64,000 nucleotides of DNA, taken from positions 1-64,000 of the forward strand of contig JARBJD010000046.1 in NCBI GenBank assembly GCA_033064195.1, written 5' to 3'. The DNA is from Blattamonas nauphoetae (Eukaryota; Preaxostyla; Oxymonadida). This document shows, piece after piece, positions 1-64,000 of the stretch (the first letter of the stretch is position 1; each line of letters opens with the position of its first letter). The notes beneath the pieces are model-generated. The model saw only the letters and a program-made list of their open reading frames with translations, was not told where the DNA came from and made no database searches. A program made the translations under genes and the position numbers.

Positions 1-2468
1 TGCGAACTTCGATCTTCCTGTGATCATGAATGCACTTCACTTCTAATGCAATGGAGCATCTATGAACACCACTTGTCTACCGAAGTGTCCGAAACAGCTC
101 GTGGTTCATCATAAGAAACTCCAGGTGTCATTGAGATTCCTTGATGCAATGAATTTTGTATCGCCACAGTCATTGAAATCATTTGTGCAGGATTTTGGTG
201 ATGGAACTGATTCAAAGGCATATTTCCGCTGAAGCAATCAATGTCACTAATGTTGAAGAAGAATTGAATAAATCAGAACCGTTTCCAGAAGAAGTGTTCT
301 ATTCACGTGTGAAAAATGAATCATTGTTGAAAGATCTACCGTATTCTGATTATGTTGAAGATGCCAAGAGATTCAGTACAAGAAGAGAATACCTGAAGAA
401 CTATAACATCAATGATACTCTCATTATGATTGATCCAATTCAGAGATTGATTCAATGGTTTGCAGCAGGGAGAGTCGATATGTTGCAGTTTGTCTCATGT
501 CCAGCAGCAGCAGTGAATTTGAGAAATATGTCAACATACTTTCCGACACTCTATTCTGATTCACCACCATATGCTGACTTCGATATCAATGCCACTTATG
601 TAGTCAAAACTTGTGAGAAAGCATATGATTTGACACCAGCGAAATGGAAATATATGGTGAAGAATTATGAATACCAAGATGAGAGAGCCGATCGTGATTC
701 TTCTAAAAATGTGAATGACAATGACTATGAATGGATGACTGAACTTATCAAGAAAGGATGTGCCATTTGTGGAGCTTCATTTACGTTTCAGAATCAACCA
801 ACACTTGATCGAATTGACTGCTCACTATCTCACACAAAAGAGAATTGTCAACCATGCTGCGTGTACTGTAATGTTGTTAAATCCAATCGAGATGAACACC
901 TGACGAAACTCAAGATTAAACTGCGCCAATTTGCTCAAATCCACAAGCTTCAGATGACATTGACTGATGAACGAGTGTATAAGCTATTGAGGAGTGGAAT
1001 CACTGGTGGTTTGTCTAATGTGATGCACAGATTGAATCGATCAGGAATTGACACCATTCATCGTTTTGAATTCGATAGCGAAAATAAAAAAGTGATTGAC
1101 ACAGATACAGGAAATGAAATGACTCACATCCTCTGTCTTGACAATAATTCACTCTATCCAAGTGTTTCAGCATCAGTGCCACACAAGGCTGTTAAATATA
1201 CAAACAACAGAATGTATATGCCAGGAAGCGTCAAATTCTACACAACAAAGAAGGAAGTAATGTTGAAGATCATTAAAGAAAGGAAAGATCTGTTCGCTGT
1301 CAAAGTGAAGGGACACATTCGAGAGGACAGAATCAATGATTTCATTAATATGCCTCCCATTGTTCAGACAATCAATATAAAACCATATCAGATGTGCTCA
1401 GAAGACACTCTTGAAGCAATGAGGAATTGTGGTGTTCCAGAAGGAAAATCAGAGAAGAAAGTCACGCAACTGTTGTCAACTTTTGGTGAGTGTAGAGTGT
1501 TCAATTCATACTACTTGTGGTTCCTTCTTGATGATTGTGCTTTTGAAATCGATGATGTGTCTGAGATGGCTGTTTTCGAGAAGAATACTGCATTCAATGG
1601 ATTCATAACATCAATGATTCAACGTCGAATCGCTGCAATCGAAGCTGGAAACACTGGGATGGAAAAGTTCTGTAAACTAATCCTCAATTCATGTTACGGT
1701 TACGATTCTCTCAATACTGAAAAGTACAAAAGATCATATTTGTTGAATCGAGAACAGACGTTTCTGAAGCACTTGTATCCTGATTTTCTGTCGACTGATC
1801 AGATTGGAAAAGATTTGTATTTAGTCGATGTAAAACCCAAGAAATTCAAATGCAAAACTGCTCTTCAATCAGCGTTCTTCACACTGGAGAATGCCAAGTA
1901 TTGGTACTTCAATTTCTACTACAATTTCATCACTAAGTGTTGTGACGAACAGAAGTTTCATTTCATCTATTGTGACACAGATTCGTTGTCTATCGCGATT
2001 GCAGGTGATCCAAATCAAGACTGTCATCAAGGTTTATCCGCTATTGTCTCAGATCAGCAGTTCTACGATAAGAATGTGTTTCAATGGTTGCCAAATCCAA
2101 AGTGTGGAATCAAATCAAGGAAGAAACTACTGGGATTGTCAGTGGAGAAAGAAGGTGATTTCATGATTGCTCTGTCACCAAAATGTTACTTCATCAGTGA
2201 GAAAAATACTCAAGTGCACAAAGCCATTAAAGGTATCTCACTAGCACGGAATTCACATCTGGATCAATCACAATTCATCAAAGCAAACGAGACTAAACAA
2301 CCGATTGAAGGAGAGAATGTTAGCTTTCAAATGAAGGAAGATTCAATGGTGACAGTACTGGTGAAAAAGAATGCATTGACATCAATTCACACAAAGATGA
2401 TGGTACTTCCGAACGGATCATGTGCTCCATTCATTAATGGATTAAACAGAGAGGACTATCTCTACTGA
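1..2468 (+). mobile_element. Polinton/Maverick-like fossil: type B DNA polymerase region
   Basis: This is the polymerase part of a Polinton-like element, treated here as a fossil. The B-family polymerase palm motifs are visible: a DxxSLYPS-type motif about 320 residues into the main open frame and a YCDTDS motif about 600 residues in. Between the N-terminal part and the palm lies a cysteine-rich insert (CxxC, LDRID, then CxxCC and YCN), which resembles an HNH/endonuclease VII type zinc motif. Coding-like sequence continues to the left edge, so the true start lies outside the window. In this family the enzyme is a protein-primed polymerase that copies the element itself. Most of the region is open, which suggests a fairly young insertion. 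Base composition is more AT-rich than the host genes further right. Confidence 0.85.
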
Positions 2469-2494
2469 GTATAAGTTATTTTTATGTCCATTAA

Positions 2495-3787
2495 ATGCCA
2501 ACTGTCGATTCAATATTCAAAAATGTTCCTTCATGGGAAGTAGCCAAGCAGAAGCGACATGCCACAAGGATTATTCAACAATGTTCAGAAGAGAATGGAC
2601 TCAAGACAAATCTGCAACTTTACTCTCGTATTCTTCATCAGTATCAGTTTACACAACAGCAATTGTCAGATATAGCAAAACAAGATCGGATTCTCAAGTT
2701 TGGAGGGAAGACATTATCTGAGTTGTACAATTCCTACTTTGATTTGTTTCGTGTCAATCATCCAGATCAAGTGTTTGAAGCAGATTTGCGAAGAATGAGA
2801 GTGTTCAATCCAGCACCAAGAATCAATGCGCCAGCTCCACGGATTCCAGAACAAATTGACTATCCATTCAAGTCAAAAACAAAAGTGTTTCATCAAGTGA
2901 ATCCAACAGTTCCAGTTCCAGATCAGAATACGTTTGTGACAGATCATAATCCAAAGAATCGATTGTTTCTTCAACGTCCGTCATTCTCTCCATATCGACA
3001 TTCGTGGGAAATTGACATCATGGTTCTCAAGACTAATCCACAATCAATTCCGCAGTACTATCTCGTGTGTGTGAACATTAATACCAAGTATCTTGTGATG
3101 ATCAAAATAGCGTCGAGGAATGATGTAGTAATCCAAAATGCTCTTCAGCAATTGATTCAAACCGTGGAAGTTGATCACATTCGTGGAGATGCAGAGTCGG
3201 GATGGAATAACAATCGCATTAGAGATTTCCTCGAAAGGAATGATATCCAGTACTTCTTTTCATCATCTCCATTCACAAATAAAAACAGAGTTGTTGATCG
3301 AATGATTCGGACAATCAGAGATGCTTTTCGTGGTAATGTAACTCAGATGTGTGACAATAATGCAATGCAGCAGTTTGTGGATTATTACAATCTGACTCCT
3401 CACAAGGCATTTAGAAATATAGTGACTCCAGTTGAGGTTGAAAGAGATGCTGAACTCGAATGGGCATATATCTAACGAAAGCAAGACAAGTTGAAGCAAG
3501 TCAAGAGAACTCAGACCAGAAAAGGACTATGGGATTATCAACCAGGCAATGTTCTTCAGATTCATTTGGATTTATCAAAGACTCAACACGCTTTCGAGAA
3601 ACGCAGACGACAGTTCAATAAATTGGCGACATTTCTGTCTTATGTCAATGGGAATGTTCGCTGTCAATTGCTTCAACCATATCAAGACATTCGTGTTGTT
3701 GACATTCCTATTCACTTCACAGAAAAGATAGCAGATTCTGTCAATACACTAACGCCTCAGGTCAGGAATAAGTTCAATCTCCGTTGA
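2495..3787 (+). mobile_element. Polinton-like fossil: retroviral-type (rve/DDE) integrase region
   Basis: This is the integrase module of the same fossil block, 26 bases after the polymerase and on the same strand. A helical N-terminal part precedes a proline-rich linker. The integrase core fold then starts at a W-E-I-D segment, followed by a GDAESGWN stretch, and a basic C-terminal region follows. Polymerase next to integrase is the usual Polinton arrangement. The region looks broken, with about one interruption. In living relatives the integrase inserts the element into host DNA. The family call is firm because of the core motifs and the position beside the polymerase. Confidence 0.75.
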
Positions 3788-3959
3788 GTTCGAATCAAAA
3801 ATGCAAATTCACAAGTGTCTCAGTTATTAATGATTATATACAATTCAACAATAATCTCAGTCTCTTCTTTTTTCATTATTTTTGATAAATCCAAGGATGA
3901 TGAAGCTCATTAATGACGTCGTCAAGGGCATTCTCTTTCATTTTTGTTTCTCCATTCCA

Positions 3960-5545
3960 ATGAAGTGCCCCAGGTGCCCCAGGTCGCATTTTAGAAATAT
4001 TTGACGAATCTCAATAGCGCAAAGTTTTAATGTCAATTCTCCATTCCGATTAGGTGCCCCAGGTGCCCCAGGTCGATCGCCAAAAAAATTTCATTTGAGA
4101 TTTCAAAAGTCCACGTACGATCATTTTTGGGCATTCTTTTTCCGAGACAATTGAGAGCGTTCATTAATGCCAAGCAGTAGTGTCTATTCATCAATGCTAT
4201 TGAGTCATCAAGTCAATATTCATAAAACAGAGATGTTTGATAGTCAGAGTAGCTCAGAAATGCCATCTCATAAATGATTTATTACAATTTCACAACAACT
4301 TTCTTTAATTGACCTGGGTCATATCTCACTATTTGAGTCATCTTTAATGCCCTGTGACCCGAGTAAATCATTAAAAATTGTTCCATTAAAGTCAAATTCC
4401 AATTATATTTTATGAAGAATGTAATATATCATCAGTGAGCCAACATCAGAGCATATCTCATGAAAGACAAAGTCAATATTCCTCATCTCTAATGCCCTGT
4501 GACCCGAGTAAATCATTAAAAATTGTTCCATCAAAGTCCAAATCCACAAAGATTCTTCTCAATGTAAATTCTCGCCAACAGCTAGAAAATCATTAATGAC
4601 ATCAAATAATGAAATATCATCGAAAATATCACTAACATTGAGGTTCTCAGCAACTTGGAAAAATCACTAATTTTGACCACAATTGTGCCTTAGATCACCC
4701 ATAACTCCTCACAGAGATGTCAGATTCCAATAATTCTTGCACCAATGAATTCAGAAGATCAATATTGACTTTATCAGAACGAATGAAGACGATCTGGAAC
4801 ACTTCACTTTTTTCGAACATTTCAGGTCCATAACCTTAGACCACAAAAATGAAAAAATTCTAATACCCAAGAAAAGACGAAACAATCATTTATTTGTAAT
4901 ATACCATCAATGATAAACACTTATTTCTGGGAGACAGACGCGTTGGAGCAGTATTAAAAGAATCGAAAAATTAAGCTTAATTCCAAAGTACTTTTCCAAT
5001 TTTTTAATTTCTATATATAGGGAGCTCCAAAAATGTCAAAAACGACCATTGCCCAGAAAAACCTATAAACGTCAGTGATGCATGGGGGTAGTGTCTACAT
5101 CCTCCAGGTGCATTCCGAAGGGTCCTACTCACTCGTGGAGCTCTGGAGATAATGATCAAGGCATCAATGTTTTGAACTAATGTCAATCGTCTCGGAGAAT
5201 CAATGCGGAAAAAAGATCGTACGTGGACTTTTCAAAAAAGAAATCCAAAAATTTTCTGACGATCGACCTGGGGCACCTGGGGCACTCAATAGCACCGGAG
5301 AACAGCCACGACTTCCATTTGCTAGTGAGCACTTTCAATTGTCCCGAGAAAAGAAAGCCCAAAAATGATCGTACGTGGACTTTCCAAAAATGAAAAGAAA
5401 ATTTTTAGGCGATCGACCTGGGGCACCTGGGGCACCTAATCGGAATGGAGATCAACGATGACTTCTCTGCGCTAATGAGATTCGTCAAATATTTCTAAAA
5501 TGCGACCTGGGGCACCTGGGGCACTCAATAGCAATAATGAATAAT
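3960..5545. repeat. Inverted repeat with doubled GTGCCCCAG motif, arms near 3960-4180 and 5200-5545
   Basis: The left arm carries GGTGCCCCAGGTGCCCCAGG twice, near 3967 and 4052. The right arm carries its reverse complement three times, near 5268, 5418 and 5502. Between and around these cores the arms also share GATCGTACGTGGACTTT-type and ATTTTAGAAATATTTGACGA-type sequence in reverse orientation, at roughly 80 percent identity by eye. The right arm contains an extra tandem copy of the unit. This could be terminal repeat material of the Polinton-like elements on both sides, or an origin-like hairpin region. Confidence 0.7.
4345..4530. repeat. 41-bp exact direct repeat pair, 145 bp apart
   Basis: The same 41 bases, beginning TAATGCCCTGTGACCCGAG, occur at 4345-4385 and 4490-4530. 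Similar but diverged sequence follows each copy. The function is unknown. The pair lies inside the non-coding part of the Polinton-like block. Confidence 0.8.
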
Positions 5546-5699
5546 CACTAATTCCTCGCACTAATGAGCTCTGTCAATTGTGTCGGATAATGACTCCATT
5601 TTGGACTACTGTCAATCGAGAACACAGATAATTATGGGTCTCAGAAAAAATAAACGCAGAACTTTTTTATAAATCGAATTTTTTATCTCCTTAGAAAGA

Positions 5700-8219
5700 A
5701 TGGCATTACAAATTTCAAGAATTGAATTCAAGAAAAATGATGACACTCTCAACGACGATTTCGATAATGATTTCGACGCAATGTTCAATAATCTTCCTGA
5801 CGAAATTCATTCATTGTCTGATCGTTTGAGACCACACAAAGTCCCATTGTTCGACTATAAGAAATACAACGATGGTATATCATCTGAGAGTGCTGGTCAT
5901 AAACGAACAGGAACAGCAATAAACATTGCACATGTGACCAACCTAGCAGTCGTGGATATTGACATCTTGGATAAGGATGCTGATGAAGAAACCAAGAACC
6001 AAATCCGAACATCTGTGTTAAATGTATTACCCAATGATGTCGGATTAGTAGTGACTGGATCAGGGGGTCTTCATATATACTGCGATATTCATGGCTACAA
6101 ACTGGAGAAAAACTCAATGGTGAAGGTGAAGAAAACTGACCAATACGATGTAGATTTATTCGCCTGTGTAGACTCATCTCTGCGCTGGATAGTGCAACCG
6201 AAATCCAAAGTCCAAAGGAAAGTGGAAGGCACTAATAAAATCCAATCATATAAGACCATTAATGACTTTGACGAACTCTTCATCCTATCATCATTGTCAG
6301 ATGTATTATCTAGTCTATGTATTTCATTAAAGCCCACTCCAACAGAGAAGAAGCCATCAGTGAAGTCATCAGTGAACCAGACCAAAATTGAAAGTCCAAT
6401 AGCTCCTTCTTTCGACGAGGATTCCATTCAACAGTACACTTTAGCCCAAGCTGATTTAATCAGAAATGGACTGAAAGGACTAGTGATTCACAACGATTCT
6501 GGATCGAGATCAATTGAAGAGGAAGTCTCCTTGTTGCCATTATTTGCAGGCATTAATTCCTTAAGACACATCAATGGATTTACAGACGAGATGCTCGAAC
6601 AAACATACAAAGACATCTATGACAATAACACATTGACTGAGAATGCAGAGAAGAATTGGGAAGCTCAGAGAATACGGTACGCTTCGAATGTTACCCATCC
6701 TGGAGTCCTCATTAAAATCATTAGAATCCATAATGAAAAGTACTACAATGATGAACTCCTTATTCCTCTCACTGACTACGATGTCTCTGATTTCTTTGAC
6801 AGTCTTGAAGTTGATTCTCATGATGAACCAGTCAATGATAATCTCTCCAATGAACCCACTAATGAACAATCAAGAACGAAGGATTCATTCGATGAAAAGA
6901 TCGATCTACTGTCTCCATTTGACTTCTCTACAATAAGGAAAAAGGCAACCAACAAAGAATACAAATCAGAGACAGAAGTGCTAAGAGATCTATTGAAAGT
7001 TCTTCGCCGTATTGAAGTCTCATTGTTATGCATTGTGAAAGAGTACAGTTCTCTTGATCTCTGCTATCGTGTCAATGTTCAGAAAGAAGGTAACGTCTTG
7101 AGATTATTGAAATCAATCAAAGTGACCATCCCAAGCGAAGATCCAAAGAAGTGTAGAACGATCACGTGCCAATCAACATTCGAGAATTATCGCAATCTAT
7201 TCATGGTCAATGGCATTCGATTCATGAGCGATAATCCACAGATGTTCTCGCTATTCCAAGGATACAAATATCCATTCGTTAGTGAACCAAACACTGATCT
7301 GATTCAACCATTCTTAGATTTCACCAAAGAGATAATTTCAGACAATAATGAAGAATTGTATAACTTCATTATCAACTGGATATCATTCGTGATTCAGAAT
7401 CCTGGTCAGAAAACAGCGTCAGTCATTATCTTGAAGGGAATGCAAGGAATTGGCAAAAATGTCTGGACTAATGTGCTCTGTGAAATAATGCGAGGATACT
7501 CTGCTCCAAATATCACTGACATTCAGGAACTCTGCGGTACATTCAACACAGTAATTGAAGGCAAAATGCTGATCGTCTGTAATGAATTGAAGAACGCTGG
7601 TGAAGAAAGAATGTCGAACTTTGATGCCCTCAAATCAATAATTTCCGACACTAGCTTCAGGAGCTAATGAAAGGGAATCGCTCGTCGTGACGCTGAGAAT
7701 GTTGCCAATCTGATCTTCTGCACAAACAACGCATATCCAGTCAAGATTGAAGTCGATGATAGACGCTATTGTGTCTGCAAAGTCTCCAATAAACGCAAGG
7801 ATGATGCCAGCTATTTCCTAAACCTCATCCGCTCCTTCACTCCTGATTTTTACTCGCACCTATTGACATACTTCAATCAGAGACCCATCACCGACTTCAA
7901 CCCAAGGCAATTACCAAACACTAATGCTAGATGTATTCTCCAAGAAGTGTCTCGATCAGTAATAGGAGACTTCTGTCTACAGCACATCGATGAATTAGAA
8001 CAAGGAATGCCATGTTCCTATGCCGCTGAACTAATGCCAGATCACTATAAGAAACTCAAGACATTCCAGATGGACCTCCATGAGCACTGCACTAGAAAAA
8101 AGGTCACCATAAATAAACAACGAATATGGTGCTATGTCATCGATCCCAAGTATGCCGATCTACTTAAGAAATCCTCCATCAATGACCAAGACACTAATGA
8201 CCAATACACCGATGACTAA
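5700..8219 (+). mobile_element. Polinton-like fossil: primase-helicase (AEP primase plus SF3 helicase) region
   Basis: The N-terminal half resembles archaeo-eukaryotic primases: a VVDIDI metal-binding motif about 85 residues in, a GSGGLHIY motif about 120 residues in, and a VDLFA segment near residue 150. The C-terminal half carries a superfamily 3 helicase core with a Walker A motif GMQGIGKN and a Walker B-like stretch KMLIVCNEL. This D5-type primase-helicase is common in Polinton-like viruses and virophages, and would open and prime the element's DNA. The region looks broken, with about one interruption. It shares strand and AT-rich composition with the polymerase and integrase to its left, but an inverted repeat separates them, so it may belong to a second, adjacent element. 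Confidence 0.75.
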
Positions 8220-8735
8220 TCCACCAATGTCTATATATTTTTGCCTATCCACAAACACCCCCATTTTCCATCAATGTCTCTTCACAAATACCTCTCCATC
8301 AACGCCCCATTCAACAATGCCTCACACAACAATGACTCTCCACCAATACTATTCCATTAATGCCACTCTATATATTATTATCATTATCGACATGTAATAT
8401 CCCACCAATGTCTCATCATCAATGACTTCATCAATCACTCTCCACCATTATCCCTCCACCAATGCCTCTCCACCAATCTCTCTCCACCAATACCACACAC
8501 CAATCACATCCACCAATATCTCCACACCAATACCTCTCCACCAATGTCCCCCACTATCCACCTAATATCTCTCCACCAATCTCTATCCACCTATGCCCAT
8601 ACACCTATCTATATCCACCTATATCCCCACACCAACCTATATCCACCTATCTCAATCATCCTTGACATCTCCATCTATGTCTATACACTTATTGCCTCTC
8701 ACCTCCCTATCCACTACCCCTTATCTCTGTTCTCG
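8220..8735. repeat. Degenerate CCACCAAT minisatellite, pyrimidine-rich
   Basis: The stretch is made of short irregular units built on TCCACCAATxTCTC, with derivatives such as CATCAATGCC and CCACCTATATC. Periodicity is loose, about 9-18 bases. Short open frames across it reflect the low purine content of the top strand and are not called as genes. The same unit begins to show inside the end of the preceding helicase frame (ATCAATGACC, ACTAATGACC), which suggests the repeat expanded from that end. Confidence 0.75.
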
Positions 8736-9563
8736 TCATAACTTCACAACCTGTGAACCGATTTTGATGATCCACCGTGTATCCAGTTTCGAGGAGAGAT
8801 ATTGCGACGTGTCGTGAGCCGAATGTGCGGGCGCCCCGTCTTGTTGAAACCATGTCGTTCCTGCCGGGTCGATCCTACTTCTCTCAGGGAAAAATTGTGA
8901 ATTGAGCATTTCTCGGTACTTGTCAGAAGTCATTGTCCCTTCGTAAAACACAGGCCCAATAATTCCTTGCGAAGAAATAGCGCACCATACGTTCACCCCT
9001 TGTTTCGAGTGGGGTACCTCAACATGGAAGTGAGGATTCTACCGGGAGCGATAACAAGAGTTGTGAGTGTTTATGGTTTGATCGAGAGTGTATCTTGACT
9101 CATCCGAAAACCATATTTTATCGAGAAAAGATGGACCGTGTTGGATGATTACTAAAATGTCGATCAACGGCTCGACAGTTCTCCGGGGTCGATGTGGTAG
9201 CGTTGCGACCAGATCGAGGAAGATCTGCAACCGTTCCAGTCGCTTCGAAGCGACTGATGATATTTTTGATGGTTTGAGAACACGGTGGATCGGGTCGATT
9301 CCAGCACCTAATCGCTGCAAAAGCGCTCCGAAAACGATAGTAGTCTTGCACAATCCGGATCCTGTCTTTGGTTGAGCGTCTCATTAAGTTGCGGAGTTCG
9401 TATGCTGTAGTCATGTCTGTAGTGTTTTACAAGCGACGGGGGATGTTCCTAAAATCATCATCATAATCATTCAGGAAAAAGAAATACATCAACGAACCGT
9501 ATTTGAGATTGACAAGAAGTGCTGATCAAACCCATTGAGTTCGACAACTTCTGAGACACCCTG
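8736..9563 (-). mobile_element. Mariner-family transposon relic, 3' end missing
   Basis: This is a Tc1/mariner element read on the minus strand. Its outer end is recognisable at 9563, where the complement reads CAGGGTGTCTCAGAAGTT next to a TA at 9564-9565. The transposase start is the ATG at 9414, and the first ~95 residues form the helix-turn-helix DNA-binding part, ending in a PRSGR-like linker. The catalytic domain follows in other frames: WFSDES carries the first Asp and WFQQDGAPAHSA the second. About 70 residues between the two halves are damaged or lost. The frame ends after YLSSKLD, so the third catalytic Asp and the right end are missing. The copy is frameshifted and cannot encode a working transposase. 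Confidence 0.85.
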
Positions 9564-9686
9564 TACAGGTGGACTTTTTGTCCGATGTTGGGGAAAGACA
9601 GAATGACTCAGGGACTCTTGAACCACGACCTCAGAAACTTTAATTTTGTGAATAATGTGATGAACAAATTGTAGGGATGTTGTGAA

Positions 9687-11045
9687 TCAAAAATGAGAAA
9701 AAAGTGAAAAATAAAGGGACTGGTGGGATTCGATCCCACGTCCGGGGAGCAAAAAGCTTTCGTGCTCCCACTCTACAAAAAGGGCACTTTTATTTCTCCT
9801 CCTTTTCGAAACTGACGAATGAAGACAGACAAACGAATGTTGGATGGAGCGATGTGAAATGGCCGAGTCACAAGCCTGGAGGAACGCTTGCATGAAAGAT
9901 TGCCGATTGGCGGCTGCTCCGATGGTGATGTGATCTTGAATGTGCTGGGAGAGGATGTTTCGGAAGACAGCATTGATGCTTTGATCGACAGGTTGTGTGT
10001 ATCTTGAGGTGTTTGGTGGAATGAAAATTAGGTCTATCAGGTTGTCTTTTGCTGTTCTCATCACTTCTTCGTGGTTGTGGTAGGGGGCACCGTCCAATAG
10101 AAGGATAGCGTGAGAGAGAGGCGTGGCCGGTATTTTCTTTTTGGAGTCAATTGCTGGCACAATGTGTGCGAGGAAGTAGATTTGAAGGTTTCTTGAGTGA
10201 GGTGGCGCTGTCCGATTGCGTGAAATGACAGAGTTGGAGAGGTGAAGGGGACGAGATCGGCGGGGACGTTCACTGTTGAGAGGATGATCGACTTTTGGGT
10301 TGCTTCTCCATCAGCCGCAACAAGAAAGACAATGGTTGCCCCGGGTATCGTTGGAGCGAGAGGAAGAATAGCATCAATATCAGGGGTGTTGTTGGCGACG
10401 GTTGGAGTGAGAGGTGTGACTGTGTGGAAGTGGGTCTAATCCAAGTTGAAGAGAAGATGTGGTTGGTTGGGCATGGTTGAATGTATTGTTTTGGACAGCT
10501 GCATGCGTGGTAGACGTTGAATCTTGTTGCTGTTACTCTCTCCACATTTTCTTGTCGATCGACGAAATGATAGCCAAATCTTCTATTGAGCTGAGGATGA
10601 GCATCCGTTTCTTGATGGTGCTCTCGAAGTATGGTATTGGCCTAACTAGTTGAATGAAGAAGTTTGGCATACCTGGGCTGTCACATCGTTGGCAGTGGGA
10701 TTCCGACCTGCGTTGCATCTCTCTTCGACCAACTCCCTCAAAAGTCGATCCTCCTCGTCCCGTAGCTTGGAGTGAACTCCCCTCCTCCCAGGTCTGTATC
10801 CCTTTCTCAGAGACATTAATCCATCGTAGAATGTCGACTTTGGGATGTGAAGAGCTGTGATCACATCTTTCGCTTTGAATTCGTGCTCTACGAAGAATCT
10901 GCAGATCATTTCTGTTATATTCGCTCCATTGTGGCCTTCCTGTGTAGCAAACAAACGAACAATCTCGGCAAGTACTTCCCTGTTCATAAATTTTCACATT
11001 ACGAAACTTCCTCTCTACAGTTACTAGTCCGGCGATCCGCATCAT
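9687..11045 (-). mobile_element. Pogo/Tigger-type DDE transposon relic
   Basis: A transposase of the pogo group (DDE_1 fold) is spread over several frames on the minus strand. Near 10987-10660 lies a DNA-binding part with a helix-turn-helix and the acidic stretch LRDEEDRLLRELVEE. Near 10330 a frame reads like FLVAADGEAT, the probable first catalytic Asp region. Between 10160 and 9900 the motifs ILLLDGAPYHN and FIPPNTSRYTQPVDQS give the second and third acidic positions typical of this family. At least three frame changes separate the parts, so the gene is dead. I could not identify terminal inverted repeats with confidence. The downstream end overlaps a tRNA-like segment. Confidence 0.75.
9714..9775 (-). 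other. tRNA-like 3' half (possible tRNA pseudogene or tRNA-derived repeat)
   Basis: On the minus strand the sequence GTGGGATCGAATCCCAC forms a five-base-pair stem with a seven-base loop, like a T arm and close to a B box. It is preceded by GGGAGCA...TGCTCCC, which could be a long variable arm of serine type. It is followed by CCAGTCCC and then TTTATTTTT, which would suit an RNA polymerase III stop. No matching 5' acceptor strand or D arm is visible upstream, so a complete tRNA cannot be drawn. It may be a fragment or chance. Confidence 0.25.
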
Positions 11046-11573
11046 TCCGACTTTTCGCAGTCACTATAGTGAGTCATTAGGCCGGGACACGGCAAGAGGG
11101 TATGTTTTTATGCTGATTTTTTGCGCAGATTTCGATTCTATCGCATCTCGCTCGAACACTCTCCATGAAACAGACGAAAATCGATTCAAACCACACCAAG
11201 ATCAAAAATCTCCTCTCACTCCGTCGCATCGGAGAGGCGAATTTCACATCAATTTTCGCCAAGAATGGGTGAAAAAGTGTCACTGGTTTTGACTGACTAT
11301 TTAGTAGGGGCAGGAAGCCGGACTTGTGCGGGAAGTCGGACTCGCAACTGTAGAGGAGATAGTTCATATTTTCAGTTTTCATGAACAGAGACTTGGACGC
11401 TGAGATTGTTCGAATACGATCCAGACATACGTATATCTGCGAGCGAAGCCCTCCTCCATCCTTTCTTCACAGCACCTCCACTTCCGTCTCCTCTTGACCT
11501 TCTCCCAGACCCTGCGATGTATCCCAAACTTTTGGTATCCTTTTGTTGATCCTGATTACTTTTCCGGAAAAAC
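11046..11573. other. No gene seen
   Basis: This stretch holds only short frames without recognisable motifs. A partial repeat of the words GGAAGCCGGACTTG and GGAAGTCGGACTCG lies near 11310-11345. I see no transposon ends or RNA gene. Confidence 0.5.
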
Positions 11574-11670
11574 TGGGCCAAGACTCACAACATTCGACCT
11601 GATGTCGAGACAGATGATGTTGAGATCTCTCCTGTCAAGTATTTAGATTTGAATGCCGAAGACGATGATG
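11574..11670 (+). repeat. ~97-bp segment, first copy of a dispersed direct repeat
   Basis: The segment beginning GGGCCAAGACTCACAACATT recurs at 14638-14734 with about ten differences. Both copies keep one frame open, reading AKTHNIRPDV, then TDD, then EISPVKYLDLN, and most differences are conservative at the protein level. This suggests a duplicated piece of a real coding sequence. I do not recognise the protein. The flanks of the two copies are unrelated. Confidence 0.6.
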
Positions 11671-12139
11671 ATTGGGTGAGGATTTTTGATGTCATCAAAA
11701 AGTTCGAATACCCTACTTCGAATCTCGTCTCATCACACAGGCGAGACATACATTGTCTACTATCAATGATTTGTTGGAAACACCATTCGATGTCATTCTC
11801 GTGCAATTCGACAAAAACCTGACAAGATAGATTCATCTTGTTTTCTGATTTGGCTTCTCGAAATCTTTGTTGATCTCTTAAAAGTCTCACCCATTTGTTG
11901 TATACCTAACACATCAACTTCTGATTCGTTCTTTCGTTCAAGTCCAATTCTGAGACAATTGTCATGTTAATATCGATATTGAGAATCTTTTCTCATATTT
12001 TGAACAACTTCCTCGCACCACGTGTTGGTTGATATCTTCAACAGTTTCATAAATCAAGTGATCACAAACCCACAAACTATAACATCCGTCAGAACATCGA
12101 GCTTTTCGCCATTGACGTTCAGACATTCTGTTAATTTCA

Positions 12140-12569
12140 ATGTCGGAAACAGTTCAGTCGACTTTTCCTCCTCCTCCACCCTGGTATCGTCTTTACGGAA
12201 GCGAGTCAAGTCATCCCCCACCTCCTCCTGAGCCACCTGCAGTCGGAAGTAACTATTCGAGTTTTGGAGTGCAGTATACGGTTTATCAACTTTTGTTTCA
12301 TGATTCCTTTTGTATTACCTTTCTTTTAGCATGGTCAGCCTAATCTTTCACTCAAAGACTTTGGTGTCCCTGAACTGTTCACATCAACGAAACTCACTGG
12401 CATGACCTTTTCTTCTGTTTCAGTATTCTCTGTAGAGATTCCGGGCCAACTCAAGGAACTGAAAACTCTTTTAATCGCTCTGCATGTCAAGTTCATACAA
12501 CATTCACCGGATTCGCCAGAAATCGTTTTTTCTGCTCACTTTGTTACTCTTTTCATGAGTCCGAAGTGC
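12140..12569 (+). pseudogene. MED7: MED7-like Mediator subunit, 3' truncated
   Basis: The start at 12140 gives MSETVQSTFPPPPPWYRLYG, followed by a PPPPPEPP stretch and a YSSFG motif. This order is the N-terminal signature of Mediator subunit 7. A 49-bp intron at 12281-12329 (GTTTAT donor, TTTTAG acceptor) joins in frame to HGQPNLSLKDFGVPELF and then to QLKELKTLLIALHVKF, which matches the next conserved helical part. About 40 residues later the frame enters mariner-derived sequence and stops at 12569. The C-terminal helical half needed to pair with MED21 is therefore absent, leaving a product of about 125 residues against roughly 200-230 for the family. It is probably a relic cut by transposon insertion. 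A functional copy may exist elsewhere. Confidence 0.6.
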
Positions 12570-12838
12570 TCTTGAAGGTATTTTTTGATCGTTTGTTTTG
12601 CAAATCCCGTTTGATTTGACATTTGACGGAGAGACAATGTTCGATCAACGTCTGCAATTGACTGGAGTCTGTTTATGATACGGTTTTTGAACCTGGGAAG
12701 GTGTGGTCTCCCAGGCTCATATGAGAATTCGCCATTTTCGAGATCCGTAGATATTACGAATTGTTTGAATTCAGGGAGCATCAGGGCCGTGAAGAGTCGT
12801 GCACCATTCGAAATTTTTGGCAGGTGTCTTTCTACCAA
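12536..12838 (-). mobile_element. Mariner-type transposase N-terminal fragment
   Basis: On the minus strand a 100-residue frame carries a helix-turn-helix of mariner type, with SLRQMSNQTGFAKQTIKKYL followed by a FGLMKR-type linker. This is the DNA-binding half only. No catalytic domain follows on this side. The fragment sits directly on the broken 3' end of the MED7-like gene. A mariner C-terminal fragment in the same orientation lies at 14149-14385, but I cannot show that the two came from one insertion. Confidence 0.6.
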
Positions 12839-12993
12839 TCCAACAAGCTTCGATGAGTGTACGATCCCGGATGATTAAGTACGAGAAGCCATTTAAGGGC
12901 GAGATCAAGGTTCCCACTCCACGAGAAACCATTTTTTTGGAAATTTGCAAAACCATGAAGAGGACAACGGTACATGGTGAAATGAAGGTTATA

Positions 12994-13595
12994 GTGCTGT
13001 CACCAAAGCGCCGAAATTCAATAAACCGCTTAAAATCGAGATTTTTTCTGAGAAATGTTGTTTTGGTGAGAAAATAATTCTGCAAAAAATTTGGAGCTAA
13101 AGACCCATTATTCGCCGAGAAAACCCAATATTCGTCATTTTGGCTATTTCAAAAAAGTGTATTTTTGCAATATCTCAACAACCAGTGGATCAATTGTCTT
13201 GATTTTTCTTCCAGATTCTTTTTTTGATGATTTGAACATTTTGAAAAAAAATCGAAAAAAAATTATGGGTATCTGGAAAGATTCAAAAAAACCCATCTTT
13301 TCTCGAGAAAAAATTCTTAGACAAAAAAATGGTTTCTTTTTTGAGCATCTTTTGTCGAGATCGATACGAACAATATGCAATTTGTTTGGTGAAAAACGGA
13401 TGGCTGGTTGTGGAGATATGACGTCGAAAAGTTGAAAAAAAAGGTGTGTATCCTACTGTATGAGGCTACAGAGCCCAATAATGGGTCTTTAGCTCCAATT
13501 TTTTTTCAGGATTATTTTCTCACCAAAACTACATTTCCCAGAAAAAATCTCGATTTTAGGCGGTTTATTGAAAACCGGCGGTTTGGTGACAGCAC
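12994..13595. mobile_element. Mariner-type MITE, complete copy 1
   Basis: The element begins GTGCTGTCACCAAAGCG and ends with the reverse complement type TTTGGTGACAGCAC. It is flanked by TA on both sides (12992-12993 and 13596-13597), and its inverted repeats are about 120 bp long. There is no transposase; the interior is A+T-rich with runs of T and A. The core includes the words GATCGATACGAACAATATGC and ATGGCTGGTTGTGG, which are shared with the other copies in this window. Its insertion point splits the left arm of an older inverted repeat, which gives the relative age. Confidence 0.85.
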
Positions 13596-13597
13596 TA

Positions 13598-14062
13598 TTA
13601 AAACGACAACAGACTCGACGCGTCCAATCGTGAAGACACCACACGAATGTGAGTGAACAGCGCCAGTGCGTCTCTGCCTTTCCGTCTAGACGGCCGACGT
13701 TTCCCCGACGAAGAGCATCATTCGTTATGCTTTGCGTCTGGTTTTGTCAGGGACGACCTTATCCGCCTGAACGAACAGGAACTCCATGGCATCCTGCCAG
13801 CCTTCCTCCAGAAAGTTCGGAACAGTTTTCCGGATCGTGATCAGATCGGCTTTTCCAATGCGATAATACTCGCCCCTACCGACGATCATTTCGAAGTAGA
13901 CGGCACTTGTGTGGAAGCACTCGTCGAACAAGCCAGCCACAAACGGAATGAAGAACCCAGTCCTTTCGAGACGCCATTCCCACTTTGAGTGAACTACAGG
14001 TAGACAAATTTCAACTTGCCACTCAATTTTCTCGGTCAGCATCGGTCTGTTGTCGTTGTAAC
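13598..14062. other. Unassigned stretch with overlapping frames on both strands
   Basis: Two open frames overlap here. A plus-strand frame of about 110 residues (13653-13988) includes LNEQELHGILPAFLQKV. A minus-strand frame of about 105 residues (14042-13725) includes GEYYRIGKADLITIRKTVPN. Neither shows a family I know, and only one, if either, can be the coding strand. The position between arms of an inverted repeat suggests the interior of an old transposon. Confidence 0.35.
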
Positions 14063-14148
14063 CTTCATTTCACCATTTACCGTTGTCCTCTTCATGGTTT
14101 TGCAAATGTCCAAGAAAATGGTTTCTCGTGAAGTGGGAACCTTGATCT

Positions 14149-14385
14149 CGCCCTGAGAAGAAGTCTCCCCCAGCATCAATCACCTTCTGGCAGTGTTCCA
14201 TCATCTTTCTGAACACCGATCGGCCAATATCAGGTGTTTGTTGACGTAAAAATGCCATAATAGTCTGATTAACCTCTTCATCCGACTCCATGATCTGACC
14301 CTTAAGAAAAGATTTCATGTGTCCGAACAACCAGAAGTCATAAGGAGCAAAATCAGGACTCCAGGCATGATGTTCTTATTTGGAG
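14149..14385 (-). mobile_element. Mariner transposase C-terminal fragment
   Basis: The minus strand reads HHAWSPDFAPYDFWLFGHMK and continues through an ESDEEV segment to MMEHCQKVIDAGGDFF. This is the C-terminal signature of mariner transposases, including the SPDxAPxDF block with the third catalytic Asp. The upstream catalytic core is missing. The downstream side runs straight into the right arm of the 98-bp inverted repeat. This is a dead fragment. Confidence 0.8.
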
Positions 14386-14637
14386 AAGACCGATTGAGGG
14401 AGATAATCCTGATTCCAACTTATTGTAATGATGATTGGGGAAGAAGAGAGTCCATCAGTACTGCTTCATCAGACACAAATGAGTGGTGTGAGAAAAATGA
14501 ACATGATCTTGGGCCGATCTCTGTTTGTTCTGGTTTATGCAATATATGCTGAAGAATTTTGACAAAAAAACGGTATTACAACACAAAACACTTCATCAAA
14601 GAGAGAATAGAGTCCAACGAAGATCAAAGAGAAAAAA
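14386..14637. other. No gene seen between transposon fragments
   Basis: The stretch carries only short frames. It lies between a mariner C-terminal fragment and the second copy of the 97-bp dispersed repeat. It may be residual mariner sequence too decayed to read. Confidence 0.4.
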
Positions 14638-14734
14638 TGGGCCAAGACTCACAACATTCGACCTGATGTCGGGACAGATGATATTGAGATCTCTCCTGTC
14701 AAGTATTTGGACCTGAACGTCGAAGACGATGACT
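14638..14734 (+). repeat. ~97-bp segment, second copy of the dispersed direct repeat
   Basis: This copy matches 11574-11670 and keeps the frame AKTHNIRPDVGTDDIEISPV open. See the first copy. Upstream here the frame is preceded by a lysine-rich stretch that is not shared with the other copy. Confidence 0.6.
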
Positions 14735-14805
14735 GTCTGAATTGTACCAAATCGAAGAGAAATCATTCAAACTCAAAGTAAAATAAAATAAAACCGAATT
14801 GAAAT

Positions 14806-15040
14806 CTTCACAACTTGAGAACCGATTTTAATGAGATTTTGCGAAGAATGATTCTTTTCGTGAAAAGAATTTGTTGAATGAAATTGTAAAAAAAAGTTGG
14901 GGATTTGGGAATTTGAAAAAAAAAGTATTTGTCTTGACAAAAAAGTTTTAAGGAAAAAATGGATTTCTTTTTTGAGTCTTTTTTCGATATATTTCCGAAA
15001 ACTGTTTTTTTCTGGTTCAAAACGGATTTCTGGTTGTCTA
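14806..15040 (-). mobile_element. MITE fragment (core), interrupted by a second copy
   Basis: Read on the minus strand, this carries the family core: AAACGGATTTCTGGTTG at one side and ATTAAAATCGGTTCTCAAG at the other. Terminal repeats are missing. The complete copy at 15043-15632 is inserted at its right edge, so this fragment is older. Confidence 0.55.
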
Positions 15041-15042
15041 TA

Positions 15043-15632
15043 GTGGCGTCACCAATTTGTTCCATGTCAACAATTCGTGTTTTTTCTGGAAAAAGCACTT
15101 TCTATTAAACTAAGAAAAGAACAAAATAGTTGAATTTTCCTCTCACGCCATCCCGAGAAAACCTCAAAATACGTTATCCAGTGAAACTACACACATTTTC
15201 CAAACTTTCGACGATCATTTTTCCATAACCAGAAATCCGTTTGAGACCGAAGAAAAAGCATTATTTTCGTAAACATATCGATAAAAGATGCTCAAAACAA
15301 TAATTGTTTTTTCCCATGAAATTTTTCTGGGCGAAAAACAGCCTTTTTTCATATCTTCCCAGATACCCATTTTTTTAAATCCAATTTTTTTGCAAAATAC
15401 TCATTTCAGCAAACAAACGTGTCTGTGGAAAGTGTCATCAAAATCGGTTCACAGGTTGTGAAGTTATGACGAGAACACATGAAAAAAGTGGTTGAAAAGA
15501 GCTATTGTGAGGATATTTTGGGATCCAGTGGAAGGAAAATTCTAAAATTTTAGTTTTTTCTTAGTTTGACCAAAAGTGATAATTCCAGAAAAAAGCACTA
15601 ATTGTTGACATGGAACTATTTGGTGACGCCAC
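15043..15632. mobile_element. Mariner-type MITE, complete copy 2
   Basis: The ends are GTGGCGTCACCAATTTG on the left and TATTTGGTGACGCCAC on the right, flanked by TA at 15041-15042 and 15633-15634. The length is 590 bp. The interior carries ATCAAAATCGGTTCACAGG and the CATTTTTCCATAACC core shared with the other copies. There is no coding capacity. It is nested in an older relative. Confidence 0.85.
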
Positions 15633-15634
15633 TA

Positions 15635-16016
15635 TTAACTGAAAGAAGGATGATGCAACACAACATGGGAATCCACAGAATGATGTAACTCAACATCGCG
15701 TCCTATACAGGGAAATTGCTCCTCATCAAAACTAATTCTTCGGCACCATTTCATCCAATTTCATTCCCACTCTTTCCCTCATTTCACATCTTTCTGACTT
15801 TACTATTTTCTTTTCCAACCAACTTCTAACTATTGCTGGCCCCATCATGTGAAAAATCACTGTGTCGAGATCTATACGATAACAATGCATTTTATTTGAT
15901 TCAAAACGGATGGCTGGTTGTGGAGAAATGAGGAAAAAAGTATCATGAAATGTGAAACTTGTCGTTGAATTAGATTCGATGCGAGGAATAATGCAAAAAT
16001 AACGTCACTTATGATA
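15635..16016. other. No gene; contains a short MITE core fragment near 15868-15935
   Basis: The only recognisable piece is GATCTATACGATAACAATGC followed by ATGGCTGGTTGTGG, a reversed core of the MITE family. The remainder shows no coding frame or terminal repeats. Confidence 0.5.
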
Positions 16017-16455
16017 GTGGTGACACCAAACCGTCCGGTGTCACCAATCCGGCCTTTTTTCTGTGAGGGACCATTTTGGTCAAACTTAGAAAACAATCAC
16101 ATTTTAGATGTATTCTCCCACGTGATCCCGAGAAATCCTCAACATACGTTTAACGTTACGAATGGATACGTTTTTTCGACATTTTTGACCTTATTTCTCC
16201 ACAACCAGCTCCCCGTTTTAAGTCCAATAAAATGCATTATAGTCGGAGAGATCTCGACAGAAGATGTTCAACAAATACATGGTTTTTTCTTAGAATTTTT
16301 GGTCTAGAAAAATATGTGTTTTTGTTGCTTTTTTCAGTTCCACAGAATTTTGTCTCCAATTTTTTGAAAAAAGTTCGTTTCACTAAAAAAAAATGTTTCA
16401 ATACAAAAATTTCATCGAAATCGGTTCATGGGTTGTGAAGCTATTGCCGAAACGC
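16017..16455. mobile_element. Mariner-type MITE, right-truncated copy
   Basis: The left end GTGGTGACACCAAACCGTCC sits beside a TA (16015-16016), and the first ~440 bp track the copy at 27467-28059 closely. Shared blocks include CACCAATCCGGCC and ATCGAAATCGGTTCATGG. The right ~150 bp and the right terminal repeat are missing. Confidence 0.75.
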
Positions 16456-17910
16456 AAGTAGTGGAATGGATGAGTGTGCTTCTCATAGTTTATTCACACT
16501 TCACCCGATCCTCTTTCCCCGGCACTTTTTCACAATGTCTGGTCGTCTTAACAGCCCCCCTGCTCAAGAGCAGGGGGGGCTGCGAAGACTATAAGAGAAT
16601 TATCAAAAGAAACATGGAAAAAAGGCTCTTTGTGAAGCGAAAATACAAAAGTGTCACTGTCATGATCAAATGGGCACTAAAGCTAACTCATACCCCATCT
16701 CGCCTGTTTTTCATCTCCTGAATCGTTTTTGAATGTGCATTCGGCAGATTGAGAAACGAGATCCTGACCCAAATTTTAACTCACAAACACTTTATTACCA
16801 AGTGAATTGAAAATAAATTTTTCTTTCTGGTTTGATCTTGATTGAATTCTTCAAAAGTTGGTAAATTGTTTGGCAATGGTGTTTGAAATGATGAAACAAT
16901 GGTGAAAGGAAATATTCAATGTGTTATTTTCATATATAGGTGTTTCTGAATGATCTCTTGCTCCGCTTTGTCACACACAAGATCGATGTTCTCCTCCGCC
17001 ACTGCTCCGCCACGTCAATTTGCACGATGTTCCCAGCGATGAATAGGTCAATGGAACGAACTAGAGTGACGATGTTGTCAATTCTCCCGTAGCGATGGTG
17101 AAGATTATCTTATTTCCGTTTGAAGTCCATGCTCGTCTTCATCTGAGTTGGTACAGTGGGTGAGCAGCGACGATGCCAGCGCTGACCGCGACACGTCCGA
17201 ACTGCTGTTCTGTTCATCGAAGCTCGTGAGTCGAAGCGAAAGTGTCCTGAGGCAGGAGAGAGAAGAATAGTGTGGAAGATAAGATGAAGGGACAGAGAAG
17301 AGGGAAGTGAACGAGATGGAATGAGAGAAGAATAGTGGAGAGGGAGTATGCACAGACTTTGAAGACTCCGGATCGGCAATCCCAGCAGCTGAATCCGCCA
17401 AGTGCTACTGCCATCCCTGTTGGCGTAATTTTCTTCGAAAGTGACGCAAGGAAAGGGAAGAGAGAAACGAGCTGACAGTCTGAGGAAGAAGACAAAATAG
17501 AGAGATGAGAGCATAGAGATCACAGGACATGGAATGACAGAAACAGATAGAGGGCGTGAAGAAAGAGGAGGAACGAGAGAAGAAACAAACGGCGACATTC
17601 ACGGCTTCGCTTTGAGTGAACTCCATCTCCACGACACGAGCACGATGTGTAGGTGACAGACTTCGATTCTGTCCCTATCTCCACTTTCTGGTCGTTTCCA
17701 ACTGACAACGTCAGAACGCAAGCTGTCTCTGGTTTCGATGATGATGATGTCAAGTCGACGAGAGAAGAGTGCGATGTATCAACGATGGAAAGAGATCCGC
17801 TTTTTCGAATGTCAACAACTCCATCTCCAGCTGCCTTCCATCCACTGCGGCAAATGATCCAATAGCTATGTGAAATCTTTGTTTCGACGCGGAAGGATGA
17901 TTGTTCGAAA
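16456..17910. other. Long stretch without a recognisable gene
   Basis: I see no gene. A strong hairpin (CAGCCCCCCTGCTC, loop AA, then its complement with one bulged G) lies at 16552-16582. Between 17260 and 17620 the top strand is rich in A and G, which produces long serine-rich shadow frames on the other strand. These have no motif, and codon choice there only mirrors the base skew. Confidence 0.5.
16552..16582. repeat. GC-rich hairpin
   Basis: The arms CAGCCCCCCTGCTC and GAGCAGGGGGGGCTG pair over 14 bases with a single extra G and a two-base loop. There is no T-run directly after it. It may be a hairpin tip of a lost foldback element, or a replication-prone artefact. The function is unknown. 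Confidence 0.6.
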
Positions 17911-17912
17911 TA

Positions 17913-18688
17913 CAGTCTGAATAGTTCAAAGTCGAACAGAAATAATTCAAAGTCGAAGTAAATAATTCAAAGTCGAAGGACCTAATTTTTGGACCAATTT
18001 ATTCAAGTGAACCTCTTAATCCACTCTTTCGTGATCACAAAAACAGAATCAATGATCATGGTACTGGCTAGTCAAATATCGTCCGACACCATTCATCACT
18101 TTCTCGGCTATAGTTCACATTTTTGAGCTCATTTCACAGTAATTCTTCGTCCAAGCCCAGAAAAACCAACAAATCAGATCCTCCAGAAGTAGAACAAGGC
18201 CAAAAGTTTCCCTAACTAGTCACACCGATGACTCCTTCCGGCCTCTCAAACGTCAGTTCAATCCTTTCAACCTTTTGTGTGTCACAAGCTGTTTTTTCTC
18301 AGACCAATGTAGTGACTTTTTTCATCTAAAAAGCTAAAAATCCCTTCATATGGCATGAGTGCATTGTTTTCAATCCTGACATACATGTTCACCCGATAAA
18401 GCACATTGGTACAAAAAGTTCACAGCAGATGTAGTGTATAATGTGCTGATTTCGGAAGCTAAAGACAAAAAATCTGAATTGCGACTTTGAATTATTTCAC
18501 TTCGACTTTGAATTATTTCATTTCGACTTTGAATTATTTTCTTCGACTTTGAATTATTTCATTTCGACTTTGAATTATTTTCTTCGACTTTGAATTATTT
18601 CATTTCGACTTTGAATTATTTTCTTCGACTTTGAATTATTTTCTTCGACTTTGAATTTTTTATGTTCGACTTTGAACTATTCAGACTG
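17913..18688. mobile_element. Tc1-type foldback element, copy 1, with 20-bp tandem end repeats
   Basis: The ends are CAGTCTGAATAGTTCAAAGT and its exact reverse complement, flanked by TA (17911-17912 and 18689-18690). Starting with CAGT at a TA is typical of Tc1-like elements. Inside the right end lies an array of about ten units of TTCGACTTTGAATTATTTC (18482-18680); the left end has about three reversed units. There is no transposase. The unique interior is shared, inverted, with copy 2. Confidence 0.8.
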
Positions 18689-18782
18689 TACGTCCATCAG
18701 AGGAAAATATGCCAGATCACTTTCATTGGTCACACTTTCGAGGGTATTGTTGTTTTAAAGGAGGTAGAGGGAATGGACAATA

Positions 18783-19416
18783 CAGACAGAATAATTCAAA
18801 GTCGAAATGAAATAATTCAAAGTCGAAGTGAAATAATTCAAAGTCGAAAAACAGATTTTTTTCCTGTAGCTTCCATATGCACCACACAATTCACTCTATT
18901 CTCCTGTAACCTTTTTGTACCAATGTGCTTTATCTGGTGAATAAGTTTTTCAGGATTGACAGGAATGCATTCATGCTTTCTGAAGTGATTTTGAGCTTTT
19001 TAGATGAAAAAAGTCACTACATTGGTCTGAGAAAAAACAGCTTGTGACACACAAAAGGTTGAAAGGATTGAACTGACGTTTGAGAGGCCGGAAGGAGTCA
19101 TCGGTGTGACTAGTTAGGGAAACTTTTGGCCTTGTTCTACTTCTGGAGGATCTGATTTGTTGGTTTTTCTGGGCTTGGACGAAGAATTACTGTGAAATGA
19201 GCTCAAAAATGTGAACTATAGCCGAGAAAGTGATGAATGGTGTCTGATAATACTTGACTAGCCAGTATCATGATAATTGAGTCAGGTTTTGTGAGCATGA
19301 AAGAGTGGTGTGTGAGGTTCACGAGAACAAATTGTTCGAAAAAATTGGTCCTTCGACTTTGAATTATTTCACTTCGACTTTGAATTATTTAATTCGACTT
19401 TGAACTATTCAGACTG
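18783..19416. mobile_element. Tc1-type foldback element, copy 2, inverted relative to copy 1
   Basis: The left end is CAGACAGAATAATTCAAAGT and the right end is the reverse complement of CAGTCTGAATAGTTCAAAGT, each beside TA (18781-18782 and 19417-19418). The interior from about 18905 to 19345 is the reverse complement of 17977-18420, with small differences such as a short deletion. Both copies carry the same 20-bp tandem units at their ends. Together the two copies form a palindrome of about 1.5 kb. Confidence 0.8.
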
Positions 19417-19419
19417 TAA

Positions 19420-19632
19420 ATGAATGCAACACAAATCAATTACCAAAGACGTCGAACGAATGCAAAGCAAGCGTTGATCGAGTCGATGAAAGAGGAGAAT
19501 TGTGAACTCGTTTCTGATTACATTCACGGGTCACAACCGGTCATTTATGTCTTCGAAGGTGTTGACTGGAGAGAAATGCATAACATTAATACTCCAGCAA
19601 GAGATCAACAAGGAATTCATTATACTCTTTGA
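19420..19632 (+). CDS. Small unknown protein
   Basis: This 70-residue frame starts with ATG just after the Tc1-type element and is rich in charged residues, with an RRRTNAKQALIESMKE helix near the start. I do not recognise it. It may be a remnant whose upstream part was displaced by the transposon. Its AT-rich composition is like the Polinton-like block, which leaves open that it came from such an element. I assign no function. Confidence 0.3.
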   Translation: MNATQINYQRRRTNAKQALIESMKEENCELVSDYIHGSQPVIYVFEGVDWREMHNINTPARDQQGIHYTL

Positions 19633-19725
19633 TTATTTTTCCATTGATAGTTTCTGAAGTGTTCATTTCAACTGATTCACCTGAACTGTCTTTGAACCAG
19701 ATCTTCACAATTGATTGTCGAGTGC

Positions 19726-19995
19726 TTAATTCCCACTTCGTACGTTTCGAAATTTGTTCGTTACAGAAAGCACATATGAATCAGTCCATGCATCTGTCTG
19801 AATCCAGTCAGCATGAATGGTGAAATTCTGAGGAATATCTTTGGAGAGAATCGTTGATACATCATCACTTTCCTCTTTCACGTGAATAAGTTTGCAGTCA
19901 AGAAAGTAGATGTATTTTTGTTTTCGAGAATTGGTAAAATCTGGAGGGAGTTGAGCAGTTTGAGAATTCTGAATTGAGAAGTATCGTTTAACCAT
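19726..19995 (-). CDS. Small unknown protein of a compact minus-strand pair
   Basis: The 89-residue frame starts MVKRYFSIQNSQTAQLPPDF and contains IPQNFTIHADWIQTDAWTDS, a coherent-looking alternation of hydrophobic and acidic residues. It starts 41 bases after the stop of the next minus-strand frame (20383-20036), which is compact for host DNA here. Such packing and the AT-rich codon choice resemble genes of Polinton-like elements. I cannot place it in a named family and do not assign a role. Confidence 0.35.
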   Translation of the reverse strand: MVKRYFSIQNSQTAQLPPDFTNSRKQKYIYFLDCKLIHVKEESDDVSTILSKDIPQNFTIHADWIQTDAWTDSYVLSVTNKFRNVRSGN

Positions 19996-20035
19996 TTGTG
20001 TTTTCTACAAAAATAAAATATAATATTTGTTCTAT

Positions 20036-20383
20036 TCAATAACCTCTCTTCACTTCTTCATACGCTTCTTGGAGTCGACGATCAATGACATATCGCACTC
20101 GCGGTTGTCCATTTTCAATCCAGAACAACCAGTACGTAGCTTGATGTAATGCCAAAATTGGTGGAGGAGGACCTTCTGGAGTTGATGTGAAATAGGGATC
20201 CAGAGCACCCTGATTAATTGGTGTTTCTCTGAAGACAATGTTGACTGATTCAGTTGTCGAAATACCTTCCTCTCCACCAGCGATTTCACTTCGATCTGTT
20301 GGAACCATAAATGGGTCGTTCCCACTCAGAATCGACACCCCATTTTTATTGGATTTATTTACTCCTTTTTTCAAAATCAACAT
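20036..20383 (-). CDS. Unknown 115-residue protein, proline-rich middle
   Basis: The frame begins MLILKKGVNKSNKNG, has a PEGPPPPILALHQATYWLFW segment near residue 70, and ends with a basic amphipathic helix (RRLQEAYEEVKRGY). It is the upstream partner of the 19995-19726 frame. There is no signal peptide or clear membrane helix. It may derive from a virus-like element, judged by context and composition only. Confidence 0.35.
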   Translation of the reverse strand: MLILKKGVNKSNKNGVSILSGNDPFMVPTDRSEIAGGEEGISTTESVNIVFRETPINQGALDPYFTSTPEGPPPPILALHQATYWLFWIENGQPRVRYVIDRRLQEAYEEVKRGY

Positions 20384-21860
20384 AAAAATTGGGGCAAAAC
20401 CTTATTTGAGTTGTATTTCTCCGATTCTGAAGAAAAGTGCGGCAATGGGTTGATCACACCGATGGAGTTGATTTCACGAGTTCAGGAAACAATGGTCACT
20501 ATAAGGTACATAGCTCAAATTACGAGGTAAAATGGAAGAGATGCCGATGGCTCAATGATGAGAAATTAAAGGACAGATACAGCGGAAAGTGTAAAACTGC
20601 AAGGACGAGATGAGATGGCACTGAAGTTCAAACATGGTTTATTCTCTTCTTTGGGGAGTATGCTAGTGTTCTTTTAGACGCTCACAACCAAAACGGCCTT
20701 ATTGGTTTGTTTGTGAGACATTGGTCCACTTGGGGGATTGATCGGATCTCAATTATTAAGACAAGGTTCACTTGCCTAATTGGAATTTCACGAACAAATT
20801 TGGAGACAAAACAGAGAAATGTGGAATCATTATTAAAATGGAACGATGAACGGAGAAAAGAGTGAAAAGTGAATTGTGACAATCCACAGCGGCCCGGCTC
20901 TTTCGAATTGATTGAAAATCAGAAACCGACAAATGTGAATCGGTATCTTAATCACAAATCTCGTCATGTTTTTCTTCTTCCTTCAAGTTTAAGAGTGAGA
21001 GATTGTTGCATTCTTGCTCGAGTTGCACATCTTGCTTGAACAATGGAGTTTGAGCATTTTCCGACTGAGACATCTCAGAAAAGGTCTGGTTGGGTCAGAA
21101 ATCAGAGTTGGAAGAATAATGGATGAAAGGAAGGAGACATTCATTGCTTTCAAAGACTCACAGAAATCACTTCCATTTCGCAGGCGGTGATCCTCCAAAT
21201 TTTCGTATCCGACCGAATTTCTGCATTCAACAGAATACATCTTGATCTTTGTCTGTGAATACACAATTTCAGCGAAAGTGGACGGAATGAGAGAAAGCAG
21301 TGCAAGAGAACGGCGAGATATCATCATACAGTCTGAAATAGTTGAGTAAAATGGAGGACACACAGTATATTTGTGGATATTTGCATGGTTTCATCGAAGT
21401 GCAATTTGACAAATGGTTTCGAAAAGAGTCGTTTTCACTGAAGATTGACTGCTATACTTGTATTTTGGGAGAGTGTTGCCAAAAATGTCGGAAGATTTAG
21501 AGACTGTACAAAAGAAAGCTGAATAAAAATACAATATACACCGTTGATGTGCAGAAAAGTTTCATCTGTCGTATCAAGTTGAAATACTTTTTAGATGTGA
21601 TCAGAAACGCATTTTGAAGTACGAAAGGACAAATGATGCATGCGGTGATAATGACAGTCGGATGGGCTCGATGGATGGAGAAAGAGAAGACGATCATCCC
21701 ATGTTGTTTGTTTTTCTCGACACTTCGCCACGATTGTTACTCTGCGTCTATTTTAGGAAAACTACAGATGAATCCAAAGTGGATAATGAATCAGATTCAA
21801 GATAATTATTCTTCCGTTAGACTTGCAGTTTTGCATCTTCCGCTGTAATGTTAACAAGTT
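20384..21860. other. No gene firmly seen
   Basis: The longest frame (minus, 21363-20989, about 124 residues) lacks known motifs and may be chance or an exon fragment. I see no terminal repeats or RNA genes. The adjoining minus-strand decayed gene may have its 3' end near 21860. Confidence 0.4.
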
Positions 21861-24800
21861 CGACAAGAAAACAACACCCAACGCGATGGCAACTCCTTCA
21901 GTGTGCCTCTCTAGTGTAGTTCTCGGCACAGCTTGAGAACCGTGAATGTGTCGGTGTTGGCTGTGTAAGAGTGGGTTCTGGCTGTGCAGATCGTCTGTCG
22001 AGGGTTGGGCACAGATCACTCCTGTTTTTTCTTGAGTCTGACGATCAGACGACGCGCCGTTTGAAGGTGACGGTCGTGGACTTGGTGTCAGAGCGATGAG
22101 AGAGGCATACGAGAGGAGTCGCGATTGACGAGACACTTTCACTGGTTTGTTGTTGGCAGTTGGTTTGAGGAGAGAAGTCGAGACACTGCCTTCCTTCGGA
22201 GCAGCTCGAATACCATGCCGTTGTGTCTGATGACGAAGAGACGAGGGAGGATGAACGGCGATGTCTGGAGCGATGCGAGTGATGTCTGCCCGATCTGTGT
22301 CGACGTCGTGATGAGTGTGTCCACTGCGAGCTGGATTTGGGGCGCGTGGAGAGCAGACAGACGAGTAATCCAGCGCTGAGTGGAGATTTATAGTTCCGAA
22401 GTGATTGCTTAAGTCTGGGAAGGAGTGACGGACGAAGCTCGTGCGAGTTGTGCTGCTTTTCACTTTGCCTTTCTCGCTTCGTCAATCTCCTGCTCCGCAA
22501 TCCGCTCCTTCTTCAGCTTCTTCTCCTTCAGCTTCTTCTCCATGAACTCCAATTCCTTTCTGTCCGAAGAGCGAAGGGAAGAACGCGCCAGGTACCCGTT
22601 TTGGAGGTGTCGCATTCTTCATCGTGCGTGCTGTCACCCAACACGCTGTCCCATCCAACGCGGTGAAGAACACCCGGCGGGCAGTGTGTGGGCGTTTCGA
22701 GGAATACGCTTCGGTCACTTCGGTGACGACAGGTGCGACTGGAATGGACGACGATGCTTTCAAAACAGGCGAGAGGAGAAGCGAGGCGTGTGACGAACTT
22801 GAAGACGTCGCACTGGACTGTCGCTGTTCGTTGCTCGACGTGGACGAGTTCGAGGGATTCGTCATACCTGACAGAATTGGGGTGGTTCGCATTGAAGGTC
22901 TGACAGTAATCGACCCGTCTGTTGTCTTGAAGAAGAGGATAGGCAGGCGTATGGGAGGACCGAACTTGGCTGCTGGCTTCTTCGTCGAGTGCTCGCAGTC
23001 GACAGTCACGTTGCCGACGGGAGTGAAGTGGATGTGCTTGTTGTCTGGTTCGGTGATCACAATCTTCTTCTTCTTCTCAGCCGAGTTCCCTGGATCGACA
23101 ATGCGATGTCCTCTGACCTGTTGAACTGGTTGAGGAACGACCAGATCTTCTTCTGGACGAGTGAGATGAGGATGCGCGGCGAGTTGGGGTGCTCCACACA
23201 CAATATCGCCTTCATCGGCGCGAGGGACTCGGTTTCTTGTTCGTACTTCTCAACCAGCTTCGGGCTGTCTCCGAATGCGAAAGAGTGGAAGACTCGAGTC
23301 CCATCCGCGTGATGGACAACCCGCTCTCCGGTGTTGTGCTGCACAATTGAGACTCTGTCTACACGCGTGCGGACACTCGTTGTCTCGTCGCTGTTGATGG
23401 CCTCGACAGATCGAATCGGAGGAAGAGCGGACGGATTGAGTGTGGAGGAGGCGGGGAGCAGGAAGAACGCTGGAAGGTGCTGAGTGATGGCGTTGAGATT
23501 GTGAGGAAGCGTCTGGAGCGATCGTTCTCTTCTCTGAGTTGTGGTTTCGCGATGGCGCAGCTCTCTTCCGCTGCTTGGTCGATCGGAAGATGAGACGGGA
23601 GGGAGACATCTTTGAAGCAGTCGCGAAGGAGGATTATGTCAGGATCGTCGCAGTCAGCAAAGTCGATGTCGGGTGGGAGGAGAGGGGATGGCTGGGTTGT
23701 GGTCGACACTCCTTTGTGAAGAGTGTTCGATGAGGACGTCTTTGAGATTGAGGCAGGGTCCGCAGAATGGAGAAGGCGAGTGAAGTGTGCAGTGAAGACA
23801 CGACGAACCACTTCCTGCGCTTCTTCTGTAGTTGTCTCGAACGGATTGTCAATTGTCTCTTCCACGGTCGCTCTGTTCCTTCCTTTTCTCGATGTTTTTG
23901 TTGTTTTGTGGAGCGATCGGTGATGGTTCAGTTTTCTTCGCTTTCGCCTTCTTTCCTTTCATCGCCTTGGGATCGTCGTCTTCAGCTTCTTCCTCAATAG
24001 GAATCTGCATCCAACACACCTTCTCTCCATTTCGATACCGCAGAATCCCATCCTTCCCCTGCTCGTTCGAAAACACTCTTGCAGCCTCGATAAACGCTTG
24101 ACACGATTTGTGACGGTGGTCGAGGAGAGTCTGTGTCGAGATCGCTGTTCTGTCTGGCATCAGAAGATGTCCGAATCCTCTCCCCGTCTGCTCCGTCCCT
24201 TCCCCAGCGATGGGCGCGGCTGTCACTCGAACTGTTCCTGTCTCGCTGTCGATCGACACAACTTGACCGCCGACTGTGGAGGATGTGACGTCGTACGGAA
24301 TTGAATCTGAATTGTCTGATTTGTGTGTCTTCATCGACACTGTTGTCTTGTCTGAGATTGAGGATGTGAAGGACGGTGTGGAGACGTAGTCAAAGTGGAC
24401 TGGCGCTGTTGGTGATGGGAGGGTGTCTTCGTGGAATGCATTTCCATTGATGATCGAGGCAGGCGACGAGCTGTTCAAAGAATACGAAGGTATATCAGAG
24501 ATGACGGATTGCCCCACAGTGAGTGAGTGAGAGGCAGGCAGAATGGCATCTCTGAACACAGGCATGAACAGCGAGCGGAGAGGGTTCCGTATCAATCGCG
24601 TGTGGAGATACTGCACGTCAGCCGTGACAACCAATTTCGCGATGTGCGATGGGTGCAGTTGAGACGACGCATACTGACTTCGGAAAATGTCCTCGCCAGC
24701 GGCGGGATTCTTTGGTTGGTGATGGTCTGCTTGACTTGGGCGAGGGCTGGCAACACGTCAAAAGCATAATTTTGGATGGATGTCATTTGGTAGGCGAGGG

Positions 24801-25389
24801 ACTTGATCTGCGAGGAGATGTCGGGGAGGAGGTGGGAGGAGACAGTCTCCTGTTTGAAGTATGAGTGGACGGAGGAGAGGAGAGGCGAGAGAAACACGTT
24901 GAGTGGAGAAGTGTTGTCGATGGGCGAAGGAGCCATCTTAAATGGGATTCCAAATCGATGGAATTCGCTGACGAGTCTGTCTTTGTGCGGTCCTCTGAGC
25001 GAAACGGCGAGATATTCCCGATTTGGCATGAAACGAGTCTGAGCTGATGACTTGACTTGTTCAAGTTGGTCTCCCTGCGAAGGATTTGCTTGTTCCATTT
25101 CTTTGTTCTGGCCGAGCTCCCTTTCAGCTCGTCGGAGGTCGTTGACAGCAATTTGATATGCTGTTCCAACCGATGCGAGTGGGACTGATTCGAGGATCTC
25201 GCGGAGTGAGAGAGCAAACGACAAGAGAGTTGGAGAGATCGATGCAGTTTGCTGTCCCTCGTCAGGATTGGAGAACATGGCGAGTGTGTCTGCTGAGAGT
25301 GGGATATTCGTTTGCGGTTGAAGGCCGATCTGAAGACGAGCTCGTCGTCTCATGGAGAAAGTGTGGCCTCTCCGATGGAAGGCACTCAC
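21860..25389 (-). pseudogene. Large decayed host gene; possible flagellar central-pair (SPAG17/PF6-like) protein
   Basis: Successive minus-strand frames share GC-richer host-like composition and read as one disrupted protein. In order: a helical part (25389-24600, with LRRAERELGQNKEMEQ); a part ending in an acidic-basic tract (PIEEEAEDDDPKAMKGKK); a part starting MEETIDNPFETTTEEAQEVV; a beta-rich part with HHADGTRVFHSFAFGD near 23310 and VVDCEH/DGSITVR-like segments near 22990; and a lysine-glutamate coiled coil near 22530 (ELEFMEKKLKEKKLKKE). DGTR/DGS beta repeats followed by a coiled coil recall SPAG17/PF6 of the axoneme, but this is only a resemblance. At least two frame changes (near 23350 and 23110) lack intron signals, so I call it broken. 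Its upstream start is uncertain. Confidence 0.4.
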
Positions 25390-27464
25390 CGACGTCTCAA
25401 TTGACGCTCAGACTCGCTCGACTGTCCGTTTTCCTGTTCCTTTCACTTTCTCATTCCCATTCGCCATGTTCCGCCTTCCTCGCTGGAATGTTTGGTTTGT
25501 TAGATCAACAACGATTATTCCCCCAATCACTGCATAACATCCAGCAAACGGTGTGATAGAATCATCTGTAAAGGTTTCTGTTGTCTGTGCAACTGAAATA
25601 TCTCCTCCATTTCCACTGGATGAGCATGGGTTCATTTGTATTCATCGGCAATGCTAATCGAATGTCAGCTGTGCAGAATGATGTTTCCAGTTGTTTCGTT
25701 GAAGTGCTAGACATCTTTTTTCATGCTTTTCGTGTTCGTTCTGTTGTCTTGAAGTCCTTCTTGGCTTTCTTTATCCTGATCTCCAGACTCGTCCTCCATC
25801 ATGATAGCGGAATAATCTGGCTCCAGAAAGGATGTAGTCTACATCCAATACCCCATAGTCATGATACGTTGGATCAGCTCTTCCCCTTCGTTTCATAAAA
25901 GTGAGATCTGGTCGATCGAAATCTGGTTCATCATCCCAAAGAGTAACTCGAACAATGTGTAGTTGACTATGTTTGTCCTATGTGACTGATGATCGTAAAA
26001 AGCCACTGAGATGACGATGAAACATTACAATCATGGTAAATGGAGAAAATGCGAACCTGAAGATGTGAATCGGCAAAAGAACATGAACAAAGAAATATTC
26101 TTTGTTTCTTCGCAAAAATCTGGGAAAAGACAAAAACATGCGAGAGATTTTGACTCGTGAAGGGCAGAAAGTCTGATCTCGTCCTGACAACAAGAGTGGT
26201 TTCCACGGTGACAACGATCGAGACATTTGAGAGATGGACAGATGAATAGAAGAGACTGGCAATGGATTTGAAAGAAATATTAACAATATATCCAAAAACA
26301 TCAGACAGATTGCAGGTTTCATCGGTTGATCGTGAGAAGTTGGTTTGACAATCTGAAAAGAGGGATTGTTTGATGATATCGCGTCTTTGAGGAACTAGTG
26401 GCGGAAAGAGGCTAATACATCCGAATGAGAACGGTCAGAAGACATAAGAACGGATATTGAGAGAATGGAGGAAGAAAAAAGAAAAGATGGGTCGGATCAA
26501 CGCAAAATGTGATCTGATGAAGAGATAAGGTTTTGCCCCACAAAACTGCTTGAATATAATGAAAGAAATGCTTTGCAACAATAAAATGAGGGTGTTAATT
26601 CTGTACAAAACTAGCTCAAATGTGAAACATGTAGCATCTATTGTTGCTCTTGTCCTCACTTGTTGACGGTCACCTCCATCGAAGTATTTTGTTAGGCGAG
26701 AGAAACAAATGGAATTTTCAAACTCTTCAGTAGCTGAACAACCGATAAAATCACCATTCACCATCATCATTTGATAGAACTCTGGTGACATAGTTGACAT
26801 TGGGAAATTGGGAAAGTTACTTCCAAGCATTTCGACTTGACCAACATATTGAGGATTTCTGAAGACTGCTTCAGACAGGGATACAGAATGAGGAGGACAA
26901 ATGAAGACGTAGACAACTCGCAGGAAGGACGAGACGACGGATCATGACAACTCCGACAAAACAAAGGATCCATCTGATACCAGACTGACTGAAGCTGAGC
27001 GAAACAACCTGCGTCTGTTCATTCAATCTGATTCAGAATAGGAAATTGATCATTCGGGAGCGGTGATCGAGATGAATGTGCGGAACGGGATGATTGCAGA
27101 TCTTCTCCTATTTCATGCACAAACACAGTTATTAACTGTTGTTTTGATTTTCCCACACATTCAACTATAGTTATTCAACTTTCTGCGAAAAAGAGGTCAG
27201 AGAAGACTCGAAGAGAATGAACGCGTAGGAAAGTAGCATGGACTTCAAAGATGGATATTGGCAGTGTGGAGACGACTTGGAGAACTCGAGAAGGCAAGTC
27301 TTGGACAACAGATTATTTTGCACGAATTAGTCAAAATATCTGCGTAAAACAATGAGAATAAAAGAGAAAACATGTGAAAATCCGATCAAATCACTGTGAA
27401 GATAGAGAGGCAGAACATGTGTTTTGTGCTGATTGTGAGCTTTCTATTCAATTAAAATTTATAA
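25390..27464. other. Region of short unassigned frames
   Basis: A minus-strand frame near 25975-25780 reads coherently (HIVRVTLWDDEPDFDRPDLT, then YGVLDVDYILSGARLFRYHD) but has no clear start or family. A neighbouring frame (25635-25408) has a hydrophobic segment FAGCYAVIGGIIVVDL that could be a membrane helix. A plus-strand frame ending near 27040 (TRLTEAERNNLRLFIQSD) may be a gene tail. None is strong enough for a gene call. Confidence 0.35.
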
Positions 27465-27466
27465 TA

Positions 27467-28059
27467 GTGGTGTCACCAAACCGTCCGGCGTCACCAATCC
27501 GGCCTTTTTTCTGTGAGGGACTATTTTGGTCAAACTAAGAACAAAATAAAATTTTAGCATTATACTCCCACCCGATCCCGAGAAAACCTCAAAATACGTT
27601 TTACGTTACGAATGCACACATTTTTTTCAACTTTTTGCGGTCATTTCTCCACAACCAGCCATCCGTTTTAAATCAAATAAAAGGCATAATAGTCGGATAG
27701 ATCTCGACAAAAGATGAACAAAAAATAAAAGGATTTTTTCCTAAGAATATTTTGTCGAGAAAAATATGGGTTTTTTCCGATCTTCCCAAATACGCAGAAT
27801 TTTTTCTCCAAATTTTTGCAAAAATGTTCGTTTCACCAAAAAAACGTTTGTGTGAAAAATTTCATCGAAATCGATTCACTGGTTGTTGAGATATTGTCAA
27901 AACGATGTTTTTCATCGGGCAAAAGGGGGTATTTTGAGGATTTCTCGGGATCGCGTGGGAGTATAATTCTTAAATTTCAGATTTTTCTTAGTTTGACCGA
28001 TATTGATTTTTCCAGAAAAAAGGCCGGATTGGTGACATGGGACATATTGGTGACACAAC
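27467..28059. mobile_element. Mariner-type MITE, complete copy 3
   Basis: The ends are GTGGTGTCACCAAACCGTCC and TATTGGTGACACAAC, flanked by TA (27465-27466 and 28060-28061). The inverted repeats also include CACCAATCCGGCC and TTTGGTCAAACTAAG, so they span roughly 100 bp. The core has ATCGAAATCGATTCACTGG. The element is 593 bp with no coding capacity. It lies 218 bp from the large element that shares its terminal 15 bases. Confidence 0.85.
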
Positions 28060-28277
28060 TATAAGATCATTCAGAATGGCACCTAGAAGGTGAGACTATG
28101 GAAAATAATGACTGGAAAAGAGTGAGAAATCGAAAAAAATAGCCAAGTGATGATGGGAAAGGGAGGAGTGCATCACTTCACATCATATGAATGTAGCAAT
28201 TTGGTAATTTTCATGTTCATAGCATCCAATTTAAGATTCTACTGAGATCAGACCCTTTGAAGAAATCGTGACTGATA

Positions 28278-28520
28278 GTGGTGTCACCAATCGGTGTCTT
28301 GTCACCAATTGGTGCTTTTCTCATATTTCATAGAAGAGATAATGACTATGAACTGTGTGAAGTGATAGAGTTACAGAAAGCCTCCATCCTGAGAAAAACA
28401 TGAAATACTGTTTGAGTGTGCAATTCATGGGTTAGATCATATCTCGTTCTGGAAAAGAGGATAAATTAGAGATAATTCACATCACATTTTGTTTCCTTCA
28501 ACTTCTTTAACAATCATAAG
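28278..28520 (+). repeat. Left 243-bp terminal inverted repeat
   Basis: This arm is identical to the reverse complement of 32187-32429. It begins GTGGTGTCACCAATCGG and contains a second CACCAATTGGTG palindrome 15-30 bases inside, which could be a subterminal transposase site. Confidence 0.85.
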
Positions 28521-28767
28521 AGGACTATGAATCCTATTCTCATCGATTCTTTGTCTTATCTCATTTTTTGTCAGATAAAGGGAAGACTTATTCACCAGTT
28601 TCTATATGGTGAAATTTAAGCACGCCTCTCTCTGTACTTTTACGTCGAACATTTTTCATTAATCCTTCAACGACCTGATCAAACATCGTTCTCGTATTCA
28701 ACGTTCTGTTCACCTGGATAACTCAGAATCTATACCAAGCTCAAAAAAACATTCAATATTATGATCC

Positions 28768-31700
28768 GTGACACAAAACCGCATCGCTGCAAGCTCTCCG
28801 ACACTCACACCTATTCGACACAGCTCTCTCGAAAACAGGAAACGGGACGAATCTGATCAACGTGGGCGATGGCTCTTTCGAAGTTCCAGTGACGTCGATC
28901 TCGTCGAACGTGGAAGTTTTTGGTGTTGGCTTCCTCACAAACTCATCGACCTTCACAGCAATAGTCTCTTCTGGTCTGACAGAAGCGACCAGCCAGCTCG
29001 TCACAACGGAATCGTCGAAGGAAACTCGTCTTTCGACAGTTCGGATCGAATGCATCAAATCGCACGAAGTCTCCCTCCTCTCATTTTCATCGAGATCATC
29101 CCTTTCCTGTTGAACAATTGCAGATCAGTCTTGTTCGACGTCTCCGTCCGCAACCCCCTCACTCTCGTCGGATGCTCTCTCGACGACTTTCGAGGTGGTT
29201 CATTCACTCTTCGATATTGCGCTTATTCCAACATTCATTCAGACGTGAATGGCAGTGTTCTTCATGCGATCAACACCACTGTCTCCTTCACTCACGTGTC
29301 ATTCACGAACTGTTCGTCAAAGAACTGCTCAGCAACAGAAACAGATTATGATGGGAACCTGATTGGGAAGGGGGAGCAAGGCGGCTGAAGTGAACGACAT
29401 CTTCATCGAGTTGTGATCGAAGGACGGAACGATCCGACAGAATTGGAGCTCATCCACTTCTTCCTCCCCTCACCAACGATCTCAGTGAACGGGAGTCGAC
29501 AGCTGCCTCTCGGAGGATACTGTGGAACAGACAACGACAATTGTAAATGGACAGGAACAAGCTACGCGACATTACAATATGGAGTGAGTCATCTAAAGCA
29601 GAAGTGCAAGAATGACAGACACTTCCCGCAGACGATCATGATTGTGTGGAACATGACATACATTGAGGAGGACATTGATATTGCAGATCAAGACGTCACT
29701 GTGAAGGGAACGACAGCGGCGAAGAAAGATGCTCGCCTGGCTGTTGTCAATTTGGACATTCGACCGATTGCGAAGGCCGGTTTATTTTCTTTGGAGGACG
29801 ATGGAGACAGTTTGGAGTTGAACGACGTTGCTATGATCTGCTCACTCTCCAAATCATTCCGTCATATTCTCCTCCAATCGACTTGTCAGCCAATCAGCAT
29901 CGTGGATTGCACGTTTAACCGGACAAAAGACTCAACTGGACGCGCAACACTCTCCGCTCCTCTCATTTAGTTCTCGTTGGACACATCGTCTCTCTTCATT
30001 TCTTCCGCAACTTTCTGTTCATTCTCTGTGCCAAATGACGCGCTGGTGGAGATCAGGAGCGAGCACCCAACTTCCATTCTCTCCACCTCGTTCTCAGATT
30101 GTGTCCGAACTGACCCAGATCAACCCAAGCTGATTCCTGTGATATCCTCATCTCTCTCCCGACCAGCCACTCCTCGACTTTGCTGGGCGAGACAGTTCGC
30201 TAATGTCGAATGAGAAATGGTACGAAACATCACTAATGTACCATCTCATCTCCCCAACAGTGAAGATTGTGGCAGATAAAAAAGGAAAGAACGAACAAAG
30301 TGAACACCCGAAATGTGGATCTGATCGACTTCGATGTTCGTTACTGGAATCTGCAGTGGCTTCCTCTCTCTCACACGCTCCTGAATTCAATTGAGGTCGC
30401 AGGAACAACGACACTTTCCTCCTCTCATGTTGTCTCCTCATCCGCCTCAATCTCGTCTCCCTCAACGAAGCAGATCATCGTCCAGTCTGGAGTTGGATCC
30501 ATCACGATGAATGGAGCCAGCCAGACACTCTCATTCGACTCGCTTCTCTTCCACCTTTCTCCAAGCAGTGCAGTTCCTTCATTCTTCATCGTCTCCGCAG
30601 GAGCCCTATCCCTGACATCGTGTGATGTCGGCACAGACACTCGGATTAAGCTAAATGACCACACCATCTCATCGGTGCAAGTTTCAAATGATCCCTCTCT
30701 TGGCATTGTCATCCATCTCTCGCTCGGCACGACATTCTAATCCACAACAGACACTCTCTTCGACGAGATCGCGTCAAATGGAACAGGCTCGCTCATCTTT
30801 GTTGCAGCATCTGATCTCGATTCAACGGCCCTCCAAGCACCATTCTCTCTTCTCAAGAACAAGTCGGAACTGACTCTCCCGAAAGCATGCTCTTCTTCTG
30901 GTTTCCTCACACGAATCAAGAGACCACGCAGTCTGTCGATGGAGAGGGAGAGGATCACGCCAACTGTGGGCTCACTCAACTTCCTTACGAGACACTGGAC
31001 AAAGGATTCTCATCTCTCAAGCGAACGGAGTCAACACTTCTCATCGGAAGTTCAACCAGCCTCAAAACATCACATTCGACTTCGTTTATCAAGCAGATCA
31101 TCAAGTCGAAGAGTGAGGGGGCAACACTCACTGCAGACTCGTCTGCCTCTTTCTCTGTTTTGGTCGAATACACACTCCATCTGAACAGTCTCGCTTTCGT
31201 CTTCGGAGCCGACCAAAGATCAACCTCCTTCCATTCAGTCTCTTCTTGTTCACTGTCGATCGAGTCGTGTTCATTTGGATCAGCTGCAACTGCTTCAACT
31301 CTGAACGAAGCTCTGTTCAACATCGTCGGAAGCCCGACCTTCAAATCCTCCATTTTGACGAGAATCAGCACTTCGTCATCGACTGGACTCCTCTCTCTCG
31401 ATCTGTCTGGATCTCACACCCTCTCCATTGTCTCAACTTCCCTCGTCTCGTGCACAGCATCGTCCGCTCCTCTTGTCTCCCTCACTCTCTCTTCCACCAC
31501 TGAACAGACAGATTGGGATTTCGACCTGAGTGGTCTCTCGTTTTCTCTCGCTCCGTCGAATCCTGTTCCGAGTGGAGCTCTGATCTTCGTGTCTAGACCA
31601 TCCTTCGCGACACAAATCGTTCACTCTCATTTCACGTCTGTTGACTCGTCGACCGATCCAGAAGCGTTTCGGGGAATGACACTTCAACTGAAGTGTCATC

Positions 31701-31950
31701 ATCGCTGCTTGAGTATCCGATCCGATTGCAACAGGACGAGAGATTGATGTGTATGGGGAGAATGGGAAAGACATTGCTCACTGTGGTCCCAATGGGGTGA
31801 GTGACTCGACGATTGAGAAACGAATCTCGCGAGCGAATTGAGAAGATAGATCGAAAGTGATTCAAATTGTGGATTCGACAGATCTGGATGCATTAATCTC
31901 ACCAAACGAACACGCTCTCTCTCTCATTGGACACTCGACAACTCAGTCGG
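28768..31950 (+). pseudogene. Right-handed beta-helix repeat protein gene inside the mariner-type element
   Basis: Plus-strand frames across this span encode a serine- and threonine-rich protein with short repeating beta-strand rungs (for example SSTSLKTSHSTSFIKQIIKS and SGSHTLSIVSTSLVSC). A header module recurs three times: GGYCGTDNDNCKWTG with ATLQYGVSHLK near 29515, DHANCGLTQLPYETLDKGFS near 30950, and YGENGKDIAHCGPNG near 31755. This Cys-Gly header followed by polar beta rungs resembles the large beta-helix surface or secreted protein families of Preaxostyla. Frames change or stop near 29388, 29970, 30740 and 31747, and GT-AG introns do not obviously restore them, so the copy looks decayed. 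I see no clear signal peptide or membrane anchor. Confidence 0.6.
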
Positions 31951-32186
31951 TGAGGATTCTTGATGATGGTTGATGTCGAAGAATGAGAAAGAAACGATGT
32001 CGATCGCCACAGCCGAAGATGTCTCCACTCCGGGGTCACTTGCGGGTGTGATGGCATTGGTTGAGTTGGGTCGATCTGAATAGAAGGCGTTCCTGACCTC
32101 ATTCTAAGAGCTTCAACATATTATGATCGATCTGCCCATTTTCTCATTTCATTATTTCAACCAAAACGAAACATGTCAATTGAAGT

Positions 32187-32429
32187 CTTATGATTGTTAA
32201 AGAAGTTGAAGGAAACAAAATGTGATGTGAATTATCTCTAATTTATCCTCTTTTCCAGAACGAGATATGATCTAACCCATGAATTGCACACTCAAACAGT
32301 ATTTCATGTTTTTCTCAGGATGGAGGCTTTCTGTAACTCTATCACTTCACACAGTTCATAGTCATTATCTCTTCTATGAAATATGAGAAAAGCACCAATT
32401 GGTGACAAGACACCGATTGGTGACACCAC
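32187..32429 (-). repeat. Right 243-bp terminal inverted repeat
   Basis: This is the partner of the left arm, identical in reverse complement and ending GATTGGTGACACCAC beside TA. Confidence 0.85.
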
Positions 32430-32594
32430 TATGACACTGATCAGCACTTTTGGCCGGTCAGACAAGCCTACATTTAGATCATTCTCTCGTTTTTATTTAA
32501 CAATAAATTACGATGCCATTCGTCTCATTTGTTTCACCTGTTTCGATCCGAAGATCAAAATCCAACAAATGATGGGTCAGTGTTCTCCGTCCCA

Positions 32595-34346
32595 ATGCCA
32601 ACTGGACTCGAAATTTCTGGGTCTGTGATTGGTGCAATCATCTTTATTGCACTTGCAGTTGTTATCGGGATTGTTCTCGTCCGTTTCATCACATATTACC
32701 AAGATCCGTACGACCTCCCAGATAAGTTTACTAAGATAGTTGTTGTCTGTTTCTCTCTACTTTTCTGATCACCACACTCATTTTCCATAAATTATTTCTT
32801 TCCTCATCGATTTAGTGGCTAGTCTATTTCATAACGACATGCGTAATCATCATGCTCCCAATGGATGTGATTCTACGACCAATGAGCAATTATTTCATGC
32901 CTATCGTTTGGCAAGTCTTCATGCTTGTTGAAGCCATCTTGGTTTGTATCTTGAATCACTTCCATTTTTATCTTCAACCTTCAAGGTTTCCTTCCTCGGC
33001 CCCTGCACTATGTGCTACTATGAACATGAAGGAGGGTGTGACCTCTCCACCTTTGTTTCATTTATTTTGTAGAACTGGAAAGCGTTGTTGCAAGGGCGTC
33101 TGTTATGGTGTTATCTCCATCGTTATCTGGGCAGCGGTGATTGTTCTCATTTGGACCTTCGTCGGATACGCTGAAGTCCCGTTTCACAATTCGGTGGGAT
33201 ACCCGATCAGTACAATCGATCTTGAAACAGCCACCGATGCTGATCTCGCCGCTCTTTTTGAAAAGGTCTGTCACATCAATATCCTCAGAGATCTTTTCGT
33301 TCTTTATTTCTCAAACTCACTAGACCACAGTCTTTTCATCGCTGAATGACGTGAAAGTTCGGGCAACACTCCCTGTCTATGCTGTGTGCGTCTTCTCCCT
33401 TGTCGGGTGGGTCATGTTCCTCATCTTTGGCTTCATCGGCATGTTCAAACTACCTTTCGACTGCATTCTTGCTTGCTGTTTCCGTCCAAAGCGTCTTTCA
33501 AAGAACGAGTCTGCTCTTCCAAGATAAACTCATTTTTCCATTGATCTCGTCATTAGCTATATTGAGTATAAAAAGAAACTCACCAACAAATGCAATCAAG
33601 TCCATGATGACATCCATCTATACAAAATGGTTGTATCTGAAAAAATGGTCTCAAAAAATCCAAAAGAACGCAGTCTCGATCGAAAACAACGAAAACGACT
33701 GATTGATCTGCAGACACAGGTTGATGACATCGTCAATAAGTATGCTCAGGTGGAATATGTGGAAAAACAAGACCAGTACAACGTGTGCATCCCGATACTG
33801 AAACTCATCGCTGGCATCATCTTCCTCATCTTTGCGGGTCTGTGGTTTGTTCAAGTTCTGTTGGTGATGGTGTTGGATTATGGTGATTTCCTGTCTGCAG
33901 CCTTCATATGGCTTGATCGATACGTCATCTTTGTCGGTTCAGTCTTGTACGGTTGCATGGTTCTATACCTCGCCCTATCTGTCATTGAGGGAAGCATATC
34001 CATTGGAACCAAATTCCTTCTCATCACTTTCTATCCAATGAAGCCCCACAACACCCTCCCCAACGCCATGTTGTTCAACGGAATCCTTTATGCTCTCTCG
34101 TCATATGCTCTCCTCCAGTTTTCTGCCGATGCGTTTCAGGGATTCGCACACAATACATCTGTGAATGGGCTCTTTGTCAACCAGATGAAGAATATGAGTG
34201 GAATTAAGTACATTTTCCGGTATCTCAACTATGTCGTCCTTGGATTCATCGTCCTTGGCTTGATATATGGTGTCACGATAGATTGTTGCTGCTTTGCTCG
34301 ACGGAAAAGAAAGTACGAGAAGCAGAGAGAACTGAAACGCGTCTGA
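32595..34346 (+). CDS. LMBR1-like multi-pass membrane protein
   Basis: Six exons join in frame: 32595-32744, 32816-32941, 32986-33054, 33083-33265, 33324-33508 and 33557-34346, giving about 500 residues. Introns are 71, 44, 28, 58 and 48 bases with GT-AG ends. About nine hydrophobic helices are visible, the first at residues 8-30 (GSVIGAIIFIALAVVIGIVL). Family landmarks are the MLPMDV segment after helix two and the central GWVMFLIFGFIGMFKLPFD block, then FRPKRLS before a long cytoplasmic loop (KMVSKNPKERSLDRKQRKRL). These match LMBR1/LIMR/LMBD1 proteins, receptors or transporters of lysosomal and plasma membranes. The C-terminus is basic (KRKYEKQRELKRV). The substrate is not predictable. The start codon is the first in-frame ATG, just before the first helix. 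Confidence 0.8.
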
Positions 34347-34553
34347 ACACATCACTCTTCATTTTTCTTGAATTCTCTTCATTTCGAGTTTTCTTTCGAT
34401 GATTACAGATCACCATATCATATAGTCAATCTGTTGATGTTGTTTATTGAATATTGAAGCTGCAAAGTCATTCAATTGTGAGGTTGGATTGTCACTGGGT
34501 AGATCCTAGGAACGGTTCAGAAAACTGAACCCCTCCATCTCACCGTCTTTGTC

Positions 34554-36570
34554 ATGACTGAAAACCTCGCAATCATGACTGAACTTTCGCCATCATCGGC
34601 GTTTACGTTCTCAAAACTGATTCATTCATTCATCACCTGGTTCACTGGTATCGTTTCGTTTCATCCCCACATCATACATTCGAAACTTGTATTGTTGATA
34701 GACCTGTGTACTGAGAGAATACAGTTCTCGTACTACCGTGATTTCGTCGTGAGATGGTTGTATTCTGTCTTCTCGTCAATACCGGATGGTCCTGTCAATA
34801 CAGACGGTATGTCTCCGTCTATGTTTAACATCTCTTTAGCACTTGAGAGTGGTATTCTTTATCCAGTGCCTTGCCAGTTATATTCCGTCAGAAAAGAAAA
34901 CTTGGAAACATCGATTCGGTATCCAGTTGATTCCTCTCATTTACTTAGTAATGTCTTAAAATTTACTGCAATCTGGTCAAAGCGGATAATCTTAATAGCT
35001 CAGCAACGGCCACACCCTGTTACGGCAGAAGAGGTGGAACAATTCGAGGTTTGATATCTCCCTCCTCACCCAAGTTCACGAAGAAATCAATCAATGCAAA
35101 TCATGAGAAGCTCTCTAATCTCATTCCTTCTGTCAAAGACAAGGACTACCAAACAATTGTCGCACAGCTGTTCGAGTATCACGCTGAGGCGAGACTTCTC
35201 CTTCAAACTTTCCTGAAACCCGACGTTGACCAGCTTTGTTCTGTCGCGGTCCAGAAACTTCGAAGCATTTGGCGCACTTTGGCTGACTTGACCGAGTCAG
35301 AAAAAATCGACCTCTCCCAATTCGACCTTGAAAGGAAAAAGGATGAGATGAGGAATCGGCCAGCTGATAATCATCAAAACATCGTCGCAGTGACCAGGGA
35401 GAGTGTGAATGAGAGCAGGGCGGAAGTCGATGAGTCTGTTGTCTCAAAACGAAGCAAAAAGAAGAAGAAAGAAGCCCCGAGCACCGTCACGACTTTCACG
35501 AACGGTCGAATTGTCTCCCAACCCAAAAGCACGCTGTCAAGAAAGGTTTGGTGTTCTCCGTTTGTGAATGGCCAGTGTTGTTTGTCGATTGATCGTTCTG
35601 ATGAAGAGTACGACCTGATCCATCTGAAAGAGGATTCGCTGATCGAAGTGAATGGCGAGAGCTTCCTCTCAAGTTCCACACTGGACACAGAGTGCATCAC
35701 CAAGTCTGCTGTTTCTTCTCTCATCTTCCCAGAACACTCACCAATCATCTTCTTTCACTGTTTTCACAGCACAACAATTCCAACCCCGATCCTTCAGATC
35801 CCGTCTTCCTCTCTGCACTCTACAGCGCTCTGAAACTGAACCAGCCCTTCCAACAGAACCTCTCTGCAATGCGAGGGCTTGAGACAGAGCTTCCCGACTC
35901 TGTGTATGATCTGCTTTCAGAGACATGCCCGATCACCTCGGAGGTTTGTTGTTCTGATTGTTCATCTGAATAGCTCTTCTCGTCTCCTCTCACCACACGC
36001 ACGCCTTCGTTCTGCAGTTTGTTCCCCTCTGTCGACTCCCACTTCGGATCGAAGGGGTCCTTCTTCACCCTCACACCCGCAAGTGCAGAGGGTGTCCACC
36101 TCGTCAATCCTCCTGCCCATGAACAGCTCATCCCCGCAATGACGCCGACTCTCCTCTCGCTCCTCGCTTCGTCCTCTCCGGTCACCCTCATCGTCATCCT
36201 CCCCAACTGGCACGACCTGCCCTTTCCTCTCCTGCAGCCTCTTCCTCAGAACGAGTCTCATGTTATCCGCACGTTCTCCCCTTCTTCCCTTCTCTCTTTT
36301 GTCTCCCATAGCTTCGTCCTCTCGAATGACTCTTTCTTCCTCTTCAGAAACAATTCTGACCCGTGGGTGAGCGGCGAGTTAACGATTTCCGTATCGCTTG
36401 GGCAGATCATGTTTGTTATCCTCCAAAACTCAGCCGGGGTTCAGACTCATTTCAGCCAGTTTAATTCTGAATCTCCGAAACTGAACGACAAAGGTTTTCT
36501 CCAATCAGTTAGTTGGGCTCCTTTTCAAGCTTCAATCGAAAAGGCATTCATTCCAGAATCTTTTACTTGA
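34554..36570 (+). CDS. PCIF1: PCIF1/CAPAM-like cap-adenosine N6-methyltransferase
   Basis: Four exons join in frame: 34554-35048, 35075-35703, 35733-35943 and 35974-36570, giving 643 residues. The introns are only 26, 29 and 30 bases. The N-terminal half is helical. A lysine-rich linker (KRSKKKKKE) lies near residue 300. The C-terminal methyltransferase core begins CSLFPSVDSHFGSKGSFF and continues to GVHLVNPPAHEQL and VILPNWHDLP, the order seen in PCIF1-type enzymes, which methylate N6 of a cap-adjacent adenosine in mRNA. The catalytic NPPF motif appears here as NPPA (residues 490-493), so activity or substrate handling may differ. No WW domain is visible at the N-terminus. It may act on mRNA or another RNA, or be inactive. 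Confidence 0.75.
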
Positions 36571-36599
36571 GAACATTTCACTATTGAAGATCATTTTGG

Positions 36600-38430
36600 C
36601 TCAATTTCAACAAAATTGAATTAGTTACCCATAACTTAAGACCAAATCAGCAGATCAAATTGAAGACATTTTGAACAGAGAACAACCTAAACCAGCACCA
36701 TTACCTCCTGATGAAAGCGATCAAAACGACCCATCTTTCCGTATCCTTGGAGACGCGCCACCCCGAAATGAAGGATGGATGGAGGAAATCAAAAACTCCG
36801 AAGTATGAAGAGAGAACTGATATTTTTGTCCTTTTCTCACTTTCCCCAAACTATTTTCATTTTTCTCATTTCCACCCTTCAATTTCAGGTGATTCCAACC
36901 ATGTTGAGTTGCCTTATCAAAACATCGTCCAGCCTCACTCTTTCATGCCACGGAATCTTCCACGAGAACCCAGACACAGACGACAGCGTTCAAAATGAAG
37001 ACGGGAGATGGTTTGTCCCAAGAATCAGGACACACGAGGAGTCATTGTGGGTGAATCCGACCATCTCGCATGTGGAAGAGATCACCCATCAGCTTGCCGC
37101 AGAAATGGCCATCACTGAAGACGTGTGAAGTCGGTTGGATAAAGACACCCTTCCGCTCTCACTGGTATGGTGCAACTTGGCAACGAACGCACTGCAAGCA
37201 GCAGTGTCCGGATTTGAAAACACAGTCTTCAACAACTGCGGAACGGACGAGATGAGGCTGTTTGTGGTTGACGCACTTCGGAACACGAGAGGTGCACCAG
37301 AAGGGAGGAGTCGCACGTGGAAGTGTGTTCTGAGTGAGAGAGGGGAGAAGTTGTTTTGATGATTGGAAGTGGAGTGTTTCCGTTCATTTGATCGTTTTTG
37401 GAGGATTTTGAGAATATTTGTGGATGTCTGTTTCATTTGCTGTTGATTAATTCCAATTCCATCACTTCTCACTTTCACCTCACTCTCCTTCTTCATCTCT
37501 CCTCTCGCAGATTGTCCACCTCTCCACTCCACATGAGCTCCGCACTCATCGCTGTCTCTTTGCAGCTTCTCGACATCTGTCTCCACCTCCCCCCAGCACT
37601 CGCCTCCCTCGCCCACAGAGCCTTGTTCGGCTCACTTGCCACGCTCAACACCATCCACCTCACTGTCGACGTGTCTCTGCCAGAAGTCCCCTCGCACTGC
37701 CTTCAGAACCAGAATGGGAAGAGACAGGAATCATCCGGATGACGGAAGCCGAAGCTGGGATTGCTGTGGAGGCGTTTGAGGGAGCCGGATTAGGCCTCTG
37801 GGACGAATTCGCCAGTCTCCATTCCGACACTTTTCGAGTTGTTGCCACTTCTCGTCCCTCATCGACACTCACTCTTCACTGCACTCTGCACGACTTGCTT
37901 GGGATTTTTTGGAAACAGCGGTGATTCTGTTCATCTCAACCTCGTCGTCTTGACACTCAATCTTCTTCGAGAATCGAAAGAAGTGTGGGAAAGTGTGCTT
38001 TCAACCGATGCAATCCCAGCCATCCTTCGCCAACTCGCTTCTCCCCGAAGAGAGACAGAGGAAGTCAGACACACAACCGAAGTTGAGCGAACGCTTCTCC
38101 GCCTCTCTCTGCAGATGCTCGTCTCGAGAGAACGAAAGCGGGATGGAACGATCATATCACTTGTCGCTCCCCCACCGTCGCCCACACTCAGCCTGACCAT
38201 GGCAGTTGTCTGTGTCACCTGGACTCGTCGGTGGTGACAGATCGTCGTTGTCCGAGTCGAGTTCATAGAATGGATCGGCGTTCGCTGAGGCTCTTCCGTA
38301 GTCGTTGAGTAGCGGCTCGGAGATCGGATCGGGGAGGGGAAAAAAGTTGCTGAATCGATTGCCGAGCCACTCCTCAACGATTACGGCACAGCCTCGGCGA
38401 ACCCTGATCCATTGTGTGAACATGAGCGAG
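36600..38430 (+). pseudogene. Fragmentary helical-repeat protein gene, unidentified
   Basis: Plus-strand coding-like pieces follow one another in changing frames. An acidic start region near 36660 (PLPPDESDQNDPSF) is joined by a plausible intron ending TTTCAG at about 36889 to VIPTMLSCLIKTSSSLTLSC. Then come VWCNLATNALQAAVSGFENT (37163-37222), SALIAVSLQLLDICLHLPPA near 37535, EAEAGIAVEAFEGAGLGLWD near 37750, and LNLVVLTLNLLRESKEVWES near 37945. Leucine-rich amphipathic helices suggest an armadillo- or HEAT-like solenoid. Stops between the pieces (for example TGA after ITEDV at 37126) are not all removed by introns I can see, so it is probably decayed. The right end abuts a palindromic insertion at 38431. 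Confidence 0.4.
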
Positions 38431-38992
38431 TCGCATGCATACCAATCTCGGGTATGGTCACCCCATTTACTAGATTCCACTTCACATTATAAACAAAGTT
38501 AGAGAACCATTTTTGTGAAATGAGGGCTTGTTAATGAAATTGGGACACCACGATCCTCTGTTTCGAACAACCTTTTCTCCATTGAAAGGACTTTATTTGA
38601 TCCAATTCGACAAAAAACCAATATTGAGAGTATGTGAGACGAACTGAACGATACAAAAAAGGGAAAAATGCCCTTGGAATGAAATCAGGATTTGATGTGG
38701 TCAGGACGAAAGTATGGGGATTGATCTGAATCCATCAAATCATTCCAAGGGCATTTTTCCCTTTTTTTGTATCGTTCAGTTCGTCTCACATACTCTCAAT
38801 ATTGTTTTTTTGTCGAATTGGATCAAATAAAGTCCTTTCAATGGAGAAAAGGTTGTTCGAAACAGAGGATCGTGGTGTCCCAATTTCATTAACAAGCCCT
38901 CATTTCACAAAAATGGTTCTCTAACTTTGTTTATAATGTGAAGTGGAATCTAGTAAATGGGGTGACCATACCCGAGATTGGTATGCATGCGA
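38431..38992. mobile_element. 562-bp near-perfect palindrome (foldback MITE)
   Basis: The arms 38431-38675 and about 38745-38992 are reverse complements with only one or two differences around a central spacer of roughly 70 bp. The ends read TCGCATGCATACCAATCTCG and its complement. If the element proper starts after the TA (CCAATCTCGGG), the empty site would have been TCGCATGCATATGCATGCGA, itself a perfect palindrome. Otherwise the palindrome simply includes those bases. There is no coding capacity. The near identity of the arms suggests recent origin. Confidence 0.8.
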
Positions 38993-39264
38993 AATGCACA
39001 CATGATGCGGTGGACCACTAAGACCCTTTTTTTTGAAGTTTTCGAGCATCTTTGTGATCCTTTGATTCTTTCGTTCTACCATTTTCGTGATTATTTATTT
39101 CATTATGTTAAAAAATCGGGGTTCAGATCGAGACTGTCAAATTGAGGTTGACCCATAAACTGTCTCATCCGAATTCTTAGACCAAAATGTCCCAGATGAT
39201 TATTTCAAACGCACGAACACTTCAGAATCAAGATTTTCAAGTGAAATGGTAAAAAACGAAACGT
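38993..39264. other. Intergenic, 3' side of TOR
   Basis: This short AT-rich stretch holds a run of T at 39029-39036 and no coding frame of note. It probably carries the TOR 3' untranslated region, read on the minus strand. Confidence 0.5.
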
Positions 39265-42200
39265 TTACCAAAGAGGACACCAGCCAAGGAAAAGTTGGCT
39301 GAGGTTCTCACCAGACATAGCTTGTTCGATCAAGAGACTCACTTGCTCAGATGAGGATTTGGCGATTCCATCATCAAATTCCAAGCCCTTCAACTTGGCT
39401 TCCACTCGGTCAAGAGCTTTGCTAGCTCGAGCATGAGTCGTTGAGCGATCAAGTTCATCAAAGAAGAGATGTCGGAGCCGAGGCGGTCTGTTTGTGAACT
39501 GGGACTGCTCTACTCCAGACTGGGGAGCACGAGCAGCGTAAAATGAAAGTTGATCCTCGTACCTCCGCTGTTGGGTGGGGTCTTCGTGTTGTTGGTACGT
39601 ATGGGGGTTCGGGCGAGCCGTGAGTTGTCTCTCCTCCGGCGCCCACCAATGCACCAGAGGATCCAACACGAAGGCCTCCAGCATTGCCATGATCGACCCT
39701 TTGCTGGATCGAAGGAGCGACATGATTCGCTCACACGACCGTCGAAAAGCTCCATGGACACCACCGATGTCCATTGCATTCAGCATCATCCTCGTCAATC
39801 TGAACGGGACAGTCTCTGCGAAGCTCTCTCGATCTTTGGCGACCTCAAAACAATCGCCGAAGTCGATATGGACAACTCGTGCGGTTCTTGGTTCCAGCAT
39901 CAAGTTGCTGGGGTGTCTGTCACCGAGTCCGAGAATGTGTCCAACCATGCTCATCACAGCATTTGATTGAGTGAATGCCCTTCTGCGCTCAAACCACCGA
40001 TCGGTAGACTTCACAAAATAAATAGAGAAGAAAAGACAAACTTCACTGTCGAGCCACAGAATGTCGTAGAGATCGCGACCAGGGGTGTTCGATGCAACAT
40101 AGTTCATGACATCCAGTTTCTGCATGCGAGTGAGGTAGTCGAAGGCAGGGTGGCGAGCATCGTGATGTTGAGGCAAGGGGCAGATTTCTTCAGCAATCAT
40201 GGCGTGCTGCAGAAGGATGAAAAGGGAAGAGAAAACATACCTCAAGGTCAGACTTTATGCCACGTTCTGTCCGGTAATGCTTGATGAGCTGGTTAAGAGT
40301 GGAGTGATTTGTGACAATCCCAATCAGCCCAGTCTGTTGAGAGAGAGGAACAATGGGGTATCTCCGGATCCGAAGCTCCTTGAACGAAAATTGAGAAGAA
40401 AAGAGTGTATTTATGAGGCCGAACAGCTGCATCACCCGCTCGTCCATTCGGATGTCCTCTCGACCTTTCAGTAAAAAGCGATAGATGTTTCCATCCGATC
40501 CGTTCATCCCGATGAATCGAGGGCGCTGTTTAGACGGAAAGACTTTGAGAAGGACTTCACAGGAGGCGAGTTTCACTGGTGAATCATTTTGTGCCTCCGT
40601 TGTCCCAGGCATCGCAATGTCAAACGACTGCTTGGCGGCAAGCACGGGAGCATTAATGTTGAGATTCAGCTCCTGAAATTGGGTGTACGGAGAGAGCTCC
40701 TTCCAGATCATCCGGAATCGGTCCCATGCTCGTTGGAGATGTGTCGGCTCGTGATTCTGACTGTATCGTGTGAGATATTCTTGCACAGCAATCAGTTTTG
40801 CCTCAAACTCATCCAGGAACCGTCGTTCAGGATAAGAGTACAGTTCATATGCAAACTGTTCCACAATCTGCTTGAGTTCATCCCGACTGAGTGATTGGGC
40901 ATTCACGTGCTTGCCTCCCGAGAGCATTGACGATGGATGGAAGGCGTCCATGAAGCCAGCCGTGCGAGACGGAATGGATGTCGGTGTGAACGTAGACTGG
41001 TTCGTCTGATGAGATGAAAAAAGGAGGGAATCTTGGCCGCCAAGCTGGACATTCTTCAGCTTCAGGTCATTCTGGAGAATATCCAAAATGACCGGACCGC
41101 ATCTGTTTTTCATCTGGATGAGGTTCTGTTCTGCGTGTTGATTCTCCCTCTTGAGATCGTGGAGAGTTCGGTAGAGCTGGAGGAGGTCTTGATACGAACC
41201 TTCGTAGTCTTCGTGATAGAACTTCCCGCTGATCTCGTCGAGTGAATAACTCCACAGCTCATCCGTCGTCACAGCAATTCTGATCAATTCATGCGACACC
41301 AACTTCCCGTCGTAGACAATGCCTTTGTTCTGCTCGACAATCTTTTGCAGAATGTGTTGTGATATATCCTTCCTCAGACCGTTGTTTGACTTGGTTGCGA
41401 CGATGAGAGGGAACAGGAGCATGTTCGGATGGTTCTCCGACACCTTCAGAAGAACTTCATGGAGCTGAGATCGAAGAGGAACATCAAGATCCAGCTGAGC
41501 AATCAGTTGTGGGATGACATCGAGCCACATGTCTGGGTGAGAGTGGGTCATTGTTTTGAATTGTCTCGCGAGCGTTCCAACAATGAAATAATTGTGGTAG
41601 TTCGAGAGAAAGTTCAGAAGACGAAGGGTATCTTGCAGAATACTCTTTTTCGATAATTGAATGGCACGACTGAAAGCCGATAAGGTTTGATACAACAGTT
41701 TCATCCAATCTGCAGAATCCACAAGAACAGTTCGGATTCGAACAAATGCCGGATCAAGATTCCGCTCCTCATCTTCTGTGGTGTGGAGTCCAACACCTGT
41801 CAGAGCAATTGATATTTTCTGTGTCACGATCTCGATGTGGCTTTGGATTTCTGCATCTGTGTTGTCGAAGAGAGGTGCTCGGAAATGGCTCAAGATGGCA
41901 GCAAGGTATTCATCGAACTCCGGACGCTTTTGAAGCTTGCACAAATCATTCGTCGACATGGCGAATTTATGATACGGCTTTGCCCACGTTGAGTCACTCT
42001 CTGAAGCAAACCTGAACGAGATCGACGCATCTTTCAGATACGGGATGTTCTTTCCAGAGAGGCACAGGATTCCTTGCTGGAGATAGATCTTTGCTTTCAT
42101 CTGATTTGTTTGTTCGGTCTGCATGAAGCTGTTCATCCGTTGCTGGGCCTCGTTGATTTTCTGGTTGGCAAGAAGGTCTTTGATGTACGCATAGATGACT

Positions 42201-45200
42201 CGGGGGTTTGTGTTTGGAGGGAACGGTTCATCTTCCTTCAATTCCTTCACGTTCATCATTCGGAGGAGGGTTGTTCGGGCGAGATCAGTATTCTGGGCAA
42301 CTTTCCTGCTCAACGACGCATATTTCACCCACACATCCAAGTCTTCCTCCTTCGGGAGGACAAATTGGCGAATCGAAAGAGAGTCTCGCCATCCAAGACA
42401 ATCAAACTGTGTGGCAAACAGTCGATCCGACCACATTTGGAGATACCTTTTCTTCTGATCGTGAACACCTGGCGAGAAAACGATTTGGCACGCTTCTTCG
42501 AGCTCGACCAGCAGCTGCGCTTTGAAAGCAACTGGATACAGTCGATCATACGATGGATCGGATGAGTGGACTGTTTCTTGTCGGAGAGAGTCGCGGGCTG
42601 CATCAATAAAACGGCTGATGTCATGATTCTGCTGCGTGTGCATCGCAAGAATGGCCGAATAGAAGTTGTAGTCATACGTATGAACATCCATTCGTTGGAC
42701 AAACTGCTTCAAGAGATCAAATTCGTGCATGTGGAATGCCGCCCGTGAGCCAATCGAAAGAAGCTCAGAGAGAATTGCATGACCTTCGAATGCCTGGATG
42801 TTCTGTTTTGCGAGTTGCAGACCCTCTTCATCTTCTCCAATTTCCATCAGACAGCGGATCAGGCCAACCAAGCTGTGCATGTCGTCAAGAGTCGGGTTGA
42901 CGAGAACTTGCTCTTCGTCGATCGTCAGAGATTGTTTGAACTGCTGCGAGGCTCGTGACCATTCTTGTAAGCTCTCGAGTTTGGATGCGTTGATCGGAAT
43001 ATCGAAAATATCCTGTCCAATGCACGCAACTCCGCTGATTGCATCGTTCTCTTGGAGAGACGCATTCAGCTGTAAAAGAACATCGATGAGTTCGGACGGC
43101 CTGTCTTGTGAAGTCGATCCAGGGTTTGTTGTGGATTGCGACCTTGTCGGATCCGGAGTGTTGAGTTGGTTCGGCTTCGGAGTGAATGGCGTCGATGGAT
43201 TGAGACCTGGGGACTCTCTCATCAAGATCGAGTTTGGGGTTCTTTGTGGATGGATATTGTCATTCTTCGGTGATGTGAAGAAATTGTCCCGAGGATTCGT
43301 TTGATCACACACACGAGAGAAGATCATGGAATGCCAACACGGATAGATCGTATTCGGGGGCTGCCTGACATTTTGGATAAGTTCCAATTCTGCGTAACGA
43401 AGAGCACGAGGCAAGGCATGATTCTTCAAAGCTGTCGACGAGAGGAGTCTGAAGGAGACTTGCAGAGGTGTCTCTCTCTTCTCCATATATTCGTCGAGAA
43501 GGAGGATTTCCATGGCGTGTTCAGCAGTGAGGAGAGGCATCTGAAGAATGCTCTCCAAGTAACTTGTTAACCTCTTCTTCAAATCGCCCGAAATCTCATC
43601 CCAGAACGATGCAAATGCCTGATTGAGGAGTGTTGTTGGAAGATTGGGTATTTCCAGAGCAGCGATGAAGGAGAGGTTGATGAGGGGGTTCGGTGAGTAG
43701 CAGATCAGTGCCAGTGTTAGGGTTTTGATGTGTTCAGTGAGGTCGTCACTGATCACGATGTTGGAGAGGTGGAAGTATCGTGTGACAGCATTGATCTTCA
43801 CCGAAATGACTTCGCGGTATTCCCTGTCTCTTTCTTTTGCTTTATCGCTCGGCAGACTCTGCGAGGATCCGTGTGCTTGCGAGAGATTGAATGCAAAGTA
43901 CTCATGGTCTCTGATGTGGGAGGGCGTGTGATGGAAAGGCGGGTTGTTCGGAGACAAAGTTTGTGATTGTGCCGCCAATCGCACATGATAGATGCTTTTG
44001 GAAATTCGAGAAAACTCTTCCTGGCGACTGTTATCAAGTCGTTTGATGATCACATCCCGAAAGTCCTTGTTCTCCTTTCCGGCCAACACCATGGTGTGCA
44101 AGACTTGCAGGACGAAGCTGTCGGTTGGCTTTGAGACAGAATCTGCGTATGAATCATGTCGCTTTGGGACCCGCATCAGCTGAGTGGCGAGAGAGTGGAG
44201 AATCTGAAGGATGAGTTCGATGGTGAGGACGTCGGCATAGTTCAGATAATACTCCGTCGAGTCTTGCACATCAGACGACGAATTCTGCGAGTACTGAGGA
44301 ACCGAGACGACAGGAGGCCGTTGGAGTGACAATTGATACGTCGGAGTGTTTGACGATGGTGATTGAGTCGTCGGCTGTGATGCGGATGATGCATTTGAAA
44401 ATTGGTTGCCTGCAGCTTGAGCAAGATCGTCAATGAACTTCTTGGAATCCGAAGGAGCATTCTGTGGGCGGATTGCTTGGCCGACTCGCGGCGAGGTCAG
44501 TTGGCTTGATTCTTGTGACCCTTCCGGTTTCTGATAGAATAGAACCATCGTGTTGTCTTCGATGGATGAACACATCGAGTCAATTCTCGTTCGGTCAGAT
44601 GGAATCAACCTGAAGGCCGAGAGAGCAAACGAGAAGAGATGAACAGGCGGAAGAATCAGCTGCTCGAGGAACTTGCTGAGATGAGATGCTGATTGGTACT
44701 GTTTGATCATATTTGGCAAGCGAATGAGCATATCATTGACTTCCTTCAACATCGTGAGAGCTGTTTGAGTGGTCTTCTGAGGAGTGACGTTGATCGACGG
44801 ATTCATTTCTCTGATGGATTGCGCAAAATGAGATTGCGCGTTCGGAGATTCGTCCTTTGGGGTGGAGTCCGTTTGATTGAAAGAAATGCCGACCTGCTGA
44901 AGTTGTTTGTAGGAGAGTGAGAGTTCAGAGATCGGAGGAGCTGATGGAAATGGAACTTGCGTCCGATTGAAAGGGAGGAGACTCAAGACTGCCCGAAGAA
45001 TCGGGGTGACATGGTGTGAGACGTTAACCACGGCTGAAATTTGGGCGAGGGTGAAGAGAGCATGGATGGTGATGGTGGGATGGAGGCTGCTATCGGTGAG
45101 GATGTTCAGCAGGAGAGGGATGATCATCGGGACGTACTCTTCGGTGGATTTCACCATCACCTGGATGAGATACAACGATTCATGGATGTGTTTCCGCTCC

Positions 45201-48200
45201 TTCAACTTGTCAATGAGAAGAGGGATGAGGATGGGAACCTGCGCTCCAAATGAATCGTAAGCAATGAAGAGTTGCTCAATGAGCGGGACCACATCGAAGA
45301 AGCACTCGTCCCAATACGGAACGATCAACTTGACGAACGGGAGGATGGCATCCTTCATGTCCATTCGATAGAGTCGAACGAGAAGAGCGAGTGTTCTGAA
45401 GCAGAGAGAATCAAGAAGTTTGTTGCTGGTCCGAGCAAGGATATGATGGATAATGGTGATGAACAGGGAGAGATGAGGAGCGAAGAGATGGTGATTCGAA
45501 TGAATAAAGAGCACGATTGTGGAGAACAGTTTGATCACCTGGTCGAGATCTTCCTTCTGGAGAGCCCACACAAGATCAAAGAAGAGTGTGTACACAATCG
45601 AAGGGATCATGTCCTGCTTCTTCTTCTTCCCCAGAGTCCCGTGAAGTTGGAACGAGGGGATGATGATGGAGTCATGCACAAGAGGGACTGCATATCCATC
45701 AAACTTCTGTTGGTCTTGGACCATCGAAATCAAGAACACCCACTGCCCGTTCACAAAGCGAGCGTCAACATTGTCGCTGTTCCACTTTTCTGGGAGGACT
45801 GTTTCGGCCAGTTTCGTCAGATTCGTAGGGGTGTTCTGGTGATCCAGATGGACCTCTGTGTCTTTCACAGGATGAGAGAGGATGCTGGACACAGACATTG
45901 GAGAGAGGGCTCCGAGGATACCAAGAAGATGGAGAGAATCTTTGAAAAGAGAGACTGACGACGAATTGAGGAGAGACATCAGAATCGAGAGAAGCCGAGG
46001 TTCTTGTTTGAGCGGAACGATGACATTGCACGTTGATTGAACAACTTGACCAAAAGCAGCAAAGACAGGATGGATCAGAAACGGTGTGGAAACCTTGGTC
46101 ACAGCGATGATGAACGTGATGAGTGTATTCGTCAGGATTTCCTTGTATTCGTCAAGGATCGGCGATGCGAGTCGAGCAAGATGGTAGATCCCGTCCATCG
46201 CAATCCTTTGGATCTGGAGAGGGTAGTTCGAGAGGATGGCGATGAAACACGCGATGATGGAGCGGAGGTGGACCATCGACGTTTCCGGGTGATATTCGAT
46301 CACGCGGACGAGCTGAGTGGCATACATTCGCTTAACATCGAGACTCCTCTCAAACTGCAGTTGGTTCAGAATCATCTCGACAAGATCATGGAAGCGAGGA
46401 ACGACTGTAGCTGGGTTCTTTGGGGCTAGACGACTGAGAAGAATGATGGTCTGATCTCTGATTTCACGGCTTTCGTCAAAGAGAAGAGGGAAGATAAAAC
46501 CACTCAGGTTGGCAGAGAGGGACAGATAGAAGTCGTACTGCACTCCAAAAGCCTTGAGGAGGGTCAGGCGGACATCTTCGTCGACATCAGACGCCATCAC
46601 AACCAACAGCTGGAGGAGAATCTCACGGACAATCTGCCAGTACTGCCCATCAATTGGTGGGCTCTGCTGCGGCGGGATGAGAAGCTTGGCGCACGCTTCC
46701 GCACACCGCAACCTCACCTCCTTGCTGTGATGGACCAGATACGGGCACGCCACGTCTCTGAGGTAGTGGGCGAGGTAGTGGTTGGAGAAGTCAAACTCCG
46801 TCAGAATGCGGAAGGACTCGCAGACTTGCTTTGTTCGCGTGTCGTCCATGAGCGGGTTGGCTGATGTTTGGGATGCCATTTGCTGGAGATAGGACGGCGT
46901 GTTGGGGTTGAACGGCGTCAAGACAGCCATGCTCTGTGTCGGGACTGCGACAGGGATGCGCTCTTCTTTGGTCTGATTCAAGAATCCGCGGTTGTTGTTG
47001 AGGAGATGACACCGAACATCCGAAAGATTGGAGACTGACGACTTTGAGGTGCATTGTGTGATTGGTGGGGTGTTTTGGATGATACATGCGATGCAGAGTT
47101 CGGTGTTCTGCGAACAATTGGACGGAATTTGAACTTGAGGAATCTGCTGAAGTGGTGGAGGGAGACTAGAGAACGATGGAGCAGGAATTGCCTGCTGTTT
47201 CGCTCCAAGTTTGGTGACAGGAAAAGAAATTGTTGGAGGAAGAGTGATTCTGTTGACAAGAGGAATTTGAGTGGTCTTTTTCTTGGACTGATTAGCATTG
47301 GGAACGAGAATTTCATATTCACTAATCAACAATCTTGTCTGGAACGATGGGAGATACGTTGGGAATACGCGACAGATTGTGTTGAGTGTTTGACACAATT
47401 TCGAGCCGAATGGGACACGGAACAATGATTCAAGGAGTGAATCTCGAAGTTGAAGATCAGTGCCAAGCCGATCGACCATTTGTGTGAGGCAGTCGAGAGC
47501 ATATACTTGAAGAGAGGGATGCTTCGGCTGCTTGAGGGTTTTTTCGATGGTATCAGTAAGACCACGAGACAAAGATTGAATTGCTGAGAGTGTTGAATTA
47601 TCACCAGCACAGGATTCCTTCACAGCTGAAAGATTTGCCATTAATTTGCTGGCGATTTGAAAGGCAGATTTCTGCATTTCTACATCAGATTCACAACATG
47701 CTATCAGAGTATTACCACATGTAGCAATGACTTTGGTGATTCCTGTAGGAAAAGCTTTTGTATATGGAGGAAGAACAGTGATGATTGCTTGTCTCACAAT
47801 ATTATCCGTGTTTGAGTTAATTTTGATGATCTATAAATAAGAAAACGCATGAAAATACGATAGCAGATACAATATTACTGATTTGCGACATGTATGACTT
47901 CATTAAGGGATTGTTGAGTTGGAGAATTTCACTCAATCCCAAGAGGAGGCCATGCAGTTTTGTGCTTTGTTTAGATGAAACCTTCGACAACTGCTCTAAT
48001 TCTTCCAAAGATGTATTGAGAATTTGTTTGTATGATTCGATATTTCGCTTCTCGATTTGGGCAAGGCATTGCCCAAACGAACGAGCTGCATCAGCGTGAA
48101 AAACATATTCATCGGTATGGAGTAATTTCTAAGAATATCACAGAAGCAAACGAGTGGTTAGTGGAAATTCAAGGTGAAAAAGCAGAAAAAGAATACCCAG

Positions 48201-48938
48201 GTATACGAAAAAGCAGTATCAAGGAACCTAACGAACTGAGAAGGAGAATTCGTGGATAATTCTTGGATAAGGAGGAGAGCGGAGCTTCGTTTTCGTTTTT
48301 CCTCCTCTCGTTGAGCAGGGGTTTGTTCAACACTTGTTTGTGACGGTTGGCGAGAGCTGAAACAAATAAGAATACAATAAAGGTGACTTTTGCAGAGTGG
48401 ATTGCTGTATCCATTTATCTAAGACAATAAATGATTCTTGGACAAGACCATCAACGAACTGCTGGGCATTGATGGAAATATGGCTTATATTTGCTATTGA
48501 TAGATGAATTAAAGATTCATTGAGACACCGATTACAACTGCGGCTACCTTTGGAATCTCTTTATGTGAATAATAAAGAGATTCTTTGAGAAATGTCTTGA
48601 CCTTGGTAAGAGAAAAGTTTGTGGTGTTTAGGAGGAGGTACTCTGAAAAAAATGGAAGACAATGTCAAGATTAAGATAGATCAGAGTATTTCAAACCAGT
48701 TGCCATAAGAGCCGCAATGTAGTGATTGTTATTAGTGGAAGACGGGGAGTTTAAGATAAAAGGGAGGAAGTCGGCATCAGGTTCCTAGAGGCGAAAGAAA
48801 TGATTCATAAAATGATTGAAAAAACTAATTGAAGCAAAAACTCTATAGAATCAGAAAAATAAGTTTCTTGAAAACCCAGAATACCTCATCGATTATCTGA
48901 CGGACTTCTTGTTCGATATCGGCGTTTGAACTTAACAT
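39265..48938 (-). CDS. TOR: TOR (target of rapamycin) phosphatidylinositol kinase-related kinase
   Basis: Nine exons join in frame on the minus strand: 48938-48885, 48784-48697, 48642-48529, 48493-48388, 48356-48197, 48128-47871, 47830-40241, 40206-40042 and 40008-39265, giving about 3092 residues. Introns are 100, 54, 35, 31, 68, 40, 34 and 33 bases. The N-terminal ~1500 residues are HEAT-like helices, then a FAT region, then an FRB-like bundle near residue 2570 (ELYSYPERRFLDEFEAKL). The kinase has ERVMQLFGLINTLF, a catalytic loop GLGDRHPSN near residue 2870 and the metal motif HIDFGDCFEV near 2890. The C-terminus LFLGWCPLW is the TOR-type FATC ending. It should be the growth-controlling kinase of TOR complexes. 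It is longer than the ~2500 residues of yeast or human TOR because of low-complexity inserts (for example PQVQIPSNCSQN). The second-to-last intron junctions restore the conserved AVMSMVGHILG block, which supports the model. Confidence 0.9.
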
Positions 48939-49109
48939 AATACAAGTTTCGATGAAATGATGCTAAGGTGCATACTGAGCATTGACAATAATTGGAGAAA
49001 GTTGAAGAAGTGTTGACATAACGAAACCAAAGAAAAAATTATTGGTTTCGAAGGGATGAGTGGAGTAGGACCCAGTTTATCCAGAGAAATGCCGGGACCA
49101 GATCCTGTC

Positions 49110-50844
49110 TCATCCAATTGCATCATCTCCAAAAATATCTTTCATTTCATTTTCGATATCAATCTCATATTGGAGTTCTTCCTCATCAGTGAGCGACACA
49201 ACTCCCTCAAACAACTGGCCATCGAAATAGCTTGATAAAGCTGTGAGATACATTGTGGTTGCCCTGTCGAGAGGAATTTGTTGGAGTATTTCGCGAGCAT
49301 TTTCTTCTGACAACCACTGACGAACGGGGAGTTGGATCTGCGATTCTGGGATGGATGAATCAGGAGCATCTGATCGGACAGAATCCAAAAATTGTGTTTG
49401 GTCAAATTCAGCGAACTTGTAAAGGGCGAGGAGGCAAGAATAAGTGACTGAGGCATCCTTCGAAGCAAGCCCACCATGCAATTCACGCACCAGACCTTCC
49501 ACAAGACACTGCCCGAAGCTCTTTCCATCGCAATACTCGGGAATGTGATACTGCTGGAAGGAAGGCGCAGAGTTCCCGGAGATTGTTCGGACTGCTCTGT
49601 GGAGAGGGCAATTGGCAGTGAGGACAGCCAGCGACGTCGAGAACGAGGAATTCAAGCAGTGTGCAAAGAAGAAGACAACTTCGCGCGTGACAGTTGAGCT
49701 CACCACACGACATTGTGATGGCCGAAGGAGTTCCAACATCGGGACCACAATGCCACTGTGGGCAATAATGTTGGTGTGGAGAGGGGTGTTCGAAGACAGA
49801 TTCACCAGAATGCAGCATGCCACTCGAAGATTCGATGTGTGGTCGGATTGGATGACTGGTACGATCGAGTGGAGAATGCCTTCATTCAGAAGGATCTCTG
49901 CACACTCCACAGAGCCAAGTGAGATCGAGAGGAGAACATCAAGCGCAAGAGAAACGAACAGAGCCGAGCTGTAGCCGAGGAAGTTGATGACCGACGGGAC
50001 GAAGTTGAAGGGAAGGATTTCAGCGAGGTGGTCTGAGGAGATGAGCACAGAAGGAACAAACCAGTCTCCAAGCAGACGTGGTAGAGCCCGTTGAGAGTGT
50101 ATCTGATCGTTGGCGAGTCGTTTGAGGAGAGAAAGTAGGTGAATGCAGATAGTGCAGCCATCACATCCTGTCTGGAGCGCACAGTCATGAAGATGTTGCT
50201 GATCAAGCACACAATCGCCCTCACTTTGGTCAACGGGATTTCTTGTCTGAGAATACAGAGAAGCTGCTCAATGATTCCGTCTTGATGCATCTGGACACGG
50301 GCATTATGCGAGTTCCCGGCTAAATTGCTGGAGGATTGAAGGAAATATGCAAGCATACGCCAGAGTCTGCACAGCGGTATCTGAAAGCTCAGAATCTGGA
50401 AACTGAGGAGATGGTAAACCGAAAGGAGAGACACACACGAATGAAAGGAGTGATGATTCCAACTCCATTCTCCTGGGCAATCGCATCTGCGTTCTCTGGT
50501 GAACTTCCAGCAATAATACAGAGACATGTCAAAGTTTCGCTCTAAACAGATCCTTAAAGAATAGAAACACACCAGAAGAACAGTAAAACCATCAGTGCGG
50601 TTTAAAAGGCCGAGAAGATGACTCACAGCTCCGGACTCCACCAACTCCTGGATAGGGGGGTTATCTGCCCAAATGAGAGAGATAAATTGTAAATACCATC
50701 ATCAAGCCAAGATCTGATGATCCTACAATTCTCATACTGGTCCGTAGTATGAATGGAGGCGATTCCTGCGACTACGATGTGGAGATTGGTACTCTGGTTC
50801 ATGAACAAAATATCGCAAAGATTAGAAATATAGACACCAATCAT
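49110..50844 (-). CDS. Importin alpha-like armadillo-repeat protein
   Basis: Several exons separated by ~29-35 base introns join in frame. NPPIQELVESGAVSHLLGLL near the start matches the first armadillo repeat of importin alpha, followed by LTCLCIIAGSSPENADAIAQ, then DTAVQTLANLAGNSHNARV, and more repeats to about 49400. One intron (50066-50038, 29 bases, GTTTGT to TCAG) joins YHVCLET to DHLAEILPFNF. The C-terminus is acidic (DEEELQYEIDIENEMKDIFG). The protein would carry NLS-bearing cargo with importin beta. The usual Arg/Lys-rich importin-beta-binding segment is not seen before the first repeat: the N-terminus is short, starting at MNQSTNLH (50802) or at an upstream ATG (50844). It may lie in an unrecognised upstream exon, or this may be a divergent armadillo protein. 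The canonical NLS-binding W/N pairs are largely not conserved by eye. Confidence 0.65.
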
Positions 50845-50956
50845 AATCCAAAAAACATCAATGAGAGAACCGAGTCCGACAATACATCAAAGTGGATTGA
50901 TTCATCCATGGATGAGCTCTGGTGAGCTGCTCTCTCGCTTCTCTTCATCATAATCA

Positions 50957-51145
50957 ATGACCGACGTTCTTCAGTCCTTCTTAGGGAGATTCCTGCATTC
51001 CGTTTCTGGTAAAAGTGATGCGCAGGGGTATCTTCGATTCGTGAATGAGGTGCGACAAATCAGACGAATGTTCATCCAGCATGAAAATAGACGAGAAAAA
51101 ACACCTCCTGTGAACATTTCAAATCTGATTGAAGCTCGATTTTGA
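50957..51145 (+). CDS. Small helical protein of 62 residues, unknown
   Basis: The ATG at 50957 opens a compact helical protein (FLGRFLHSVSGKSDAQGYLR, FVNEVRQIRRMFIQHENRRE) that ends at a TGA at 51143-51145. Spacing of aromatic and basic residues in the first helices recalls LYR-motif mitochondrial assembly factors, but the LYR tripeptide itself is absent. It is divergent from importin alpha, about 110-155 bases from that gene's start. The Mutator-like element inserts 48 bases after its stop. Confidence 0.45.
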   Translation: MTDVLQSFLGRFLHSVSGKSDAQGYLRFVNEVRQIRRMFIQHENRREKTPPVNISNLIEARF

Positions 51146-51345
51146 GCATTAATACTTTCATGTTCATCCATTTTGGATCAGAACCAGTCTGTCAGGAAAA
51201 GGAGCCGTCCAAAATTGTGGACACCTTTGATCTCTTTTCCAGAAAAGTGGACACTTGTCGAAAAAACGCAGAAATGGACACCTGTAATTTAAAAAAATCC
51301 CAGGATTTGGACACCCCCAGATTCTGGACACCTTTCTGCCAAAAT

Positions 51346-53432
51346 AGGAGGTTAGGTGTCCAAAACTCTGGATTTAAGGAAAGCGTGAAAAACAATCAGA
51401 AAAGAGTTCATGAGATACAAAACCCAAAAAAGGAGGAGAAACGAACTACAAAAACCGTCCTAGACAATAAAGCGACAGATCATGACGAAAGATAAAAAGA
51501 GAGAATAGAAGAAGAAAAGAGCAAGATGGTGGAAGAAAGAAAGTAGAAATAGGGAGTGGAAGGGCCAAGGCGTTGATGGAACAGGACAGCACGTAGGTAG
51601 AGGTGAAAAGAGAGGGTAGTCAATAAAAGGTAATGGACGGCATGATTAGAGGGTACATAAGGGAAGGTAAGAACAAAAGTGGAAGAGCAAACTCATGATA
51701 AAGTGAGAACGCGAACAATCTGTGACTTTTGTCATATTGCCGGCTCTCATGTCACAGTGTGACTAACAGCCACAGTCCTACAAACACAACAATCCGCGAT
51801 CGCAAACAGAACAAAGAAAAATGAGGAAAGATGTGAACAAAGAGGAGAATGCACACGTCACATCATTCTTTCGTGCAAGACGAGAAATCACACTTTCATA
51901 CGCATTCCCGATTTCAACACGAATTTAATCCCCCAGCGATGAACTATTCCGTATGAACAGCATCCCTCCATCCGCCAGGAACACGTGCAGTGAGCTCGTC
52001 CGCACAGATCGTTGGTTGTTGACCAAATGTCTCGGACAAGATCGACAGCACTGAATCACGACATCGAGCAGGTGAAATCACATGGCAGCATGAGAAGGGA
52101 AAGAAAAGAGAAACTCCTTGCATGAGTCTTCTCAACTGGGTGTGTGAGGGAGAACGAACTGATGATCGTCGAAAGGACGAGAATTATTTGATACCACAGG
52201 CATGCGTCAAACTGCACCCAAACACATAAACAAGATCAAAGACAAGAGAACAGGTGATAGATGAGAGAGGAGCACACATCCGTTTGAAGAAGCGCAGAAT
52301 GGATTGAGCGTGTCTGACAACTCAATTACTTCAGAAGGAGATTGTATTTGTCCCCAGCAACCAAAGTATCCGCACGGAACGATCAGGCAGGGAGCTCGCG
52401 AGGAGTCGATGAGGCAGGTGGGCTTCGCTTGAGGGGAGCGTTGCTGGTGAAAAGTTGAATGGGCCAGAAAGCAAACACGAAGGAGAGAAGGGCTGTCTCT
52501 GCATTCTCCGAGAAGGGGGCAACAACGGTGAGGGTGCGGATCAGTTCCTGTAGGTGGACGAGATCATTGAAGAAAGATGAAAAATAAAGTATGGCTAATC
52601 AATTCACACAAATTTTGTGTGTCAAGGCTTCGGACAATATTCGCAACAAACAGTACGATCAATGTTTCCATCAACTCACAGATTGATTCAAAATTCTGAA
52701 ATTAACATGGAATCAAGACAGAATCACAAACTGATTCTTCTACCGACACTGGGTACGGTGCCAATTGGGATGAGCATCTAGTTTTAATGATTACGTTGAC
52801 GATAACCAGCTGCCACATAGGATGTTCTCCAACTGTTGACTGTCTCTGAACTTCGATAGAACTTGTGAAATGGTGAGGATCATCCCCTTGGTGACTAGCG
52901 TATCAACAACACAATGAAATTCACAACTTGATCGCGCATTGGATGTAACTCTAGTTTGCTCTTCTTCTTTTATTGTTTCTCTCTCTTAAATTTCGATAGA
53001 ACTTGTGAAATCGTGCGGATCTCCTGCTCTGGCACTTGTGCTCCAGCATTATGGTCAAAGTCGCAGATTTGTGGCGCATTGTGTGTAACTCTGGTTTACT
53101 CTTTCGCATTCCATCTCGCGTTCTCTTATGTACCCTCTAATCATGCCGTCCATTACCTTTTATTGACTACCCTCTCTTTTCACCTCTACCTACGTGCTGT
53201 CCTGTTCCATCAACGCCTTGGCCCTTCCACTCCCTATTTCTACTTTCTTTCTTCCACCATCTTGCTCTTTTCTTCTTCTATTCTCTCTTTTTATCTTTCG
53301 TCATGATCTGTCGCTTCCTTTGTCTAGGACGGTTTTTGTAGTTCGTTTCTCCTCCTTTTTTGGGTTTTGTATCTCATGAACTCTTTTCTGATTGTTTTTC
53401 ACGCTTTCCTTAAATCCAGAGTTTTGGACACC
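51346..53432. repeat. Inner palindrome A of the Mutator-like element, ~320-bp arms
   Basis: The left arm 51346-51665 and right arm 53112-53432 are nearly identical reverse complements; shared words include TGATTAGAGGGTACATAAG and GGAAAGCGTGAAAAACAATC. One visible change is GACAATAAAGCG against GACAAAGGAAGCG. The arms enclose a 1.4-kb loop. Confidence 0.8.
52850..53110. repeat. Tandem ~139-bp duplication in the loop of the Mutator-like element
   Basis: CGATAGAACTTGTGAAAT occurs near 52854 and again near 52992, and GCGCATTGxxTGTAACTCT occurs near 52935 and 53074. The spacing is constant at about 139 bp. Identity between the units is perhaps 70 percent. Confidence 0.6.
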
Positions 53433-53442
53433 TAACCTCCAA

Positions 53443-54339
53443 GGCAGATCCAACCACTGTCCTGACCATATTTCGTGTTTTTTCGATCGATTCTCCAAGA
53501 TCTAATCTTCATCTTGTTCTTTCTAACCAAGCTCCTAAATCGTTCACAGAGATCATAAACGGCCTCTCATTGACTTACAAGGTGTGATGATCTCCATTCA
53601 TTCCACCTTTCGTTTTCACTTTTTTACCTGATTTCAATCTCCGTTTGTTCGCTTCATTCACCTTTGCCATTATGATTTTCTTCAATCACTGTCCATTTTT
53701 CCCTCAATTTTCAATTTTCATTCTTAAATTCTCATTTTTCATTAATTGCCAACAAGTCATCTTTGATGCGGTTCTCTCTCCTCAATATGACTTCCCTTGC
53801 CATCCTCACGCTTTCCCTGATTACCAACATAACATCCCGTTCTATCAAACTCTTCTTTCCGTCTATATCCTCAGATACATTTCAGCAATCTGGACCACAT
53901 CTCGACCGATCACATCCATTTGTCATAGTCTCCTTAAAAACTCTTGAGTGCTTTCTAACCATTTTGTGAGGACGCTTGGCGATCTTTAGATGTAATTTCT
54001 GTTTTTTAATCGAAGAAGAGCACTCATTGACAAACTTACTCTAAAAGAGAGAATTCAAGAATGAAAATTGAAAAGTGACGAAGAAATGGACAGTGATTGA
54101 AGAAAATCATAATGGCAAAGGTGAATGAAGCGAACAAACGGAGATTGAAATCAGGTAAAAAAGTGAAAACGAAAGGTGGAATGAATGGAGATCATCACAC
54201 CTTGTAAGTCAATGAGAGGCCGTTTATGATCTCTGTGAACGATTTAGGAGCTTGGTTAGAAAGAACAAGATGAAGATTAGATCTTGGAGAATCGATCGAA
54301 AAAACACGAAATATGGTCAGGACAGTGGTTGGATCTGCC
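53443..54339. repeat. Inner palindrome B of the Mutator-like element, ~285-bp arms
   Basis: The left arm 53443-53735 and right arm 54057-54339 are nearly identical reverse complements, sharing GGCAGATCCAACCACTGTCC at the outside and TGAAGAAAATCATAATGGC-type sequence inside. The loop is about 320 bp. A plus-strand frame across the left arm and loop (53645-53947) is not called because it is pyrimidine-driven. Confidence 0.8.
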
Positions 54340-54528
54340 CTGCTAACCTCCTATTTTGGCAGAAAGGTGTCCAGAATCTGGGGGTGTCCAAATCCTGGGA
54401 TTTTTTACGAAAATTGATTCAAAATTTTGGACGGCTCCAGGAAAAGTGAGAAATGACATCTGGAAATGAGATGTTTGACTACTCATATCTCAGAAAAATG
54501 CAAAATGAAGACATTGTGACGTGAACGA

Positions 54529-55848
54529 TTACAAATCAGCTTCTTTAAGGAGTTTTTTCTGGTCTTCCGAGAGGGTCTCTGGGAAGATGAGATGAAACTG
54601 AAGAATCAGGTCTCCCTTTTCTTTTGGTTTCGACTTAGTTGGAGTGGGATGAGAGATTTGAGTTGGAGGATAGTTGATTGGCATCCCTTCTCCTCGTATC
54701 ACTTGAGTATATCCAGGACTAACGAGATGACAGACAATGAAGAAGACAGACTGGACAATTTGCGTGACTGGGACACTCAACGTGCGTCCGTCAATCGTTT
54801 GCTAGAGCACTGAAAATTGAACAGCGACATACCACCTTCACAATTGAACCCAGTAGAGCCTTCCCCAGTGAAATGTCCGCTGTGAAAATGAGATCGTTTC
54901 CGTTTCGTTTGAATTGAGGATGTTTCTTCTGCTTAATACGAAAGATAACATCTCCCTGCTCTTCGGATTGACTCACATTTCCAATTTCAGGGAAAATAAT
55001 CTGATCACCCTCCTTCATTCCTTTCACCACAGTCAAATTCGCGATTTGTGGTTCTTTCGTTGTAGTGACACCATCTGGATTTAGTGACTGATATCCGAAA
55101 TACAAAGGGAAGTAGCACACCTGCTTGAAGTATTCCACTCTTTTCGTTGCTCCAAGGTAGAGTTCCTCCAAGGTGCAAAGAACGTCGTGCTGACGGACAT
55201 GAGGGAGAAATAATCACACATAAACTGGTTGAGCCTTCTCCTTTCGCGGTGGTGCACTCATTTGAGAAAACTCATTAAAAATACCGTTTGCCTCAGAGGG
55301 AGTGACGCCAGAGAAATCTGAACAATTCAGAATGATAAATTTAATGTGAGAAGAGCAAACCAAAGAACTCAGTGAAAGGATTACGCCCAAATGCATCGCG
55401 GAAGACTTCATCAGGATCACTGACGAATTGGTAATCGCCACCGACGATTTCTAAGAGTTGTTGAGACGATAACTTGTGAAGAAGAGAGAGAAACCTCCTT
55501 TCTCATTGGGTGCTCCTTTTTTAAGTCCTGTTGTTCCATATAAATCATAGATAGTCCGATATTTCGCTAAAGTGATATAGAAATTGTTCATGTTTCGAGA
55601 GGGATCAAAATGTCATCAGGAATCTGAGTGTCGTCAAACCTTGACTCAATACTTCATAGGCCTCAGTAATCTCCCGATATTTCACATTGGCTTCTTGTTT
55701 ATTCTCTGCATGGAGTGATGGATGCCACATTTGTGCGAGTTCCTTGTACCTGGAATAAATCTTAATTTACATGTAAAAAAATCAACTTTTTCTTGATGGT
55801 CGGGATATCTGCATCGCGATTAATCTCAAGTATCTGATAGTAATCCAT
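54529..55848 (-). CDS. Class B J-protein (DnaJ/Sis1-like) with degenerate HPD motif
   Basis: The start MDYYQILEINRDAD at 55848 opens a J domain. A 37-base intron (55787-55751) joins it to YKELAQMWHPSLHAENKQ, and another joins LSQ to KYRTIYDLYGTTGLKKGAPN, the usual end of a J domain. A glycine- and phenylalanine-containing stretch with FGRNPFTEFF follows. The C-terminal substrate-binding domains begin LEELYLGATKRVEYFKQV and include IVFPEIGN-like and DLIFTADISLGKALLGSIV segments. There is no CxxCxGxG zinc region, so it is type II. The key tripeptide HPD, needed to trigger Hsp70 ATPase, reads HPS (residues 30-32, bases 55724-55716). It may be a J-like chaperone that no longer stimulates Hsp70, or a specialised one. 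The stop is at 54531-54529. Confidence 0.8.
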
Positions 55849-56087
55849 TTGAGATTGAAACGATGGCCCTTTACATACTATTGTTCAAGATTTGTTTCGA
55901 AAACCTCACAATATCTCCTCATAATCACCCAATCGGCCAGAAAAAAGCAATTACCATGAAAGAATAAAGAAACAGAGATGACAGAGGCCCCTGAAAAGAA
56001 TAAAATGAGATGATGTTGAAAAGAAAGACGGAGAACAGTGAAATGATTTCATAGAACAGAGAGTTGTACAGAGTTGAAATGTATAAA
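55849..56087. other. Short intergenic region between J-protein and SNARE genes
   Basis: This stretch is AT-rich without a coding frame I can support. It lies upstream of the J-protein start and downstream of the SNARE stop, so it must hold the J-protein promoter. Confidence 0.5.
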
Positions 56088-56544
56088 TTACTTCTTTGGT
56101 TTAAAAACATTGATGAGTCCAAGGACCAAGAGAGCGAGGATTGCCAGGCCGAGGAGGATGATGACGATCCAGAGGAGGACTTTATTCAAGCAGATGTTTT
56201 TGAGCATTCCTTTGATCGACCGGTTTGAACGGTCCAAACTTGCATCTGCATCATTGAACTAGTGAGGATGAACAAAAGCGCTGAAGGATACATGGCCATC
56301 GACTGAATTTAGGATAGTCCGATGTTCATTCAATGTGAGTTGGGCTTCCGAGATATTTTGGTTGATTTCACTAAAGAATAAGAATGATTCATGAAACAGA
56401 GGTCGAGGCAGACTCCGTTACTTGAAGACCTGATCGGAGAACATCTGTTCCCTGATTACCGGCATAGTTCGCTCGGAGTAAATCCTTACGAACAGGATCA
56501 TTATCGTATGGGGTGTATCCGTATGGATCGTTCTGATATGACAT
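56088..56544 (-). CDS. Tail-anchored SNARE protein, Vti1/membrin (Qb)-like
   Basis: The frame starts MSYQNDPYGYTPYDNDPVRK at 56544 and continues to RANYAGNQGTDVLRSGLQ. Later exons read EINQNISEAQLTLNEHRTIL, then (after a 33-base intron with GTATCC donor) FNDADASLDRSNRSIKGMLK. A C-terminal hydrophobic anchor follows (KVLLWIVIILLGLAILALLV) with a short basic tail KPKK. Heptad spacing before the anchor and the size of about 130 residues fit a SNARE of the Qb group, which drives Golgi or endosomal vesicle fusion. The zero-layer glutamine cannot be fixed because the first intron junction (near 56430-56380) does not join in frame by the rules I used. Qa, Qc or Bet1-like identity remains possible. 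Confidence 0.55.
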
Positions 56545-56577
56545 TTTGTTGATCAATCCCAAAAGAAAGCAAATTCA

Positions 56578-59500
56578 TTATGATGATGAAGCGTCGAACC
56601 CAGAAAAGAAAAGGGCTAAAAATAGACTTGATGAAGACATGGGTGATGCTTTATCTATTTTGTGGGAGTCGTTTTGGAAAAAGTTGAATACCGTGGCGAT
56701 CTGCTGTGAAATTGATGAATGCGATTGACAGTACGGGATAAGTGTAACAAGGATTGGTAGAATTGGCTCCGCAACAGAGAGTGGCGTGCTATAAGATTGG
56801 TTTGGATGAGTGTTCTTCTTTGAGGAGAGTGTGAAAGAGTGAAGTGAGGCCCACAGTGGCCATGTGACAAAGAGCGACGATGTTGGGTTGGTATTCATCT
56901 CCCAACAGAGGCACGACTGGAGGCACTCGGGGCAGAGCGACATATTCTGTTGATGGTAATTTGCAGCGCATTTCGAGCAGAGAACAGGCGTCTGGACTGC
57001 TGTTGTTTGAAGCTCTTCTGAGGACGACAACGTGGCTGTCGGAATGTACAGAGGGAGATCAAACGGGCGCTTGACTCCACCTCGCATGGAGAAGACAAAC
57101 GCTGCACTATCCCTTTCAATCTGACGTCGTCGCTGGTGCACCACAAGACACGTGGTGCGTTTAGTCCGTTGATGTGAAGTGTTGGTTGCTGGAAGTGGCT
57201 GACAGGTGTCGACAGAACACAAATCCAGAAGTGGAAGGGAAGGAGGAGAGAACCTCCCACTTTGACGGAGTGACAGCGAAGAATACTCCAAGAAGAGGAG
57301 TTGGATCGGAGTCACAGGAAGTGCTGTTGAAAAGCTTGGGAGAAGGGAGAGACTCGCCCAATCTGTCCCTGCCTCGAATTTCTGGCCAAAGCAGCACAAA
57401 CAGAGGAGATCGAGAAGGATCAGCGAGACATGTTCGACTGGCGAAAAGTCCGATCGAGCAGATTGGTCGTTGGATGTGGATGCCGATTTGCGAGGAAAGA
57501 GAGGCGAGGCGAGGGTGATGAGGGTGAGGACGAGAGGGAAGAGCTCGTCATGAATCCGCTTCTCAACAAACTGAAGACAATGCGCCTCGAAGAGAGATAT
57601 CAACTTGGCTGTGGCTTTGAGAACACCACGGGCTGATTGGATGTGTGGGATGTGCTCTGCGTTCTGTGCTGGGAGGCTGCGGAAGACGTTGAGCGGGAGG
57701 GGATGCGTGCCATCCATCCTTCCACTCAGGAACCACGACGAGACCAAGCTTTGGACAGTGGAAATGAGTGGAGACCAGAGGACATGGACACAGTTCAGAA
57801 ACGACGGATGATGGACGCGTGCTGGATCAATGGCCGGGTCTGAATTGAAGTCCAACACAGCCAATGCAAGCGAGGCAATTCGAAGCACTTTCGTCTTTCT
57901 TTTGAGGAGCGTGTTTGAGAATTGAGTGCTCTGAGTTTGGTTGAGATCGCTCCTCGTCCGCACCGTTTGATCGGGTGGTCCTGACACTCCACTGGAAGCA
58001 TATGTGACGAGCGAGCGGATGAGATGGACGCAGACATCGCAAAGGAGAGAATACTCCCGACTGCCCCCGCAGTACTCTTCGGTCGGATCGTCCTGGCTGG
58101 GAGAGAGAGCATGCGACTTCTCCAGTTTGTGTGGCTGTGGAATGTGAAGGGCAGGGAGGATGTTCAGCATGGTTCTGCAAACTGATTCGAGTGAACGAAG
58201 GGCCTGGACTTGGGTCAGCTCAGACGACCCACTGGATGTGTGAGAGAGCGGGAGGATCCAGAGGAGCGACTGAACCGAATCTTTGATGAGAGGCACAAGT
58301 GACGCTGATATCTCCACAGGAGTGGAGTTCTGAGCGGAGAGGATGCGGAACACAACTCCAACCAGGTTCGTCCCATGTCGCATTTCTCTGTCGTTGCTGA
58401 GCGACTGGCCTTTCGAGAATGCCGACACTCCAATTCCGTCCCATCCTCGAAGAAGGACGTGCGGGCGAGACGAGCCCTCCAAACAGATCTTCTTCAGACT
58501 TTCGTCAATCAGAGCGTCCACGTTCATCGAGACGAGCGACTTGACAAGAGAGAGGTGGGGTGTGCTCGGGGTTGTCTGTGGAATAGTCAGACATGCGAGA
58601 CAGACAAGACCAGTTAGACTGCATCGCTGAGTGTTCTGCGATCCCTTCAGGAGGAACGTGATGAAGAAGACAATCAAATCGCGGAGGATGCGCTGGATCC
58701 ACTGTGTCGGACGAGTGGCTGACCGACAGACGAGATTCCACGCAGCTGCGAGATTGAGCGACGCTGAAAAGAGTGCCGCTGTGATGTATGTCTCTGTATC
58801 ACCCTCATCCACCGTTCCCACAATTTTGGAGAGTCCCTCAGAGATTGAGTTCAGAATGATGGAAGATGATAGATGCTCTGAACGGACAGCAGAGCGGACG
58901 GCTCCGATCATGAAGATAGCTCGGAGGAGAGACGCAGAAAGTCGGTGGGAGGGCTGGCTGCTTTCCTGGGAGACGAGAAGAGTCGTTCCAATTGACCGAA
59001 AGAACCGAAAGCTGTCCCCATCCACAGAGGACCCCAGAGTGAACCCAAAATCACCCATCGTCAAAAAAAGAGTGAGGAGAGCGACCAGTGGATGTGCATT
59101 TGAGTCTTGGTGGCTGAGGGAATTCACAAACATAACTCCGCTCCTTCCGAGCTGCAGCTTGTTGATGATGCTGTGCGGAGAGAGTGATGGGAGTGAAATA
59201 GTTGAATCAAGAAGAGAATCCAAAGCAATGCCATTTCCACTTTCCAGGAGAGTGAGAAAAGATGAAGTTGACGGATTCTCCTGAGGATCTTGCAGTGTTG
59301 ACGCAAGAGGGAGGAGACGCTGCGAATTGATGCCGTTTGGGAGAGAGAGGGTCGATCCTTGTTGAAGACTGCGAAATGTCTCGCCTATTTTGGTTGATGA
59401 TATCTGCGCAAAGAGGATGAAGTTTGGGATCAGAGCCAGGAACAATGCCTCGAAGCTGACAGAGAGAGGATACAATCCCAGAGCATCTTGCGGCCTCATC

Positions 59501-60693
59501 TGCAATATGACCAGAAGAGTGTTTGACGCAATCGTGAATAGCTTGTTGAGCTGGCTCGATGTCGATTGACCGATGCTGAGGTGTCGAGTGATGACTTTTG
59601 GCAAGAGAGAATCAAGAATATTGGAGAGCGAGGACACCAGAAGGTTGTACATTGTCTGATCGCTCAGAATAGCAGTCAGGGTGGATGAAACAGCATCTTT
59701 AGCGATCTGAGTTCCGTTTTTCAAGAAGAGTGAAAACTTGTCATCGAGATTGGGCGATTCTGCACTTCCATCAAACAAATTCGAAACAGAATGAATTGGT
59801 TGATTGAGAAACTGTTCGGGTAGGATTGATTCATCATCGAGCATGAGCCAATTGATCAGGATGATCGAAGCATGAGCTTCTTCCGAGTCGAGAGAGGAGT
59901 CAAAGTAATCCATCATTTTAGAACATGTAGAGAGGATAGAACACACAGAGTAGGTCTGTATGTGCTGAATTTCGATTGATTTATCGAAGAAAGACCGTGT
60001 GTGTTGAACGATTTCTTTTGTCTGGAGTGGATTCCCAAATAAGGTGATGAATTGTGATTTGAGTTGCAAAAATGATTCTTGAAACCATTTTTGCGAAAAT
60101 TGTGGAGTTATTTGATCAGGCCGATTTGCCACAGAAGATGTAGCACCATCTGAACTTTCTGTCTCGTGATCGGAAGAAATGGGATCTTTATGTTTCCGAA
60201 TTAATGAATTGATTGAAACTTGCTGTTGGGTGATGGCTTGAGTTAATATATTCTGATTGGTTGAATCAGCAAAAACATAACAGATCAAATCACTCCAGAG
60301 GATGAATGCTCTGCCAATAATGCCTGAGCTGGATATATCTTCGGAAGAAAGGACTTGAAACAGAGCGGTAATGATTCCAGGAAAGACTGTTTGAACGAAT
60401 GATTTTGTCCGAAGAGAAACGATGATTGCAGTGATTGTTGTTAGAACAGTGCATTTTAGTCGTTTATGATCAGAGAATACAAGTCGATTTAACAAAATTG
60501 AGATAATCTCCCCCATTGCGGAAGCAATGGCTGGGATTGTCAAGTCATATGGTGGTGATTGGGTGAAGATGTGTGAGAGCTTGAAAAAGTAGGTTCCAAT
60601 CGCAGAAAAGACTTCGCATTGCTTCTCACTGTCAAGTTCTGATGCATGAGTTGCTGAATAATACAATACATTTAAATCTTTTGTCTGGTTCAT
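56578..60693 (-). CDS. TTI1: TTI1-like HEAT-repeat protein (TELO2-interacting protein 1)
   Basis: One open frame of 1371 residues from ATG 60693 to a TAA at 56580-56578, with no intron required. It is almost all amphipathic helices with serine-rich loops. FPGIITALFQVLSSEDISSS followed by an AFILWSDLICYVFAD segment (residues ~100-150) matches the conserved N-terminal block of TTI1, where a similar PGIxTAL stretch precedes helices ending in a conserved VMAD-like motif. TTI1 joins TELO2 and TTI2 to fold and stabilise PIKK kinases, including TOR, which is encoded about 8 kb away on the same strand. The length exceeds the ~1090 residues of human TTI1. A cysteine-rich stretch CSKCAANYHQQNMSLCPECL near residue 1250 is unusual for the family and could bind zinc. 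The start could lie in a short upstream exon, since GTATGA directly precedes the ATG. Confidence 0.5.
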   Translation of the reverse strand: MNQTKDLNVLYYSATHASELDSEKQCEVFSAIGTYFFKLSHIFTQSPPYDLTIPAIASAMGEIISILLNRLVFSDHKRLKCTVLTTITAIIVSLRTKSFVQTVFPGIITALFQVLSSEDISSSGIIGRAFILWSDLICYVFADSTNQNILTQAITQQQVSINSLIRKHKDPISSDHETESSDGATSSVANRPDQITPQFSQKWFQESFLQLKSQFITLFGNPLQTKEIVQHTRSFFDKSIEIQHIQTYSVCSILSTCSKMMDYFDSSLDSEEAHASIILINWLMLDDESILPEQFLNQPIHSVSNLFDGSAESPNLDDKFSLFLKNGTQIAKDAVSSTLTAILSDQTMYNLLVSSLSNILDSLLPKVITRHLSIGQSTSSQLNKLFTIASNTLLVILQMRPQDALGLYPLSVSFEALFLALIPNFILFAQISSTKIGETFRSLQQGSTLSLPNGINSQRLLPLASTLQDPQENPSTSSFLTLLESGNGIALDSLLDSTISLPSLSPHSIINKLQLGRSGVMFVNSLSHQDSNAHPLVALLTLFLTMGDFGFTLGSSVDGDSFRFFRSIGTTLLVSQESSQPSHRLSASLLRAIFMIGAVRSAVRSEHLSSSIILNSISEGLSKIVGTVDEGDTETYITAALFSASLNLAAAWNLVCRSATRPTQWIQRILRDLIVFFITFLLKGSQNTQRCSLTGLVCLACLTIPQTTPSTPHLSLVKSLVSMNVDALIDESLKKICLEGSSRPHVLLRGWDGIGVSAFSKGQSLSNDREMRHGTNLVGVVFRILSAQNSTPVEISASLVPLIKDSVQSLLWILPLSHTSSGSSELTQVQALRSLESVCRTMLNILPALHIPQPHKLEKSHALSPSQDDPTEEYCGGSREYSLLCDVCVHLIRSLVTYASSGVSGPPDQTVRTRSDLNQTQSTQFSNTLLKRKTKVLRIASLALAVLDFNSDPAIDPARVHHPSFLNCVHVLWSPLISTVQSLVSSWFLSGRMDGTHPLPLNVFRSLPAQNAEHIPHIQSARGVLKATAKLISLFEAHCLQFVEKRIHDELFPLVLTLITLASPLFPRKSASTSNDQSARSDFSPVEHVSLILLDLLCLCCFGQKFEAGTDWASLSLLPSFSTALPVTPIQLLFLEYSSLSLRQSGRFSPPSLPLLDLCSVDTCQPLPATNTSHQRTKRTTCLVVHQRRRQIERDSAAFVFSMRGGVKRPFDLPLYIPTATLSSSEELQTTAVQTPVLCSKCAANYHQQNMSLCPECLQSCLCWEMNTNPTSSLFVTWPLWASLHSFTLSSKKNTHPNQSYSTPLSVAEPILPILVTLIPYCQSHSSISQQIATVFNFFQNDSHKIDKASPMSSSSLFLALFFSGFDASSS

Positions 60694-60725
60694 CGAATCA
60701 TACCTTAACTTTTTTTTCGCATGAG

Positions 60726-63700
60726 ATGTCTGGACAAGACAGAAAGAAACTCAAAGCATCAGATTATGTGAACACGCTCGTTGAAAGTATCGTATTGGTC
60801 GCAGGGAAATACCATGCAGAACACAAGACAAAAGACTTCCGGGTATGTTCATCTTTCTTTCTTCTCAATTTCTCTTGTTCTACGACATATTCTATGATTT
60901 ATCAATTGCTTTTTTCAAAATCAATCATATTTTAATAGGATCTGATAGCTTTGGTGTTTTCATTTGTGTCCATGATCGATGTACAACCAACAATTGACAA
61001 TGGCACGTTCTCATCAGACTCAACAGTGATATGGGTGTATGGAACCCAAAACCCGAAAATTGTTCTTTCTTCTTTCCCTTTTTCCAATTTTGCTGTTGTA
61101 TATAATTTCATTCATCCGTATTCTCTCCAATTCTGACTGATAGTGATCCTGACGTTGTGATGGCTGTTCATTCAACTCATCTCAAATCTCTCTCCCAAAG
61201 CCTCTGTCGCTCAGCACCGACCATGTCCACTCAAATAACCATGCCATCTACATCATTTGGCGTAAATAAAGCGAATGATCCACCACCAACCAATAACACT
61301 GTCCAAACAGATGGTCTCTATCATTTAATTAACTTTGCTTGGGCTTGCTCGCTTGTCGTCTGTCTTTTTTCACTTTTACCAATACCAGTCTGTTTCCAAC
61401 GTGAAAGCTAACATTGACCAGGAGAAAGATTCCTTTACTCACTCAGCTCCAGAATTTCTTCGACAATTTTCCATCTTAATCGAAATTTGTGAACAGATGG
61501 AAGATGTTTTCCAGATTCAATATATTGAGGAGTTGATGAAAAGATCAGTAGTTGAGTTTGATCTCTTCGACTATCTACGCCTCCATATTCTCGAAGATGA
61601 TGCCTTCCGTGCCAATACCTCCATTTGCTCCAAGTGCCTTTCATTGTTGGAGTCTCTTACCATCCAATTTTTGAGCATGCACGACCTTACAATTCTCCAA
61701 ATGAAAGAACATTGTGATGAGACATTTTCAGCAGAGAACAAACAATACGAAGCAAACTATCGAAATTTTCTCCAACAATTTGATGATTCACTCCAAAAAC
61801 AGCAAAAGGAAGAACAATATTTGATTGCAGAGGAGGAACAAGCTCTCAAAGATCAGACCATCTCTAACACAATTGGCCAACAATACGGAAACGATCGATA
61901 TGGGCAACAGTCATCATTTCTTTCAAACCCTATTCAAAAACGAACATCAAAACTCAATGCACCATCGAAAACAATCGGCACTTCTCGGTTCTTAACCTTC
62001 TCGCCTTTATCCACAACTCCTGATCAACCAAAGAGTCTCACTCTCCAATCCTCTCTCCCATCACCACCCAAGGTGATTCCCTCACTTTCATCACGTGGAG
62101 ACTTCGTCAGACCTCTCCACAATACTACTCAAAATTCTTACTCAGTACTCTCTACACTCGGCTCTAATATCGATTCGTGTCCTCCACGTATGAATACAGA
62201 ATGGAAAACGAAAGAGGGCATTGATTGTACTGATAAGGATGAGTGGAACAAACCAACTTTTCTCGAACTCCCATCTCCAAATCACAAAAAGCATCTTCTA
62301 TTCCCAAACCTCATTAATTACATCATCACACTTATTCATCATCGTCCATACCTTGCAAGTGCCTTTGTCAGACCCGAAACAGAACTGAATGCGCTCCCAA
62401 AATTTCTCTCTCTTCTCCACGAAAACGTCAATATCACTCAAATATATCCACTCTTTTTTCACCTTCTTGCTTCAATTGCAGAATACGGTGGAGAAGAATC
62501 GGCATATCGCATTCATCAAATCTTTCAAGACAATGCAAATTCTGGTGATCGTAGCTGGCTCTCCTGGAATAAACTCAACGAATTGCTCGGACGAGTCATT
62601 GAAATGGAAGAGAAGAAACTGGAACTGACAGAACAATTGACAAAGCACGGAATAACAATGGGTGGAGGGAAGATTATCCAAAGCCATCAAGGCCTGACGT
62701 TTGGCCATCAAAACCGAAGTGCCTCACAAACCCTTGCAACTCAACACGAAATCAACATCATCATTGCCAATATTTCCAACCTTAAGCTCAGTGATGTCGA
62801 GTGCAGTGGACTTCTTGCCTTCCTCTCGCTCGAACAGACTCTCGTCAGGTCTTCTTTCAGAATCGCACACGAAGTCTTAAATTCCCCAGCTCTGAACTTC
62901 ATGGCACTCTTCTCACACTTGTTGCTCTTCCCAATATACCCCGCCATCAAAGCAGAGATCATCAGATCCTTTGCTGCCTTTGCATCTCACCAGGAGTTTG
63001 CCAAGTATTCATGGGAACAATTCCTGAACAGCCGATATTTCATCATCTTCGAAGACGGAGCACAGACTGCCGCCGATCTGGCCAACTCCATCCTCACAAG
63101 CAACAGAATTTCCCTCTTTTCCACAGACCCCCTCGCGTCCTCGTACAAGAAGGACTACGACTCGCTGGAGTCTGTGGGCGAGTTCTACCCAATCTCTGTC
63201 GCTCTCACCGACTTCATCCGCGAACTGACAGTCACGGCATCCCGCTCGTTTATCGGTGTCCAGCCACTCCAGCCATTCGACACTGCACAGCAGGAACTCA
63301 AGTTTCTGGATAACACCAACATCACTCAGATGAATGCGAATGAGAAGGAAGTGACCAGTGACTCTGTTGTCCCTATTCCCCTCATCCTTCAGATGGGCAA
63401 AACCCTCACAACAAGCGTGTTGTATTTCCTCGTTCAAGTCTTTCCGCAGCTCATCAAACGGAGAGAAAAGTGTAATTCCGAGCTCAGGGTTCTCATCACA
63501 GCGTGCCTTCGAATGTTTTCCTCGTCGATCAACGAGTTTCTTCGGCTCCCCCTTTCGTACTTTGTTCCCCTCACAATCCCACAAAAGTCTGAGCACACAC
63601 AGACACTGGGCCAAACGCAACCTCCTCGAAACGCGCCAGTTCCTCAACAGCAAGAGACGGTGTCCATTCCACCTCTTCTGAAGATGGCAGAGATTCCAGG

Positions 63701-64000
63701 ATCAATGCTATACTTTACAATCCTCTCATCACTCTCGAACATCCATACTTTGGAATTTAACGAGAAAACCAACACAGCAGCTCAGTTTAACCCTGTTCTG
63801 CTCCTCACCACTCTACTGAACGAAGCTGCCGCAACGCAACTTCCCGAATCCTATACGACAATCATCGTTCCTCACAACAAAAATACATTCGCGCCACTCA
63901 TCGAAACAAAGCCAGCAGCCACAGCTCAAACACAACAAAAGCCTGCAAATGCATTTGGCACAGGAACAGGATTCGGGGGATTTGGTGGGTTTGGAGGGGG
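60726..64000 (+). CDS. Nup192/Nup205-type scaffold nucleoporin, 3' end beyond window
   Basis: The start MSGQDRKKLKASDYVNTLVE at 60726 opens an exon ending FR at about 60842. A second exon (DLIALVFSFVSMIDVQPTID) ends near 61034, and a third runs to 61354. A 34-base intron (61355-61388) follows, then one frame open to the right edge, over 850 codons. The order GLLAFLSLEQTLVRSS, AIKAEIIRSFAAFASHQEFA and SVGEFYPISVALTDFIREL matches the Nup192/Nup205 solenoid, including the LAAF-type and EYPLT-type landmarks. This protein forms the inner ring of the nuclear pore. The last visible residues are phenylalanine-glycine rich (ANAFGTGTGFGGFGG), which is unusual for a scaffold Nup of this family. It is divergent from TTI1 with about 32 bases between start codons. 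Confidence 0.8.

Follow-up and report, generated by a model that had tools for sequence, protein, structure and literature searches.

Pack-TYPE elements are non-autonomous DNA transposons that carry host gene fragments between terminal inverted repeats and multiply them by transposition; they have been described from plants, and a survey of them covers CACTA, hAT, Harbinger-PIF and Mariner elements besides MULEs (PMC8903248). For Pack-CACTA elements, capture by joint excision of neighbouring elements has been described, and a further mechanism may exist (PMC13317346). The first transduplication reported from a fungus concerns histone H3-like genes in a hAT element of Pyrenophora tritici-repentis, the long form of which encodes a transposase and the carried gene of which was reported to be expressed (PMC3538342). 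In the available text of a paper on Trichomonas Mutator-like elements, host gene fragments appear just in the background (PMC2725143), and the main text of the Preaxostyla genome paper, in its available part, has no word beginning with "transpos" (PMC10703272). No report of Pack-TYPE capture or transduplication in oxymonads was found in the literature searched, so that the elements described here from the oxymonad Blattamonas nauphoetae represent a known kind of element in a new lineage. They share all the features of plant Pack-TYPE elements named above, and differ from them in their host lineage, in their very long near-identical arms and in that no autonomous partner was found. Like the Pyrenophora element, they are non-plant DNA transposons that carry and multiply host-like gene sequence; unlike in that element, no transposase was seen in them, and the cargo of two of their groups (A and B) is broken.

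The element in the window and its family

The window is a stretch of 64,000 nucleotides of the B. nauphoetae assembly, and the element in it is delimited by an inverted match of 247 bp with 100% complementarity (28275-28521 versus 32186-32432), from which removal of the target site duplication leaves arms of 246 bp (Table 1). The termini are TAGTGGTGTCACC...GGTGACACCACTA, with TGA outside both ends. The first-pass annotation had described identical 243-bp inverted repeats with TA flanks; the identical arms stand, but the ends had been placed 2 bp too far inside, and the supposed flanking TA is in fact the element's own terminal dinucleotide (TAGTGG...CCACTA). Its account of a 3.7-kb host-type interior without transposase agrees with our results: 3.66 kb lie between the arms, mostly host-derived, and no transposase was seen among the reading frames of at least 80 aa, of which selected frames were scanned against Pfam. 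The Pfam scan of two pieces from the window and two from group B gave no match. Paired identical arms around host-type sequence are therefore confirmed as an observation, and the window very probably holds one copy of a Pack-TYPE family whose transposase is supplied from elsewhere and whose interior is a patchwork of host gene fragments.

Table 1. Features of the window element, related MITEs in the window, and groups of gene-carrying copies in the genome.
Feature	Location	Strand	Remarks
Target site duplication TGA, left copy	28273..28275		from the table of end pairs
Target site duplication TGA, right copy	32432..32434		from the table of end pairs
Non-autonomous element, group A copy	28276..32431	+	4156 bp; near-identical copies at C516 and C273 (99.76-99.86%)
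Left terminal inverted repeat	28276..28521	+	begins TAGTGGTGTCACC; two GTCACCAAT motifs, spacing 18 bp
Right terminal inverted repeat	32186..32431	-	same sequence as left arm
Captured beta-helix-type host gene fragment	29135..31979 (A 860-3704)	+	C198 identity 81-87% by block
Piece of second host gene (WD40-type, C423)	32010..32114	+	105 bp, 80% identity
MITE, same outer bases	27465..28061	+	TAA duplication; 214 bp left of element
MITE, same end type	12992..13597	+	TTA duplication
MITE, same end type	15041..15634	+	flanks CTA/TTA, one base different
Partial MITE relative	16015-16454		similar outer bases
Group A, 3 copies	C401 (window), C516, C273		two sites; beta-helix-type fragment
Group B, 9 copies	C779, C212, C830, C575, C457, C323, C168, C97, C70		beta-helix-type fragment
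Group C, 11 copies	C66, C268, C124, C100, C701, C423, C642, C464, C31, C163, C179		WD40-type gene part
Group D, 3 copies	C46, C523, C778		P-type Ca-ATPase
Group E, 1 copy	C153		P-type Ca-ATPase
Group F, 2 copies	C284, C413		another beta-helix-type piece

At least 29 gene-carrying copies with these ends were found in the genome and fall into six groups (A-F; Table 1), the copies at C523, C778, C413, C163 and C179 being counted by search coordinates. The group C copy at C179 is split in two. With up to two mismatches allowed, a 33-base end pattern has 206 occurrences in the genome and its reversed control has none; a stricter form of the pattern occurs at 54 places. Among 198 distinct listed ends, 47 neighbouring pairs in plus/minus orientation were recognized, 18 of them at 0.35-1.2 kb, 26 at 3.0-4.65 kb (one of which, at C11, joins two different end types) and three at larger distances; in the stricter end class, all 21 pairs within 5 kb fall in groups A-E. 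Arm length is about 180-248 bp across the A-E copies read, and arm identity between groups A, B and C is about 81-90%. Within groups the copies are much alike: the window copy is 99.76% identical with that at C516, the group B copy at C779 shows 98.9-99.4% identity by long block with six others and 97.3-99.4% with C212, and the group C pairs listed show 98.9-99.9%. Such close identity shows that movement has been recent, as had been proposed for the window copy. No common insertion site appeared on comparing the flanks of 18 sites, four of which have flank repeats in common; C516 and C273 have common flanks, as do C642 and C464, and these are probably duplicated loci. The same arms are thus found at several loci around both shared and different interiors, groups A, B, C and D have each been multiplied as a unit by transposition, and the spread of fragments is seen across many sites. 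The suggestion that the outer bases match a MITE family is likewise borne out by three complete relatives and one partial relative in the window. Elsewhere, a MITE abuts the group B copy at C323.

The ends are flanked by target site duplications. We tabulated 26 end pairs, namely 22 gene-carrying copies and four MITEs, in which the C516/C273 site, present twice in the assembly, counts twice, and which exclude L019 (C70, truncated right end), L027 (C464, truncated ends), L057 (nested MITEs) and the MITEs in L045, L048 and L049. A 3-bp TNA duplication is exact in 24 of the 26 pairs and one base off in the remaining two, and the duplications observed are always T-N-A (TGA, TCA, TTA or TAA). To search for empty sites, the joined flanks of 17 sites (75+75 bp with one TNA) were used as queries, L016 being omitted because a MITE forms its right flank. 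With 40 of 2645 candidates scored, uninterrupted matches of 97-100% identity were found for six of the 17 sites, at no fewer than the following numbers of places: C212 (L012) at least 9, C830 (L013) at least 3, C457 (L015) at least 1, C97 (L018) at least 8, C100 (L023) at least 14 and C31 (L028) at least 5. One empty site was inspected for each of these insertions, and every one of the six agrees at 77 of 77 bases and contains one TNA, so that the matching empty sites called for in the first-pass annotation exist for six other copies. None was found for the window's own insertion among the 40 candidates scored of 2645, and because of this sampling the missing empty sites at the other 11 sites, the window's included, mean little. 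With terminal inverted repeats and target site duplications, no transposase of their own seen in the selected frames scanned against Pfam, and host gene fragments that have counterparts outside, the Blattamonas elements are a Pack-TYPE (transduplicating) family.

Donor-like host genes and the uptake of cargo

The interiors of groups A and B match two host genes, C198 and C87, with block identities of 79-87%. As these are the nearest donor-like genes and are no more similar than this, a different paralog may have been the actual donor. The reading frame of C198 stays open across all 4.8 kb read (1600 codons), and the C87 gene has one stop in the stretch read; neither is surrounded by inverted arms in the stretches read, which gives the armless host paralogs sought in a donor comparison. 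A search with the C198 protein returned 29 relatives, all from B. nauphoetae, the best being BLNAU_16665. Relative to the C198 gene, the fragment in the window element is missing 61-85 bp at each of five block junctions. Near the right arm lies the short piece similar to the C423 gene, beside the point in the same gene at which the group C interior starts. The cargo of A is thus chimeric, from two genes on different contigs, and groups A/B and C, to judge from the position of this piece, probably share an old capture. The group C interior itself matches the C423 gene in seven blocks at 86-94% and one at 66%; this gene is open over 1800 codons, has a WD40-type domain at its end (Pfam) and shows no such arms in the stretch read. 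For the interiors of D and E, the matching host sequence is a P-type cation ATPase gene (C767/C103), with D showing 96% identity over 852 bp and 89-94% in the remaining blocks. At C767 this gene has an open frame of 933 codons, and the D fragment matches calcium ATPases in the PDB at 3.3e-12. The group F pieces are 79-82% similar to the C87/C198 genes. Three clearly different donor genes therefore feed the family, and the earlier description of the cargo as beta-helix holds for groups A, B and F but not for the others, which carry WD40-type or P-type Ca-ATPase pieces.

The fold name beta-helix is itself weakly supported. Of the four related proteins that were scanned, two have Chlam_PMP repeats scoring above the Pfam cut-off and a third has them below it, group F gives a sub-threshold Beta_helix match, and the 1600-aa C198 frame gives no Pfam match. 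The structure model of one cargo piece has a mean pLDDT of 49.5 and matches nothing in the PDB at E ≤ 0.001 (43 matches at E up to 10), so that the model neither supports nor excludes a beta-helix. The host gene behind the A/B cargo encodes a repeat-rich protein, probably of the cell surface.

How the cargo was taken up can be approached from group F and from the junctions. Group F consists of MITE positions 1-95, 2.48 kb of captured DNA and MITE positions 102-602 (numbering of the C1 copy). The MITE split in this way is about 0.6 kb long. Compared with the donor-like gene, the cargo is short of 60-282 bp at each of 21 junctions. Exact microhomology of at least 4 bp is found at eight of these junctions, as compared with 2.9% of random pairs at the same distance, and is shorter than 4 bp at the other 13, a rough figure because the donors are inexact and the breakpoints are poorly placed at six of the 21 junctions (match 34-39 of 50). 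The likeliest mechanism, to which we give slightly more credence than not, is cargo uptake by gap or break repair with template switching: either an excision gap or a break within a MITE-like element would be repaired by copying host genes, and template switches at short matches during this repair would account for the captured pieces as well as for the losses of 60-282 bp. The opened MITE of group F and the chimeric cargo fit such repair of a break or gap in the element. After each capture, the element would have multiplied as a unit.

A rather unlikely alternative, although the best of the others, is that two neighbouring elements enclosing chromosomal DNA were mobilised jointly, in the manner of Pack-CACTA elements (PMC13317346). 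MITEs do lie side by side with gene-carrying copies, both in the window, at a distance of 214 bp, and at C323. However, the cargo of A joins pieces of two genes from different contigs, and group F is one MITE split at a single point (95/102) rather than two adjoining MITEs. Joint excision of neighbours may still account for some groups, while for the family as a whole we retain template-switching repair.

Superfamily and transposase

The target site duplication bears directly on the carrier system. Mutator-like (Pack-MULE) elements have target duplications of 8-11 bp and CACTA elements have the termini 5'-CACTA...TAGTG-3'; with duplications of 3 bp and ends of TAGTGG...CCACTA, both were rejected. 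The TWA/TNA duplication of 3 bp is that of PIF/Harbinger elements; its TNA form has been called classic for Harbinger (PMC12477816), and the NuwaII group within the PHIS superfamily is reported to have it (PMC4482050). The TNA duplication, taken by itself, thus points to a PIF/Harbinger-type (PHIS) system, an assignment that we make with moderate confidence. PF13359 transposases of this kind are present in the B. nauphoetae genome. Here, in contrast to PIF/Harbinger elements, the C|TNA|G preference is not apparent in the flanks tabulated, and no PF13359 gene was found between the ends. When the 198 distinct listed ends were compared with 62 PF13359 and 150 DDE_3 matches, no PF13359 match lay inside the ends within 1.5, 3 or 5 kb (expected 0.21, 0.42 and 0.70), whereas DDE_3 matches numbered 1, 2 and 5 (expected 0.50, 1.01 and 1.68). 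On the outer side of the ends, five DDE_3 matches also lie within 5 kb, and the inside count is about at chance level. For these 198 ends, the counts establish neither transposase class.

It has been proposed that the ends are of Mariner type, in which case a DDE_3 transposase would cut them, TA would be the target and the cargo would be carried along. DDE_3 transposases are common in the genome (150 scored matches among 432 candidates), and one locus, C24:160515 (L068), has the same end together with 260 bp of 84% identity to the window's MITE, with a DDE_3 gene whose 3' end lies about 0.6 kb away. However, its left flank, from the left end that was read, is ATA and not TNA, DDE_3 genes lie inside the listed ends about as often as by chance, and the duplication is TNA rather than the 2-bp TA of Tc1/mariner elements in 24 of 26 pairs and in all six empty sites read. 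A Tc1/mariner-type element is therefore improbable, with the C24 locus as the one remaining lead, and the PIF/Harbinger-type assignment is preferred.

Three further places were considered as sources of the transposase and set aside. The end pair at C65 (7.2 kb, L045), considered as an autonomous element, looks like two MITEs with remains of an IS1595-type transposase between them. At C402/C669 the MITE end next to a PF13359 gene points away from it, and at C61 a distance of 5 kb separates the end from a PF13359 gene, the 2 kb around which contain no GTCACC motif.

State of the cargo and implications

Stops, indels and dN/dS were counted over the stretch homologous to the C198 gene (A 860-3704). 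Compared with C198, 4 in-frame stops interrupt the window copy and 2 stops interrupt group B. Of the 14 indels in the window copy, 10 have lengths that shift the frame, as do 8 of the 10 in group B; C87, a host paralog, shows 1 stop over this stretch and is free of indels. A group B stop at a position where A has CAG had suggested an alternative code (TAA/TAG = Q), which was ruled out because frames of 933-1800 codons are open in the host genes under the standard code. Most likely, the cargo does not contain a working gene, and the earlier statement that a gene had been moved goes too far, as what is carried in A and B is a broken, chimeric gene fragment with stops, frameshifts and deletions.

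The dN/dS ratio is 0.26 between C198 and C87, 0.34 between host and A, 0.30 between host and B and 0.45 between A and B, and the synonymous difference between A and B (0.195) is about twice the roughly 10% difference of their arms. A ratio well below 1 together with this synonymous excess indicates that much of the difference between A and B came about under constraint and not through neutral drift inside elements, which argues against a simple course of one capture followed by decay. Any of three processes would account for it: uptake of related genes on separate occasions, sequence exchange with paralogs in the host, or selection. Closeness is also mosaic: at A 2801-3000, B is 0.060 from host C198 and 0.155 from A. 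These observations fit a reading in which the elements shuttle between members of the surface-protein family and beta-helix-type cassettes form a dispersed store for gene conversion; each gap repair would copy new stretches of host paralogs into the element, and the cassettes would in turn serve as templates for converting host genes. Because the host paralogs are themselves mosaic, neither the dN/dS ratios nor the mosaic closeness prove such exchange, and we regard it as improbable.

Still less probable is that the arms frame an active surface-protein cassette, kept and moved by the host for variation: beta-helix-type pieces in A/B and F and an A-B dN/dS of 0.45, below 1, could be so read, but the frame-shifting indels (10 in A and 8 in B), the stops (4 and 2) and the unrelated genes in C, D and E speak against it. 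Least probable of all is capture through RNA, with spliced host transcripts copied into the element, for although the missing pieces of 60-282 bp at first resemble removed introns and three of the 21 can be read as GT-AG, 18 cannot, even when GT-AG readings were given preference, the host genes are open through them, and one ATPase piece encodes the conserved GDGVND motif of the catalytic region. Intron removal, suspected from the gaps in the cargo, was accordingly rejected, and the few GT-AG readings and open host genes indicate that the missing pieces are deletions.

The first-pass interpretation is thus partly supported. An oxymonad Pack-TYPE family would show that such capture is not confined to plants and fungi. 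The Blattamonas case offers open donor-like genes, a MITE with an insert, several separate captures and precise empty sites, in a compact genome where the mechanism of capture would be readable from the junctions. It also means that gene predictions in the Blattamonas genome may count transposon cargo as host genes.

Group C and D cargo elsewhere in the assembly

One group C copy, whose cargo is part of a WD40-type gene, is split into two matching halves in the Blattamonas nauphoetae assembly (G000, contig C179:88060-124310), and the ~36 kb of other sequence between them may be a sizeable mobile element nested in the copy, or may reflect an assembly misjoin. At C294:41864-47086 of the same assembly, a family-type end lies <5 kb from C-like cargo of lower identity, which could represent an older capture.

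Parts of the group D cargo (2524-2981 and 1033-1133 of its locus, L054) match repeats present in many contigs. Four of these repeats (in C445, C360, C182 and C177) are located 2.7-2.9 kb from a PF13359 (Harbinger-type) transposase in the opposite orientation, and are perhaps the second gene of that transposase element. Separately, broken pieces of an IS1595-type transposase are found between two MITEs on C65 (3294-4051 and 695-1102 of that locus, L045).

Other inverted repeats and frames in the window

Nested inverted repeats of 64, 121, 223 and 300 bp with 95-100% identity occupy 51292-54406, and a large inverted repeat with 470-bp arms at 92% and TTCGACTTTGAATTATT-like tandem units lies at 17902-19369. 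The frames listed below, together with their inverted arms, may be what is left of a Polinton or another element of viral type.

Frames and accompanying inverted arms in the window
Feature	Position	Match
DNA polymerase B type frame	177-2465 (first of two stretches listed)	PF03175, 9e-7
DUF5906/VapE-like frame	5568-7667 (second of two stretches listed)	8e-10
Inverted arms accompanying both frames	near 3954-4166/5323-5535
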